64,000 nt of DNA from Providencia rustigianii DSM 4541 (GTDB lineage Bacteria; Pseudomonadota; Gammaproteobacteria; Enterobacterales; Enterobacteriaceae): assembly GCF_000156395.1 (NCBI RefSeq), contig NZ_GG703819.1:53194-117193 (forward strand). Direction: 5' to 3'. The notes beneath the pieces are model-generated. The model worked only from the letters and a program-made list of their open reading frames with translations, made no database searches and was not told the DNA's origin. Both the position numbers and the translations under genes were made by a program. Positions 1 through 64,000 of the stretch are shown here, one piece after another (position 1 is the first letter of the stretch; every line of letters starts with the position of its first letter).

Positions 1-1261
1 CAATACGCGATGCCATTAGTTGCTGTGAAATAGTTTCTTGTGTTCCGGTACGTAAATCTTTCAGGGTCACTTGGCTATTTTGAATTTCATCTTCACCTAA
101 GATCAGTGCCAATTTAGCACCTTGTTTATCTGCACGAGCCAGCTGTTTCTTAAAGTTTCCACCACCATGGTTGGTCATTAAGCGTAGAGTCGGCAGTGCA
201 TCACGCACTTTTTCTGCCACCAATAAAGCTGCTTGTTGGCTGTTATCACCAAATGAAGCGAGATAAACGTCAGCAACAGAATTATCGGCAGTAAATTCAG
301 GGTTCACTTCTTGAACCAACAGAACCATACGCTCCATACCCATGGCAAAACCTACCGCAGGGGTTGCACGGCCACCGAGTTGCTCAACCAGACCATCATA
401 GCGGCCACCCGCACAGACTGTTCCTTGAGAACCTAATGCCGTTGTTACCCACTCGAATACGGTACGGTTATAGTAATCTAAACCACGAACTAAGCGCTGA
501 TTAACGCGGTATTGAATACCCGCGTTATCGAGTAACTTACATAATCCGTCAAAATGCTCACGGGATTCATCATCGAGATAATCAAACAGTGCTGGTGCAT
601 CATTTAATAAAGCTTGGACATCTTTATTTTTTGAGTCCAATACACGCAGAGGATTGCTATACATACGACGTTTGCAATCTTCATCAAGTTTATCTTTGTG
701 TTGTTCAAGGAAAGCAACTAAAGCATCACGATAATTAGCTCGCGCTTCCAAAGAACCAATAGAGTTCAGTTCCAATGTTACATGCTCACTGATACCTAAA
801 GCACGCCACCAACGAGCCGTCATTAGAATCACTTCGGCATCGATATCCGGACCAGCAAGGCCGAACACTTCCGCACCTAACTGATGAAACTGACGATAAC
901 GACCTTTTTGTGGGCGCTCGTAACGGAACATCGGCCCTAAATACCATAAACGTTGTTCCTGATTGTACAGCAAACCATGCTCAATACCGGCACGTACACA
1001 ACCTGCGGTATTTTCAGGGCGCAGAGTCAAACTTTCTTCGTTACGGTCATTGAAGGTATACATCTCTTTTTCAACAACATCGGTAACTTCACCAATTGCT
1101 CTACGGAATAACGGGGTCTGCTCTACAATCGGGGTACGAATTTCACTAAAGCCATAACCCTGTAAAATATTTTTCAATGTTGCTTCGATTTTTTGCCATA
1201 CTCTGGTATCTGCCGGCAAGTAATCATTCATGCCTCGGATGGCTTGGATATTTTTTCCCAC
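1..1261 (-). CDS. hisS: Histidyl-tRNA synthetase, C-terminal end cut by window edge
   Basis: Class II aminoacyl-tRNA synthetase that charges tRNA-His in the cytosol. The start is a GTG at 1261-1259 ([16 protein letters not shown]), which aligns with the first residues of E. coli HisS, with a purine-rich AGAGAA upstream. Motif 2 ([16 protein letters not shown]) and the HisRS signature ([14 protein letters not shown]) are readable on the minus strand. About 420 codons lie in the window; the E. coli protein has 424 residues, so only the last few are missing. It follows ispG on the same strand, as in E. coli, but a hairpin terminator lies between them. Function is certain from family identity; the GTG start is an inference from alignment. 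Confidence 0.95.
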
Positions 1262-1443
1262 TTTATTTCTCTATTTTCAGAATTACATTAGGTCGATTAT
1301 AAGAGCGAAATGTCATCAGGTTCAATCAACAAACTGCAAATCACCCCCTCAATCGGGAATTATCTGTCGATTTTGGTCTCTAATCGTTAATTTTAAGAAA
1401 AAACAGCCATAATTAATACCGTTAATCATGGCAATAGATATAA

Positions 1444-1467
1444 AAACTGACTCTAATGAGCCAGTTT
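1444..1467 (-). terminator. Terminator after ispG
   Basis: AAACTG-CTC paired with GAG-CAGTTT around a 4-base loop, followed on the minus strand by TTTT. It lies just beyond the ispG stop codon and before hisS, so hisS probably has its own promoter in the 180 bases upstream of its GTG, or depends on read-through. Confidence 0.7.
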
Positions 1468-1474
1468 CTAATCA

Positions 1475-2596
1475 TTATTTTTCTAATTGATTAATTTCTA
1501 TCCGCATGCTTTCATCCATCATCGCCGCTTTAGCACGAATCTTCGCTTCTAACTGATCGATAATTTTATCATTATCAAAGCGTTCTTTTTGGCGAATGCC
1601 ATCTTCATAGAACCCACTTTTAGTTTTTGCACCCGCCACACCTAAAGTAGACACTTCCGCTTCTCCGGGACCATTCACTACACAGCCAATAATAGAGACA
1701 TCCATTGGCGTAATGATATCTTCCAGTCGTTGTTCTAGCGCATTGACAGTGCCGATAACATCGAACTCTTGGCGTGAGCACGTTGGGCAAGCGATAAAAT
1801 TGATTCCACGCGAACGAATACGCAATGATTTTAGAATATCAAAACCGACTTTGACTTCTTCAACAGGGTCTGCTGCCAATGAAATACGTAATGTATCACC
1901 GATACCTTCGGATAGCAGCATACCTAAGCCAATTGCAGATTTCACGGAGCCCGCACGTGCGCCCCCCGCTTCAGTGATACCTAAATGCAACGGTTGGTCA
2001 ATTTTTTGAGCCAATAAACGGTAAGAACCTACCGCAAGGAAAACATCAGATGCTTTTACACTGACTTTAAATTGATCAAAGTTCAATCTATCGAGAATAT
2101 CAACATGGCGCATAGCAGATTCAACTAATGCTTCAGGCGTAGGTTCACCATATTTTTCTTGGATATCTTTTTCCAATGAACCGCCATTAACCCCAATACG
2201 AATAGGAATGTTGTAATGACGAGCGCAATCAACCACTTGGCGGATACGCTCTTCACTACCGATATTACCTGGGTTAATACGCAGGCAATCCACACCATAT
2301 TCCGCAACTTTCAGGGCTATTCGATAGTCAAAATGGATATCGGCCACTAAGGGAACATCGACTTTTTGTTTGATTAATTTAAAGGCTTCTGCCGCATCCA
2401 TTGTGGGCACTGATACACGCACAATATCCACGCCTACTCGCTCCAATGCTTTTATTTGGCGAACAGTCGCATCGACATCAGTGGTGCGTGTATTAGTCAT
2501 TGATTGGACAGCAATTGGTGCGCCATCTCCAACGGGGACATTACCTACATAGATACGAGTGGATTTACGTCTTTTGATTGGTGATTCGTTATGCAT
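1475..2596 (-). CDS. ispG: 4-hydroxy-3-methylbut-2-enyl diphosphate synthase (flavodoxin)
   Basis: Penultimate enzyme of the MEP isoprenoid pathway; reduces MEcPP to HMBPP with a [4Fe-4S] cluster. The 373-residue protein is the usual length. Cluster ligands C270, C273 (CPTCSR) and C305 (GCVVNGPGE) with E312 are all present, and the N-terminal TIM-barrel motifs are intact. It sits between rodZ and hisS as in E. coli. The 160 bases to rodZ contain no gene. Confidence 0.97.
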
Positions 2597-2756
2597 TTTA
2601 GTTTAATTCTCCGGACATCCATGTGCTCTTTAATACCATGGCATAGTGTATGGTTATTGCTTCTTACGCATCCCACTATACACAAGAAAACAAACTACAA
2701 ACTATCACAAAGAGTGTTTTAGGATATAGTTTGCTTCTTCTAATTTGCAGTGTCTT

Positions 2757-3731
2757 TTACGCTTCTGGCAATGTGAATTTTGCTGATCTTTTCGCTTTGA
2801 TAAAACGACTTAAATCAACATCCTTGCCTTGGAATTGTACTGCCACATTTGCTGGCGCGCCGATATTCAAGCGGTAAGGCTGAGAGCCATCAAGTTCTAA
2901 TTTGTCGCCGCCATTTTTCATGCCGCTGAATAACACTTTATTATTTGCATCACGAATTTCCAACCAACATTGGCCAGAGAAATTCAAGACCAAACCAGTT
3001 GTATTCGCCGCTGGCATATCTGTGGATTCAGTGCTTGCATTTGCTTGCGCTCTATCCACTGATGATGCAGTCTGTGGTGCATTTGGCAGTGGAATTGTTC
3101 TCACAGCTTGAGCATCTGCATTACCAGCAATTGGGGTCTCTTGATTGTCAGATAAAACAGGCAACTCGCCAGTTACTGAGGATGTTTGTACCGCACCATT
3201 CTCAGTTGCAAGTGGTGCAATCATCGCGGGATTAGTCGGAGCTACAGGCTGACTACTATTATCTTGCTGCGATAAAATTAAATCGTTTTCCGTTGCCATG
3301 GTGATAAAATCTTTTTTCTGAGCATTATGATCTTGCCACCACCAAATACCCACCATAGCAATCAAAATAATCACGATCAGCCAAGTGATTTTCATCAACC
3401 AGCCTTCACGTTTTTTGCGTTTTTTACCTAGAGAATAGCTTTGCATCGGGGAAACATTGGAAACTTGAGCAGGCGCATCGGTTTTCAAAAATACGCTAAT
3501 TTCACTTTCTGGGAGACCAACCATTCGAGCATAAAGACGTATATAGCCACGTAAGAATGTTGGCTCAACACCAGCTGGATGAATATCTTGCTCTATTTCC
3601 TTTACCGTACTCACTTTAAGGCACAGTCGCTCAGCAACCATTTCCTGCGTCAATCCCTTACGTTCACGGGCTTGCGATAATACTTGTCCTACAGTGATAG
3701 AGGTTTGTTCGGTATTATTTTCGATAGTCAT
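2757..3731 (-). CDS. rodZ: Cytoskeletal cell-shape protein RodZ
   Basis: Bitopic inner-membrane protein that links MreB to the elongasome and so sets rod shape. Residues 12-75 form a Cro/CI-type helix-turn-helix (the MreB-binding face), a basic stretch KKRKKREG comes before the transmembrane helix at about 113-131 (ITWLIVIILIAMVGIWWW), a low-complexity Thr/Ala/Pro linker follows, and the last 80 residues are the periplasmic DUF4115 beta domain. At 324 residues it is close to the E. coli length. The gene order rlmN-rodZ-ispG is conserved. Confidence 0.93.
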   Translation of the reverse strand: MTIENNTEQTSITVGQVLSQARERKGLTQEMVAERLCLKVSTVKEIEQDIHPAGVEPTFLRGYIRLYARMVGLPESEISVFLKTDAPAQVSNVSPMQSYSLGKKRKKREGWLMKITWLIVIILIAMVGIWWWQDHNAQKKDFITMATENDLILSQQDNSSQPVAPTNPAMIAPLATENGAVQTSSVTGELPVLSDNQETPIAGNADAQAVRTIPLPNAPQTASSVDRAQANASTESTDMPAANTTGLVLNFSGQCWLEIRDANNKVLFSGMKNGGDKLELDGSQPYRLNIGAPANVAVQFQGKDVDLSRFIKAKRSAKFTLPEA

Positions 3732-3930
3732 TAGCTAGCAACACTATTTCCAAGTTAAAAAAATATAAAGCTGACTTCGCGCCACTTTATCCGTCAGAGT
3801 AACTCATAGTTTCTAAACAACAATATAGATTCCTTGTCACTTTAAACATTGTAGGCGAACCAGGGCATTTTGCCTAACATAAAACACCCTGAATCATAAC
3901 CTAACTCACTGCTTAAATATTATCTATATA

Positions 3931-5112
3931 TCAGACTGCTTTAACTTGGATTGGTTCCCCTGCTAAGCGTTTTTTCAAGGTCCGTTTCGTCCTATCAATA
4001 ACATCGCCAGCAAGCTGTCCACACGCCGCATCAATATCATCACCACGCGTTTTACGAACTATCGTAGTAAAGCCATACTCCATCAACACTTTAGAGAAGC
4101 GGTCAATCCGACTATTTGAGCTGCGGCCATAAGGTGCTCCCGGGAACGGGTTCCATGGGATCAAATTAATTTTACTTGGCGTATTTTTCAAGCATTCAGC
4201 TAACTGATGCGCTTGCTCGACACTGTCATTAATATGATCAAGCATCACATACTCGACGGTTACACGCCCAGCATTTGCATTGGATTTAGTTAAATATCGA
4301 TTCACACTATTTAAAAATGTTTCGATATTATATTTTTTATTGATAGGTACGATTTCATCACGCACATCGTCCGTTGGCGCATGCAGTGAAATAGCTAATG
4401 CCACATCAATCATATCGCCCAGTTTATCCAGTGCCGGAACTACGCCGGATGTGGAGATCGTCACGCGGCGTTTTGACAAACCGAAACCAAAATCATCCAA
4501 CATGATTTCCATCGCGGGAACCACATTGTTCAGGTTGAGTAACGGCTCTCCCATTCCCATCATCACCACGTTGGTAATTGGGCGGCGGCCTGTCGATTTT
4601 AATGATCCAATAATTTTAGCGGCACGCCATACTTGCCCAATAATTTCAGATACGCGTAAGTTACGGTTGAAACCTTGTTGAGCCGTTGAGCAGAATTTAC
4701 ACTCAAGCGCACAGCCGACTTGGGAAGAAACACATAATGTTGCGCGATCAGCTTCAGGGATATATACCGTTTCAACCAGTTGGTCACCGACTTTGATGGC
4801 CCACTTAATCGTACCATCGGATGAACGTTGTTCATCAGCCACTTCAGGAGCGCGGATTTCAGCCACTTCTTTCAATTTAGTACGTAATACTTTGTTGATA
4901 TCGGTCATTTGATCGAAATCATCGTAACAATAGTGGTAAATCCACTTCATCACTTGGTCTGCACGGAACGGTTTTTCACCTAATTCAGCAAAAAATTCGC
5001 GCATTTGCTTACGATTTAAATCCAGCAAGTTGATTTTCTGGGTATTTTTTTCTGGGGTAATCGATACAGCAGAAGATGTTGCACACTGTGCATTGGTAGT
5101 CATATCAGACAT
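3931..5112 (-). CDS. rlmN: Dual-specificity rRNA/tRNA adenine-C2 methyltransferase RlmN
   Basis: Radical SAM enzyme that makes m2A2503 in 23S rRNA and m2A37 in certain tRNAs. The CxxxCxxC cluster motif is at C134-C138-C141, and the C-terminal CGQLAGD cysteine needed for the methyl intermediate is present. The frame is open for 12 codons further upstream, but ATG at 5112 (MSDMTTNAQ) is preceded at 8 bases by GAGG, and the protein then aligns with the family. The 25-30 residue N-terminal tail before KINLLDLNR is variable in the family. Confidence 0.95.
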
Positions 5113-5187
5113 TGAGTTTGCCTCGTTGTTACACTTTCGGCAGTGCAAAAAGCACGACGTAAATATTCGGTTGCTATAAAAAAAATA

Positions 5188-5216
5188 ACCCTGTTAACCA
5201 TAATTATTAACAGGGT
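5188..5216 (-). terminator. Terminator after ndk
   Basis: Ten-base perfect stem ACCCTGTTAA/TTAACAGGGT with a 9-base loop, followed on the minus strand by TTATTTTTTTTAT. It ends ndk transcription before rlmN. Confidence 0.85.
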
Positions 5217-5269
5217 GACATATTGTACAAACTTTATATCAATAATGCTAACGCATTATTGAGCACGCC

Positions 5270-5695
5270 TTAGCGTGGGCAAATTTCGTCAGCAGTGAAG
5301 AAATAAGCAATTTCACGTGCAGCAGATTCTTCTGAGTCAGAACCATGCGTTGCGTTTTCAGTGAAGCTGTCAGCATAGTCAGCACGTAACGTACCCGCTA
5401 ATGCGTTGTCAGGGTTAGTTGCACCCATCAGATCACGGTGACGTTGAATTGCGTTTTCGCCTTCTAATACTTGTAACATGATTGGACCAGAAGTCATGAA
5501 TTCAACCAGACCATCAAAGAAAGGACGACCTTTATGTTCAGCGTAGAAGCCTTCCGCTTGTTCACGAGTCAGATGCATCATTTTAGCTGCAACGATTGAG
5601 AAGCCTGCGTTTTCAAAACGGTTGTAAATTGCACCAATTACGTTTTTCTTAACTGCGTTTGGTTTGATGATAGAAAATGTACGTTGAACAGCCAT
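5270..5695 (-). CDS. ndk: Nucleoside diphosphate kinase
   Basis: Transfers the gamma-phosphate from NTPs to NDPs through a phosphohistidine. The 141 residues match the usual length. The catalytic His is H117 in NATHGSDS, and the KPNAV nucleotide-binding segment is at 11-15. A good ribosome site (AAGAGG) precedes the ATG. It stands alone between rlmN and pbpC, with its own terminator. The 290 bases on its upstream side hold no gene; the plus-strand reading frame there has no homology I recognise and low coding quality. Confidence 0.97.
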
Positions 5696-5985
5696 AAATA
5701 ACCTCTTAGCGATTGACTTGACTTTGACTCTTTATTCTCTGCTTTTTTACTCTCATTTCGCAAACTGTTTATAGCTTGTCAGGTAAAAGGTGCATATTAA
5801 GAACCAAGAATATGTGTCTGTTGTAGTTTTTTATATTGTTTCTATTCCTGATACTAAGGAAGCAGAAAAACAAGGCGTTGATTATAGGGGCTCAGATTAC
5901 AATTTCCTACAGCCATATCAACATTTTGTTAATCTTTTTATAGCAAAAAATGTCATTTTTTTAATTAAGTCACGGTTTTGTTCTA

Positions 5986-8307
5986 TTACTTCACCCTAAA
6001 GTTGATGGCCGTTACCTGTCCACTCAGATCTAAGACAGATATTTGGTAGTTTCCACTTTTTTCCAAGGTCAACAAAATTGAACCATTTTGTTCAGTATTG
6101 TTCACTTGCTCACCATTTAAAAACCACCATTTTTGCCCTTGTCCCCCTTGAGTCATCAAGCGTAGGTCTAAACTAATTTTCCCTGGCAAGCGTTGTAATA
6201 CTTCGCCGTCTCGGATCCCTGAAATTAATAATGGGGGCATTTCAAGGTTTAGTGGTGGGCACGCTTTATCCGGTTTAGGTAATCGACTGGCACGTTTTTC
6301 ACTTGCTGGTAACCAAGATTCCACCGTAATTGGCCATAAATAAATCTCTTTTTCTTGCGCATTTGGGCAATCTGCCGCAACTTGTAAGCCTTGCTCGTTC
6401 ACCCACACTTTATGCCGTAGTCCTAATGATGACTCTTGATCTCTGGCCATTAAGGTTGGTGGGATTGTGCTGTCTAAAATCCAGCTTAGACGGCGCTGGC
6501 GACAGTTACTATCATCCTTCAGTAACGCCGTACCTCCCGGCCAACAAATGACGGCTTGGCTAACACTGGCAGGTTTTGCATCTTTTGGTAATGGTTCATG
6601 GGACTGATAAATCCTCGTCAATAGCATATTATTGACTTGGTTCATAATTGGGATTGCTGTTGCGAATCCGAGTTGCCCCGCCACCGGTGTAGCATCTGGG
6701 CGTCCAACCCACACACCGATGGTGTAGCGTGGATTTACCCCTATAGCCCACGCATCACGGTAGCCATAGCTGGTTCCTGTTTTCCACGCCAAATTCAATT
6801 GCCCTGATAAGTTTGCATCAGGAACCGGGCGTGCTTCCCCTGCCATGATCCTCCGTACGATCCATGCAGCTCCCGGTGACATTAACGTCCTGTTTCTTAC
6901 CTGATCTGTCGTGTGAAAGCGTAATGGTGAAACCTGCCCTTGTCGTGCAAATGCACTGTATGCAGAAACAAGGTCTTCCATTCGAGCTGCCGTACCGCCA
7001 AGGATCAGCGATAAATTAGGTTCCCCCCCAACCGGGAATCGTAATTCAGTACCGACATTACGCAGCTGTGCAGTAAAGCGCTTACTGCCATACACATCCA
7101 GTAATTGCACTACGGGTAAATTTAATGAACGAACTAAGGCATCACTGACACTGACTGGTCCATTAAAACCGCTGTCGAAGTTACCAGGGCGATAATCATT
7201 AAATCGTCGAGGAACATCCTGTAATAATGACTCTGCATGAATCAGTCCATCATCCATCGCTAAGGCATACAAAAAAGGTTTTAATGTGGAACCGGGCGAA
7301 CGCCATGCATTGATCATATCGACGTGCCCAAACCGGCTATCATCTTGAAAATCAATGGAGCCAATATAGGCTTTGACGCTCATATCCGTATGATCCACCA
7401 CTAGCAGACCGAGGGATGTCTGTTTGGGTAGCTGGTTTTTCCAGTTCATTGCCATCTCTTCAAGCTGCCTTTGCATACTTGCATCAATGGTTGTTTCCAC
7501 AATAGACTCTTGAGAACCTTTAATTACACGGCGAGCAAGCAACGGTGCTAAATGAGGATTTTTCCGTGGTGCTAACCAAATTTGCTCTTGTTTAACTTCC
7601 ACCACTTTTTCTGGAGTCCAGACCTTAAACTCTACCAATCTATCTAAAACTTTATCTCGTGCCGCTTGAGCACGCTCTGGATATCGGTCTGGCCTCAAAC
7701 GACTTGGCGCTTGGGGTAATACTGCAAATAATGCCGCTTCACTCGCCGTTAATTTGTCTGGCGCTTTATTAAGATATACCCAACTTGCCGCACCAATTCC
7801 CTCAATCGTTCCACCGTAAGGCGCTCGGTTAAGGTACATTTCAAGGATTTCATCCTTTGAATAATGGTATTCCAACTGAGCTGTACGCCACAGCTGCTTG
7901 AGTTTGCCCCCAAAAGTACGCTCGTGAGGATCAATCAACCTTGCTACCTGCATGGAAATGGTACTGCCACCAGAAACAATACGCCCAGAGCTGGCTAATT
8001 GCCCTGCCGCACGCATTAATGAAAAAGGATTAACTCCCGGATGCTGATAGAAATGGCGATCTTCATAGGTTAATAAAGCATCAATAAAATCAGGGGAAAC
8101 CTCATCCAATTTGACAGGAAAGCGCCAAATCCCTTCTTTATCTGCAAATCGCCACAATGGGGTGCCATCTGCTGCCACAACAGTGCGCGCCATCTCAATT
8201 TGCTTAATCGGCAATGGCCAAATTTTATCCGCAGCTATAAAGGCGACAGGCAAGACTACGACTAGGAAAACCAGTATCCACCCTGTGCGACGTAACCATT
8301 TCTTCAT
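5986..8307 (-). CDS. pbpC: Penicillin-binding protein 1C
   Basis: Bifunctional inner-membrane peptidoglycan glycosyltransferase/transpeptidase-like protein. It has a signal anchor at residues 9-27, a GT51 glycosyltransferase domain with catalytic Glu at E82 (YEDRHFYQHPG), a transpeptidase domain with S340 in STLK and a KTGTS motif (WKTGTSYGYRDAW), and the C-terminal BiPBP_C domain typical of PBP1C. Length 773 against 770 in E. coli. It lies downstream of yfhM, the alpha-2-macroglobulin, a conserved pairing thought to link protease trapping with wall repair. A terminator separates the two genes here. Confidence 0.96.
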   Translation of the reverse strand: MKKWLRRTGWILVFLVVVLPVAFIAADKIWPLPIKQIEMARTVVAADGTPLWRFADKEGIWRFPVKLDEVSPDFIDALLTYEDRHFYQHPGVNPFSLMRAAGQLASSGRIVSGGSTISMQVARLIDPHERTFGGKLKQLWRTAQLEYHYSKDEILEMYLNRAPYGGTIEGIGAASWVYLNKAPDKLTASEAALFAVLPQAPSRLRPDRYPERAQAARDKVLDRLVEFKVWTPEKVVEVKQEQIWLAPRKNPHLAPLLARRVIKGSQESIVETTIDASMQRQLEEMAMNWKNQLPKQTSLGLLVVDHTDMSVKAYIGSIDFQDDSRFGHVDMINAWRSPGSTLKPFLYALAMDDGLIHAESLLQDVPRRFNDYRPGNFDSGFNGPVSVSDALVRSLNLPVVQLLDVYGSKRFTAQLRNVGTELRFPVGGEPNLSLILGGTAARMEDLVSAYSAFARQGQVSPLRFHTTDQVRNRTLMSPGAAWIVRRIMAGEARPVPDANLSGQLNLAWKTGTSYGYRDAWAIGVNPRYTIGVWVGRPDATPVAGQLGFATAIPIMNQVNNMLLTRIYQSHEPLPKDAKPASVSQAVICWPGGTALLKDDSNCRQRRLSWILDSTIPPTLMARDQESSLGLRHKVWVNEQGLQVAADCPNAQEKEIYLWPITVESWLPASEKRASRLPKPDKACPPLNLEMPPLLISGIRDGEVLQRLPGKISLDLRLMTQGGQGQKWWFLNGEQVNNTEQNGSILLTLEKSGNYQISVLDLSGQVTAINFRVK

Positions 8308-8348
8308 TTGTAAACATACCGCTAGTTATTATTGATTTTATAATGCTA

Positions 8349-8382
8349 AAAAAGAGGGAAAACAAACTGCTTCCCTCTTTTT
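8349..8382 (-). terminator. Hairpin terminator between yfhM and pbpC
   Basis: Twelve-base stem AAAAAGAGGGAA/TTCCCTCTTTTT with a 10-base loop. On the minus strand it is followed by a short T-rich run (TTTTAG). It lies after the yfhM stop and 41 bases before the pbpC start, so it should at least reduce co-transcription. Confidence 0.75.
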
Positions 8383-8424
8383 ATTCACTCATTAAGCCAT
8401 TATTTCTATGGCTTAGTTTCTTGA

Positions 8425-11400
8425 TTAGCGAACAATTTCCAATTGACCATCCGCATAACCCGTTGCACGCCACTCAGGGACATACATGGATTCCACTTGA
8501 GGTACAGGGTTGTTATAAACCCCCGGCGTCACTGCTCGAGCCAAATAAACCAGCGTTGTTGGACGATATTGCTGAACTTCTACTGCTGCCACGAAGCGGT
8601 CATCACGGTATTCCATATGACGAACTTGCGACTGCTGCATGTCATTAATCATCTCTTGCAGATTTGGCGCAGACTCACTGAGATTCGCACTACTATTCGC
8701 TAAGTTCTGATTTTCCAACTCTAGACCAGCAGGCAGTAAATCAACCACCAGCGCATCTGGCACTGTCTGTGATGCATTAACTTCCAGTTTGACCACCACC
8801 ATTTCACCCGTTCTTAATCTATCTAATGAAACACGGTTACCTTTCATATCATAGTAACTACGCTTAATATCTAAGACGTTCGAAGAGGGTTTTGGTGAAC
8901 GTAATGGGTAACCCACAACGTTCAAGCGTGTGTACAGCGTATTGGTTCCGCTGTTTTCAACGCTATATCCATTTTGCAATTGGTCTTTTGATAAAAACTC
9001 ACTCACAGGTTTATCCGAAACAACCGGCGGCTGTTGGCCATTGACTAACGCTTTCCACGGTGTTTCTGTCTCGTTTATATAATAACGACCCGCCAAGTAT
9101 AGTGAGTTACTCTCTTGCGTTGAAAAATAACCTTTTGACGTCAAATTATTAGACAGCGTTTGTAACTTCTGATCACGGGATTTTGGCATCAGCTTATATT
9201 CATTAAGTAATGCAACAATCATTGCATCATCACGGATGGCTGAACCGTAATCACCAATATAATTATAGCGAGTACGTTGTTTTTTCAATCCATCGATAAT
9301 TGCGCTTTCACCTCGGGCTTTATCTCCCATCAGGTTTAAAGCGATACCCAATTGAACTAACGCTAAGCCACTCGTCGCTCTATCTGCATGACCATAAATT
9401 TGGCGCAAAGCACCCAGAGGAGCTTTTTGTTGGCTCGCCAACACTAACCCTGCGTAAGATTGAGTTGCAAAGCGAGAAGCTTCTTGATTATCGGTGTATG
9501 GATAGTTCACTAAATTGCCATCTTGTAGGTAACTTAATAAACGCGCATTGGCATTATTCAGTGCATCTTGCGGTACTGTGAAGCCACGCTGGTTAGCTTT
9601 ATTCAAGAAATCTGCTGCATAGGCTGTTAGCCAGTATTCTTCACTGCCATTTTTATCCCATAGTGAGAAACTACCATCATCACGCTGCATACCCAGTAAA
9701 TGCGGGATCCCTACCTCAATAGCTTTATGGCGCTCGGCATCGGTTTGCGTTTTGATACCTAGCTGATTCAGCTCTGCTTGAGTCGAGAATAACGATGGAT
9801 ATAACCCACTCACCGTTTGCTCAAGACAACCATATGGATAGGCAAATAGTTCACGGATATAACGGGCAATTTGCAGAGGAGGACGGCTCGTTAATAGTAC
9901 TTGCCCTTCTAAGGTATCTGCCTGTAGGTAAGCAAAATCATTGGTTGGTAGTGACCACACTTCGCCCGGTTCAATCGCTGTCGCAAAAGAAACAGTTTCC
10001 GCTGGCTGTGCAGGTCTAACCCCCACTTTCCAACTATTTTTGTACTCTTTTTCCGCTTCTCCGGCGATTTTCACGCCATTGACCGTCATTGAGACTTCAC
10101 CTTCGCCAAAACCATAGTCCGCGCTAACAGGTAAGGTCAGTGTGGTACGCTTGCCTTTCGTCAGTTCAACTTCACGGCTAGAAACACCGTCCAGTTTCAC
10201 CATTCCTGACGCTTTGAATGATACCGTCACATTTTGGGTGCTATCGGTCATGTTAGTGAGGTCAAGCGCAAAATAGGACTTATCGCCACCCGCCATAAAA
10301 CGTGGCATCGACATTTGGGTTACTAATGGTGCAGCGACAGTTACTTTACTGTCTGCATGTCCAAAGTCTTTTTGGTTCCATGCTTGCGCCATTAAACGTA
10401 GCTCTCCGTTAAAATCAGGGATAGCCAGTGTAATTTCACCTTCACCATTTTCATCAAGAGTGACTGGAGCCGCTTGTTCAGCGATAATTTTCACTTCAGT
10501 TAATGGTTTCTTACCACCGCGTTCAAGAGCAGCATCTTCACCATCACCGCCAAAACGTAAGTTCGCCAGCTTACCTTGACCTTCAATAAGGTGACCATAA
10601 ACATCGTATTGATCAACGCTATAGCGCTTACGACCAAAGAAAGCATCGTATGGATCTGGGGTTTTAAAATCCGTGATATTCAGAACGCCAGTATCCACTG
10701 CGGATAGTAATACATTCACTTTTTCAGGTAATGGCTTACCATCTTGTGCAGTTGCTTTGATCTTCACTTTGAGATCTTGATTTGGACGCATTTTCGTCGG
10801 TGAATTTAGCGCTAATGAAATCTTACGATTCTCGTCTGCTAGCGGTAAATGCAGTACACCAACCGCACGTTTAACCGTAGCTTCTTTCGAATCATCACCC
10901 GGACGCACCACCACCGCGGAGATATACAAGTCATGGCGAGCCCACTCTTTATTGACTGGGACTTCAACGTCTAAGCCGCTAGCGGGTACATCAATTTCCT
11001 CCCACCACAGCGGTCCATTACTGGATTCAAGCAAGATATAACCCTTACCTGCTTTTGGTGATTCGATACGTACTTTGGCTTTTTCACCTGGTAAATAAGC
11101 GGGTTTATTTAAGCTTAATTTCACTTGGTCAGGACGAACAGAACCACTGCCTCCAGTATTGTCTTGCCATGAATAGCCAGCCCAGAATTGAAGGCTACTC
11201 ACCAACTGATTTTCTGGATTAATCACTTCTAAACGGAAAGAGCCCCAATCAACAGGGAATGATAGCTTCGCCGTGCCATCTTTTTCGATGGTAATGTTTT
11301 CATTTGCCATCACCAGATCTTTCTGATCATAGTTAGAACCCCAACCACCACTTTCTGACCAGCTCCAGTAATAATCTCTACGTTCATACACTAAACGTAC

Positions 11401-13467
11401 CGTCAAATTTTGCGCTGCCAGTTTATTACCTGCGGCATCAGCCATGACGATTTCAAATTCAGCAAGTGAATTTTCATCAACGTTATATCGTTGGGCATAA
11501 CGGTCTGTTCGGTAATCGTAAATTTCTTTCTTCGCAAACAGAGGGCGAATTCCCACTAACTCATTTGCTGGCCAAATAGCTTGTTCAGCGCGACGAGTTA
11601 CAGGGCGACCACCCGCCTCTAGCAAGCTGGCTTGTAACACAGCAGTAATTGGTGAACGGGTCGACTCCCAGTTACTTTGTGGCAATGAAATTACTGTTTC
11701 GCCGCCATCATCCAGCGTTAAGTCAAATTCATCCAGTTTACGCGGTAGCCCTTCTTCATTCATGGCTCCAAACTCAAAGCCCGGCAGTTTTGCAACGGCT
11801 TCACGGTTAGCCTTCAGTAGCACCTGACCTTGTAATTCATTGTTTGCTGCAGGCGCGCCATACAAATAGCGACCTTTAATATCAAATTCAACAGATTCAG
11901 AATTCAATACTGGTTTATCATTGCCAGTAATATCTAATGCCATACGTTCTGGCATAAAATCTTCAACATTAAATTTGTAATAACGCTGTGGAGAACCATC
12001 CCCTAAATCGAAACGTAATGACCAACCACCTGTTTCTGCATTTTTAGGAATTTCAAATTGATACTGATACAGACCATCTTGTTTATCATCACCTTGCCAT
12101 ACAAAGCTTCTGAAGACCTGACCATCTGTTTTTAAAATATCCACTTTCACTGGCTGAGATTTTACTGGGTTACCATTGCCATCACGTAGCAAACCATTTA
12201 CCAACAGTAATTCCCCTGGGCGATACAGGTCACGAGGTCCGAATACAAATAATTGTTTCGCAAAGCCCGAAGGTCCTGAAATATCAAATTCAGAAAGGTC
12301 TAGTGCAGGCTGAGTCAGGTCGATCATGCTGGTTTGCCCTTCATGGGTTGCCAACAATAATTTACCTCCTGCCAATTTTTCTAATTGTGCATGACCATCA
12401 CCATCGGTCGTACCCTTGGTCACTAATTGACCTTTTTCATCCAGAATACGTAGTTCAACGCCTTTGATTGCTGAACCTTTCGCTAAAGATTGCGTAAACA
12501 CATCAACGCGATCTTGATAGCTGTGCAGGGATACCCCAATATCACTCAGCGTGAATACTGTCGCAGGGAATTGATAACTGTAGCTACCCGCTTTTTGCAT
12601 AATGGCTAAATAGACACCATCTTGCTGTAATTCTTTGATATCTTTTAATGGTAGCAGGATAGATTGACGGGTATTTTTATCAGGATTAAGGTCGAAACGT
12701 CCTGTATACGCTAGCTCAACTTTGTCGAGAAACTCTTCTGAATACCAATATTCGTAATTACTGCGGTATTGCCACATCGCTAAAAATTGCGGTAGCTGCT
12801 TTTCATCAACTCGGAAAAAGTTAACATCAACTTTATCGACGTTTAACGCAATAACAGGCAAGCCTTGAGCCACCTTACTTGGCAATAAAGAACCTTTACT
12901 TGCAAAGCCTACGGTAGGAATAATTTGTGCGGTTTGGAGCTTTTTCTCAAAATTGCTCAACAGGGTACGTTCGTTAACTGCTTTAACTCCAGGTGTAACA
13001 GAAAGGTTTAACTCTTTTGATGGCGGCAGATGACGGAAACGTAATTCCATTTGGTTATCAGACAGTTCCCAGTCCCCATCTAATTTACCCGCTTTAACAT
13101 CTACAAGATTTAGATATTGACCGAAGTTTTGGTTAGGTTGTAATGGTACAGAAAAAGTGACAACCATTGCACTGGCACCGTCTAATTGCAGCTCGGATGC
13201 ATCAAGGATCTCAAGATCTTTACCTGCATACTTTTTAACCATCTCTTCATTCGATAGTTTTGGTGCGGATTTTTTTTGCTCTGCAACTGGCGCGGTTTTA
13301 GTCGTATTTTCTGTTGTCACAGGCGCCGAAACTGCACTCTCTTTTTTGGCTGTATCTTCGCTATTATCACAGCCTGCTAGCGCAACAACGGATGCTAATG
13401 CTAATGCGAGATAACGTTTTTTGGTTTTTAGACCCGCCAATGAACTCCAACTTGATTGTTGTTTCAT
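8425..13467 (-). CDS. yfhM: Bacterial alpha-2-macroglobulin lipoprotein (protease trap)
   Basis: Large periplasmic protease-trapping lipoprotein of the ECAM family. Signal peptide with lipobox LAGC; the acylated Cys is C33 and is followed by Asp, the +2 residue that keeps lipoproteins in the inner membrane. The chain has repeated macroglobulin beta-domains and, at about residue 1210, the thioester motif CLEQ (Cys 1214) that covalently captures attacking proteases, followed by the helical thioester domain and a receptor-like C-terminal domain. Length 1680, close to the E. coli protein. It lies next to pbpC, as in many proteobacteria. The family role is established; activity here is inferred from the intact thioester. 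Confidence 0.95.
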   Translation of the reverse strand: MKQQSSWSSLAGLKTKKRYLALALASVVALAGCDNSEDTAKKESAVSAPVTTENTTKTAPVAEQKKSAPKLSNEEMVKKYAGKDLEILDASELQLDGASAMVVTFSVPLQPNQNFGQYLNLVDVKAGKLDGDWELSDNQMELRFRHLPPSKELNLSVTPGVKAVNERTLLSNFEKKLQTAQIIPTVGFASKGSLLPSKVAQGLPVIALNVDKVDVNFFRVDEKQLPQFLAMWQYRSNYEYWYSEEFLDKVELAYTGRFDLNPDKNTRQSILLPLKDIKELQQDGVYLAIMQKAGSYSYQFPATVFTLSDIGVSLHSYQDRVDVFTQSLAKGSAIKGVELRILDEKGQLVTKGTTDGDGHAQLEKLAGGKLLLATHEGQTSMIDLTQPALDLSEFDISGPSGFAKQLFVFGPRDLYRPGELLLVNGLLRDGNGNPVKSQPVKVDILKTDGQVFRSFVWQGDDKQDGLYQYQFEIPKNAETGGWSLRFDLGDGSPQRYYKFNVEDFMPERMALDITGNDKPVLNSESVEFDIKGRYLYGAPAANNELQGQVLLKANREAVAKLPGFEFGAMNEEGLPRKLDEFDLTLDDGGETVISLPQSNWESTRSPITAVLQASLLEAGGRPVTRRAEQAIWPANELVGIRPLFAKKEIYDYRTDRYAQRYNVDENSLAEFEIVMADAAGNKLAAQNLTVRLVYERRDYYWSWSESGGWGSNYDQKDLVMANENITIEKDGTAKLSFPVDWGSFRLEVINPENQLVSSLQFWAGYSWQDNTGGSGSVRPDQVKLSLNKPAYLPGEKAKVRIESPKAGKGYILLESSNGPLWWEEIDVPASGLDVEVPVNKEWARHDLYISAVVVRPGDDSKEATVKRAVGVLHLPLADENRKISLALNSPTKMRPNQDLKVKIKATAQDGKPLPEKVNVLLSAVDTGVLNITDFKTPDPYDAFFGRKRYSVDQYDVYGHLIEGQGKLANLRFGGDGEDAALERGGKKPLTEVKIIAEQAAPVTLDENGEGEITLAIPDFNGELRLMAQAWNQKDFGHADSKVTVAAPLVTQMSMPRFMAGGDKSYFALDLTNMTDSTQNVTVSFKASGMVKLDGVSSREVELTKGKRTTLTLPVSADYGFGEGEVSMTVNGVKIAGEAEKEYKNSWKVGVRPAQPAETVSFATAIEPGEVWSLPTNDFAYLQADTLEGQVLLTSRPPLQIARYIRELFAYPYGCLEQTVSGLYPSLFSTQAELNQLGIKTQTDAERHKAIEVGIPHLLGMQRDDGSFSLWDKNGSEEYWLTAYAADFLNKANQRGFTVPQDALNNANARLLSYLQDGNLVNYPYTDNQEASRFATQSYAGLVLASQQKAPLGALRQIYGHADRATSGLALVQLGIALNLMGDKARGESAIIDGLKKQRTRYNYIGDYGSAIRDDAMIVALLNEYKLMPKSRDQKLQTLSNNLTSKGYFSTQESNSLYLAGRYYINETETPWKALVNGQQPPVVSDKPVSEFLSKDQLQNGYSVENSGTNTLYTRLNVVGYPLRSPKPSSNVLDIKRSYYDMKGNRVSLDRLRTGEMVVVKLEVNASQTVPDALVVDLLPAGLELENQNLANSSANLSESAPNLQEMINDMQQSQVRHMEYRDDRFVAAVEVQQYRPTTLVYLARAVTPGVYNNPVPQVESMYVPEWRATGYADGQLEIVR

Positions 13468-13642
13468 TACCGCCCCATCCTCTATTGAGTTAAATTTATT
13501 ATGTTTGTTAGGCTCAAATACATTTTTTGAACCCTAAAAATTAGATATGACTGAAATGTGTGTAATCAACAGTCATTAATTCAAGCGTGATTGTTCATAT
13601 AATTTAACAGAATGTAACGGGAAGACATATCAGACAAAACGT

Positions 13643-13678
13643 AAAAATAAAGGCTGAACAGAGTCAGCCTTTATTTTT
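13643..13678. terminator. Bidirectional terminator between sseB and yfhM
   Basis: Fifteen-base inverted repeat AAAAATAAAGGCTGA/TCAGCCTTTATTTTT with a 6-base loop, immediately after the sseB-like stop codon. U-runs are present on both strands. Confidence 0.88.
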
Positions 13679-13692
13679 GTGAAGAAAGAGGT

Positions 13693-14145
13693 TTACGTAT
13701 TAACAATAGGAATAGTATCACGTAAAAAACTACCTAATCGGCGCTGATAGAAAGGCGCTACATGTTTGGTGATGAAATGACTAATACCCGTTTCTTCATC
13801 ATTCACAATACAAAAATCAATGGATTCATCATCATCAATATACTCACAAGCAATGCTACCAGCTTGATGAATGATCTCATCAATATTTTCAGTACCCGAC
13901 ACAAATTCCAATGCAATCATTAAAATGTCGTCATACTGTTTTTTTTCAATTTCCTGAACGGACACAATAAACCCACGGCGAATCACTTTATGCTGCTTAA
14001 AAAACTCACTCAAAGCAGCCGTTAATTCTTTAGGTTCTTGCTCTAGAACGCTTAACTTTAGCGAGGAGCCTTCCGGAATAGTCAGTTCCGTAAATTGAAT
14101 ATCGGATTGTGTATTTGTTGCTTGATTATTTGATTGTTGCGACAT
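13693..14145 (-). CDS. sseB: SseB-like protein containing only the C-terminal domain
   Basis: The sequence matches the C-terminal half of E. coli SseB (enhanced serine sensitivity protein), including the closing block GISHFITKHVAPFYQRR-GSFLRD. E. coli SseB has about 258 residues; this protein has 150. The N-terminal SseB domain is absent, and the 134 bases upstream are too short to hold it, so this is a short form and not a simple frameshift. Start chosen at ATG 14145 (MSQQSNNQ), 8 bases after AGAGG, over a longer open frame. It sits beside pepB as in E. coli. The biochemical function is unknown in this family. Confidence 0.85.
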   Translation of the reverse strand: MSQQSNNQATNTQSDIQFTELTIPEGSSLKLSVLEQEPKELTAALSEFFKQHKVIRRGFIVSVQEIEKKQYDDILMIALEFVSGTENIDEIIHQAGSIACEYIDDDESIDFCIVNDEETGISHFITKHVAPFYQRRLGSFLRDTIPIVNT

Positions 14146-14279
14146 TGAGCATCCTCTGCAACGTGAAAATATGCACTCTATTTTCAATAAGCCTAAAAAC
14201 AAAAAATCAATTTATACGCATAAATTAGTTGAGTGCAGGAAGCGAATAAATGCTTCACTGCAACTCATTATATCGCGAA

Positions 14280-15575
14280 TTATTTTGCTTTTTTGAGAAG
14301 TAGGTTCGCTAATGTTCTCACGCCAATTCCAGTTGCGCCTTCGGCCCATAAACTTACAGGTGATTTACGGTAAGTTGCGGAGCAGTCAATATGCACCCAA
14401 TTTTGACGATAGTTTTCAACAAAATGAGATAAAAATGCAGCGGCGGTACTTGCTCCCGCTGTATGCGATGGCGCAGCAATATTATTCAGATCTGCAAAAC
14501 CTGATGGTAATTGTTGGCGATGGAATTCTGCTAACGGTAAACGCCAAAATAATTCAAACTCTTCATCAGAAGAGGACATAAGCTCAGAAACCAGCTTATC
14601 GTCAAAACTCAACACTGAGTGGTAATCGTTGCCTACTGCCGTTTTAGCTGCACCCGTTAATGTTGCAGCATCGATAATCAAGGTCGGTTTTTCTTTACTT
14701 GCATCAATCAGACCGTCAGCCAGAACTAAACGCCCCTCCGCATCCGTATTCATGATTTCAACAGATTTACCATTACGGTAGCGAATAATATCCCCTAATT
14801 TAAAGGCATTACCGCTCACCATGTTATCTGCGATGCACAGGATTAATTTCACACGCTTGTTTAAACCACGCGTGATCGCTAAAGCTAAAGAGCCAACCAG
14901 TGTTGCTGCTCCGCCCATATCGGCTTTCATTGAGTTCATTGATGCCGATGGCTTAATACTATAGCCCCCTGAATCAAAAGTGATGCCTTTACCCACTAAA
15001 CAGGCAAATACTGGCGTTTTATCATTACTACCGGGGTTGTAATCCAATGCTAACAAAACTGGTGGGCGATTAGAGCCACGACCAACAGCATGGATACCTG
15101 TGTAGCCTTGTTCTAATAAGTCATCGCCTTTCACAATACGGTAGCTAATATCGTGTGCGCCAACTTTGCACAGTAAATCGATAGAACGTTGAGCTAGCTG
15201 CTCTGGACCTAACTCTTCAGCAGGCGCATTAATAATATCGCGAACCCAATCGATCGTATTGATTCGTTGTTCTAATTCTTTACGGTCGGCTTCAGCTAAT
15301 ACTGGCCATTCAATAGTTCTTGCACCTTTAGGTGCACGAAAACCTTGCCAAAATGCCCAACTTTTTTCTAGATCCCAGCCTTCGCCAATTAATGCAACAT
15401 TACGAATGCCTTGACCATCCAGTTTACGACCTGCACTTTGCACCGCACAAAGCTTGCCGGGGTGCTTAAGATGGATAGTCATGCCTTTATCACTTGAACT
15501 TAACAAGGCGCCTTCACCCCAGCATGGTGCTGCGGGTTCGCAAGTAATCATTACTGGCATAATTTGTTTTGTCAT
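14280..15575 (-). CDS. pepB: Aminopeptidase B (peptidase M17)
   Basis: Cytosolic dimetal leucyl-aminopeptidase-type enzyme that trims N-terminal residues from short peptides. The M17 signature [14 protein letters not shown] and the metal-binding block [15 protein letters not shown] are intact. The start is set at ATG 15575 (MTKQIMPVM), preceded by GAGAG; the frame extends seven codons further upstream without a ribosome site. It is 431 residues against 427 in E. coli. It lies downstream of the isc operon, which has its own terminator. Confidence 0.95.
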
Positions 15576-15779
15576 CGTATCTCTCACTTTATCCACTGTG
15601 CTTATTGTCGCGAAACGTTAAATTTAACGCATCATTTTTCGCCACAAAATAATGTTTCTTCGTCAACTATACCCTAAAAATAGCAATAATATTGGGTTAA
15701 CTTTCTATCAGATTGATAGGCGTACTTTAGAATATTTTACTCCGTGATAATAAAAATCACAGGTAGACAGACATAAAAA

Positions 15780-15811
15780 AACCGGATGCTATCTGTTATA
15801 GCTATCCGGTT
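15780..15811 (-). terminator. Terminator of the isc operon
   Basis: Stem AACCGGAT-GCTAT/ATAGC-ATCCGGTT with a short loop, followed on the minus strand by TTTTTTT. It lies 17 bases beyond the iscX stop codon. Confidence 0.9.
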
Positions 15812-15827
15812 ATTTATCAGTGATTGC

Positions 15828-16028
15828 TTACTCGAACTCATCCAACCACACTAACAAAATTGCTTCTAAGATTTTTTCGTTTGATTTTTGTGGGTCATCT
15901 TCAAAATCTTCTAAGTCACAAATCCATTGGTGCATATCGGTGAAACGCACTGTTTTTGGATCAATATCCGGGTAAGCATCATACAACGCTTCACCAATTT
16001 CACGGCTGTTTGTCCATTTTAAGCTCAT
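15828..16028 (-). CDS. iscX: Fe-S assembly protein IscX
   Basis: Small acidic protein (66 residues) that binds IscS and ferrous iron and modulates cluster assembly. The typical N-terminus [20 protein letters not shown] and the acidic tail ending LLVWLDEFE are present. It is the last gene of the isc operon. Unusually, about 260 bases with a duplicated hairpin repeat separate it from fdx, whereas in E. coli the two genes nearly touch. Confidence 0.96.
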
Positions 16029-16097
16029 ATTTTTTCCAAATTCTACAAAGTCAGTTTTTTGGATTATACCGCTCTAAATAGTTCATATTGTAGCTAG

Positions 16098-16290
16098 GCG
16101 GCAAAAGAGTTAATCCCTAGGAGCATACAAAAGTATGTGATTAGGGTTAACGAATGCAGCCAACAACGCTACGGCGAGAACTATGACGAGCAAAGCGGCA
16201 AAAAGAGTTAATCCCTAGGTGCATACAAAAGTATGTGACTAGGGTTAGCGAATGCAGCCAACAACGCTACGGCGCAAAATATAACGAGCA
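16098..16290. repeat. Tandem duplication of a hairpin-forming repeat between fdx and iscX
   Basis: Two copies of a roughly 95-base unit (16098-16192 and 16195-16290; period 97) that differ by a few substitutions and one extra A. Each unit starts GCGGCAAAAGAGTTAATCCC, carries an imperfect hairpin in which CCCTA pairs with TAGGG and CATAC with GTATG around AAAA (16109-16151 in copy 1), and ends with AACGCTACGGCG...ACGAGCA. Copy 2 runs exactly up to the fdx stop codon. There is no open frame. It looks like a dispersed intergenic element of the genus that duplicated in place; in the isc transcript it would fold between fdx and iscX. Confidence 0.85.
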
Positions 16291-16626
16291 TCAGTGTTCG
16301 CGAGCGTGGTTAATCGTATACTTCGGAATATCGACAACGAGGTCTTCATCCGCAACCAGTGCCTGGCAGCTTAAGCGGCTTTCTGGTTCTAAGCCCCATG
16401 CTTTATCTAGCATGTCGTCTTCAAGTTCGCTGCTCTCTTCCAATGAATCGAATCCTTCACGGACGATACAATGACATGTGGTACATGCACAGGATTTTTC
16501 ACAGGCATGGTCAATTTCGATTCCATTGCGCAATGCTACGTCTAAAATTGATTCGCCCTCTTGTGCGTCAACAACCGCACCTTCCGGACATAAAGAACTA
16601 TGAGGTAAAAAAACTATTTTAGGCAT
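16291..16626 (-). CDS. fdx: ISC-system [2Fe-2S] ferredoxin
   Basis: Adrenodoxin-type ferredoxin that donates electrons during cluster assembly on IscU. Cluster ligands C42, C48, C51 and C87 are present, in ACEKSCACTTC and RLSCQALV. It has 111 residues, as in E. coli. It starts 2 bases after the hscA stop codon, so the two are co-translated. The duplicated repeat begins at its stop codon. Confidence 0.97.
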   Translation of the reverse strand: MPKIVFLPHSSLCPEGAVVDAQEGESILDVALRNGIEIDHACEKSCACTTCHCIVREGFDSLEESSELEDDMLDKAWGLEPESRLSCQALVADEDLVVDIPKYTINHAREH

Positions 16627-16628
16627 AA

Positions 16629-18479
16629 TTATATCTCATCCACAGAATGGCCTGACAACGCTTGGCGGATGGAAGCATCCATTCGACGAGCAGCAAACTC
16701 CTGTGATTTTTTATCCAGTTGTTTAATTGCATTTTCAATTACGGTAGGGTCAGTTCCCTCTACCGCTTGGATTAACTCATTGACCGCATTATCAATTTCT
16801 GACTCTTCTTTCGGTGTCAGTAAATGTGCATCTTGCTCTAATGCGCTCGTTAAACTTTCAAGCACTCTTGCTGCTTCAACTTTTTGCTCCGCTAAGCGGC
16901 GCGCATTTAGATCATCCTGCGCGTTAGCCATTGAATCTTTAATCATGGTTGAAATTTCAGTGTCAGTTAAACCATAAGATGGCTTAACTTGAATCGAAGC
17001 CGCGACACCAGTGGATTTTTCCATCGCACTTACACTAAGCAAGCCGTCAGCATCCACTTGGAATGTGACTCGAATATGTGCGCCGCCAGCAGCCATTGGT
17101 GGAATATCACGTAACGTAAATCGAGCTAATGAGCGGCAATCTGCGACCATTTCACGCTCACCTTGGACAACATGAACGCTCATCGCCGTTTGCCCATCTT
17201 TAAACGTGGTAAATTCTTGAGCTCGAGCGACAGGGATTGTCGTGTTACGTGGAATAACTTTTTCCACTAAACCGCCCATGGTTTCTAACCCTAATGACAA
17301 AGGAATCACATCTAATAGCAACATATCGCTATCAGGTTTATTTCCCACTAAAATATCGGCTTGAATAGCTGCACCGATCGCAACGACTTTATCAGGATCA
17401 ATGGAGGTTAATGGTATACGCCCAAAAAACTCACCCACTTTTTTTCTGACTAATGGTACTCGTGTTGAACCACCGACCATGACTACATTAAGAACTTCAC
17501 TCGCCTCAACGCCAGCATCTTTTAACGCTCGGCGACACGCCATTAAAGTACGTTTAATATGAGTTTCAATCAGAGATTCAAATGTTTCACGGTTTATTTC
17601 GCCCTGCCAATTTGGCAAGGTGATAGTGACAGATTCAGCATCACTTAACGCCACTTTAGTTTCTGTCGCAATGTTCAACAGCTGGCGAGTTAAACGGTGA
17701 TTACCTTGAACGGAAAGACCGGCCTGTGCCGCAATCCATTCAGCGAGAACTTGGTCGAAATCATCACCACCCAGTGCAGTATCACCACCGGTGGCTAAAA
17801 CTTCAAACACACCACGAGTTAGACGTAAAATAGATACGTCAAAAGTTCCGCCGCCAAGGTCATAAACCGCGATAACCCCTTCTTGTCCAGAATCTAAACC
17901 ATAGGCAATTGCAGCAGCGGTAGGTTCGTTTAATAAACGTAGTACATGCAATCCTGCCAAACGAGCAGCATCTTTAGTACCTTGACGCTGTGCATCATCG
18001 AAATAAGCTGGCACAGTGATCACGACACCGTCCATTTCACCACCCAGCGTTTGTTCTGCCCTTTTGGCTAAGGTTTTCAAAATGTCAGAAGAAACTTGAA
18101 TAGGATCTACTTGCCCAGCTGCAGTTTGGATAAACGGCAAACCATTTTCGCTGGCTGTAAGTTGGTAAGGTAATTCAGGGTAACGTTTCTGGATATCAGC
18201 TAATGAGCGTCCCATCATACGTTTCACTGAAATAATGGTATTAACAGGATCTTGCTCTGAAAGTTGTTTTGCTTCCCATCCAACGATTCGGCTATCCGCT
18301 TGGTAATTAACAATTGACGGTAACAAGTCACGACCTTGGTCATCAGGTAACGTCGCCGCCTCACCACTGCGTACTGTCGCAATCAAAGAGTGAGTTGTCC
18401 CCAGATCGATCCCTGCTGCTAATTTGCGCTGGTGTGGCGCCGCAGTCATGCCAGGTTCGCTAATTTGTAATAAAGACAT
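16629..18479 (-). CDS. hscA: Hsp70-type Fe-S chaperone HscA
   Basis: Specialised DnaK homologue that, with HscB, binds the LPPVK motif of IscU and drives cluster transfer. N-terminal ATPase domain with [13 protein letters not shown] and [14 protein letters not shown], then a substrate-binding domain and a helical lid. It has 616 residues, as in E. coli. It is 12 bases downstream of hscB in the isc operon. Confidence 0.97.
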
Positions 18480-18491
18480 AGTGGTTTTCTC

Positions 18492-19013
18492 TTAAAAGTC
18501 GTCTAGTAACCGTTCTTCGAGTTGCTCAGCCTGTTGCTGTAACTTATCGAGAAAACGCAATTTGCGTACGGTATCTGCGGCTTGTTCCCACTGCATACCA
18601 TCAAGCTGAGTGACCATTAAAGCGCTACGTATCTGTTGCATTTGTTTGACTTTTTTCATGAACTCAGACAGTTGTTCAAGCGCTTGCGAGCTATTTTCAA
18701 TACCATCTAATTCTTCACGCAGCTCTAATTGCTCCATCAAAAATGCAGTATCGTGCATGGTATGCTGTTCGTTATTAATGTCAAAACCATGCAGTAAAAG
18801 CATATACTCCGCACGTTTTAGCGGATGACGAAGAGATTGATATGCCGCATTGATAGTTGCAGCATGTTGGAGGGCTTGCATTTTTTCCTGTTCGGAACAG
18901 GTTGCAAAGCGATCTGGATGATACTGTCGCTGTAGTTCTTGAAAGCGATGCGTGAGTTGCTCACTGTCAATCGCATAGTTTGGGGTTAGCCCAAAAAGAG
19001 TAAAATAATCCAT
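18492..19013 (-). CDS. hscB: J-domain co-chaperone HscB
   Basis: DnaJ-type partner of HscA that delivers IscU. The N-terminal J domain has the HPD triad in [11 protein letters not shown], and the C-terminal three-helix bundle is the IscU-binding part. Length 173 against 171 in E. coli. It lies between iscA and hscA in the standard order. Confidence 0.96.
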
Positions 19014-19124
19014 AAGTGCTCAGTTTCTCGAACCGGGTACCAATGTAGCTAACTTAACTAAATATCATGTTGCCATTAGTATCATGCTAGTTACATTGGT
19101 CAAAGTCATGTTCATTTGAAGACA

Positions 19125-19448
19125 TTATACGTGAAAACTTTCACCGCATCCGCATTCACTGTTAACATTAGGGTTATTAAATTTAAACCCTTCGTTTAAG
19201 CCTTCTTTAACAAAATCCAGCTCAGTGCCGTCTAAATAAACCATACTTTTGCCATCAATGATGACCTTAACACCCTTATCTTCGAAAACTGTGTCTTCTT
19301 CATTGATAACATCAGCGAATTCAAGCACGTATGCCATTCCTGAGCAACCTGAAGTTCTTACACCTAAACGCAAACCTTCGCCTTTACCACGATTTTTCAA
19401 GAAAGCTTGAATTCGTTGCGCTGCACTTTCTGTAAGAGAAATAGACAT
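19125..19448 (-). CDS. iscA: A-type Fe-S carrier IscA
   Basis: Carries and transfers Fe-S clusters made on IscU. The three conserved cysteines are C35 (TSGCSGM), C99 and C101 (ECGCGESF). The frame is open upstream, but ATG 19448 ([14 protein letters not shown]) matches the family start and follows GTGAGG. It has 107 residues. The 206 bases between it and iscU are longer than in E. coli and hold no gene. Confidence 0.96.
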
Positions 19449-19654
19449 TGCAAACCTCACTTTAGAAACAAACAAGGCAGATGCTATCAAAATATTAGCA
19501 TCCGCCTTCAAATCATCGGTACAACTCATCATACTTAAAGTTGCATAATAAATACATCTTTAATTAATTTTGAGTTTACTTATCAGTCACAGGGCTGTGG
19601 ATTTTTATTGTTGATATATAACGAGTGCAGCCCAAATTTACTGATAATTATGTT

Positions 19655-20041
19655 TTATTTGCTTTGGCGTTTGCTTTTGTAATCAGCAATTGCAGCTTTA
19701 ATCGCATCTTCAGCCAGAATTGAACAGTGAATTTTCACTGGTGGCAATTCAAGTTCTTCAGCAATGGCTGTATTTTTGATTGCTTCTGCTTCGTCTAAGC
19801 TTTTACCTTTCATCCACTCAGTTACCAGTGAACTTGAAGCAATAGCAGAGCCACAACCGTATGTTTTAAAGCGCGCATCTTCGATAATGCCGTCATCATT
19901 GACTTTGATCTGCAATTTCATGACGTCACCACAAGCAGGCGCTCCTACCATACCGCTACCCACACTTGGATCATTGTTATCAAATGAACCGACATTGCGT
20001 GGATTTTCATAATGATCGATAACTTTTTCGCTGTAAGCCAT
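19655..20041 (-). CDS. iscU: Fe-S cluster scaffold IscU
   Basis: Scaffold on which IscS-derived sulfur and iron form clusters. The three ligand cysteines appear in GAPACGD, YGCGSAI and KIHCSIL, and the HscA recognition motif LPPVK comes just before the last one. It has 128 residues, the standard length, and lies 24 bases after iscS. Confidence 0.98.
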   Translation of the reverse strand: MAYSEKVIDHYENPRNVGSFDNNDPSVGSGMVGAPACGDVMKLQIKVNDDGIIEDARFKTYGCGSAIASSSLVTEWMKGKSLDEAEAIKNTAIAEELELPPVKIHCSILAEDAIKAAIADYKSKRQSK

Positions 20042-20065
20042 TCTTAAACTCCTTAAACTGTCTGA

Positions 20066-21280
20066 TTAATGGTGAGACCATTCGATGCTATTAATATCTA
20101 CGCCTGCTTTAAACATATCCCATAAAGGAGACAGCTCGCGTAAATGGCCGATCGCGCCATGAATCTGTTTGATTGCATAGTCAATTTCTTCTTCTGTGGT
20201 AAAACGACCCAAAGAAAAACGAATTGAACTGTGAGCCAGTTCATCACTCATTCCTAAAGCACGTAGCACATAAGAAGGTTCTAAGCTTGCAGAAGTACAA
20301 GCTGAGCCTGAAGAGACCGCTAAATCTTTTAAGGACATCATTAAGGATTCACCTTCAACATAGTTGAAGCTGACGTTAAGAATGTGCGGCGCACCATTTT
20401 CTAAATCACCGTTAAGGTAAACTTCTTCGATATCTTTAATACCATTCCATAAACGCAGGCGTAATCCACGCAGACGTTCAGATTCTTGCGCCATCTCTTC
20501 TTTTGCAATGCGGTAAGCTTCACCCATACCTACAATTTGGTGTACAGGTAAAGTGCCTGAACGCATACCACGCTCATGACCACCACCATGTTGCTGAGCT
20601 TCCAAACGAATACGAGGTTTACGACGAACATACAATGCGCCGATACCCATAGGTCCGTATAGTTTATGAGCAGAGAAAGACATTAGGTCAACTTTTAGCG
20701 TTGACAGGTCGATAGGTAATTTACCGACGCTTTGAGTTGCATCAACATGGAATACGATGCCACGGCTACGGCATAATTCGCCAATCGTCGCGATATCTTG
20801 AACGATACCAATTTCGTTATTCACATGCATGATAGAGACTAAAATTGTATCTTCGCGCATTGCCGCTTCTAATACTTTCAGATCAATTAAGCCATTGCTT
20901 TGAGGCGCTAAGTACGTTACTTCAAAGCCTTCACGCTCTAATTGACGACAAGTATCCAGAACTGCTTTATGTTCTGTTTTACACGTAATGATATGCTTAC
21001 CTTTTTTCTGATAGAACTGGGCAGCACCTTTGATAGCTAAGTTATCAGATTCTGTTGCACCTGATGTAAATACGATTTCACGAGGATCCGCATTAACTAA
21101 TTCAGCGATTTGATTACGAGCAATATCAACCGCCTCTTCAGCTTGCCAGCCAAAACGGTGTGAACGGGATGCTGGGTTACCAAAATTCCCATCCATTGTT
21201 AGACATTGCATCATTTTTTCAGCAACGCGAGGGTCAACTGGCGTAGTCGCTGAATAATCTAGATAAATCGGTAATTTCAT
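20066..21280 (-). CDS. iscS: Cysteine desulfurase IscS
   Basis: PLP enzyme that takes sulfur from cysteine for Fe-S clusters, tRNA thiolation and cofactors. The PLP lysine is in [12 protein letters not shown], and the catalytic cysteine loop is [14 protein letters not shown]. It has 404 residues, as in E. coli. About 130 bases with no gene separate it from iscR, as is usual for this operon. Confidence 0.98.
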
Positions 21281-21408
21281 TGCTCACATACTCCAAAGGA
21301 CAAGACAGCTTTGCCTTTAATTTTTTAAAGATACCCAAGGCAGGATTAGCTATTTTTGCCACGCCCTTACCATTTGAGTATCGACTGCAATTTATAATCT
21401 ATTTTATA

Positions 21409-21906
21409 TTAGGCACGTACATTGATAATGGATTCTGGAGCAATACCGTTTGGCATTGTCTTACGCTTTTCATTATCTTGCCTATCCGCAACATCAAGCA
21501 CTTCTTGATTTTTGACTAATTCATCAAGGCTGATACTGCTCAGGAAACTGGTAATTCTATCACTTAAATCGCGCCATAATGCGTGTGTTAAGCAACGATC
21601 GCCATTTTGGCAACCTTCTTTATTACCCTGACAACGGGTAGCATCTACGGATTCATCAACCGCAGCAATTACTTCAGCAACAAAGATTTGATCAGAGCCT
21701 CGACCCAACAAATAACCACCACCAGGGCCGCGGACACTGGAAACTAATTCGTTTTTCCGTAAACGAGAAAAGAGTTGCTCAAGATAAGAGAGGGAGATTC
21801 CCTGACGTTCAGAAATGTCAGCTAAAGGTACAGGACCTGTCTGAGAGTGTAACGCGACATCTAACATCGCAGTTACTGCGTAACGCCCTTTGGAAGTGAG
21901 TCTCAT
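21409..21906 (-). CDS. iscR: Fe-S-sensing transcription regulator IscR
   Basis: Rrf2-family winged-helix regulator that carries a [2Fe-2S] cluster and represses its own operon when cluster supply is sufficient. The ligand set C92, C99, C105 and H108 ([21 protein letters not shown] region) has one residue more than E. coli between the first and second cysteines. Start set at ATG 21906 ([14 protein letters not shown]), preceded by a GGAG-type site; a longer frame upstream runs into the operator and is not used. 165 residues. Two type-1 IscR sites lie upstream. Confidence 0.96.
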
Positions 21907-21946
21907 AACATAAATACTCCATGGTAAAATATGCAATAATTGTGAC

Positions 21947-21996
21947 ATACCTGAGTAATTTGGTCAACTATTTACCTGACTAATTTACTCAAGTAT
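21947..21996 (-). promoter_or_regulatory. Two abutting type-1 IscR operators in front of iscR
   Basis: On the minus strand 21996-21972 and 21971-21947 are two 25-base sites, each matching 23 of 25 positions of the known type-1 consensus (ATASYYGACTRWWWYAGTCRRSTAT). They share no bases and no spacer separates them. The first reads ATACTTGAG...GTCAGGTAA, the second ATAGTTGACC...CTCAGGTAT; the second also supplies a TTGACC -35-like hexamer. I did not find a convincing -10 element. Confidence 0.85.
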
Positions 21997-22022
21997 TATT
22001 TTACCTTACCACGGATTCAACC

Positions 22023-22754
22023 TCACTTTTTCGCCCATTTTTCCATTGATGTCAAAATGCCACGAAGAATGTGCAACTCTTGGGTTTCAACGTGTGCGCG
22101 AGTGAATAAACGTCTCAATTTATTCATAATTAACCCTGGATGCGCTTTTCGGATGAAACCTGACTCATTTAATACAGTTTCTAGATGAACATAAAAACGT
22201 TCTAAATCTTCAGCCGGTGGGTATTCTACCTCATCAACCGCGGATTTTTGCGTATTTTTTTCATTGATCGCTAAATAGGCCATACGAATTTCGTAACTAA
22301 CTAATTGTACTGCCATTGCTAGATTTAATGAGCCATATTCAGGGTTCGTGGGGATATAAAGATGATAGTTACATTTTTGTAACTCTTCATTGGTTAATCC
22401 TACCCGCTCACGACCAAAAATAATCGCTACAGGTGACTCATTGGATTGCTGAACGGATTTGACACCACATTCACGGGGTTCAACCATCGGCCAAGGTAAT
22501 GTACGCGAACGCGCGCTGGTACCAATCACGAGCTTACAGCCTTCAAGCGCTTCATCCAAGGATGTCACGATTTTTGCATTGCCAATCACATCACTGGCAC
22601 CCGCAGATAATGCGATAGCATGGGAGTCTGGCTCTACCAGTGGGTTGACTAAATAGAGATTTGAAAGCCCCATGGTTTTCATAGCGCGAGCGGTGGAGCC
22701 CATATTACCAGTGTGGGAAGTTTCAACGAGAACGATACGGATATTATCTAACAT
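22023..22754 (-). CDS. trmJ: tRNA (cytidine/uridine-2'-O-)-methyltransferase TrmJ
   Basis: SPOUT-family enzyme that methylates the 2'-O of position 32 in several tRNAs. N-terminal trefoil-knot motifs [20 protein letters not shown] and [15 protein letters not shown] are present, with a C-terminal extension of about 80 residues characteristic of TrmJ. 243 residues, near the E. coli length. It is divergent from suhB and upstream of iscR, as in E. coli. Confidence 0.95.
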
Positions 22755-22802
22755 GATTTATACGATGTAATGAAAAATTTATCGCAGTAGCTTAACACAA
22801 AA

Positions 22803-22831
22803 TTGCTTATTGTGACGATCATCTATATAAT
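22803..22831 (+). promoter_or_regulatory. suhB sigma70 promoter
   Basis: TTGCTT at 22803-22808, a 17-base spacer and a perfect TATAAT at 22826-22831, 50 bases before the suhB ATG. Strong by consensus; not tested. Confidence 0.75.
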
Positions 22832-22880
22832 TCGGCTCTCTTGTTTTTCGTTCTTTAAAAATTCCAGTGGAAAAAAACCC

Positions 22881-23684
22881 ATGCATCCGATGCTTAACAT
22901 CGCCATACGTGCCGCACGTAAGGCTGGTAATCACATAGCTAAAAACTATGAAACTCCTCAAAATGTTGTCGTGACCCAAAAAGGTTCTAACGATTTTGTC
23001 ACCAATGTTGACCGTGAAGCTGAACAACTCATTATTGAGATTATCCGTAAATCGTATCCTGACCATACCATCATCACAGAAGAAGGTGGTGAACTGTTAG
23101 GTAAAGATGATGATATTCAATGGGTAATCGATCCACTGGATGGCACCACTAACTTCACAAAACGTCTCCCTCATTTCGCTGTTTCTATTGCTGTACGCAT
23201 CAAAGGCCGTACAGAAGTTGCTGCTGTCTACGATCCTATGCGTAATGAATTGTTTACTGCTGTACGTGGCCAAGGCTCACAGCTTAACGGTTACCGTTTA
23301 CGGATTGCTGAAAAACGTGATCTTGAAGGCGCAATTGTTGCCACTGGTTTCCCATTCAAACATAAACAACATGCAACTCCATACATGAATGTCATGAGCA
23401 AAATGTTTGAACAGTGCGCAGATTTCCGTCGTTCAGGTTCTGCAGCTTTAGATTTATGCTATGTCGCAGCAGGCCGCGTTGATGCTTACTTTGAAATTGG
23501 CTTAAAACCATGGGATTTCTTAGGTGGCGAACTGATCCTGCGTGAAGCTGGCGGTATCATGACTGACTTTATCGGTGGTCATAACTACTTAGCATCAGGT
23601 AATCTAGTTGCAGGCAGCCCGCGAGCTGTTAGAGACATTCTGACTGTCATGAAAGATGAGTTATCTGAAGCGTTAAAACGCTAA
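22881..23684 (+). CDS. suhB: Inositol-1-monophosphatase / rRNA maturation factor SuhB
   Basis: Mg-dependent inositol monophosphatase that in enterics also joins the Nus complex for rRNA transcription antitermination and maturation. The IMPase signatures DPLDGTTNF and WDFLGGELILREAGG and the metal-ligand block ITEEGGE are intact. The start is ATG 22881 (MHPMLNIAIRAARKAG), giving 267 residues as in E. coli; the frame also extends upstream across the promoter, which excludes the earlier start. Confidence 0.97.
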   Translation: MHPMLNIAIRAARKAGNHIAKNYETPQNVVVTQKGSNDFVTNVDREAEQLIIEIIRKSYPDHTIITEEGGELLGKDDDIQWVIDPLDGTTNFTKRLPHFAVSIAVRIKGRTEVAAVYDPMRNELFTAVRGQGSQLNGYRLRIAEKRDLEGAIVATGFPFKHKQHATPYMNVMSKMFEQCADFRRSGSAALDLCYVAAGRVDAYFEIGLKPWDFLGGELILREAGGIMTDFIGGHNYLASGNLVAGSPRAVRDILTVMKDELSEALKR

Positions 23685-23699
23685 TTGATAATGACGAAT

Positions 23700-23729
23700 A
23701 AGGGCGCAGAGTGAGAACTTTGCGCCCTT
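23700..23729. terminator. Bidirectional terminator between suhB and the convergent permease gene
   Basis: Nine-base stem AAGGGCGCA/TGCGCCCTT with a 12-base loop and TTGTTTTT after it on the plus strand; on the minus strand TATTCGTC follows, so it is strongest for suhB. Confidence 0.85.
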
Positions 23730-23744
23730 GTTGTTTTTCACGAA

Positions 23745-24896
23745 CTAACCTTTAGCTTCTATTTTAGGTCTAATAAATAACGCAGGCACGGCCAATATAG
23801 CCATCAAGAAAAATACCACGCCATGCTGCTGAGGGACCCGCTCATAAATATAGCCAACCATAATGGTAATGATTGCCAACCCGCCTCCCATAGCCAATGC
23901 AGAATAAGCACCTTGTAATGGAATAATTTCATTCTCTTTACGGGCACTAATAAAGCGCATTGCGGCCAAATGGCAGACCGTAAACGTACCACTATGAAGA
24001 ATTTGCACCATCACTAACACGGGCAATGAAGTAAATGCTCCCATCATACTCCAGCGAATAATTCCACAGGCTGCGGATAGTAATAGTAAGTTACGCGCAC
24101 TCCAGCGGCGGAATAAACGGTGACTTAACATAAAAACGATGACTTCGGCGACGACACCAAGAGACCATAAATTACCTATGACTAAATCTGAATATCCCGC
24201 TTCTTTCCAGTACAGCGAAGCAAAACCATAGTAAGCCGCATGAGCTCCTTGCAGTAAGCTGACACAAACTAAAAATTTAACGACGTTTTTATCGGCAATC
24301 AGCTGTTTAAAAGAAACTTTGCTGACACCATCAGTTTTTGCTGCCCCAGCAGGCATAATGGCAGGTTTTAGTAGCGTTCCTAATAACATTGCAGCGCAAC
24401 TGATAATCAGTGCGACCATGATAGATTTATGCCCCCAGACTCCTGACAAATATCCCATCAACGAAGATCCAATAATAAAAGCGATGGAACCCCAAACACG
24501 AATTTTGCCATAGTCAAAGGTAAATTGCTTTTGCCATGCTCCCGCAAGAGAGTCCCCTAAAGGAACCATTGGAGCAAAGAAAAGATTAAATCCAATCATT
24601 ACAAATAGTAACCAAGCCCAATGAGAGCCAAAGGCAAAACCAATAGAAAAAATAAGAGACAGTGTGGCCAGCAGCCGTAACGCAAGAATTAATTTTGATG
24701 GCTCTTTGACTAAAGGGGTAATGAACATCGCACCAAGAAAACGAGCTGCTAACCCGATACCCAACAATACCCCAATCATTTCAGCATCAATACCCTCACC
24801 TTGTAGCCATACCGACCAAAAAGGTAAGAAAATACTGTAAGCAAAAAAGTAGGTAAAATAATCAATCGCTAACCAGCGCGTTGATGGGATAACCAT
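23745..24896 (-). CDS. hcaT: MFS permease of the HcaT (3-phenylpropionic acid transporter) family
   Basis: Twelve-helix major facilitator protein. It aligns closely with E. coli HcaT at the N-terminus (STRWLA-DYFTYFFAYSIFLPFWSVWLQG) and in the LFFAPMVPL-DSLAGAWQKQF-FDYGKIRVWGS block. The start is ATG 24896 (MVIPSTRWL), right after a strong GGGAGGAG site; the frame runs 20 codons further upstream without one. The position between suhB and glyA matches E. coli hcaT, but no hca catabolic genes lie in this window, so the real substrate is uncertain. Confidence 0.88.
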   Translation of the reverse strand: MVIPSTRWLAIDYFTYFFAYSIFLPFWSVWLQGEGIDAEMIGVLLGIGLAARFLGAMFITPLVKEPSKLILALRLLATLSLIFSIGFAFGSHWAWLLFVMIGFNLFFAPMVPLGDSLAGAWQKQFTFDYGKIRVWGSIAFIIGSSLMGYLSGVWGHKSIMVALIISCAAMLLGTLLKPAIMPAGAAKTDGVSKVSFKQLIADKNVVKFLVCVSLLQGAHAAYYGFASLYWKEAGYSDLVIGNLWSLGVVAEVIVFMLSHRLFRRWSARNLLLLSAACGIIRWSMMGAFTSLPVLVMVQILHSGTFTVCHLAAMRFISARKENEIIPLQGAYSALAMGGGLAIITIMVGYIYERVPQQHGVVFFLMAILAVPALFIRPKIEAKG

Positions 24897-24957
24897 CACT
24901 CCTCCCTTATTTTCAAATCGCCACCATCTTCGGTGGTGGTTTAGGACCGACAACAAA

Positions 24958-24988
24958 AAACCCGCTTTACGAAAGTAGAAGCGGGTTT
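24958..24988 (-). terminator. Terminator after glyA
   Basis: AAACCCGCTT/AAGCGGGTTT stem with an 11-base loop, then TTTTTTG on the minus strand, 39 bases after the glyA stop codon. Confidence 0.9.
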
Positions 24989-25026
24989 AGATAACTAATT
25001 TAGATTAAGTTATAAGTAAATTGCCA

Positions 25027-26280
25027 TTATGCGTAAACTGGGTATTTTTTACAGATAGCTAATACTTTCTGTTTAACCGCTTCAATGGTCGCTTCATCAT
25101 TGATGTTGTCCAGAATATCACACATCCAGCCTGCTAGCTCGCGCGCATCTGCTTCAGTGAAACCACGACGAGTAATCGCAGGGGAACCGATACGAACACC
25201 GGAAGTCACGAATGGGCTCTTAGGATCATTTGGTACGCTGTTTTTGTTCACTGTGATATTAGCACGACCTAATGCAGCATCCGCATCTTTACCTGTAATA
25301 TCTTTGTCAACTAAGTCAACTAAGAACAGGTGATTTTCAGTACCGCCAGAAACAACTTTGAAGCCGCGATTTTGGAACACTTCCACCATTGCTTTCGCAT
25401 TTTTAGCAACTTGTTGTTGGTAAATTTTGAACTCTGGTTCCATTGCTTCTTTCAAAGCCACCGCTTTACCTGCAATAACGTGCATCAGAGGACCGCCCTG
25501 AGAACCAGGGAATACTGCTGAATTCAGTTTTTTATACAGATCTTCATCACCGCCTTTAGCTAAAATCAGACCACCGCGTGGACCTGCTAAAGTTTTGTGT
25601 GTTGTGGTCGTAACAACGTGAGCATGTGGTACAGGGTTAGGATAAACACCCGCAGCAACCAAACCTGCAACGTGCGCCATATCGACGAATAAATAAGCGC
25701 CAATACTGTCTGCAATTTCACGCATTTTTGCCCAATCAACGACACCAGAATAAGCGGAGAAACCGCCGATGATCATTTTTGGTTGGTGTTTTTTAGCTTG
25801 AGCAGCGATATCGTCATAGTCGATTTTACCGCTTTCATCGATGCCATAAGGAACGATGTTGTAGAGTTTGCCGGAGAAGTTGACTGGGGAACCGTGAGTT
25901 AAGTGACCACCGTGAGCAAGATTCATTCCTAATACAGTGTCACCCGGTTGCAGCAGCGCCATATAAACAGCAGCGTTAGCTTGTGAACCTGAGTGTGGTT
26001 GCACGTTTGCGTAGTCAGCACCGAACAACTCTTTTGCACGGTCAATCGCTAATTGCTCAACCACGTCTACGAATTCACAACCACCGTAATAACGTTTAGT
26101 TGGGTAACCTTCCGCATACTTATTGGTTAGCTGAGAGCCTTGAGCCTGCATGACTCGTGGACTTGTGTAGTTTTCAGAAGCAATTAATTCAATATGTTCT
26201 TCTTGACGTTCTACTTCTTTTTCCATTGCTTCCCACAGTTGTGGGTCGTAATCTGCAATATTCATTTCACGCTTTAACAT
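25027..26280 (-). CDS. glyA: Serine hydroxymethyltransferase
   Basis: PLP enzyme that converts serine and tetrahydrofolate into glycine and methylene-THF, the main source of one-carbon units. The PLP lysine is in [14 protein letters not shown]. The start at ATG 26280 ([12 protein letters not shown]) gives 417 residues, as in E. coli, with GGAG upstream; the open frame begins 7 codons earlier. It is divergent from hmp, and a PurR operator lies about 105-120 bases upstream. Confidence 0.98.
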
Positions 26281-26386
26281 TCGCTTCTCCTGCCTCAGCA
26301 ATTCAATAAGGTAACAATCAAATCAACTTAATGACCCACAGTGTAAACTCTTTTTCGTCGTTGAGATAGCCCCTAAGGAAAAATAC

Positions 26387-26402
26387 ACGCAAACGATTGC
26401 AT
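26387..26402 (-). promoter_or_regulatory. PurR operator upstream of glyA
   Basis: ACGCAAACGATTGCAT matches every fixed position of the PurR consensus ANGCAANCGNTTNCNT. glyA is a known PurR target in E. coli. The site is in the 351-base region shared with the divergent hmp gene; apart from this box and the NsrR box I see no other element there. Confidence 0.88.
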
Positions 26403-26566
26403 AAATTTTTTTTGCGTTCAGATCCCTTTAATCAACACACTATATAATAGTGCTTATTTCAATAATTCCGAGATGAATATCTAGTTTTGTTAACCACCTC
26501 TAATTATGTGGCTATTTCTGTAACTTTTTATGCATTTGATTATTTACATTTATCCTCAAATATTAT

Positions 26567-26589
26567 AAGTTGCATATAAAATACATGTT
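26567..26589 (+). promoter_or_regulatory. NsrR operator upstream of hmp
   Basis: A 23-base imperfect palindrome AAGTTGCAT-ATAAA-ATACATGTT resembles the NsrR site (AAGATGCATTTNAAATNCATCTT), 42 bases before the hmp start. NsrR is the nitric-oxide-sensitive repressor of hmp in enterics. Assignment by consensus only. Confidence 0.75.
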
Positions 26590-26631
26590 TATAAATTCAT
26601 TAAATCATGAAAATAATTCAGGAGTACCTGC

Positions 26632-27831
26632 ATGCTTGATCAACAAACCATCGCCACGATTAAATCTACCATCCCCGCTATTGCTGCTACTGGGCCAAAA
26701 CTTACTGCACATTTCTATGAAAGAATGTTTAAGCAGCATCCTGAGTTAAAAGATATTTTTAATATGACTCATCAAATCAATGGGGAACAGCGAGAAGCCC
26801 TATTTAATGCGATTTGCGCTTACGCTATTCATATTGAAACCCCTGAAGCATTAATTGGTGCGGTGGAAAAAATTGCGCAAAAACACGTCAGCTTAAATAT
26901 TAAGCCTGAGCACTATCCTATCGTGGGGGAAAATTTACTCGCAGCAATTGATGAACTACTCAGCCCTGGACAAGAAGTCCTCGATGCTTGGGGCAGAGCT
27001 TATGGCGTACTCGCGGATATTTTTATTAATCGTGAAGCTGCTATCTATCATGAAAATGCTGAAAAATCTGGAGGCTGGGATGGTTTACGAGAATTTAAAG
27101 TTACCCGTAAACAAGCTGAAAGCTCGGTGATCACCAGTTTTGAATTTACGCCTGTCGACGAAAAAGCTGTTGCAGATTATCGTCCGGGGCAATATATCAC
27201 TATTTATCTCAATGAAAATAGCTTTGAAAATCAAGAAATACGTCAATATTCACTCACCACAGCTCCAAACGGTAAAACCTACCGAATTGCCGTAAAACGT
27301 GAAGAACAAGGTATCGTTTCTGGTTTCTTACACCAAGAATTAAATGTCGGCGATATTGTTCGATTAGCCCCACCATGCGGGGATTTTTTCATTGATGTCG
27401 ATAGCCAAACACCGGTCACTTTAATCTCCGCCGGCGTAGGTTTAACCCCTATGTTGAGCATGCTTAATCACTTAACTGAGCAGCAACATCAAGCCCCGGT
27501 GAATTGGTTACATGCAGCAGAAAATGGCACGGTTCAAGCCTTTAGCGATGAAATAAAACAGCTCATGGAACAACACCCTCAAGGACATTATGCCGTGTGG
27601 TTTAATCAACCTCTCCCCCAAGATCTCGAAGGGAAAGATTATCATTTCCGTGGGTTGCTAAACTTAGCGCATATAAAAGACAACGTATTACAGCCTAATA
27701 TGCAGTTCTATTTCTGCGGGCCTGTGGGCTTTATGCAGTATGTAGGAAAACAATTAGTTGAGATGGGTGTTGCTGAAGAGAATATCCATTATGAATGCTT
27801 TGGGCCACATAAGGCTCTACCACTAAATTAA
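26632..27831 (+). CDS. hmp: Flavohemoglobin, nitric oxide dioxygenase
   Basis: Oxidises NO to nitrate using NADH and FAD. The N-terminal globin domain has heme-ligand H85 ([17 protein letters not shown]) and distal Tyr Y29; the C-terminal ferredoxin-NADP-reductase module has RQYSLT (FAD) and [13 protein letters not shown] (NAD). 399 residues against 396 in E. coli. GGAG precedes the ATG. It is divergent from glyA and convergent with glnB. Confidence 0.97.
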
Positions 27832-27892
27832 TGATAGTTTCATTGTTAATCTGTTGTTTTAATGCGTTATTTATAATTTAAATTTAAATTTT

Positions 27893-27959
27893 TGCGGTAA
27901 CGGACTCGCATGTAAATATATGATCATCCCATGTAAGATATATTTATTCCGTTACCGCA
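27893..27959. terminator. Nested inverted repeat between convergent hmp and glnB
   Basis: Outer arms TGCGGTAACGGA (27893-27904) and TCCGTTACCGCA (27948-27959) are a perfect 12-base match; inside them TAAATATAT (27913-27921) pairs with ATATATTTA (27938-27946). T-rich tracts flank both sides. Probably a bidirectional terminator for the two converging genes, although the total loop is long. Confidence 0.65.
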
Positions 27960-27972
27960 TTTTTAGCGATGG

Positions 27973-28323
<351 letters not shown>

Positions 28324-29946
28324 TTATGACCAATTTTTACGGCCAAAACCTGAAGTAATCGGATAACGACGATCCTTGCCAAAATTACGCATTGTGATCC
28401 GCGGCCCTACTGGAGCCTGACGGCGTTTATATTCGTTAATATCGACAAGACGCACCACTTTGCGAACTGTTTCTTTATCAAACCCAAGTTTGATTAGGTC
28501 AGTCACAGATAAATCTTTTTCTACATAACCTTCTAAGATGGCATCCAGAACATCATAAGGTGGCAAGCTATCTTGATCCAATTGGCCTGGAGCAAGTTCC
28601 GCTGAAGGTGGTCTATCAATCACGCGTTGTGGAATAGCTGGAGATATTGTATTACGATATTTAGCCAGTTCAAAGACCAGCGTTTTTGGTACGTCTTTTA
28701 ATACATCGAATCCACCCGCCATATCCCCATACAACGTTGAGTAGCCAACTGCGGACTCACTCTTATTGCTGGTCGTTAACACCAAACGTCGACGTTTATT
28801 CGACATAGCCATCAAGATCACTGCTCGACAACGTGCTTGTAGATTTTCTTCTGTTGTATCCGCTTGAGCTCCTGCAAACATCGGCTGCAATTCGGTCATA
28901 AAAGCATCAAACATTGGCTCGATCGAGACAATATCAAATTCAACACCTAATAATTCGGCTTGTTCTTTTGCATCATGGATGCTCATTTCTGAAGTATAGC
29001 GGAACGGCATCATAACGGCCTGAACCTGTTCTTTACCAATCGCATCAACCGCAATGGCGACTGTTAGACCAGAGTCAATACCACCAGACAAACCTAAAAT
29101 GGCGCCATTAAATCCATTCTTATTAATGTAATCACGAGTTGCTAGAACTAAAGCTTGATAAACTTGTGCGGTGGTTGATACTTCGGGTAGTTTTGGCTGT
29201 TCGGTGACTAATTTTAACTCTTCAAAAGTCACGGTAGCTACTTGCTCATCAAACTCAGCCATTTGATAAACTTGCTTACCTTTGTTTGCAAGAACCTTAG
29301 ATGCACCATCAAAGACTAATTCATCCTGACCGCCGACTTGATTAAGATAAATAATCGGTAAGCCCGTACGCTGGCAATGCTCTTCCAGCAGGTCACTTCG
29401 AATATGCTCTTTATGCAGGTCATATGGTGATGCATTTATGGTTAATACTAACTCAGCACCCGCACCTTTAACGTTATCGATGGGCTCGTCGTACCAAATA
29501 TCTTCACAGATTAATAAGCCTAAACGGTAACCTTTGAAGTCCACCACACAGGTGTCTTCGGCTGCGGTAAAGTAGCGAGGCTCATCAAATACGCCATAGT
29601 TAGGCAATTCCTGCTTGAAGTAACGCGCGAGTAATTTTCCTTGATAGAAAAAGGATAATGCGTTGTAAATTTCGCTATCTTCATACCAAGGATGACCAAC
29701 GATAATGGCACATTCGCCGCTTGCTTGTTGTAAGCGTTTTAATTGAGCTACACAGCGCTCTTCAAAATCGTGGCGGAACAGTAAATCCTCAGGGGAATAT
29801 CCTGTCAGAGCCAGCTCAGAAAACATGACGATATCAGTATTTTGTGACTGTTGCTCGACAACTTGCAACATACGGTCACAGTTACCTTCAATATCACCAA
29901 CTAACCAGTTGAGTTGCGCTAATGAGATATTAAGCTTACGGCTCAT
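28324..29946 (-). CDS. nadE: Glutamine-dependent NAD+ synthetase
   Basis: Last step of NAD synthesis: amidates nicotinic acid adenine dinucleotide, using ammonia from glutamine. N-terminal nitrilase-type amidase domain with triad E44 (FSELALTGY), K111 (FKQELPNYG) and C147 (LICEDIW); C-terminal synthetase domain with ATP-pyrophosphatase loop LSGGIDSG at about 286-293. 540 residues. This is the two-domain, glutamine-using form; E. coli NadE is the short ammonia-using form and maps elsewhere. It lies between glrR and glnB. Confidence 0.95.
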   Translation of the reverse strand: MSRKLNISLAQLNWLVGDIEGNCDRMLQVVEQQSQNTDIVMFSELALTGYSPEDLLFRHDFEERCVAQLKRLQQASGECAIIVGHPWYEDSEIYNALSFFYQGKLLARYFKQELPNYGVFDEPRYFTAAEDTCVVDFKGYRLGLLICEDIWYDEPIDNVKGAGAELVLTINASPYDLHKEHIRSDLLEEHCQRTGLPIIYLNQVGGQDELVFDGASKVLANKGKQVYQMAEFDEQVATVTFEELKLVTEQPKLPEVSTTAQVYQALVLATRDYINKNGFNGAILGLSGGIDSGLTVAIAVDAIGKEQVQAVMMPFRYTSEMSIHDAKEQAELLGVEFDIVSIEPMFDAFMTELQPMFAGAQADTTEENLQARCRAVILMAMSNKRRRLVLTTSNKSESAVGYSTLYGDMAGGFDVLKDVPKTLVFELAKYRNTISPAIPQRVIDRPPSAELAPGQLDQDSLPPYDVLDAILEGYVEKDLSVTDLIKLGFDKETVRKVVRLVDINEYKRRQAPVGPRITMRNFGKDRRYPITSGFGRKNWS

Positions 29947-29987
29947 AAAATGTTTTTTCTCCCTTAAACCTTTAGGCTATAAAGGTT

Positions 29988-31328
29988 TTATTCTTTAAAA
30001 TCGTTCGCTTCTAAATCATGGCGCCCGAGTAACTTATAGAATTCAGTTCGGTTTCGCCCAGCCATGCGAGCGGCTTGAGTCACATTACCTTTCGTCATCT
30101 GTAATAATTTACGCAAGTAATTCAATTCAAATTGATTACGCGCTTCTACAAATGTCGGTAATGCTGTGTTTTCCCCTTCTAAAGCTTGGCTGACCAATGC
30201 TTCACTGATCACGGGAGATGTGGTGAGTGCCACACATTGCTCAATCACGTTGACCAACTGACGCACATTACCGGGCCAGCTTGCCGTCATTAAACACTTC
30301 ATTGCATCACTGGAAAAACTGCGTACAAATGGCTTATGACGATTTGCGGCTTCACGTAGTAAATGATTAGCTAATAATGGAATATCTTCCGAGCGTTCAT
30401 TCAATGCAGGAATACGTAAATTCACGACATTTAAGCGATAGTAAAGGTCTTCACGAAACTCATTTTTTTCCATCGCTTTAGGTAAATTACGGTGTGTTGC
30501 AGAGATAATCCGTACATCGATATCTAAATCACGGTTACTACCTAGAGGGCGAACTTTTCGCTCCTGTAAAACACGCAGTAATTTAACCTGAAGAGCCATT
30601 GGCATATCGCCAATTTCATCTAAAAATAGGGTTCCGCCGTTGGCAGCAAAAAATAAGCCTTCTCGGCTGCTAACTGCCCCTGTGAAGGCCCCTTTTGCAT
30701 GACCAAATAATTCGGACTCAAGAAGTTGTTCTGGCAACGCACCGCAGTTAATAGCAATAAACGGTTTATGAGCTCGAGGACTCACGCGATGGATTGCCTG
30801 AGCCAAAACCTCTTTCCCCGTACCACTTTGCCCGTTAATTAGCACGCTGACATCTGACTGTGCCACCATGTGAGCTTGCTCAAGTAAGCGGATCATGAGT
30901 GGGCTACGAGTCACAATTCCAGAGCTCCACTCTTCATCGCTCATCGGCGTGGATGACAGAGCTAACGCTTCATCAATAGCTTTATACAATGCATCTTTAT
31001 CAACAGGCTTAGTTAAGAAGCTAAAAACGCCACGCTGAGTGGCCGCAACTGCATCTGGAATAGATCCATGCGCCGTTAGAATAATGACAGGAAGATTTGG
31101 ATGGGCTTTTTGCACCTCATCAAACAGCGCCATGCCATCCATTTCATCCATACGTAAATCACTAATCACTAAATCGATTTTTTCTTTTTGTAGGCGTTTT
31201 AGTGCTTCTGGACCACTCTCTGCTGTCGATACTTTAAAACCTTCACTACTTAAGCGCATGCCTAACAGTTTTAGCAGGCTAGGGTCATCATCAACCAGTA
31301 GTAAGTTCGCTGACTTACGGCTTGTCAT
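29988..31328 (-). CDS. glrR: Sigma54-dependent response regulator GlrR
   Basis: NtrC-type activator of the glmY small RNA gene. Receiver domain with phosphorylation site D57 (VISDLRM), AAA+ domain with Walker A GQSGTGKE and the sigma54-contact loop GAFTGA, and a C-terminal Fis-type helix-turn-helix ([19 protein letters not shown]). 446 residues. Its ATG overlaps the qseG stop codon (ATGA), so it is translationally coupled. Its likely targets, three TGTC-N10-GACA sites, lie upstream of glmY in this same window. Confidence 0.96.
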
Positions 31329-32146
31329 TGTACTTTATTCTCCGCTGGATTTTGTTCTGTTTCGGCTGGCTTAGCTGCATCAGGAGAAGCAGCGACGGCA
31401 TTAGTTACCGCCTTTTCATCTTCTTTTTCAGCTTCATTCGCATTTTTTTTGCGTGAAGAGAGCTGACGCTCAATATCGGTTAAGTTTTCTAATTTGCGTG
31501 ATGTTGAATCTAACTCAAAACGCAGCTTTGCATTATCTTCTTTTAAACGATCAAATTTGGTATCCATTTCCTGCTGTAAGCGTTTATAACGAGAATTAGC
31601 TTCAGCAAGGTTGATAACTTGCACTTGCTGTTCGCGCCAAATCTGTAATAGCGGGCGAACAGGTGTAGGAAAACTTAAGCTATACGTGTTGATGCTATCT
31701 AGCATTTGACGTCGTTCAGTAATCGACGGCTCAGCAGAATTCAATAGGATATTTTTCGTGAATGAACTAGACCAATCAGTCACGTCGATCTGCTTGGCTT
31801 TGTTACGTGCTTGTTCTGCATCCATTCGATCAACACACCCCATCATACGCAACCAATACAGCGCATTCTCTTGTGAGGCAAGCTGCTGATTTTCCCAAAT
31901 GGACTCACAGGATGCATAGCGATAATCTGTCGTTTTGACTTCTGGGATCACCACTTGAGCTAAGGTTTCTAACGGAGATTGTCCATTTTTCACCACACAA
32001 CCAGAAAGAAAGAGAGAAAAGAAAAATATTCCTAACGGCGTAGCGATGCGGAATGATTTATTCGTCACTCTACGGCTATTGAATGTTGTTTTTGGCAATA
32101 TCGTCTTACACAATACAGCCCAAAAATCTGTAGACCTATTTACCAT
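31325..32146 (-). CDS. qseG: QseG/GlrQ outer-membrane lipoprotein
   Basis: Lipoprotein that in E. coli interacts with the kinase GlrK (QseE) and modulates its activity. A hydrophobic segment and lipobox FLSGC place the acylated cysteine at residue 50, later than usual because of a roughly 35-residue polar N-terminal extension; a later start is possible. The C-terminal coiled coil contains STRKLENLTDIERQLSSRK, nearly identical to E. coli QseG. Its start is 2 bases after the glrK stop codon, and its stop overlaps glrR. Confidence 0.9.
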   Translation of the reverse strand: MVNRSTDFWAVLCKTILPKTTFNSRRVTNKSFRIATPLGIFFFSLFLSGCVVKNGQSPLETLAQVVIPEVKTTDYRYASCESIWENQQLASQENALYWLRMMGCVDRMDAEQARNKAKQIDVTDWSSSFTKNILLNSAEPSITERRQMLDSINTYSLSFPTPVRPLLQIWREQQVQVINLAEANSRYKRLQQEMDTKFDRLKEDNAKLRFELDSTSRKLENLTDIERQLSSRKKNANEAEKEDEKAVTNAVAASPDAAKPAETEQNPAENKVQ

Positions 32147-32148
32147 TG

Positions 32149-33588
32149 TTATTCGTTCTCTGCAGTTAAAGGCAGTTCAATTCGAAAGCAGACATCCGCT
32201 GATTTGTGGGGAACCAATGATAGCTCACCGCCCATCTGTTTAATGCAATCTTGCGCGATGCTAAGCCCCAGTCCACTTCCTTTTACGGCGCCTTTTCTTT
32301 GGAGGCTTCCTTGATAGAAAGGTTCAAAAATCATATTTTGCTCAGACTCAGGGATTGGAGTGCCGGTATTGGCAATCTCAATCACTAATTTATTACCTGT
32401 TCGTCGGCTAGAGATCCAAATATTACCTGATTCGCCGCCATAGTGCACCGCATTGGAGTAGATATTATCAATAACTCTTCCGAGCAGAGTCGGCTCCGCG
32501 AGGCAACTTTCCACTTTTAAGCGAATTTCCGTTTTTATCTCTTTCGCTCTTGCTGGCAAATTATGTGCATTCACAATGTCATCGATCAACTTATTCAGAT
32601 CAACTAATTGTGCAACAGGCGGCTCATCCACTAATTTTCGATTATAGTCGAGCAACTGTTCAATAAGTTGCTGAAGGTGCTTACTACTATGATCCAGTAT
32701 CTCAACAACCTCTTTTTGTGAGCTGGTCAACGGTCCGGCAACTTCATCTGCCAATAACTCCGTCCCCTCACGCATACTGGCTAACGGTGTTTTTAGTTCA
32801 TGGGAAATATGGCGTAAAAATTCATGGCGCTGAGATTCGAGCCAAGCAAGCCTTTCACTCAACCAAATAATTCGTTGGGCAATGGTTCTTAACTCTCGAG
32901 GACCTTTAAATCCGTCAATATCATTTTCTAGCGTCAGACCTGTTCCTAAGCGATTAATCATCCGTTCGATCACTTTTACCGGACCAATAATCATTCGAGT
33001 AAATAGCGTAACCAATAATGCACTGAGTAAAAACAGAATTAATGTTTGCCAACCAAATAGCTGCCCTTTATTTGCGATGGCTTTTTGCAACTGATCCCCA
33101 CGACTAAAAATAACATCGCGGGTTTGTTGCACAAGTTGTGTATTTTGCGCAGAAAACTGTTCTAACGCTTTAGTCGTAAGCTGGGTTGGTTCATTGCTCT
33201 CGCAACTGATCGCTTTTAGCTGCTTTAATGCATTTACCAATGCAGAGCTATCCGCATTATCTGGCAGGATGGTTTTCTGGCGTTCTAACATCTGCTCGTA
33301 ATCGGCAAACTGTTTGTGATATTGCGTTTGTAATGCAGGATCTTGTAGAACGCAATATTGCCGATAGCTACGCTCCATTTCCAACGCGAGACTACTCATT
33401 GCTTCGCTACGACGGGTATCTAGCAGTGTTGTTTTATTAATATTTGCCGCTTGATTACTCAATTGCTCAAGGCTTTGGTATGCCTGATAAGCCAGCACCA
33501 ATAAAGGTAGTAAAACTAGCCAAAAAGCCATGACTACCAGTTGCCTCAATGAGCGCGGGAAAAGACGCCATTTGCTCAAACCGTTCAT
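32149..33588 (-). CDS. glrK: Sensor histidine kinase GlrK (QseE)
   Basis: Membrane kinase that phosphorylates GlrR. Transmembrane helices at about 15-32 and 176-196 flank a periplasmic helical sensor domain; then HAMP, the H-box FLRHISHELKTPLASMREG and an HATPase domain (NIYSNAVHYGG; GSGLGLSIAQDC). 479 residues. First gene of glrK-qseG-glrR. A sigma54-type promoter lies about 100 bases upstream. Confidence 0.95.
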   Translation of the reverse strand: MNGLSKWRLFPRSLRQLVVMAFWLVLLPLLVLAYQAYQSLEQLSNQAANINKTTLLDTRRSEAMSSLALEMERSYRQYCVLQDPALQTQYHKQFADYEQMLERQKTILPDNADSSALVNALKQLKAISCESNEPTQLTTKALEQFSAQNTQLVQQTRDVIFSRGDQLQKAIANKGQLFGWQTLILFLLSALLVTLFTRMIIGPVKVIERMINRLGTGLTLENDIDGFKGPRELRTIAQRIIWLSERLAWLESQRHEFLRHISHELKTPLASMREGTELLADEVAGPLTSSQKEVVEILDHSSKHLQQLIEQLLDYNRKLVDEPPVAQLVDLNKLIDDIVNAHNLPARAKEIKTEIRLKVESCLAEPTLLGRVIDNIYSNAVHYGGESGNIWISSRRTGNKLVIEIANTGTPIPESEQNMIFEPFYQGSLQRKGAVKGSGLGLSIAQDCIKQMGGELSLVPHKSADVCFRIELPLTAENE

Positions 33589-33689
33589 CTCTTACCTATT
33601 TATATGTCTTTCAATGGTAGCAGAAGTCGCCCCTAAGCGGAAAATTCTGTTTGCATTGGGATATTGGCGAGTGTGCCATATCGATTAAA

Positions 33690-33707
33690 TAGCAATGAAC
33701 GTGCCAG
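33690..33707 (-). promoter_or_regulatory. Sigma54-type promoter directly upstream of glrK
   Basis: CTGGCACGTTCATTGCTA on the minus strand fits the -24/-12 consensus YTGGCACGrNNNTTGCW, with ten bases between the GG and GC elements. The predicted start is near 33680, giving a leader of about 90 bases to the glrK ATG with no gene in between. Confidence 0.7.
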
Positions 33708-33799
33708 TTTATGGGGTAAAATGTGATAATTTTCAAGAAAATAGACTAAAAGGAATTTTATTGCTTATGGCTAATCTAGCTGGAGGGGATGCAGATGTA

Positions 33800-34049
33800 G
33801 GAAGGCGGATAAATGAGAATTCCCATTTATCCGCCAGCGATACTTTACAGCTTATATATGACTATGTCTTTTACTAAAGATAATCATATAGGTGGTGCCT
33901 CACTCAACGTGTCGCCCTGTGTTTGATAAGGCTCGAAAGCGAATATCTATGGTGTTGGACGGTAGGCACCTTACTTTGGCATCATTCGGGTTTTATGTGG
34001 TATGTTCCCAACAAATTTGGACCTACATAAGCAATTGAATGAGCAACTG
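33800..34049 (-). ncRNA. glmY: Small RNA GlmY
   Basis: GlmY sequesters the adaptor RapZ, which protects GlmZ and so raises glmS translation for amino-sugar synthesis. The minus strand from about 34049 shows blocks I recall from E. coli GlmY/GlmZ: TTGCTCATTC near the 5' end, ACATAAAACCCGAATGATGC, GGTGCCTACCGTCCA, CGCTTTCGAGCCTTATCA, and CGTTGAGTGAGGCACC (about 33894-33909). The glmS-pairing tract of GlmZ is not seen. Position next to glrK, the dual promoter and GlrR sites agree. The 5' end follows from the promoters; the 3' end is set at the hairpin 33804-33835 (12-base stem GGCGGATAAATG), which lacks a clear U-run, so the end is approximate. Confidence 0.88.
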
Positions 34050-34055
34050 AATATT

Positions 34056-34084
34056 ATTATGCACACATCGTGCCAACTTTTCAA
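34056..34084 (-). promoter_or_regulatory. Overlapping sigma54 and sigma70 promoters of glmY
   Basis: Sigma54 site: TTGGCACGATGTGTGCAT (minus strand, 34076-34059), with correct GG-N10-GC spacing and one departure (GTGC for TTGC). Sigma70 site: TTGAAA (34084-34079), 17-base spacer, CATAAT (34061-34056). Both predict a start at about 34049. The same overlap at one start site is known for E. coli glmY. Confidence 0.85.
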
Positions 34085-34191
34085 ACTATTTTATATCACA
34101 TTGAATTTGCTTGATTTTTAGTTTTATACTTTTTTACATCTAATCTGACATATTGTGAACAAGTTCTAATTCCAAATTATATTCCCTTATC

Positions 34192-34305
34192 TGTCTCCAA
34201 TTTAAGACACAGACCAACCTGTTTTTTAATGTTCTTATTTATCATCAAGATAAATGTCACCTTTTGGCGACATCGCACCCCATGGTTTGTCGCTAATTTT
34301 AGACA
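34192..34305. promoter_or_regulatory. Three GlrR activator sites upstream of glmY
   Basis: Three perfect copies of the GlrR motif TGTC-N10-GACA at 34192-34209, 34255-34272 and 34288-34305, roughly 140-255 bases upstream of the glmY start. The spacing is typical for bacterial enhancer-binding proteins. The sites also sit just upstream of the divergent methyltransferase gene at 34399. Confidence 0.88.
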
Positions 34306-34398
34306 CTATCAAATTTTAAGGCTTCCTTTAATGGGTTAGGTACGCAAATAATTAAGTTCAATCTAACAACTTACTTCACCTTAATAATATGGGGCTAT

Positions 34399-35433
34399 AT
34401 GAACAACTCTCTACCCAATAATCATAAATTTAATCAGTTAGAGCTTGGTATTCAGCTCCTGAATAAAGCAACAGGATTCATGTTCCATGCAGCACTACGT
34501 GCAGCCGTAAAATTGAAGCTAGCAGAAACACTTGAAGCTCACCCAAAGACCGCTGAACAAATAGCACAAGAAATAGGTGCAATTCCCACGGTTATTCAAC
34601 AAATATTACGAATACTGGCGACTCAGAATATATTCACATCCACATACGATGAATGCTTTACACTGACACCAGAAGCCGAATTCTTATTAGAATCTCATCC
34701 CTATTCTTTACGTAATGCGGTGTTAATGTTCACTGACCAAACATTTTGGATGCCATCCTACTATTTATCCGATATGGCTAAAGGGGTACCCATCTTTGAA
34801 AAATTGTTTGGTGGAACCTTCTATGAGTATTGGGAAAAAAATGTCGATTTACCTGAAAACTTTCATGCTGGCATGGCTTCATATTCAAGGTTAGAAAATC
34901 CATTTATCGTTGATAAATACCCCTTCCCTGAAAATAGCCTTATTGCAGATATTGCAGGAGGACGCGGAGGTTTATTACTTGAAGTATTAAAATCCAATCC
35001 CCTAACACATGGAATATTATTTGATAGGCTCATCATTACTGACAAACATCTATTACACCAACTAGGGGATGATTCTCGCTGGGAAACACAGACGGGCTCA
35101 TTTTTTGATTCAACCCCTGCGGCCGATTTTTACTTACTTAAAGCCATTACTCACGACTGGGATAATGAAAAATTAATTAATATATTCAATGTAATACGTC
35201 GTTCCATGAAAAAAACATCAAAATTACTCTTAATTGATACTCATGTCATCAACGATAACAAACCCAATTTTGGTAAAAATATAGGGCTTATCTGTTCAAA
35301 TCTAATGATCGGTGCCGATGGAAGGACCAAAGAAGAGTTAGAAAATTTGCTCGCTCAAGCTGATCTAAAAATCAATCGCATCATTAAAACGGACTGTCAT
35401 TTATCGATTACAGAAGTACAACCTAACACTTAA
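34399..35433 (+). CDS. SAM-dependent O-methyltransferase (plant/fungal-type family 2)
   Basis: 344 residues with an N-terminal winged-helix dimerisation domain (about 20-95: LKLAETLEAHPKTAEQIAQEIG...) and a C-terminal Rossmann methyltransferase domain with the SAM loop ADIAGGRGGLLLEVL (about 183-197) and the general-base region LLKAITHDWDNE (H252). Such enzymes methylate hydroxyls of small aromatic or polyketide metabolites. No biosynthetic neighbours are present, so the substrate cannot be named. It is divergent from glmY/glrK and opens the accessory block between glrK and purL. The flanking 222 bases towards uhpA contain no clear gene. Confidence 0.85.
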   Translation: MNNSLPNNHKFNQLELGIQLLNKATGFMFHAALRAAVKLKLAETLEAHPKTAEQIAQEIGAIPTVIQQILRILATQNIFTSTYDECFTLTPEAEFLLESHPYSLRNAVLMFTDQTFWMPSYYLSDMAKGVPIFEKLFGGTFYEYWEKNVDLPENFHAGMASYSRLENPFIVDKYPFPENSLIADIAGGRGGLLLEVLKSNPLTHGILFDRLIITDKHLLHQLGDDSRWETQTGSFFDSTPAADFYLLKAITHDWDNEKLINIFNVIRRSMKKTSKLLLIDTHVINDNKPNFGKNIGLICSNLMIGADGRTKEELENLLAQADLKINRIIKTDCHLSITEVQPNT

Positions 35434-35655
35434 TAATATCAAACACTCGCTTTATGAATCTTCAGAGGCGAGTTCAATTCCATCTAGAAATACCACAATA
35501 ACAAAAGAAAATATTGCCATCCGATTTATTAGCGCTATGATGCCGCGCGTTTCATTTCTGATGGACGTCAGAATTTCAAACTATGTTCCTAGCTAATCTT
35601 TCCCTATATTGATATAAGACTGGCAAATGGTCACTTACTTACTATCGAAACTACA

Positions 35656-36282
35656 ATGATAAAAATAGCCTTGATTGACGACCATATTGTCGTGCGCTCC
35701 GGTTTCGCCCAACTGCTAACATTAGAGCCTGATATTAGCATCGTGGGTCAATATGCAAGCGCTCAAGAAGCCTGGCCTCACTTAATTAGCCTTGATATCG
35801 ATGTTGCTATCATGGATATCTCAATGCCAGATGAAAGCGGTTTACAGTTACTCACCCGCTTACGTAAGAAAAAACCCGATTTTCGTACCATTATTTTAAG
35901 TATTTATGATACACCCGCATTTGTGCAGAGCGCACTGGATGCAGGGGCTAGCGCCTATTTAACAAAATGTTGTGGGCCAGAAGAGTTAGTTCAGGCGGTC
36001 CGTTCTGTTCATCAAGGCGGTTGCTACTTATGTGCCGATGCAATGCGAGCATTACGTCAAACACCACAGCAGCAACATGGCATTCAAGAACTCACTAACC
36101 GTGAGCGCGAAGTTTTTGACTTATTAGTGTCTGGATTAAGCGTCAAAGTCATTGCTGAGCAACTCAATCTGAGTCATAAAACAGTGCATGTTCATCGAGC
36201 AAATGTTTTAGGTAAATTACAGTGTGATAGCACCATTGAGCTGGTTCACTACGCGTTAGAGCATAATATTATCTCAAGGTAG
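35656..36282 (+). CDS. uhpA: UhpA-type response regulator
   Basis: LuxR/NarL-family regulator very close to E. coli UhpA, which activates hexose-phosphate uptake genes. Receiver domain with D54 (AIMDISMPDESG) and the UhpA-like opening ALIDDHIVVRSGFAQLL-LEPD; LuxR-type helix-turn-helix at about 142-200 (LTNREREVFDLLVSGLSVKVIAEQLNLSHKTVHVHRAN). 208 residues. The ribosome site is weak. It is first of six co-directional genes; its target is presumably the afuABC genes downstream in place of uhpT. Confidence 0.9.
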   Translation: MIKIALIDDHIVVRSGFAQLLTLEPDISIVGQYASAQEAWPHLISLDIDVAIMDISMPDESGLQLLTRLRKKKPDFRTIILSIYDTPAFVQSALDAGASAYLTKCCGPEELVQAVRSVHQGGCYLCADAMRALRQTPQQQHGIQELTNREREVFDLLVSGLSVKVIAEQLNLSHKTVHVHRANVLGKLQCDSTIELVHYALEHNIISR

Positions 36283-36288
36283 ATATTG

Positions 36289-37815
36289 ATGAATAAAGCG
36301 CTGCGCTTAGGATTGCAGTCCCTATTTTTGTTATTTACTTATTCATTAATTTGGATTGGGTTGTGGATTATTGGTTTTTATCTCAGCCAAAATAGTTTTC
36401 AAGCTACGCTATTTCTACCCCAAGCCTTACGCCTCACCTTGATGATATTGCTCTGGCGGCGATATTGGCCGACCATTTTATTATCTGAAGGGCTACTCAA
36501 TTACTGGCTTGCTGAAGAGCAACTATTATCACAGCCTATTTTATTACTTTCCCCGCTCCTCAGTTTAGCGGTCGCCGTCGTAATCCAAAATATTTGGTGG
36601 CGCTATACGCTGTATTGGCAACGGCTAATTTTGCTCCTTGCTGGCGTTACTGCCAACAGTATCCTCAACGCCCTACTGTTTGGTTTACTGTCTCAATACT
36701 CAATTAGCCAACTATTTTTAACCACGTTTACTGGCGGAATACTACTATCCCCCTTTGTTTATCTCATTTATGAATATCTGCATGAGCAGCATTATCATAT
36801 GCTACTCGACTATGGTACACCTGATAAACAATTACGCACATCACTGATTATTTGGGGATTTTTATTTTGCTTGGTCGGTTTAAGTGCGCAAATTTTCTTT
36901 GCTCCAGAGATTGAACAGCTGATTGTTTTGTTAGTTTTTATTCCCAATATTTTTATGGCTTACCGATATGGATGGCAAGGCGGGGTTCTATCCGCATTAT
37001 TGGGGAGCTTAATTATCACTTTTGCAAGGCAGTTCCAAGGCGCATTTGATGACTTACAAGAATTACAATTATTCTTAAGCTCTCAAGCCTTAATTGGTAT
37101 TGGACTGGGAATTGCGGTAAGTCGCCAAAAACAACTTGCCGGTAACTTACAGCGCTATCGCCAACGATTGGAGCAAGAACTGCAAACTCGCCGAGACCTG
37201 ATGCGTAAATTGGTACACACTGAGGAAGATATCAAGAAAGATATTGCGCGAGAATTACATGATGAAATTGGGCAAAACATTACCGCTATTCAAATCCAGT
37301 CGATGCTAGTGAAAAAAACAGCACCCAATGAATTAAGTCGCCAAGCTGCCAGTCAAATCAATGAGCTAGCACAACAAATCCATCAAGCAACCCGCCAATT
37401 ACTACGTCAATTACGTCCTCCCGTTCTCGATGAAATGTCACTAGAAAACGCCCTCACACATCTCATCGCCGAATTTGCTTTTGAAGAAAATAATATCCAG
37501 TGCACGTTTTATTATGGGCTAAAAGAAACCCCGGCCAATGAAACCGTTTTATTCACCCTCTACCGACTTGTTCAAGAGCTTCTCAATAACATCAGCAAAC
37601 ATGCTAAAGCGACACACATTCATATTTCACTCGACCAAATAGGTGACTCGATCCAGCTTATTGCCGAGGATAATGGCGTCGGTATTCCCTTTAGCAAACG
37701 AACTTCTGGCTTTGGTTTACGGGGAATTGAAGAGCGAGTGACCGCTTTAGGTGGCGATTGGACACTGACAACGCAAAATGGCACCAAAATAATTGTTAAC
37801 TTGCCCACATTTTGA
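36289..37815 (+). CDS. uhpB: UhpB-type sensor histidine kinase
   Basis: Membrane kinase with eight or so N-terminal helices of the MASE1 type (1-285), a coiled linker, HisKA_3 domain with H325 (IARELHDEIGQNITAIQIQS) and a C-terminal ATPase domain (DNGVGIPFSKRTSGFGLRGIEERV). About 508 residues, near the 500 of E. coli UhpB. The ATG at 36289 is used; a TTG lies just before it. It begins 6 bases after uhpA. In E. coli UhpB needs UhpC to sense external glucose-6-phosphate. Confidence 0.9.
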   Translation: MNKALRLGLQSLFLLFTYSLIWIGLWIIGFYLSQNSFQATLFLPQALRLTLMILLWRRYWPTILLSEGLLNYWLAEEQLLSQPILLLSPLLSLAVAVVIQNIWWRYTLYWQRLILLLAGVTANSILNALLFGLLSQYSISQLFLTTFTGGILLSPFVYLIYEYLHEQHYHMLLDYGTPDKQLRTSLIIWGFLFCLVGLSAQIFFAPEIEQLIVLLVFIPNIFMAYRYGWQGGVLSALLGSLIITFARQFQGAFDDLQELQLFLSSQALIGIGLGIAVSRQKQLAGNLQRYRQRLEQELQTRRDLMRKLVHTEEDIKKDIARELHDEIGQNITAIQIQSMLVKKTAPNELSRQAASQINELAQQIHQATRQLLRQLRPPVLDEMSLENALTHLIAEFAFEENNIQCTFYYGLKETPANETVLFTLYRLVQELLNNISKHAKATHIHISLDQIGDSIQLIAEDNGVGIPFSKRTSGFGLRGIEERVTALGGDWTLTTQNGTKIIVNLPTF

Positions 37816-37921
37816 AATGAAAGATTGTAAAAATAGGAATAATTCCTAGTCTCCTAATACCTTATCTCATCCTTTTATTTAAAAACTTGATTACATTTTG
37901 CCAAACGGGAGAAACACAACC

Positions 37922-39247
37922 ATGACAGGTGAAAGTAAATTTAATTTGGATGGCAATTACCGTTTCTGGCGCCGCCAATTAATGTTCTCCATGATTATTG
38001 GATATGCTGCTTTTTACCTGACACGAAAAAGCTTTAATTTCGTTATGCCCGTCATGCAAACGGAGCTGTTGTTAGACAAAAGTGATATTGGCTGGATCGC
38101 CTCTGCCTTTTACCTAACCTACGGACTGTCCAAGTTTATATCGGGAATTTTCCACGATATCACTGGCTACCGCTGGTTTATGGGTGTAGGTCTTATCATG
38201 ACCGGCGTTCTAAATATCATTTTTGCTTATTGTTTATCGTTTCCTGCTTTACTGATTGTGTGGACGTTAAACGGTTTCTTTCAAGGATGGGGTTGGCCCC
38301 CTTGCGCAAGAATTCTGACTCACTGGTATTCACGTAATGAGCGTGGGTTTTGGTGGGGTTTATGGAATATCTCCATCAACCTTGGTGGAATGGCGTTACC
38401 GCTATTAGCTGCCTTATTAGCCACTTATTACAACTGGCAAATGGCATTAATTGTACCGGGAATTATTGGTGTTGTTTTGGGGTTATGGCTCTGCCGGCAA
38501 CTAAGAGGAACCCCGAAAGAAGAACACTTACCCACAGTGGGACAATGGCGACATGATGCCTTAGAACTGCGCCAAGAGCATTTATCTCCACCACAATCTA
38601 TGTGGGTGATATTGAAGCAAACCATTGTGTTTAACCCGATGATTTGGCTATTAGGTTGTACCTATATCTTGGTTTATCTCATCCGCATAGGGATAAACGA
38701 TTGGGGAAATTTATGGCTTACAGAAACGCATGGAACGAATTTATTAAGTGCTAATGCGACATTAGCACTGTTTGAATTAGGCGGTTTATTAGGCGCGTTG
38801 TGTGCGGGTTGGGGGTCTGACCTTCTGTTTCGTGGACAGCGAGCACCGATGATTTTGTTATTTTCTTTAGGGCTTTTTGTGTCTGTGAATGCCTTATGGT
38901 TAATACCGATTCATCACTACGGGCTACTTGCCGTGTGTTTTTTAGCTAATGGCTTTTTTGTATTTGGTCCACAGATGTTAGTTGGTCTAGCTGCTACAGA
39001 ATATTGTCATAAAAAGGCAGCTGGAACGGTAACGGGTTATCTTGGATTGTATGCCTATTTAGGGGCTGCAATTGCAGGATGGCCGCTCTCTCAAGTTATC
39101 GCAAATTATGGTTGGTCGGGAATGTTTACCTTACTCGCTAGTGCTGCGGCCTTGATGGGGCTACTACTGATGCCTCTTTTGATTGCGAATGTCAGCAAGC
39201 GAGAGCATTTAGCCGGTGCAGTTTCACCGCAAAATAATAATAGTTAA
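37922..39247 (+). CDS. uhpC: UhpC-type sugar-phosphate sensor/transporter (MFS)
   Basis: Organophosphate:phosphate antiporter family protein with 12 helices. The N-terminus (YRFWRRQLMFSMIIGYAAFYLTRKSFNFVMPVM) and the blocks INDWGNLWLTETHG and FFVFGPQMLVGLAATE align with E. coli UhpC more closely than with the UhpT or GlpT transporters, so it is probably the ligand-sensing partner of UhpB. ATG 37922 follows GGGAG at 10 bases; the frame also opens at a TTG upstream. About 440 residues. Confidence 0.88.
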   Translation: MTGESKFNLDGNYRFWRRQLMFSMIIGYAAFYLTRKSFNFVMPVMQTELLLDKSDIGWIASAFYLTYGLSKFISGIFHDITGYRWFMGVGLIMTGVLNIIFAYCLSFPALLIVWTLNGFFQGWGWPPCARILTHWYSRNERGFWWGLWNISINLGGMALPLLAALLATYYNWQMALIVPGIIGVVLGLWLCRQLRGTPKEEHLPTVGQWRHDALELRQEHLSPPQSMWVILKQTIVFNPMIWLLGCTYILVYLIRIGINDWGNLWLTETHGTNLLSANATLALFELGGLLGALCAGWGSDLLFRGQRAPMILLFSLGLFVSVNALWLIPIHHYGLLAVCFLANGFFVFGPQMLVGLAATEYCHKKAAGTVTGYLGLYAYLGAAIAGWPLSQVIANYGWSGMFTLLASAAALMGLLLMPLLIANVSKREHLAGAVSPQNNNS

Positions 39248-39274
39248 TCCGAAAACGTGAATAAAGGACTGACA

Positions 39275-40306
39275 ATGAAACTTAAGACTCTTTCTACACT
39301 CGTTGCAGCAGGTTTATCTCTTGCCGCTATTACGACCACAGCAAATGCCGCTGGCCGTTTAGTGGTTTACTGTAGTGCCACCAATGCAATGTGCGAAGCT
39401 GAAACTCAAGCTTTCGCCAAAAAATATGATGTAAAAACGACTTTCGTTCGTAATGGCTCAGGCAGTACTCTGGCCAAAATCGAAGCAGAAAAACGTAACC
39501 CACAAGCTGACGTTTGGTACGGCGGTACATTAGACCCACATTCACAAGCTGGTGAAATGGATCTCTTAGAGCCATACAAATCACCAAACCTGTCACAAAT
39601 CATGACTCAATTCCAAGATCCAGCAAAACGCAAAGGTAACTACTCTTCTGCGGTTTATATCGGGATCTTAGGGTTTGGCGTGAATAAAGATCGCCTGAAA
39701 GAGAAAGGTTTGCCGATCCCGACTTGTTGGAAAGATCTCACCAAACCTGAGTATAAAGGTGAAATTCAAATCGCTGACCCACAAAGCTCAGGAACCGCAT
39801 ATACCGCTCTCGCTACTTTCGACCAACTGTGGGGCAACGAGCAAGCGTTTGATTATCTGAAAAAATTAAACTCAAATATTTCTCAATACACTAAATCTGG
39901 TATTGCCCCTGCACGTAACGCAGCCCGTGGTGAATCTGCCATCGGTATCGGTTTCCTGCACGACTACTCTTTAGAAGTTGAAAATGGCGCGCCATTAGAA
40001 CTCATCGCCCCTTGTGAAGGTACCGGTTATGAGATCGGCGGTATTAGTATTCTGAAAAATGCCCGTAATATGGACAATGCGAAGCTGTTCGTTGATTTCG
40101 TTCTGTCTAAAGAAGCCCAAGAGCTGAGCTGGAAACAAGGTCAGTCTTACCAGATCTTAACCAACACCACAGCTGAATCTTCCCCTATTTCTCTGAAACT
40201 TAAAGACTTAAATTTAATCAATTACGATATGGATAAATACGGCGATGCTGAAGTCCGTAAAAATCTGATCAACAAATGGGTTACCGAAGTCAAAATGAGC
40301 AAATAA
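39275..40306 (+). CDS. afuA: Periplasmic hexose-phosphate-binding protein, AfuA type
   Basis: ABC importer binding protein with signal peptide cleaved after about residue 26 (TTTANA|AGRLVVYCSA). It belongs to the ferric-binding-like fold group (SBP_bac), but the GRLVVYCSATNAMCE opening and GFLHDYS block fit AfuA, which in Actinobacillus and Citrobacter was shown to bind phosphorylated sugars and not iron. The tyrosine pairs of classical iron FbpA proteins are not obvious. The ATG at 39275 has AAAGGA upstream. It is between uhpC and afuB, which supports a sugar-phosphate role. Confidence 0.82.
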   Translation: MKLKTLSTLVAAGLSLAAITTTANAAGRLVVYCSATNAMCEAETQAFAKKYDVKTTFVRNGSGSTLAKIEAEKRNPQADVWYGGTLDPHSQAGEMDLLEPYKSPNLSQIMTQFQDPAKRKGNYSSAVYIGILGFGVNKDRLKEKGLPIPTCWKDLTKPEYKGEIQIADPQSSGTAYTALATFDQLWGNEQAFDYLKKLNSNISQYTKSGIAPARNAARGESAIGIGFLHDYSLEVENGAPLELIAPCEGTGYEIGGISILKNARNMDNAKLFVDFVLSKEAQELSWKQGQSYQILTNTTAESSPISLKLKDLNLINYDMDKYGDAEVRKNLINKWVTEVKMSK

Positions 40307-40313
40307 TGCTCCC

Positions 40314-40336
40314 AGTGCGGTGCTCGTCACCGCACT
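40314..40336 (+). promoter_or_regulatory. Intercistronic hairpin between afuA and afuB
   Basis: Perfect 9-base stem AGTGCGGTG/CACCGCACT with loop CTCGT, 8 bases after the afuA stop codon and without a following T-run. Such hairpins between a binding-protein gene and its permease gene usually protect the upstream mRNA, giving more binding protein than permease. Confidence 0.6.
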
Positions 40337-40505
40337 AAGCTACTTACTTACAATAAAAATGAAGTCTAAAACTTAAGTGTCTGTTTTTTGCAGACGGCTT
40401 CAGATTAGCTCATTCATTAGAATTATAATATTAATTAAGTTCTTTACTATTCGAATAAAAATGATGCTGTTTTCATTCGAAAGTAATGAACTTAGGGGAA
40501 AAACA

Positions 40506-42584
40506 ATGCCTCAAACGTTAACTCTCACCGCCTCGAAGAAAAAGGACAGTATTTTCCTTTGGATTCTGATCGCTTGGCTGGGCTTTGCTCTACTCCCATC
40601 GTGGAGCTTAGACTATGGCTTATTCGACTCCACACAAGATGAGATTTTAGCTTCGTATGGCTGGAGCAGCGTCAATATTAGTTGGCTCTGGTATTTATTA
40701 CCGTCTATCTTGTTATTCAGACCACTAACACCTGCCGATCGTAACCACAAAAATCGCCACTATTTTGATGTCGCCGTTGCTGCAATTACCGCCATTGTTG
40801 TCATTATCAGTGCCTACTTAGATGGTAGAGGATTGGGTTACTCCGCAATCACGCTATTTATTGCACTCGGAATGATTATGACCCACGCCTTAACTCGCTT
40901 AGAGTGGCTGGGTGGCGACCAATTTGTGATTGGCTCCCTGATTACTGTTGTCGCGCTGATTGCGTTATTTATCGTCTTTCCCAGTGTGGCAATTTTTATT
41001 CCAATGTTTACTGATGGGAACGGAGATTTTGCACCATTTGCATTTGTGGCAATCCTAACCCAATCACACATTGTCCAAGTTATTATTAACTCAATATTTT
41101 TATCACTGGCAGTTGGTGTAGGCTGTACTTTCTTCGGATTAATTCTCGCTATTTACACAACCCGAATTGCCAAACGCTCCGCAATTATTGGACGTGTTTT
41201 CTCTATTCTTCCTATCGTAACACCGCCTTTTGTTGTGGGCTTAGGCGTTACTTTGATGATGGGCCGTTCAGGCTATATCACCGAATTTCTAGCCACTTAT
41301 ATGGGCTTAGAAAATACTAACTGGCTTTATGGTTTTACTGGGATTTGGTTAGCACAAGTTCTGGCATTTACGCCGATGTCATTTATGATCCTCGACGGTG
41401 CAATTAAAACCATTCATCCCTCTTTAGAAGAAGCATCGTATACATTAAGAGCCAATCGCTACCAAACATTCTTCAATGTGTTTATGCCGCTACTAAAACC
41501 TGCGCTCGCAAACGCATTCTTAATTGTGATCGTTCAGTCCTTAGCTGACTTTAGTAACCCGTTAGTATTAGGCGGAAACTTTGACGTTCTCGCTACCCAA
41601 ATTTACTTCTATATCACCGGGTCACAACTCGATTATCAAGCAGCAAGTACATTAGGTGCCTCCTTGCTAGTCTTCTCGTTACTGGTATTCTGCGTGCAAT
41701 ACATGTGGATTGGTAAACGTTCTTACGTCACCGTTTCCGGTAAATCCTACCGAGGGGATGTACAACCGCTACCTGTATCATTAGTGACTACCGTGACCGT
41801 GTTACTGGGGATCTGGGTTGCCTTTAACGTGTTACTCTACGGCAGCATTTTCTATGGCAGCTTCACGGTTAACTGGGGTGTGGATTACACATTAACCCTC
41901 GATAACTTTACCAAATTATTTGGTCAAGGCTTTAATGATGGTGCATGGCCATCACTGCTAGATACGCTGTTATATGCGGGTATCGCGGCACCAATTACCG
42001 CTATTCTCGGTCTTCTCATTGCGTATATTGTGGTTCGCCAAGATTTCCGTGGTAAGAAAACCATCGAATTTACCACGATGTTGTGCTTCGCCGTACCGGG
42101 CACCGTGGCTGGGGTATCTTATATCTTAGCCTTCAACGATACCCCGTTCTATTTAACGGGAACGGCAGCCATCGTGATCATTTCTATGACAATGCGTAAC
42201 GTACCAGTGGGGATCCGTGCAGGTATCGCGGGTCTTGGTCAGATTGATAAATCATTGGATGAAGCCTCACTCAGCCTACGTGCTGGCTCGATGCGCACTA
42301 TTTTCCATATCCTTCTGCCATTATTGCGTCCTGCAATTCTCTCCGCGCTGATTTATAGCTTTGTTCGCGCCATTACCACCGTCAGCGCCATTGTGTTCTT
42401 GGTGACACCGGATACTCGCGTAGCCACAGCTTATATACTGAACCGAGTTGAGGATGGTGAATATGGAGTGGCAATTGCTTACGGTTCGATTCTGATAGTG
42501 GTCATGCTCGCCATTATTTTCTTATTTGACTATTTAATTGGCGAAGCCCGTGTTTCACGCTCCAAAGCCAAAAATGCACAATAA
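40506..42584 (+). CDS. afuB: Fused ABC permease, AfuB type
   Basis: 692-residue inner-membrane permease in which both transmembrane halves are fused. Two EAA-type loops that contact the ATPase are visible: [16 protein letters not shown] and [16 protein letters not shown]. About a dozen or more hydrophobic segments. The start at ATG 40506 (MPQTLTLT) follows AGGGGA; the upstream open frame of 43 codons is rich in unlikely residues and lacks a ribosome site. Partner of AfuA and AfuC. Confidence 0.88.
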
Positions 42585-42600
42585 TCATGGAGTCACTGAC

Positions 42601-43641
42601 ATGACACAGAAAAGTTTTGTTGAATTAAAAAATATCACCAAGCGCTTTGGCGACAATACGGTTATTGACGATTTAAGTCTTTCCATCCCACAGGGTAGCA
42701 TGGTGACGCTGTTAGGCCCTTCTGGTTGTGGTAAAACCACTGTGCTACGTTTAGTTGCGGGCTTAGAAAAACCAACTGAAGGCCGCATGTTTATCGATGG
42801 TGAGGATGTGACTGACCGTTCAATTCAGCAACGTGATATTTGTATGGTATTCCAGTCTTATGCCCTTTTCCCACATATGTCGTTAGGGGAAAACGTAGGC
42901 TATGGTTTGAAAATGTTAGGATTACCCAGAGCTGAAGTTAAAAAACGTGTAGAAGAAGCGTTGGAGTTAGTCGATTTAGCGGGCTTTGCTGATCGGTTTG
43001 TCGACCAGATTTCTGGTGGTCAACAACAACGTGTGGCGCTGGCTCGCGCATTAATTTTAAAACCTAAAGTGCTGTTATTTGATGAACCTCTAAGTAACTT
43101 AGATGCTAATTTACGTCGTAGTATGCGTGAAAAAATCCGTGAACTTCAGCAGCAATTCAATATTACCTCTTTATATGTGACCCATGACCAAAGCGAAGCA
43201 TTTGCCGTTTCTGACATGGTTCTGGTCATGAACAAAGGTAAAATTATGCAGCTTGGTTCACCACAAGAGCTATACCGCCAGCCAGCCTCTAAATTTATGG
43301 CTAGCTTTATGGGAGATGCAAACATTTTTCCCGCCACACTCACTAGTGATGCGGTGGATATTTTCAGCTATCGCTTGCCACGCCCAGCGCAATTAACCAC
43401 TAGCCAAACTCAAGTCACGGTCGGTGTGCGCCCTGAAGCTATCACGTTAAGCTTGCAAGGGGATGATAGTCAGCGCTGCACAATCACCCATGTGGCTTAT
43501 ATGGGGCCTCAATATGAAGTAACGGTCGATTGGCATGGTCAATCCATGCTGCTGCAAATCAATGCCACACAGTTACAACCAAGCGTCGGCGAGGAACTGT
43601 ATTTACAAATCCACCCTTATGGCATGTTTATTCTCGAATAA
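42601..43641 (+). CDS. afuC: ABC importer ATPase, AfuC type
   Basis: ATP-binding subunit of the importer: Walker [10 protein letters not shown], signature ISGGQQQR, Walker [15 protein letters not shown]-loop VTHDQSEA, and a C-terminal TOBE-like region. 346 residues. ATG 42601 follows GGAG, 16 bases after afuB. A terminator follows the gene, so the unit ends here. Confidence 0.88.
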
Positions 43642-43671
43642 ACTGCCTGTTGATTGCAGAGATCATCCTCT

Positions 43672-43698
43672 AAACCGCTCAATATATGGGCGGTTTTT
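43672..43698 (+). terminator. Terminator after afuC
   Basis: Nine-base stem AAACCGCTC/GGGCGGTTT (one GU pair) with a 7-base loop followed by TTAT. It sits 30 bases after the afuC stop and before the convergent MFS gene. Confidence 0.8.
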
Positions 43699-43726
43699 AT
43701 ATTTATGATTTATTCTCACTAAAATA

Positions 43727-44917
43727 TTATTTCACGCTAAAAATCTGGCGATAACTTTTGGGATTTAAACGCAAAAATAATAATAATGTGATGACCACTA
43801 AAACTAAATGCATTGCCCATACCGGCGTATAACTGTGGTTAATTTGCTGTAGTGCAGCGGCAATCAATGGTCCGAATGCCGCAATAATAAAGCCCCCCGC
43901 TTGCATCAACGAAGTCAACGCGCCAGCACTTACCGGATGAGAGATATGATCCAATGATGTAATAATAGTTAGTGCAAAGCATCCCCCTAATCCACACCCT
44001 AGCAACCCTACCCATAGCAACGGTATAAAGTGAGGGAATAACATTAACCCTGCAAAACCCAAAGCTTGGCTTGCTAAGGTTACTGTTAGCCAAAAACGGC
44101 GGTCAATATTATGAGATGCAAGAACGGGGATCATCAATGCCGCAGCTGCTTGGAAAACCGTTAAGATTGCCACTAATGAACCACTTTCAGCCGCGCTCAT
44201 TCCTTGCTGTTGAAAGAAAGGCGCTAACCAAGTCACCACGGTCGCGTACCCCGCATTCACCAAGCCAAATCCCGCCATCAATAACCATGTTCGAGGTTTC
44301 TTTAAGTAAATAAAAATCGAACTTTGTCCCGCTATTCCTTTGGTTGTTGACGTTCGAATATTAGCGATAACAGCGATGAGCGCTAAAAACGCAGGAGCAG
44401 CCAGCCATGCAAGTCCACTTTGCCAATGTCCCGTGATGTGAGTAATCAACGGCGTTAGCTGCGCGCCAAGCGCTCCACCTACCATTAATGTTGCTGAATA
44501 AAGCCCTGTCATCGCCGCCATTTTTTGTGGAAATTTTGCTTTAATCAGCCCGGGGAAAACTGCTTGAATATAAGCCGCCCCGACACCACATAAAAATGCA
44601 GTCAGTAATAATGCCATGCCATCAGACACAAATAAACGGCAAAAAGAACCGAGTAATAACAATAACATCGAAAAACTAATACCAAGCCTATCGCCCAATC
44701 GCTGATTGAGAGACGGTACCACCAGCGCACCAAATCCCATCAATAACATGGGTAATAATGTGAGCAAAGAAACACCTTGGTAGCTCATTCCTGTAGTTTG
44801 GATAATGTCATCGATGACAGGACCCGGTCCCGTCATAAATGGACGCAGATTGATCCCCACTAAAACAATGGTCAAGATCAGCCCGAAAGAAGGAGAAAGT
44901 GGCTTATGCATTTTCAT
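43727..44917 (-). CDS. CynX/NimT-family MFS transporter
   Basis: About 396 residues, 12 helices, with the family hallmark near the N-terminus (VLVGINLRPFMTGPGPVIDDI). Relatives include CynX (cyanate) and NimT (2-nitroimidazole export). The start at ATG 44917 overlaps the deaminase stop codon (TGATG), implying translational coupling; a GTG 21 bases upstream is possible. Being last in an operon with a guanine-deaminase-like enzyme suggests a purine-like or related substrate, but that is inference. Confidence 0.82.
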   Translation of the reverse strand: MKMHKPLSPSFGLILTIVLVGINLRPFMTGPGPVIDDIIQTTGMSYQGVSLLTLLPMLLMGFGALVVPSLNQRLGDRLGISFSMLLLLLGSFCRLFVSDGMALLLTAFLCGVGAAYIQAVFPGLIKAKFPQKMAAMTGLYSATLMVGGALGAQLTPLITHITGHWQSGLAWLAAPAFLALIAVIANIRTSTTKGIAGQSSIFIYLKKPRTWLLMAGFGLVNAGYATVVTWLAPFFQQQGMSAAESGSLVAILTVFQAAAALMIPVLASHNIDRRFWLTVTLASQALGFAGLMLFPHFIPLLWVGLLGCGLGGCFALTIITSLDHISHPVSAGALTSLMQAGGFIIAAFGPLIAAALQQINHSYTPVWAMHLVLVVITLLLFLRLNPKSYRQIFSVK

Positions 44918-45381
44918 CAATGGTGTAATGCCCACCACTGACTGTACAATGCTGACTGAGGTTCATTCTCAGGTTTTAGTTGTACAAATTGCAGCCCAGT
45001 TTGCTGTTCAGGCTCGATACTTAATGCTTGTGCAATACTCGCCGTTGATAGCCCAAAAGGTTCAGCATCTTGATTCGAATACGCATAAACAATACGGGAA
45101 ATACCCGCCATACGCATCGCGGCCAAACACATTGGGCAAGGTTGCCCACTTGCATATACCACACAATCATCTAGCCTAACTTTACCCAGCACTTCACCCG
45201 CTTGGCGCAGTGCCAGCAACTCAGCATGCGCCGTCGGATCATTGCGTTCTAGCATCTGGTTTACCCCAGTAGCAACCACACTACCGTCGTACACCACTAC
45301 CGCACCAAAGGGTCTTCCTCCAGCATTGACATTTTCCGTCGCCAATAAAATGGCTTGCTGCAAAAATTGGTTATCTGTCAT
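44917..45381 (-). CDS. Guanine-deaminase-like nucleoside/base deaminase
   Basis: 154-residue zinc deaminase of the cytidine-deaminase fold: H52-A-E54 and PCPMC (C82, C85). It resembles the small bacterial guanine deaminases of the GuaD type (NAGGRPFGAVVV; NDPTAHAELLALRQAGEVLGKVRLDDCVVYAS) more than TadA, which is encoded separately at 52 kb. Its ATG overlaps the ankyrin gene stop (TAATG), and its stop overlaps the transporter start (TGATG). Likely role: deamination of guanine or a related base; the substrate is not proven by sequence. Confidence 0.82.
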   Translation of the reverse strand: MTDNQFLQQAILLATENVNAGGRPFGAVVVYDGSVVATGVNQMLERNDPTAHAELLALRQAGEVLGKVRLDDCVVYASGQPCPMCLAAMRMAGISRIVYAYSNQDAEPFGLSTASIAQALSIEPEQQTGLQFVQLKPENEPQSALYSQWWALHH

Positions 45382-46073
45382 TATTTCGCTCCTGCCTTTT
45401 CAAGAATATCGATAATATTTTGATATCCTTTACTCTTTGCTAGTGTTAATGGTGACTGCCCTGAAGCATCCGCTAAATTAACATCAGCGCCGCCCTCGAC
45501 TAATAAAGTGACTATCTGAGCATATTTATCACTGCCATCCCCAAGAATGATCGCTTCAATAAGCGCAGTCCACCCCAGATTGTTCACATGATTGACACTC
45601 ACACCCGCATCAATCAATGTTTTCACCGTTTTGACATGACCACGTTCAGCAGCAGGGATCAAAGCCGTCCCACCGTAACGGTTAATACTGCTTACGTCAG
45701 CACCATGGCTTAACGTCATTTCTAATATTTCTTGCAAACCACGAGCCCCTGCATATAAGAAAGGCGTATCTTGAATACCATCTTTTGCATTCACATCCGC
45801 GCCTTTTTCAATCAAGTAGCGTGCAACAGTAATTTGGTTCGCATTTGTTGCAGCCATAAGAGGTGTGCGTAGACGAGGATCCCGTTGCTCCATGTTTACG
45901 CCCTGCTCAACAAGCTGTTGTACTGAGGCTAAATCACCTTTTTCAGCTGCATTAACTAATTGAGGAATATCTGTTTTCGCCATAGGCTTCACCATAAAGA
46001 TCAGCATAATCACAAAAGCACTGATTAAATAGAGTCCCCATTTTTGCTTCAAGGATCCCGCTTTCATCATCAA
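45381..46073 (-). CDS. Membrane-anchored ankyrin-repeat protein
   Basis: 230 residues: a short basic N-terminus and hydrophobic segment (about 11-28, WGLYLISAFVIMLIFMV) acting as signal anchor or signal peptide, then about five to six ankyrin repeats (TPLMAATNANQITVARYLIEKGADVNAKD and similar). AAGGAG precedes the three in-frame ATGs. First gene of a coupled operon with the deaminase and the transporter. Probably a periplasmic or membrane scaffold; the partner is unknown. Confidence 0.82.
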   Translation of the reverse strand: MMMKAGSLKQKWGLYLISAFVIMLIFMVKPMAKTDIPQLVNAAEKGDLASVQQLVEQGVNMEQRDPRLRTPLMAATNANQITVARYLIEKGADVNAKDGIQDTPFLYAGARGLQEILEMTLSHGADVSSINRYGGTALIPAAERGHVKTVKTLIDAGVSVNHVNNLGWTALIEAIILGDGSDKYAQIVTLLVEGGADVNLADASGQSPLTLAKSKGYQNIIDILEKAGAK

Positions 46074-46234
46074 TCTCCTTATGCTCTGTTTAGCCTATCG
46101 AAATAAAAATCATTTAGAAAAAAATAATTGAGCCATAAACATTAACAGAGGAAAACTATTGTTCAATCTTATCTTGTAGAATAGATTTTTCGTTGTGAAC
46201 AAATCTTCGTCTATCAACTGAAATACAGACAAAA

Positions 46235-46280
46235 AAACGCCCTATAAATCAGACTCAGCGAGCCAGTTTATAGGGCGTTT
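46235..46280. terminator. Bidirectional terminator after purL
   Basis: Fourteen-base perfect stem AAACGCCCTATAAA/TTTATAGGGCGTTT with an 18-base loop; TTTTTTT follows on the minus strand and GATTTTTT on the plus. It separates purL from the ankyrin operon. Confidence 0.92.
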
Positions 46281-46318
46281 GATTTTTTATACTTTAACTT
46301 AAAACTACCGTTTTAGTC

Positions 46319-49300
46319 TTAGCCTAATTGTTTACGTGCATTACGGAAGATACGCATCCATGGGCTATCTTCACCCCAATTTTCTGGATGCCATGAGTTA
46401 CTCACAGTACGGAATACACGCTCTGGGTGCGGCATCATTATGGTTGCTCGACCATCGATTGTGGTGACTGCGGTAATCCCATTAACCGAACCGTTAGGGT
46501 TCGCTGGATACTGCTCAGTGACTTGACCGTAGTTATTCACAAAACGCATTGCCACTAAGCCATTATTTTCCAATTGTGTTAAGTGGGATGGAACACGCGT
46601 TTCGACCTGACCTTCACCATGAGACACTGCAATTGCCATACGAGAGCCAGCCATATCTTGCAGTAGCAGCGATGGGCTGTTAGCAATTTCGACTAAACTA
46701 AAGCGCGCTTCAAAACGCTCTGAACGGTTACGGACGAAACGCGGCCAATAGTCAGCGCCTGGAATCAAGTCATGCAAGTTAGACATCATCTGGCAACCGT
46801 TACATACACCTAAAGAAAGTGTATCTGGTCGATTAAAGAATGCAGCAAACTCATCACGAACTTTATTGTTGAACAAGATAGATTTCGCCCAACCTTCCCC
46901 TGCACCTAAGACATCACCGTACGAGAAACCACCGCAAGCCACTAATGCTTGGAATTGTTCAAGGGATAAATTACCTGCAAGTAAATCACTCATATGAACA
47001 TCGATAGCATCAAAACCTGCACGATCCCATGCAGCTGCCATTTCAACATGAGAGTTGACGCCTTGCTCACGCAGTACTGCGACTTTAGGTCGAATACCGG
47101 TTGCTATATAAGGTGCAGCGATATCATCCGCGATATCAAATGTCAGTTTCGCTTGTAAGCCGGGGTCTTGGCTATCTTTCTTCGCCTGATGTTCTTGATC
47201 CGCACACTCTTCATTATCCCGTAAACGCTGCATCTGCCATGTGGTTTCTGCCCACCATTCACGAAGCAAGCTACGAGACTCGTTATAAACAACAGTGTCT
47301 CGGCTATTGATGATCACCGCATCGTCGTTAGTTGCTGTCCCTAAATAATGTAAGCAACTCGATAAACCAGCATCAGCAAAACACTGCTCTACATATTGAC
47401 GGTCAGCCCCTTGAACTTGGATCACGGCGCCTAATTCTTCGTTGAATAGCGCCGCTAATGTATCTTCATCGAATGAACTAATATCAACGTTAATGCCACA
47501 ATGGCCCGCAAATGCCATCTCAACCAGTGTAACGAACAAACCACCATCTGAACGGTCATGGTAAGCCAACAATTTTTGCTCAGACAGCAATTTCTGGATG
47601 GTATTAAAGAAGCCTAACAACAGTGCTGGGTCACGCACATCTGGCGCTTTATTGCCTAACTGGCGATAAACTTGCGCTAAAGCAGAACCGCCAAGTGCAT
47701 GATGACCTTGTCCGAGATCAATCAGTAATAGTGCGTTATCCGCCGTTGTTTTCAGTTCTGGCGTTACCGTTAAACGAACATCTTCTACGCGTCCAAATGC
47801 CGTGATGATCAGTGAAAGAGGCGAGGTCATTTCACGCTCTTCACCATTTTGCTGCCAGCGGGTTTTCATCGACATAGAGTCTTTACCCACTGGGATAGTT
47901 AACCCTAATGTAGGACATAACTCTTCACCCACGGCTTTTACTGCAGCATACAGACCTGCATCCTCTCCCGGATGACCTGCCGCAGACATCCAGTTTGCCG
48001 ACAGCTTCACACGCTTCAAATCGTGAACATAAGAACACGCAAGGTTAGTCAACGCTTCACCGACAGCCATACGCGCTGAAGCTGCAAAATCTAACAGCGC
48101 AATAGGTGTTCTTTCGCCGATAGACATCGACTCACCGTAATAGCTATCCAAGCTCGCCGTCGTGACCGCACAATCAGCCACTGGAATTTGCCATGGACCT
48201 ACCATTTGGTCGCGGGCAACCATACCCGTTACAGTCCGGTCACCAATGGTGATCAAGAATGTTTTCTCTGCAACTGCTGGTAAATGAAGAACGCGTTTAA
48301 CGGCTTCAGTTAAATCAATGGTGGTTCTATCAAGAGATTCCGGTTCAGCTTTCAGAGATTTGACATCTCTCAGCATTTTCGGGGTTTTACCCAATAAAAC
48401 ATCTAATGGCATATCGATAGGTTGATTGCCGAAATGTTCATCATTCAGCGTTAAGTGACGCTCTTCTGTCGCTTCACCAATTACCGCAAATGGTGCGCGC
48501 TCACGCTCACAAATTGCCGTAAATAATTCTAGCTGGTCTGGAGCGACAGCCATAACATAGCGTTCTTGAGATTCGTTACACCAAACCTCTAGTGGGCTCA
48601 TACCCGGTTCATCGTTAAGAATCTTACGTAACTCAAAACGCCCGCCACGTCCGCCATCACTAACTAACTCAGGCATCGCGTTAGATAATCCACCCGCCCC
48701 GACGTCATGGATAAACAGAATTGGGTTGTCATCACCTAACTGCCAGCATTTATCGATCACTTCTTGGCAACGGCGTTCCATTTCAGCGTTATCTCGTTGA
48801 ACTGATGCAAAATCAAGATCAGCCGCAGATTGACCCGATGTCATTGAAGAAGCCGCACCACCACCTAAGCCGATATTCATCGACGGCCCACCCAGTACAA
48901 TCAGTTTTGCACCGACGGTGATTTCACCTTTTTGAACATGGTCAGCACGGATATTACCCATACCGCCTGCTAGCATAATTGGCTTGTGGTAGCCACGTAA
49001 CTCTTCACCATTATGGCTGTTAACTTTCTCTTCATAAGTACGGAAATAGCCTAATAGGGCTGGACGACCAAACTCATTGTTGAATGCAGCGCCGCCTAAT
49101 GGACCTTCGGTCATAATATCCAGCGCGGTTACAATACGCTCTGGTTTACCAAAATCTTCTTCCCATGGCTGTTCAAAGCCAGGAATACGCAAGTTAGAAA
49201 CGGAAAAACCGACTAATCCCGCTTTTGGTTTCGCACCACGTCCTGTTGCACCTTCATCACGGATTTCACCACCAGAGCCTGTCGCTGCGCCTGGCCACGG

Positions 49301-50206
49301 CGAAATCGCGGTTGGGTGGTTATGGGTTTCAACCTTCATCAAGATATGCGCATCTTCTTGATGATAACGATATGTGCGACCGTCAGGTTCAGGGAAAAAA
49401 CGCCCTACAGAAGAACCTTCCATTACTGCTGCATTATCTTTATAAGCGGATAAAACATAGTCAGGCGTCTTTTCGAAGGTATTTTTGATCATTTTGAAGA
49501 GAGATTTGGGCTGAGTTTCCCCATCAATGATCCAATCGGCGTTGAAAATTTTATGGCGGCAATGTTCAGAGTTAGCCTGTGCAAACATGTACAGTTCAAT
49601 ATCAGTTGGATTACGTTTTAATCCCTTAAAAGCATCAAATAAATAATCGATTTCATCTTCCGCCAGCGCTAAGCCCATTTCTTTATTTGCAATTTCTAAG
49701 GCTTGACGTCCACCAACAATAATATCAATAACTTTTAATGGCGCTGGTTGCTGCTGAACAAACAGCGCTTGAGCTTGCTCAAAAGAGGAAAATACGGTTT
49801 CCATCATACGGTCATGTAGCATGCCAATGACTTCATCCCATTGGGCAGAGCTTATTGCATCTGCCTGGATGTAATACGCAATACCACGTTCAATACGTTT
49901 AACCTGCGATAAACCACAGTTATGTGCGATGTCTGTCGCTTTTGATGACCAAGGAGAGATAGTGCCTGGGCGAGGAGTGACTAAAACCAATTTGCCAAAA
50001 GGTTCATGCTCCGCCAGAGAAGGACCATATTTTAACAAGCTACTCAGCTTACCTTGCTCAGTACTGTTTAATGGGGCTGATAGCTCAGCAAAGTGCATAT
50101 ATTCAGCATAGATATCCGTAACAGGGAGCTGTTTTTCAGTAAACAGTGCCAAAAGACGGGTAATACGAAATGCTGATAGAGCAGGTGAGCCACGCAAAAT
50201 TTCCAT
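46319..50206 (-). CDS. purL: Phosphoribosylformylglycinamidine synthase
   Basis: Fourth step of de novo purine synthesis: converts FGAR to FGAM with ATP and glutamine. Large-type enzyme of 1295 residues, as in E. coli: N-terminal PurS-like and linker domains, AIRS-like synthetase domains ([41 protein letters not shown]) and a C-terminal class I glutaminase ([12 protein letters not shown]; active Cys in that block, catalytic HGEG later). Start at ATG 50206 ([14 protein letters not shown]) after a longer open frame is set by alignment. A PurR operator covers its promoter. Confidence 0.98.
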
Positions 50207-50266
50207 AGTCTTAAATTCTCTCTTGTAAACGCCAGCCCTGAACTGAAAGCAGGGAAACCGAGAACC

Positions 50267-50305
50267 ATTATAGAGCAATGTTCATCAATACGAAACCGTT
50301 TGCGT
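50267..50305 (-). promoter_or_regulatory. purL promoter with PurR operator
   Basis: On the minus strand ACGCAAACGGTTTCGT (50305-50290) fits the PurR consensus ANGCAANCGNTTNCNT at all fixed positions. Its last six bases (TTTCGT) form the -35 region, followed by a 17-base spacer and a perfect TATAAT (50272-50267). PurR binding would therefore block RNA polymerase. Confidence 0.88.
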
Positions 50306-50471
50306 GACTAAAAAGAGAGCGAATAGTTAAATATTATGATGGGCTAAATACGATAATATTAGTTGCACCGATCATCATTGTTGAGCAGAATACAAACTAC
50401 TGGATTTATAACCATTACTCAACAGTCGATTTTCTAAATACAACACCAGCTCTTATACGAGAAATAACTAT

Positions 50472-52151
50472 TTGAATAACTTAAAAGTTAACTATTTTAT
50501 TGTCGTGGTCATCGCATTGCTGGCAACTATGATTATTGGTTTTAATATCCGATGGTCAAATACACACAGCACACAAATCGACAATATTCTCTCTAAAGGA
50601 GAGTTGCGCATCAGTGCTGTCAGTTCACCACTTATTTATATTGATGAGCAAAATCAGCTACGTGGTTTTGACTATGAACTTGCTCAAGGCTTTGCCACTT
50701 ACCTTGGCGTAAAGCTTAAAATTATTATTAGACCTACCTTTGAACAAATTTTTGCAGATCTTGAAAATGATGATGCGGATATTGCTGTTGCAGGCTTACT
50801 CTACAATAAAGATCGTTTAGAAACCCTGAAAGCGGGCCCGAGTTATCTTAATGTCACTCAGCAATTGGTTTACCGCAAAGGTTCACCTCGCCCTAAATCT
50901 TTTAATGACTTAAAGGGTAAATTAGTGGTGATTGCTGGGAGTACTCACGCCAGCACATTACAAAAATTGTCTAAAGAGTATCCAAACCTAAAGTGGGAAG
51001 AAAGTAGCGAGTATTCCCCAAATCAGCTACTTGAAATGGTCGCTGAAGGCGAAATAGATTATACATTAGAAGACTCTATCGCTATTGCATTACAACAACG
51101 TAGCCATCCCAAAATAGCCGTTGCGATTGATTTACTCGATGACCATGCTATTACGTGGTATATGCGCCGCAGTAACGACGATAGCCTTGATGCTGCCCTT
51201 CTCGACTTTTTCAATCTCAGCAATCAAAATGAAACTCTTGCACGCTTGACTGAACGTTATTTTAGTCATGTGGAATCTTTTGATTACTTTGATACCATCA
51301 CTTTTATTAGTGCAATCAATAATAAACTTCCTGACTATCAACCTTTATTTGAAAAATATGCCGACAGCATTGATTGGCAGCTTCTTGCTGCCATCGCATG
51401 GCAAGAATCTCATTGGGATCCTTTAGCAACTTCTCCGACGGGAGTTCGCGGGTTGATGATGTTAACTAAACCCACTGCAGCTACGATGGGCATTTCTGAT
51501 CGATTAGATCCCGAAGAGAGTATTAAGGGAGGCGCTGCTTATTTAGCTTATTTGATGGAACGCCTGCCAAAAACTATCGCTGAAGATGATAGGATGTGGT
51601 TTGCGTTAGCGGCATACAATATGGGCTATGGCCATATGATGGATGCACGTAAACTCACTGAAAAATTAGGTGGCGACCCTGACCGCTGGTTAGATGTTAA
51701 AGCTAGGCTTCCATTGCTAGCTCAACCTAAATATCACTCTCAACTGACTTATGGCTATGCCCGTGGTCATGAAGCTTATCGCTATGTCGAAAATATCCGT
51801 CGTTATCATCAAAGCTTGGTGGGGTACTTACAAAGCCAGGAAAAGAAACAGCGGACATTAGATATTGCTAAAAAATCACAAGTTTATGTCGTGGTTCCAA
51901 AAAATGATCCGCAGCTTTCATCTTACATACTACCAAATAAGTTAAATAGCTCACCAAAATCCCCGATTGATCTTGGCGTATTTAATAAAAAAGAGAATTC
52001 GACCTCGACATCTTCCTCTAAGCCCGGCTCGGAAAGCTCATTAGGTGAATATTTATTATCTAAGCCGCCGTTACCTCAATATCCTGTCATCAAAAACCCA
52101 GAGAGTAATAATGTTCAATCCGTGAATAACACACAATCAGTAAAAGAATGA
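50472..52151 (+). CDS. mltF: Membrane-bound lytic murein transglycosylase F
   Basis: Two-domain enzyme: an N-terminal SBP_bac_3-like regulatory domain (about 38-270) and a C-terminal SLT lytic domain with catalytic E312 (AIAWQESHWDP) and AAYNMGYGHM. Signal anchor at 8-27. The start is a TTG at 50472 (NNLKVNYFI aligns with the E. coli start), preceded by GAGAAA. At 559 residues it is about 40 longer than the E. coli protein, because of a Ser/Pro/Asn-rich tail after residue 470. Divergent from purL, as in E. coli. Confidence 0.94.
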   Translation: MNNLKVNYFIVVVIALLATMIIGFNIRWSNTHSTQIDNILSKGELRISAVSSPLIYIDEQNQLRGFDYELAQGFATYLGVKLKIIIRPTFEQIFADLENDDADIAVAGLLYNKDRLETLKAGPSYLNVTQQLVYRKGSPRPKSFNDLKGKLVVIAGSTHASTLQKLSKEYPNLKWEESSEYSPNQLLEMVAEGEIDYTLEDSIAIALQQRSHPKIAVAIDLLDDHAITWYMRRSNDDSLDAALLDFFNLSNQNETLARLTERYFSHVESFDYFDTITFISAINNKLPDYQPLFEKYADSIDWQLLAAIAWQESHWDPLATSPTGVRGLMMLTKPTAATMGISDRLDPEESIKGGAAYLAYLMERLPKTIAEDDRMWFALAAYNMGYGHMMDARKLTEKLGGDPDRWLDVKARLPLLAQPKYHSQLTYGYARGHEAYRYVENIRRYHQSLVGYLQSQEKKQRTLDIAKKSQVYVVVPKNDPQLSSYILPNKLNSSPKSPIDLGVFNKKENSTSTSSSKPGSESSLGEYLLSKPPLPQYPVIKNPESNNVQSVNNTQSVKE

Positions 52152-52179
52152 TTTATCCTTGAGCCCATACACACAACAA

Positions 52180-52752
<573 letters not shown>

Positions 52753-52769
52753 CTAATATAAATCAATAG

Positions 52770-53417
52770 CTAATTACTAAAAATGGCAAGTTTTGCAGCG
52801 AATCCCATAAAAAAAGCGCCTACCGTGCAATTTCCTAATTTCGCAAGAATTTGTTTCTCTCGTAAAAAACGTGCAATTAGGTAGCCACTAAAAATTAATA
52901 GACTGAGATATAAAAAACTGATTGCTTCTAAAATAGCGGCCAATACCAGATAAGGAACCCATGCGTGAGCATAATTAAAGTCAATAAATTGAATAAAGAA
53001 AGAAATATAAAATAAAATTGCTTTGGGGTTTGTCAAACTCAGAATTAACGCACGGGTAAAATGTTTTTCTGCTTTGATTTCAATGGTTTCTTTACCAACC
53101 GGTAATGATTTTTTTTGCCAAAAAGTGGAATATAAAATTTTACAACCTAAGTAGAGTAAATATGCCGCACCAAGATAGCGCACAACCATGAACAGGGTTG
53201 GTGATGCCTTAATCACCGATGCAACACCAATGAAAGAAAGAAAAATTAAAATTGCATCTCCAGTAAATACCCCCAATGCAGCCCGATAGCCTGATTTAGT
53301 GCCATGTGAGGTACTTGATTTCAGTACATACAGGGAATTAGGTCCCGGTACAATGATAATCAAGATTAACCCTGCCAAGTACGTCCAAAAATTTAATACC
53401 CCGAGATTTTCAAACAT
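52770..53417 (-). CDS. leuE: LysE/RhtB-family amino acid exporter, LeuE-like
   Basis: 215-residue inner-membrane protein with six hydrophobic segments. It aligns along its length with E. coli LeuE (GVLNFWTYLAGLILIIIVPGPNSLYVLK; RALILSLTNPKAILFYISFFIQFID), a leucine and analogue exporter. Separated from tadA by about 85 bases. Not at the E. coli leuE location, so the position is specific to this lineage. Confidence 0.85.
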   Translation of the reverse strand: MFENLGVLNFWTYLAGLILIIIVPGPNSLYVLKSSTSHGTKSGYRAALGVFTGDAILIFLSFIGVASVIKASPTLFMVVRYLGAAYLLYLGCKILYSTFWQKKSLPVGKETIEIKAEKHFTRALILSLTNPKAILFYISFFIQFIDFNYAHAWVPYLVLAAILEAISFLYLSLLIFSGYLIARFLREKQILAKLGNCTVGAFFMGFAAKLAIFSN

Positions 53418-53608
53418 CGCTACATCCTAATCGTTTTTTCTTATTACTATCACAACTTGATTTATTTGTGAACAACTTGCATTTATTAATTTTTAAATCA
53501 TTCGAATATATAAAACAAGCTAACAATTAACATTATTTTTAAATTCAAATCATTCAAATATGATTAATGGGAACTTGAGTTTTCTTAAATTAAATACGAG
53601 GAATAATA

Positions 53609-54058
53609 ATGGCATTTATTAGAAGAACCGTTCAATCGAACATGTTCGATGAGTTCTATCCAACTACACTGGCATTTATTGCCGGTAAAAAATCATTCTT
53701 CTTAGGTCATTCAAGAGATAAATCTTATATGATCTATAACATGTCCGATGCAGGTAAAATCGATGCATCTGCTGTTGTTCAAAAAGGAAAATTGAAAACC
53801 TACCTACAAAATATCCAAGCTTTCTACGATTCAACTCAAAATAAACAATATCTTTATGGTTACAACTTGGATGAAAAAGTTATCGATGTTTATCAAATTG
53901 CTGATAATGCGAGTATCCAATTAATGTATTCTGAAGAGTTTTCCATTGAAGACTCAATCAAATCTGCAACCTTCTTTATTGTAAATGGTGTTCTGCATTT
54001 CTATACTCAATCAGACAAAACCAAATATTGGTATATCTATAATTTAATTACTTACTAA
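53609..54058 (+). CDS. Hypothetical protein of 149 residues
   Basis: Family not recognised. No signal peptide or membrane segment. Regularly spaced aromatic and hydrophobic strands (SYMIYNMSDAGKI; QYLYGYNLDEKVIDVYQI; TKYWYIYNLITY) suggest a small beta-rich fold with repeated blades. Good ribosome site (GAGGAATAATA) and a terminator directly after it support a real gene. It lies alone between leuE and the prophage. Confidence 0.7.
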   Translation: MAFIRRTVQSNMFDEFYPTTLAFIAGKKSFFLGHSRDKSYMIYNMSDAGKIDASAVVQKGKLKTYLQNIQAFYDSTQNKQYLYGYNLDEKVIDVYQIADNASIQLMYSEEFSIEDSIKSATFFIVNGVLHFYTQSDKTKYWYIYNLITY

Positions 54059-54084
54059 TATTATTCAATAAATAATTTCATAGA

Positions 54085-54121
54085 AATAAGGATTGTAATT
54101 TAAATCCTTATTTTGTTTTTT
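54085..54121 (+). terminator. Terminator after the 149-residue protein gene
   Basis: Ten-base stem AATAAGGATT/AATCCTTATT followed by TTGTTTTTTT. The next 370 bases up to the LexA box are very AT-rich; I see no gene, tRNA or clear attachment site in them. Confidence 0.85.
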
Positions 54122-54498
54122 TATTTTTTATTAAAAATTTAATGAATATTTCGTTGATTACATTTTGTTTTAAACAAAAAACTACAGTTTGTTAACAATG
54201 TAATTCATTTAGTTTTAATCACCATAATTCAGTGTTTAATTGATTCGGTTCAGTGTAGAATAGTCAACAATTATAAAAGTTAAATTATCAAATAGATATA
54301 ATCGATTAAAATGGCACTATTAATTACTAAAAAATGCATCAATTGCGATATGTGATTCATAGTCTTATATTTCATTTAAAATCAATTAGATAAAACCAAG
54401 TGTTACTCATTGTGTTTCAGAGTTTTTGTGTTGCTTCCTCATGATTTGATCTTCTATAACACAAAACCACCTTTCCCTTATTGCAATCTATAAATTTA

Positions 54499-54527
54499 CT
54501 GTATATAAATACTGTATAAATAAACAG
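54499..54527 (+). promoter_or_regulatory. LexA (SOS) box upstream of dinI-like gene
   Basis: CTGTATAAATAAACAG at 54512-54527 matches the SOS consensus CTG-N10-CAG with an AT-rich core. A second, imperfect box (CTGTATATAAATACTG, 54499-54514) overlaps it. They end 18 bases before the dinI-like ATG. Confidence 0.82.
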
Positions 54528-54545
54528 TGAAATAAGGTTGTATAT

Positions 54546-54791
54546 ATGCCGCGTATAGAGATCCTCTTTGATAAAGAATCAAAGCAAAAGCCTAACGATA
54601 GAACCCGTGATGCCCTGCAAGAGCAAATCATAAAAAGAATTGGTGAGCGATTTGGTCCATTGAGTTTACGTGTCGCCATGAGTTCGTCACAGTCACTGAC
54701 TATCAGTGAAACTAAAACAGATGACGAGAAAGAAGAGATAGGTCAAATTTTGGAAGAGATCTGGCAAGATGATTCGTGGGTACCGGCATGA
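54546..54791 (+). CDS. DinI-like SOS protein
   Basis: 81-residue acidic protein of the DinI family (MPRIEILFDKESKQ...L-RVAMSSSQSLTISETKTDDEKEEIGQILEEIWQDDSW). DinI binds RecA filaments and modulates the SOS response; phage-borne homologues tie prophage functions to DNA damage. A LexA box lies in its promoter. Its stop overlaps the next gene start (ATGA). Confidence 0.85.
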   Translation: MPRIEILFDKESKQKPNDRTRDALQEQIIKRIGERFGPLSLRVAMSSSQSLTISETKTDDEKEEIGQILEEIWQDDSWVPA

Positions 54792-55078
54792 AAAAAGACG
54801 AGTATGTAGAACTTGAAGCTGATAACGCAGAATTCATTCCAAAGCTAGAAAAAGCTCAGTTGTCTATTGATAACCCGCCCGGCTTTGTGTTCATGAAATT
54901 TGTATTTTCTGATCCTATGTTCAATGAAGAAACTCGAGAAATGCAAAATATAGAAAGGGAGCCGGTGCAATCATTTATGGCAGAAAGTGTCGCTAAAGAA
55001 TTACTAACCCAATTGGAGAGGCATTTTTACGGTAACTCAAAAGCGGAAAAATTTGAGTCTAAAAAATACCTAATGTGA
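54788..55078 (+). CDS. Small protein co-translated with the dinI-like gene
   Basis: 96 residues, mostly polar and acidic (MKKDEYVELEADNAEFIPKLEKAQL...), family not recognised. The ATG at 54788 overlaps the dinI-like stop codon as ATGA, so it is co-expressed under SOS control. A terminator follows. Probably a prophage accessory gene. Confidence 0.7.
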   Translation: MKKDEYVELEADNAEFIPKLEKAQLSIDNPPGFVFMKFVFSDPMFNEETREMQNIEREPVQSFMAESVAKELLTQLERHFYGNSKAEKFESKKYLM

Positions 55079-55081
55079 TGA

Positions 55082-55102
55082 AAAGCCGCGATATGCGGCT
55101 TT
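55082..55102 (+). terminator. Terminator after the dinI-like operon
   Basis: Eight-base stem AAAGCCGC/GCGGCTTT with loop GATAT, then ATTCTTT. Confidence 0.85.
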
Positions 55103-55180
55103 ATTCTTTCCGTAAATATCGTCATTTGATAACATACATATAATCAATGATACTCGCAGCGATGTAAAATAGGCATCTTT

Positions 55181-56155
55181 ATGAAAACAAAAATATTACT
55201 ATCAGTCATAATCCCTTGCTTCAATAATGGAGAGTATGTATATGACTGCCTGAACTCCTTACCTATATCAGCTACAGATCTAATTGAAGTAATTGTTGTC
55301 AATGATGGATCAACAGATAACTCGGAATCGGAAATAGAACGCTTTAAATATTCGCATGAAAATATATCTTCTAATGTTCTTCTGATAAACCAAAAAAATC
55401 AAGGCGTATCTATTGCAAGAAATAATGGGATAAAGCATGCGAACGGAAAATATATTGCATTTTTAGATGCTGATGACCTTTGGACACCATCATTATGGGA
55501 AACGATTAAACCTGTGATGTTAGATCACAAACCAGATATGATCATATTTAATGCATCTAGATTCTACAATGATAATCCAAAAGAAACATACCCTCTATCA
55601 GTAACGAATCTAGATAACGGCTATCACATAGTCAATCAATTAACTGATTTATCAGGGATATTTGAGAAAAACAGTTGGTTTTCATGGTGCCGAGTCTATA
55701 AAAAAGAACTATTCGATGATATTAAGTTTCCTTGTGGTCGTGAATATGAAGATTTAGCAATAATTCCAGTTATTACTGCGAAGATAAAAAATATTTTTAG
55801 TATTTCTGCCCCATTGGTTTTATATAGAACTAGGTCTACAAGCATAACTGGAAGCCCAAAAGAAAAGCACATTGATGATGTGATGTATGCTATGGAGTCT
55901 TTATATTCGATATATTCAAATTCTAATAAGTCCGATAGTGTCATCAATATGTTGGCTAAAACAATGGAGCATGAATACAGCTTACTTAGAAGCATTAATA
56001 AAAAAGTACGCGGATATTGTCATTTCAATAATACTCAGATTAAGAATATAAAATCCCTACTAAAACCATTTCAAAATGAATTTAAGTTAAGCATGAAACT
56101 TAAAACCAAATTCATTTGGCTTTACAGTAAAATAGAAGAAATAAAAAACCATTAA
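55181..56155 (+). CDS. Family 2 glycosyltransferase (prophage cargo)
   Basis: 324 residues, GT-A fold: NDGSTD at 41-46 and DXD motif LDADDLW (D96-A-D98) for nucleotide-sugar and metal binding. No membrane segment. Base composition is more AT-rich than the flanking phage genes. It sits alone, in the opposite orientation to the tail genes and next to the tail fibre, a common place for lysogenic-conversion genes that alter surface sugars. Acceptor and donor are unknown. Confidence 0.85.
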   Translation: MKTKILLSVIIPCFNNGEYVYDCLNSLPISATDLIEVIVVNDGSTDNSESEIERFKYSHENISSNVLLINQKNQGVSIARNNGIKHANGKYIAFLDADDLWTPSLWETIKPVMLDHKPDMIIFNASRFYNDNPKETYPLSVTNLDNGYHIVNQLTDLSGIFEKNSWFSWCRVYKKELFDDIKFPCGREYEDLAIIPVITAKIKNIFSISAPLVLYRTRSTSITGSPKEKHIDDVMYAMESLYSIYSNSNKSDSVINMLAKTMEHEYSLLRSINKKVRGYCHFNNTQIKNIKSLLKPFQNEFKLSMKLKTKFIWLYSKIEEIKNH

Positions 56156-56168
56156 TATGATAATAATA

Positions 56169-56189
56169 TCGCCCATTAGTTGTGGGCGA
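56169..56189. terminator. Possible terminator between convergent glycosyltransferase and tail fibre assembly genes
   Basis: Stem TCGCCC/GGGCGA with a 9-base loop between the two converging stop codons; flanks are AT-rich but without a long T-run. Confidence 0.5.
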
Positions 56190-56195
56190 CTATTC

Positions 56196-56693
56196 TTATA
56201 CTGGCAACGTCAGAGATTTAATATCATGTAGAGTTGAAGCTCGATTTAGAGAAATCCGATACTCTTTCAATGCTATCAATTTTTCAATTTCCTCACTAGT
56301 CGCAACTCCCATATCAAAAGAATCCTGAAGCGGGTCTATAAGACTCGACACTTCATTCATTAGTTGTTTTTTCTTAAGATCAATTTGGGAACGGTTGTAG
56401 TTATCTAATGATTGATACTCATATAGTTTTCCATCTTTAATCTTATGAATATCAATATTGACATGGGTATTAGCATCAAGCTCACATATATATGCACCGT
56501 CGGGATAAAGCATTGAGACATCATGATGCATTGAAATAATGAATCCATCGTCATCATACAAAACCTTCAATGAGTTATTTGCGAAATTTGATTGCTGTTT
56601 GTACCAATCCCCATCGATATTACGCAAATAAATAACATTAGAATAATGATCTTCTTCTGGAATATATCGTTCAAACTTTTTAGTTAGTGACAT
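56196..56693 (-). CDS. Tail fibre assembly chaperone (Tfa family)
   Basis: 165 residues. The C-terminal part (LKEYRISLNRASTLHDIKSLTLP) is the typical ending of the caudovirus tail fibre assembly family. It helps the neighbouring fibre trimerise. Its start overlaps the fibre gene by 14 bases. Confidence 0.85.
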   Translation of the reverse strand: MSLTKKFERYIPEEDHYSNVIYLRNIDGDWYKQQSNFANNSLKVLYDDDGFIISMHHDVSMLYPDGAYICELDANTHVNIDIHKIKDGKLYEYQSLDNYNRSQIDLKKKQLMNEVSSLIDPLQDSFDMGVATSEEIEKLIALKEYRISLNRASTLHDIKSLTLPV

Positions 56694-57792
56694 TTACCCA
56701 CACTCCATTGACCAATATTTGCAAAGTAGCGGTTCTTATACGGTCACACCAGACATCTCCTGGTCCTCCATTTTTGTTCCTCATGCCAACGATAAATTGG
56801 TTAGCTGGAGATGTAGACCAGCCACTATATCCCATTGCAGTTTCAGTATAAGCTGAGATCCTAAAGTTTTTACTGTTAAGGGTACCTCCTATTTTGGAGT
56901 CAACTTCTGACTTATTGTATGTTTCTGATTTAGTGTAACTATCTCCCTTTAATGCATAATTCCCCGTAGGTTGATAATTTCCCTTCGGTTGATAGCGCCC
57001 ATCGCCTTCTGCCTTGGTATAGCTTTCCCCTTTGAGTGCATAATTACCTGTCGGCTGATAATTACCTTTCGGTTGATATCTTCCATCTGATTCTGATTTT
57101 GAGTAGCTATACCCAGCAGCTTGATAGCTTCCTTTGGGTTGAAATCGACCATCTTCTTCCGCTTTAGTATAGCTTTCACCTTTTACCGCGTAGTTTCCTG
57201 CTGGCTGATAACTACCTTTTGGCTGGTATCGACCATCGCCCTCTGCTTTCGTGTAGCTATCACCTTTCATTGCATAGTTAGCAGCAGGAGCATAGTTGCC
57301 TTTCGGTTGATAGTTTGTATCAGATTCTGATTTTGAGTAACTATACCCTGCAACCTGATAATTCCCCAAAGGCTGGTATCGCTTATCCGACTCCGTCTTG
57401 TTATAAACGTTGATGTCGCCAGCGGTTAAGTCCGCTTTTAATTCAGCCCACTGAGCACCAGCAACCGGCTCTATTTCATTATTCTCAACTTTGGACTGCC
57501 ACACTTTGTTTTTATGATAAACAATGGCTCGAATAGGATAAGGCTTGCCCTCTTCTGCCCATTTAGGAAAACCGTAATTTTGGATCTCACCCACCGCTTC
57601 AGTAATATCGTGAAATATGCCATTCATTTTTTCACGTTCGATATCTTTAGCTGCAGGGTCTGATACTTGATCGCGCTCATAATCATATCCATAGCCTTGC
57701 GTGTAAGACACGGCGCCATCGGATTGCACTTCATTGGGAATAGAAGTTCGATCCCCTTGTGTTGCAAAGGGAACTTTAAAGATTTTAGTCAT
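56680..57792 (-). CDS. Phage tail fibre protein with internal repeats
   Basis: 370 residues. The N-terminal part (1-130) is a baseplate-attachment domain; residues about 144-305 are built from repeats of the type YxPKGNYQPxGNYAxKGxSYTKAEGDGRYQPKG; the last 65 residues form a tip domain (NGGPGDVWCDRIRTATLQILVNGVWVNV). Such collagen-like repeat shafts are common in phage side fibres. Host range is set by the tip together with Tfa. Confidence 0.85.
   Translation of the reverse strand: MTKIFKVPFATQGDRTSIPNEVQSDGAVSYTQGYGYDYERDQVSDPAAKDIEREKMNGIFHDITEAVGEIQNYGFPKWAEEGKPYPIRAIVYHKNKVWQSKVENNEIEPVAGAQWAELKADLTAGDINVYNKTESDKRYQPLGNYQVAGYSYSKSESDTNYQPKGNYAPAANYAMKGDSYTKAEGDGRYQPKGSYQPAGNYAVKGESYTKAEEDGRFQPKGSYQAAGYSYSKSESDGRYQPKGNYQPTGNYALKGESYTKAEGDGRYQPKGNYQPTGNYALKGDSYTKSETYNKSEVDSKIGGTLNSKNFRISAYTETAMGYSGWSTSPANQFIVGMRNKNGGPGDVWCDRIRTATLQILVNGVWVNVTN
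56910..57400 (-). repeat. Tandem imperfect repeats in the tail fibre shaft
   Basis: About five to six in-frame units of roughly 60-100 bases encoding KGNYQPTGNYALKGESYTKA-like segments alternating with AGYSYSKSESDGRYQP segments. Several units are nearly identical at the DNA level (for example around 56935-57075), so recombination could change the shaft length. Confidence 0.8.
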
Positions 57793-57797
57793 TGTGT

Positions 57798-58457
57798 TTA
57801 TGCTCCGAAATTACTGCTCAGGAAGTTTTTGCGGAATTTTCCGTGACCGAAGGATTTCTTCGTCACAATACGATATTTGACGCCAACGCCAGATGGGCGA
57901 GGCATGAGATCGAAGTTTTCTAGCAAAAGCCTTAGGCGTTCGTCAGGGTTGTAGTTGAAGACGTAGTACATGTAAGTCATGTCTAGCGGATCTAACACAA
58001 AGACTTTGCTGTCTTCTTGCCAGAAAAATCGACGCAGAAACTCATTAATATTGGTCACTGTGGGGCTTTGAGTGAGATTGAAATAACGCATACGGATGAT
58101 CAGCCGCTTTTGCTCTACCGTCAGTGACAATGTGTAATCTGAATTACGCCGAAAGTTAGCTTTAAAATTGGCTTTCTTTTTACCAAAACCAAGCCCCACT
58201 TTCGTTTTATCGCTGGGAGGAACGTCAATCCCTAACGGTACATCGAGGATGCGTGACCAGATATTGAGCCCAAATTCATTTGCCGTGTCGATATTAAAAA
58301 CATCGCGGTACCAGTTACGCCAAAATTCTATGGTGGAACGCTCAAAGTAATCTGACTTGTATTTTGCTAGTGCCTTGAGGTTTTCAGCCTCTTCATATTG
58401 CCAAAGAATGGCTTTTAATAAATCCGAATGAAAATCAAATGATTGTACTGATTTCAT
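57798..58457 (-). CDS. Phage baseplate wedge protein (DUF2612-like)
   Basis: 219 residues; resembles the phage wedge family formerly DUF2612, located between the baseplate J gene and the tail fibre as expected for the protein that connects fibre and wedge (EFWRNWYRDVFNIDTANEFGLNIWSRILDVPLG; KRLIIRMRYFNLTQSPTVTNINEFLRRFF). The ATG overlaps the baseplate J stop (ATGA). Family assigned from memory. Confidence 0.7.
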   Translation of the reverse strand: MKSVQSFDFHSDLLKAILWQYEEAENLKALAKYKSDYFERSTIEFWRNWYRDVFNIDTANEFGLNIWSRILDVPLGIDVPPSDKTKVGLGFGKKKANFKANFRRNSDYTLSLTVEQKRLIIRMRYFNLTQSPTVTNINEFLRRFFWQEDSKVFVLDPLDMTYMYYVFNYNPDERLRLLLENFDLMPRPSGVGVKYRIVTKKSFGHGKFRKNFLSSNFGA

Positions 58458-59641
58458 ACAATCACCACTTGTACAGCACTGCCTTTTATACGAGCCACTT
58501 CATTCAGCTTTATCGTGAAGTTATCAGAGGACCACGCTTTACCATCTGTTGAAAGCTCTACGCGAGTAATAAACAGTCTTGGCTCTACGGTATTAATACC
58601 GGCTGAAATTTCAAATGGAGAAACATCACGACCAACCACTAAACCACCGTCGCCCTCTACATCACCATTCGCCCAAGACTCGACCGCCTTGGGTATAATA
58701 GTTTGCGCATCCACCGTGGCTTTTTTTACCGTTACCCGGCAAAACAACACAATTTCTTTTGCTCTATCGAATTTCACGGGGTACGTTTGACCGCTGATTT
58801 TCTCAAGTACCTCAACTTCTTCACTGCCGTTAAAGGCCGCGCCGAGTGTTTTTGTTCTCAGTAAGGATTGGGCAATTTGATTCTTATCTCCCCCTTCAAC
58901 ACAAACGTAAACGCTATGTGGTACCAAAGTGATCCCATCAAAAATAATCGGTGTGTCGCCATAGTTCTCTCTATAAGCTAAAGAGCGTACCCCTTCCAGC
59001 TCATAGAGTGCTGATGTGATCGCCTCCCCAACACTCACCGTATTTCGCGCGAGTGTTTGCTTACGCCTGCGTCTCGCGTGCAAATCGGACTCTTCAATCC
59101 GCCCTAACGTCGCAGATGTCGGGTTACTGACAGTTTCCCAGCCAAGCACTGAACTGGCTACTTTATCCAACTGACCAACGCCACACTCGATAGCACCAGT
59201 CTCAATGGAACGCATATCCCCCGTAGCCGTACCATCTTTACCAAGAATTAATACCTTTGTTGTTTCAAAGATATCGCCTCCCCGTGTCGTTGCCTGTGAA
59301 CCTTTGGGGATAATGGTACCGGCAACGCCGCTAAACTTAACCTGCGTCAGAAATGAGTGTGTCGCATCAAAGCGCTGACCACCCATCAATGCCCAGATTG
59401 CATCAAGAAAAATGCCGCCGGCCAAATCGGGGTTAATTTGATTGGCTAATTCGGCATTGTTACGAGCGACAGCATCTCGGTTCTCCACTTCCATGGTGAT
59501 CAGAGCACCCTGCGGCGTTTCGGGGTTAACATCTAAGTCCTGACCAAACACGCCTCTATACTCGTTTTCAACGTCTTCACGTAACTTGCTGGTATCGGGA
59601 ATAATCACCCCTTGCGATGTAATAAATTGATAATCAGCCAT
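58454..59641 (-). CDS. Baseplate J-like (gp47-type) wedge protein
   Basis: 395 residues, the standard baseplate J arrangement: N-terminal GVIIPDTSKLREDVENEYRGVFGQDLDVNPETPQGALI and the central ARRRRKQTLARNTVSVGEAITSALYELEGVRS. Forms the wedge of a contractile tail. Its start overlaps the preceding gene by 8 bases. Confidence 0.9.
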   Translation of the reverse strand: MADYQFITSQGVIIPDTSKLREDVENEYRGVFGQDLDVNPETPQGALITMEVENRDAVARNNAELANQINPDLAGGIFLDAIWALMGGQRFDATHSFLTQVKFSGVAGTIIPKGSQATTRGGDIFETTKVLILGKDGTATGDMRSIETGAIECGVGQLDKVASSVLGWETVSNPTSATLGRIEESDLHARRRRKQTLARNTVSVGEAITSALYELEGVRSLAYRENYGDTPIIFDGITLVPHSVYVCVEGGDKNQIAQSLLRTKTLGAAFNGSEEVEVLEKISGQTYPVKFDRAKEIVLFCRVTVKKATVDAQTIIPKAVESWANGDVEGDGGLVVGRDVSPFEISAGINTVEPRLFITRVELSTDGKAWSSDNFTIKLNEVARIKGSAVQVVIV

Positions 59642-59978
59642 TGAGCGTTATCTCCCCATAAATCGTTTGTATCACTGCAGTGTATTTCAGCGTGTTATCT
59701 GTGATTAATGCCGAGAATGACACGACCGATATCACATCATCCAGCTCACGCATACGGTCGCGGAACGCAGATTCAAACAGCGGGATATCAGCCTGTCGTC
59801 CAAATGTGGTTTTCCAATACGGAATACCCAAGTCCAACTTATGCAACATCTCTCCGCGCAGTGCCTTCGCGTAATGTTCGCAACGTTTTTCGGATGCCCG
59901 TTCACCACTCACAATCGACAAATTTCCATCATTGCCAATGTGGATGTCGTTATTACTGTTGACGTTAAATGTCCTCAT
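59634..59978 (-). CDS. Phage gp46/gp25-like baseplate protein
   Basis: 114 residues. Size, position before baseplate J and the central stretch ALRGEMLHKLDLGIPYWKTTFG fit small wedge proteins of the gp46/gp25 type. ATGA overlap with the spike gene upstream. Confidence 0.75.
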   Translation of the reverse strand: MRTFNVNSNNDIHIGNDGNLSIVSGERASEKRCEHYAKALRGEMLHKLDLGIPYWKTTFGRQADIPLFESAFRDRMRELDDVISVVSFSALITDNTLKYTAVIQTIYGEITLNG

Positions 59979-60667
59979 ACGGGTTCTCCTGTATTACTGT
60001 CACCTCTTTGGACTTTGTCATGTTTATGTGTAGACCCGATATCTTTGCCGTTGTGCTTCATCGTGCCGCCATTTGAGTCACTGTTACCATTAACCTCATG
60101 ATTACCATTGATAATCACATTGCCGTTAAACTCATTTTCTGGGGCATTAGAGATAAATTTTGGTGCATCTAAAACCGCCTTATCTTCATGCAATGATAAG
60201 CACACAGAGCCATCCATAGATTGGATCACTAAAGCATCGGCATTTTTTCCATCAATCAGCCAGCCTTTGAGCGTATCGGGATAAAACATGGCATCACTAA
60301 AAGTATGCAAACGCGCGGTATTGGGTTCATCTTCTAAGCCGCCACGCTGAAAAATCAAACTGACGTCTCGGTCATTGGCTTTGAGCCAGCCAAAATCCCC
60401 CGGCTTAATTGGCATGCGGATAAAAAAGCCACCACCGCCAAAACGAAAAACAGGGATATTCGGTACTGCAGCTCGCCCCATTTTTTGTCCTTCAGTAGAA
60501 ACCATCATGACTAGCGGTTTAATAACGGCGCGATTGGTATCGTCGTCATAACTCACTACCGTTGCCGGAAGCATGTCATCAATATTCATCAGGAAATTGC
60601 GAAATGCAGCCGAGAGCTGCCCTGCCAAGCTGCCTTCGCTAGCAATATCACTATTGGGCTGGTTCAT
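59975..60667 (-). CDS. Baseplate spike protein (Gp138/gpV-like)
   Basis: 230 residues: an N-terminal OB-fold-like domain (ATVVSYDDDTNRAVIKPLVMM...KPGDFGWLKANDRD) of the Gp138 type, then a beta-helical tail with NGNVIINGNHEVNGNSDSNGG repeats and a histidine-containing end (KHNGKDIGSTHKHDKVQRG), as in membrane-piercing spikes that bind a metal at the tip. 127 gene-free bases separate it from the hub gene upstream. Confidence 0.8.
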   Translation of the reverse strand: MNQPNSDIASEGSLAGQLSAAFRNFLMNIDDMLPATVVSYDDDTNRAVIKPLVMMVSTEGQKMGRAAVPNIPVFRFGGGGFFIRMPIKPGDFGWLKANDRDVSLIFQRGGLEDEPNTARLHTFSDAMFYPDTLKGWLIDGKNADALVIQSMDGSVCLSLHEDKAVLDAPKFISNAPENEFNGNVIINGNHEVNGNSDSNGGTMKHNGKDIGSTHKHDKVQRGDSNTGEPV

Positions 60668-60794
60668 TTCTTACCTTTAAATTAGAGAGAATCGACGGAC
60701 TAAAAACCGGGAGTAAAAATCCAATTAGTCACAATGAAAACTAATAATTTGATATCAAAGTAGTTTTTAATTACTTAAGCTGGACTAAATTGAC

Positions 60795-61610
60795 TTAAGC
60801 ACGCTTACAGGTCGCTTGATAGAAAAAAGGATCGTCGTGAGAAGCAATATCGAACTTCAACTGCTCAATAATGTAATCGCCGTTAAGTGCGGGATTAAAC
60901 TTACTCTCAAGGCGCAGCATGCCGCCGAGCGACGACTCCGCATCAATGAGATAAGTGACATCAACGCCTTTTTCAGTGGCTTTGGGGATGCCTACCATGC
61001 CGGATTTTTGGTTTAAAATACGCAGTCGACCCGACAATGCTTTATCCTGGTCTTTGACATACAACACATCATCGTCAATAAACGCTTTTACCTTGCCAGC
61101 CTCTTGAAGTTTTTCGACTTGCTTGAGTGCCGACCCGCAAAAATACCAGTTCGCAATGTTCTTATCAGTGGCTTGAAAGTCGAGTTTTACATGACAATCT
61201 TGGGCGATATTCTTCGCGATATCACTCAGCTTGTTCATTGCCGAACCGGACGTTGATACCATTTCCCGCGCAGTGGCGTTGTTGGTTTTAGCTTTCAACG
61301 TCAGTGTGACATCCGGTGGGGATGCTATTTCAGCACTAACAATATCACCCACATAAATCCGAAATACCCCCGTACTGGCGCGACCGGCTTCAACAATTAA
61401 CCGGTGTGGCGTTTTACTTTTTGCATATGGACTGGTTTCCGTTAACAGCATATTGCGCGTATCCGCATTTAAACCGTCAATGTTGACCGTACACTCATTC
61501 TGTAATGGGTTGGCGTACTTGGTGCCATTGGCTTTTATACGCAAGCCCTCATACCACTGCAGTCGCCCATTTACCTCAATGCCGACTCTAATGCGGCGTA
61601 AATCAATCAT
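60795..61610 (-). CDS. Phage baseplate hub protein
   Basis: 271 residues, gp44/gp27-like hub that links the tube to the spike (IDLRRIRVGIEVNGRLQWYEGLRIKANGTKYANPLQNECTV; FYQATCKRA end). The ATG at 61610 overlaps the plug gene stop by 8 bases; a longer open frame upstream overlaps that gene too far to be used. Confidence 0.75.
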   Translation of the reverse strand: MIDLRRIRVGIEVNGRLQWYEGLRIKANGTKYANPLQNECTVNIDGLNADTRNMLLTETSPYAKSKTPHRLIVEAGRASTGVFRIYVGDIVSAEIASPPDVTLTLKAKTNNATAREMVSTSGSAMNKLSDIAKNIAQDCHVKLDFQATDKNIANWYFCGSALKQVEKLQEAGKVKAFIDDDVLYVKDQDKALSGRLRILNQKSGMVGIPKATEKGVDVTYLIDAESSLGGMLRLESKFNPALNGDYIIEQLKFDIASHDDPFFYQATCKRA

Positions 61611-61896
61611 CGTCACCCCACCACACAAGATAGTGAGCCTTTCCGAACTGCTCCCACCACGGTAACTCATCGTTGTCTGTGATGAATGCAAAATTACCGG
61701 TACCGGATAAATAGCGATAGGGGATCAATGGTTGGTTCGGCATCACACGAACGCCCTGTATTAACATGTCGTTATTGCGCTTGATATCACAGAACATGAC
61801 ATTACGCGCCACTTTTATCGTGAGTTCCCACTCATCATCGACAAGGCTCACCCGCAATCGTTGGTTGGGGACTGCATTTAATGGAATCTCTTGCAT
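61603..61896 (-). CDS. Phage baseplate plug protein
   Basis: 97 residues, MQEIPLNAVPNQRLRVSLVDDEWELTIKVARNVMFCDI..., like small plug proteins of simple contractile baseplates (Pam3 gp18 type). The ATG at 61896 overlaps the upstream stop (TAATG), with AGGGGG 6 bases ahead; an ATG 6 bases earlier is less well placed. Confidence 0.7.
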   Translation of the reverse strand: MQEIPLNAVPNQRLRVSLVDDEWELTIKVARNVMFCDIKRNNDMLIQGVRVMPNQPLIPYRYLSGTGNFAFITDNDELPWWEQFGKAHYLVWWGDDD

Positions 61897-62426
61897 TACC
61901 ATCCCCCTAGTGTAAATTCGCCATCAGCAACCTTAGCGGCTGCAGATTTTTTCTTCTTCTCCGGTACCGTCGAAGTTTGAACTTTACCGCGATTCACAGT
62001 GCTTGATTGCTCTTTTTTGACAACCTTGCGTGGCGGTAAGTCACCATATTCCGGATCGACCGTTCGCCACTCAGTGAAACGTAATGACAACTTAATCGCG
62101 TCTGACATTTCAGGAATTTCATCATGATAGAAATTCACTAACAACATAGGTTGATAGATTTTAACGCGCGTTTGAATGCCGACTAATTGGTGTTTGTCAT
62201 ACGCTTGCTGCATAAGCTCAAACGCATTTTTCATCTCGCCAGAGAGAATTAAGTCCATACCAATTTCAACCGGTTGAACAACGACATGATCGCTACGCGT
62301 CTCGCCTGATTCAACAGCAAACTGCGTCGCTTTATGCTCGTCACGGACATTGATTTGAATCGGGCTTGCGGTTTCAAATAACGTCGTAAAATTATCCACA
62401 TTGAATATTTTAACTTCGGTGATCAT
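61896..62426 (-). CDS. Phage tail protein, possibly Dit-like
   Basis: 176 residues; N-terminal part (about 1-130) could be a Dit-like or baseplate adaptor domain (TLFETASPIQINVRDEHKATQFAVESGETRSDHVVVQPVEIGMDLILSG), followed by a basic, Lys-rich linker and an LGGW end. Position between tape measure and plug fits a distal-tail role. Overlaps the tape measure stop (ATGA). Confidence 0.6.
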   Translation of the reverse strand: MITEVKIFNVDNFTTLFETASPIQINVRDEHKATQFAVESGETRSDHVVVQPVEIGMDLILSGEMKNAFELMQQAYDKHQLVGIQTRVKIYQPMLLVNFYHDEIPEMSDAIKLSLRFTEWRTVDPEYGDLPPRKVVKKEQSSTVNRGKVQTSTVPEKKKKSAAAKVADGEFTLGGW

Positions 62427-64000
62427 TTGCTTACCCCCGAGCTAGTCTGGTGCCCTAAATCTTGCAACTGTGATTGAAGTGCATCTTTTATACCGTTAGC
62501 TATGCCCTGCGCATCCGTCGCTTGTGTTTCAACCTTTATTTCACCAATTGAAAGATTGGTTTCGTTAGTCGTGCTGGACTGATTACTGATTGCTTGGCTA
62601 GTGACAGGATTCATCGGGTTAGTCGACATGCCCGTTATTTGTTGGTTAAGCCCTTTCACAAGCAAGGCGGTATCATCTTCAGATAACTTTGGCGTTTCAG
62701 GTATAGTGTGCTCAATTGTTCCATCTGCAGAGACTTTACGCTCAACCGTCTGAGTCACTTCCGCATCTTCAAAGCCAAACCAGCCTTTAACCGTACTCCA
62801 GCCGTTTTTAATCGCGTCCAGTCCATCATTGATCCAGCCGAGATATTGCTGTATTTGCGCCCACAGCCATTTAAAAATGCCGACGACAGCATCCGATACG
62901 GTGTTAAAGACACCCTTGAAATCATTCCCCCAACTGACAATTGAGTTGATACTTACCACTAACCAGTCAATAAACTGATTTAACGCATTGTTCATCGAGT
63001 TATAGGCGTTGACGACAATATCGGCGACAAACTTCACCGCAACCATCAGATACTCAAACAGAATTTTAAACGTTTGCCAGAGTCGTAGGATGACTTCTTT
63101 TAACTCAGGGTATTCGTCAAGAATACGACCAATCATCGAATCGTTGCCGTCGATGAAATTCATAATGTCGTCATAGACAAACGCAAATGCGGCAGCAAGT
63201 AAGGCAATAACAGCAACAATTGCCAATATGGGCCACGTTGCCGCAAGCGTAGCAGTTGCCGCTGCTATCATTGAAGGAACATAGAAAATCGCGACTGCAG
63301 AGCCTATCGCAATGAAGAAACCAACCATTAATTGTTTGTTATCTTTGCAGAAACCAACAAACTTATTAATCCATTCCAATCCTTTGGTTAAAACAGGGAT
63401 CACCATTTCAAGAAAGCTGTTTTTCAGCAAGCCGGAAGACTGCTTAAAACCCTGCATGGCGTTATTGAACTTGATAGATTGCTCAATACTTTCTTTATTG
63501 ATGCCCGAGTATTCTTTTTGAATACCCATCATCCGTTCAAGCTCTTTACGCCCCTTCATCATGAGTTCGACAGTTTTATCATCGGTCACACCCAGCGCAG
63601 ATAAAGTCGCCTTGGCTTTATCGAACTTCATTCCCTGCACTTTATCAGCCGTTTTCAGGACTTTTTCCATCGAGTTTTTCGCAAACCCAAAGGATTTTGC
63701 CATAGCGGATAAATCGGCTTGAGCCGCATCTCGCGTCCCACCAAGCTCTGCCATTGAGCCTGCAAATGCGTCCACATCGGCTGTGGCTACATTAATTTTT
63801 TTACCTAGCTTATCAAGTGATTCAATCTCAGCGGAGCGCGTGACAGATTCGCTCACCATCGCAGTCGCACCCATCAACAAGCCCACAGCACCTAATGCCT
63901 TTTTCGCAAAAGAGACGATCGTGTTGCCTGTTTTTTGGTATTTAGCGTTGGTGTTATCTAAGTTTTTTTGAACTTCACCTTGTGCTTTAACTTCGCTATT
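62423..64000 (-). CDS. Phage tail tape measure protein, N-terminal part outside window
   Basis: The frame is open to the right edge (525 residues visible). An N-terminal alpha-helical, Ala/Lys/Asp-rich region, a hydrophobic membrane-like segment at about 190-240 of the visible part (FFIAIGSAVAIFYVPSMIAAATATLAATWPIL...) and tail-tube-length helical composition fit a tape measure protein. Precedes the baseplate genes in transcription order, as is standard. Confidence 0.85.
   Translation of the reverse strand, partial: NSEVKAQGEVQKNLDNTNAKYQKTGNTIVSFAKKALGAVGLLMGATAMVSESVTRSAEIESLDKLGKKINVATADVDAFAGSMAELGGTRDAAQADLSAMAKSFGFAKNSMEKVLKTADKVQGMKFDKAKATLSALGVTDDKTVELMMKGRKELERMMGIQKEYSGINKESIEQSIKFNNAMQGFKQSSGLLKNSFLEMVIPVLTKGLEWINKFVGFCKDNKQLMVGFFIAIGSAVAIFYVPSMIAAATATLAATWPILAIVAVIALLAAAFAFVYDDIMNFIDGNDSMIGRILDEYPELKEVILRLWQTFKILFEYLMVAVKFVADIVVNAYNSMNNALNQFIDWLVVSINSIVSWGNDFKGVFNTVSDAVVGIFKWLWAQIQQYLGWINDGLDAIKNGWSTVKGWFGFEDAEVTQTVERKVSADGTIEHTIPETPKLSEDDTALLVKGLNQQITGMSTNPMNPVTSQAISNQSSTTNETNLSIGEIKVETQATDAQGIANGIKDALQSQLQDLGHQTSSGVSK

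Follow-up and report, generated by a model that had tools for sequence, protein, structure and literature searches.

P2, a second sigma54-type promoter element, is found between glmY and the glrK-qseG-glrR operon in Providencia, downstream of the sigma54 element of the small-RNA gene glmY itself (P1). The presence of the element was confirmed, it is conserved, and in the set of genomes examined it is confined to Providencia. To judge from its sequence, P2 very likely works as a sigma54 promoter. Its activator is likely GlrR, bound at sites upstream of glmY, which would create a positive loop. The element was located in a stretch of 64,000 nucleotides from Providencia rustigianii DSM 4541. This whole stretch is referred to as the window, and coordinates are positions within it unless stated otherwise.

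A perfect sigma54 element upstream of glrK

The element and the operon that follows it comprise these features:

33691..33706, minus strand: P2, sigma54 -24/-12 element of glrK, TGGCACGTTCATTGCT; perfect consensus, 18.9 bits, kept in 24 of 24 Providencia genomes
33679..33680, minus strand: predicted P2 transcript start
33614..33622, minus strand: extended -10 like element, TGCTACCAT, which aligns with the glrK sigma70 promoter of other genera
32149..33588, minus strand: glrK (qseE), histidine kinase
31325..32146, minus strand: qseG-like lipoprotein gene, named by position and order; the gene order is as in E. coli
29988..31328, minus strand: glrR (qseF), response regulator with sigma54-activator domain and GAFTGA loop

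Read from 33706 to 33691 on the minus strand, P2 is TGGCACGTTCATTGCT, and inclusion of the preceding C moves the end of the element to 33707. It carries the GG-N10-GC of its class within a near-consensus TGGCAC-N5-TTGCW, and the rpoN gene is present in all 24 Providencia genomes. Sigma54 promoters have an rpoN-dependent start about 13 nt past the -12 GC. The P2 transcript start was predicted by applying the offset between the Rfam GlmY start (34048) and the glmY element (34075-34060), with the -12 GC as the reference. P2 is about 100 nt from glrK, which starts at 33588, and no Rfam RNA was found between the two; this fits the initial annotation, which had placed the element about 100 bases from glrK with no RNA or gene in between.

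P2 is the sole exact match to TGGCAC-N5-TTGCW in the window. Loose matches with at most two mismatches number 35 in the window against a chance mean of 37.9, and hence are not enriched. In pattern searches of the 3,978,644-base genome, the exact pattern occurs seven times and a reversed control pattern twice. Of the six exact matches other than P2, three lie within open reading frames and three are directly upstream of genes that we take to be prpB, glnK-amtB and pspA, based on protein features and neighbouring genes. These three are classic targets of sigma54.

When scored with a matrix of 50 E. coli ChIP-seq sites (Table 1 of PMC4591121, excerpt), P2 reaches 18.9 bits and the glmY promoter P1 15.4 bits. 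The earlier statement that the element resembles the sigma54 consensus more closely than does the glmY promoter is thus borne out, P2 being a perfect match. Scores of at least 15 bits were reached by 76 of 48,000 sequences in a first-order Markov simulation of the 250 bp upstream of glrK. P2 does not appear to be a copy of the glmY promoter, as the spacers of the two elements differ. Sigma54 binding sites are not necessarily active promoters (PMC4591121, excerpt), and this general observation counts against the reading of P2 as a promoter.

Conservation and selection within Providencia

The Providencia sample consists of 24 genomes, all of which contain GlrK. A second sigma54 element between glmY and glrK is present in every one of them, with scores of 15.2 to 20.0 bits, and TGGCA-N6-TTGC is invariant among the 24 P2 elements. 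The element is retained at a nearly fixed place before the gene: its distance to the glrK start codon is 116 to 132 nt in 23 genomes and 203 nt in the other (L050). The glmY promoter, by contrast, is 442 to 910 nt from glrK in 23 genomes and 4,161 nt away in genome G136. Because the distance from P2 to glrK is nearly fixed while that from glmY to glrK varies widely, P2 travels with glrK.

The DNA around P2 aligns poorly across Providencia clades and is variable in length. Information per column is 1.65 bits in the 17 columns of P2, compared with 0.44 in the 70 columns upstream and 0.36 in the 45 columns downstream, as calculated from 17 of the 24 sequences, which are representatives chosen to thin near-identical ones. 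Low conservation past P2 bears on the possibility that the element makes its own small RNA or leader and that glrK is not its target. In other enterobacteria, sigma54 is indeed used to transcribe the small RNAs of glmY and glmZ (PMC3844500, excerpt). However, besides the poor conservation of the 45 nt past P2 and the lack of an Rfam RNA there, our scan revealed no terminator-like site on the minus strand between P2 and glrK, so that a separate RNA has very little probability.

Third codon positions of glrK diverge by up to about 0.5 between Providencia clades. The tree of these positions (24 tips, length 13.1) was used in 400 runs of a neutral simulation of a 17-mer that starts at 18.0 bits. 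At the full rate, a mean of 0.21 of the 24 tips had at least 15 bits. All 24 tips were kept in 0 of 400 runs at the full, half, quarter and tenth rates, in 2% of runs at one twentieth of the rate, and in 18.5% at one fiftieth. P2 has therefore evolved under strong constraint.

That P2 is a functionless relic or a product of chance would be in keeping with the loose matches, which are at the chance level in the window, and with the three of seven exact genome matches that are inside open reading frames. However, P2 is conserved and its flanks are not, and neutral change at even 10% of the third-position rate preserved all 24 copies in none of the 400 runs. These data leave the chance explanation extremely improbable.

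In loci L036 to L046, insertions of variable length occur between the glmY hairpin and P2, and several of them have blocks in common, for example GCAATCCGAATTATTTAGGG. This pattern suggests an intergenic repeat element of those Providencia genomes.

Absence outside Providencia

The comparison outside the genus covered 133 distinct loci among a total of 136 (28 that represent one per sampled genus, 37 more, a further 70, and E. coli K-12). Partial or degraded GlrK copies (for example, in G026, G028, G051 and G104) were left out of the set, and the upstream sequence before glrK is limited to 333 nt in L007 and 313 nt in L030. None of the 133 distinct loci has a 12-bit sigma54 site within 255 nt before glrK, nor does any non-Providencia locus examined have a second 12-bit site between the glmY element and glrK. 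The loci that lack P2 include those of Moellerella, Proteus, Xenorhabdus, Photorhabdus, Arsenophonus and E. coli. Moellerella wisconsensis, whose GlrK is 77% identical, is the closest outgroup.

The initial annotation had proposed conservation in Providencia and Proteus genomes as a check. The element is indeed present in all 24 Providencia genomes, but it is absent from all 11 Proteus loci. The same annotation treated the arrangement as not known from E. coli. In the K-12 locus, no sigma54 site of at least 10 bits was found between that of glmY and glrK.

Three loci of other genera have sites that fall under the 12-bit cut and were taken as chance matches: L023 (11.7 bits at -69), L075 (10.4 bits at -60) and L018 (9.2 bits at -70). 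An additional 12-bit site is located farther upstream than that of glmY in L014, L128 and L156. L007, with its 333 nt of available sequence, and both Arsenophonus loci have no 12-bit site in reach. In the latter (L122 and L126), no sigma54 element of 12 bits occurs within 1,200 nt before glrK, so the glmY promoter may have been lost or displaced.

Because P2 is present in all 24 Providencia genomes and absent from the outgroups examined, including Moellerella, its most likely origin is a gain on the branch that leads to Providencia. The arrangement was apparently gained once and then selectively kept.

The glmY region and candidate activator sites

The region upstream of P2 includes these features:

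34288..34305, minus strand: GlrR-type site TGTC-N10-GACA, farthest from P1
34255..34272, minus strand: GlrR-type site TGTC-N10-GACA, middle
34192..34209, minus strand: GlrR-type site TGTC-N10-GACA, nearest P1
34060..34075, minus strand: P1, glmY sigma54 element TGGCACGATGTGTGCA, 15.4 bits
33889..34048, minus strand: GlmY small RNA (RF00128, 132.4 bits)
33855..33890, minus strand: A+U-rich hairpin past the GlmY core (z -3.1), which holds the imperfect GlrR site of the initial annotation
33804..33835, minus strand: strong hairpin at the position of the E. coli glmY terminator (z -6.1), without a clear U run

P1 corresponds to the glmY promoter of E. coli and other enterobacteria, which it resembles in its TGTC-N10-GACA activator sites and its promoter class. 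Unlike that promoter, P2 is an additional sigma54 element, placed downstream of the shared cluster of sites and ahead of a protein operon, and is found only in Providencia among the genomes examined. A sigma70-type site (TTGAAA-17-CATAAT, minus strand, 34084-34056) overlaps the glmY sigma54 element, and an overlapping site of this type has been described for glmY in other enterobacteria. Upstream of glmY, positions 34399-37815 of the window contain a methyltransferase-like gene and, adjacent to it, genes for a response regulator and a sensor kinase, names that we assign presumptively from protein features; purL occupies this location in E. coli.

The three GlrR-type sites upstream of glmY are found in all 24 Providencia genomes, each with at most one mismatch, and their spacing is nearly constant. 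P2 therefore has TGTC-N10-GACA sites upstream, as promoters of the GlrR regulon do, without the short site distance seen at glmY. In the window, the three sites are 484 to 580 bp from P2. Across 23 Providencia genomes the distances range from 418 to 983 bp, with the nearest site at 418 to 887 bp. In the remaining genome (G136, locus L135), two genes on the opposite strand, encoding 342 and 535 amino acids, are inserted between glmY and glrK, and the sites are about 4.1 to 4.2 kb from P2, which is nonetheless kept. In that genome, looping over 4 kb may work, the insertion may be recent, or GlrR may not be the activator. No conserved GlrR-type site was found close to P2 in the 24 Providencia loci. 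The variable distance of 418 to 983 bp, the roughly 4-kb distance in G136 and the lack of a conserved nearby site all count against looping by GlrR.

The initial annotation had also offered an imperfect GlrR site at 33865-33882 as a place from which GlrR might act. This proximal site exists (TATC-N10-GACA on the minus strand, 33882-33865), but it occurs in only 7 of 24 Providencia loci and is part of a hairpin, so we rejected it as a general feature. An A+U-rich hairpin was predicted for this region in the window and in each of two further sequences, one of which, from the P. stuartii-like clade, retains the same stem without the TGTC and GACA letters.

As a pattern, the GlrR-type palindrome was rejected as a genome-wide predictor, because it occurs at 28 places in the genome and the reversed control at 36; this lack of enrichment counts against control of P2 by GlrR. 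The surroundings inspected were those of the group of three at glmY and of a single copy at glmZ in the same genome, and the latter counts in favor of GlrR. In the stretch that contains this locus (L196, G000:C34:980500-984000; positions are within that stretch), glmZ is at 1225-1429, the sigma54 element TGGCATGCATTCTGCA is directly before it at 1441-1456, and a perfect TGTC-N10-GACA lies about 200 bp upstream of the element at 1656-1673. Loose sigma54 matches there number two against 0.9 expected, and the exact one is TGGCATGCATTCTGCA. Because a GlrR-type site and a sigma54 element occur at each gene, both glmY and glmZ look GlrR-controlled in this organism.

The genome of the window encodes six strong sigma54-activator domains, five of them with a GAFTGA-type loop. 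We take the five proteins to be GlrR, an FhlA-like protein, NtrC, PrpR and PspF, according to their features. Thus, it is possible that P2 works but is opened by another activator (NtrC-, PspF-, FhlA- or PrpR-like), in which case the operon would respond to an additional signal, for example nitrogen or membrane stress. The number of such proteins, the lack of a conserved nearby GlrR site, and the survival of P2 when the GlrR sites are 4.1 to 4.2 kb away are compatible with this alternative.

The scans for activator sites at P2 covered two types, GlrR-type and NtrC-like sites. The NtrC site consensus is TGCACC-N5-GGTGCA. With up to three mismatches allowed to this consensus, a search of the 1 kb upstream of P2 gave no NtrC-like site in any of the 24 Providencia loci, and control by NtrC through a conserved NtrC site was therefore rejected. 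In L048, L050 and L051, P2 is only about 48 to 54 nt past the glmY hairpin, a gap into which a separate enhancer would hardly fit. The three GlrR sites upstream of glmY are the sole conserved candidates found with the two types of site scanned. On this evidence, control of P2 by another activator is unlikely.

Because there is no conserved nearby GlrR site, no NtrC-like site and little room for an enhancer, action of GlrR from the glmY sites is the most economical reading. The suggestion in the initial annotation that GlrR acts on P2 from those sites likewise seems the best available, given sites 484 to 580 bp away that are present in all 24 genomes and no other conserved candidate.

Probable basal transcription and possible read-through from glmY

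The Providencia sequence that aligns with the sigma70 -10 element of other genera is TGCTACCAT or a close form. TAGCAT begins 30 to 50 nt before glrK in 34 of 37 further genera (the exceptions are L144, L170 and L180), and it is also present before glrK in E. coli and several relatives. The sigma70 start of E. coli qseE is 25 bp upstream (PMC6075780, excerpt). The glrK operon of Providencia probably has a basal sigma70 promoter too. Two results count against such a promoter. A simple sigma70 scan listed no site before glrK, not even TGCTACCAT, and found five sites in the region as a whole against 4.3 expected. Also, a 548-bp fragment of P. mirabilis that spans -553 to -6 of qseE was without promoter activity (PMC8745638, excerpt).

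Retention of this counterpart of the E. coli sigma70 -10 element means that the operon may not depend wholly on sigma54. The initial annotation had suggested that the operon itself would be sigma54-dependent. A conserved sigma54-type element before glrK agrees with part of this proposal, whereas complete dependence is doubtful.

Transcription from glmY might also reach glrK. The annotated 3' end of E. coli GlmY is directly past the stem that corresponds to the hairpin at 33804-33835. Counterparts of this hairpin were found in 22 of 24 Providencia loci by a search in which the outer stem had to contain GGCGG and CCGCC, and which did not pick up L045 or L052; the inner stem varies in sequence and retains its pairing. 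Because the hairpin has no clear U run, read-through from glmY into glrK is possible.

Perhaps P2 binds sigma54 RNA polymerase mainly as a block, with the closed complex stopping read-through from glmY or modulating the downstream sigma70 promoter. The location of P2 between the glmY hairpin and the sigma70-like -10 element would suit such a role, as would the co-transcription of glmY and qseEGF in P. mirabilis (PMC8745638, excerpt). However, a promoter requires just such a near-consensus sequence, pointing toward glrK from an almost constant distance, whereas a block presumably needs no fixed orientation. Also, three of the other six exact consensus sites precede prpB, glnK and pspA. A mainly blocking function thus appears improbable.

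Proposed mechanism

As a promoter, P2 would serve glrK-qseG-glrR and would have arisen in the ancestor of Providencia. Sigma54 RNA polymerase would wait at P2. From its three sites on the far side of glmY, phosphorylated GlrR would reach across the gene by looping and open two promoters, P1 for glmY and P2 for glrK. The sigma70 promoter nearer to glrK probably supplies a basal level. With the kinase active, production of GlmY would rise together with that of the kinase, the lipoprotein and the regulator, which amounts to positive autoregulation.

In its fullest form, this model consists of one enhancer and two tandem sigma54 promoters, with GlrR firing glmY and, by looping over the small-RNA gene and the terminator-like hairpin, its own operon. 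The result would be a genus-specific positive feedback switch, possibly bistable, on the control of cell-wall precursors, with a distance tolerance of 0.4 to 4 kb. We favor this complete scheme by a little.

Comparison with known systems

The qseEGF locus of E. coli K-12 has the same genes and the aligned -10 element just before glrK. It differs in its sigma70 promoter and its lack of autoregulation (PMC6075780, excerpt), and it has no sigma54 site of at least 10 bits between that of glmY and glrK. Transcriptional autoregulation was tested with E. coli qseEGF fusions and none was found (PMC6075780, excerpt), which counts against a loop, although E. coli lacks P2.

The glmY-qseEGF locus of P. 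mirabilis is similar in that GlrR controls the kinase operon, in that organism through co-transcription from the glmY promoter (PMC8745638, excerpt). It differs in the absence of P2, as in all 11 Proteus loci, and its 548-bp fragment was inactive as a promoter (PMC8745638, excerpt). The lack of P2 in Proteus is in line with this shared use of the glmY promoter.

Another related system is zraP/zraSR of E. coli, in which a two-component operon likewise has its own sigma54 element and its own regulator bound upstream. The regulator sites of this system are between the two divergent genes. As in zraSR, the glrK operon has a sigma54 element before the genes for its own kinase and regulator. The systems differ in that the zraP and zraSR promoters are divergent, whereas those described here are in tandem, with a small-RNA gene and a hairpin between them. 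The zraS sigma54 site is listed as OS39 (PMC4591121, excerpt), ChIP-exo peaks are available (PMC7657598), and autoregulation has been stated (PMC12316311).

An arrangement of the P2 type was not found in print in the open-licence literature searched. In the available portions of their main texts, two E. coli sigma54 surveys mention glmY and not qseE or glrK (PMC4591121, PMC8743547). Similarly, the available part of a Salmonella survey mentions glmY and glmZ and not glrK, qseE or yfhK (PMC3844500), and that of a comparative sigma54 study mentions glmY and not yfhK or Providencia (PMC3162934). A Yersinia survey does not mention glmY or related names (PMC7657599).

Implications

Providencia would represent a third design for this pathway, in addition to that of E. 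coli, which lacks autoregulation, and that of Proteus, in which the operon is co-transcribed with glmY. The locus would offer a clean evolutionary case of a two-component system that acquires a feedback promoter. It would also be a natural test of the reach of a sigma54 activator and of the use of one enhancer for two tandem promoters. Since the initial step in making cell-wall precursors is under the control of GlmY, Providencia may differ in how strong this response is and in its memory.
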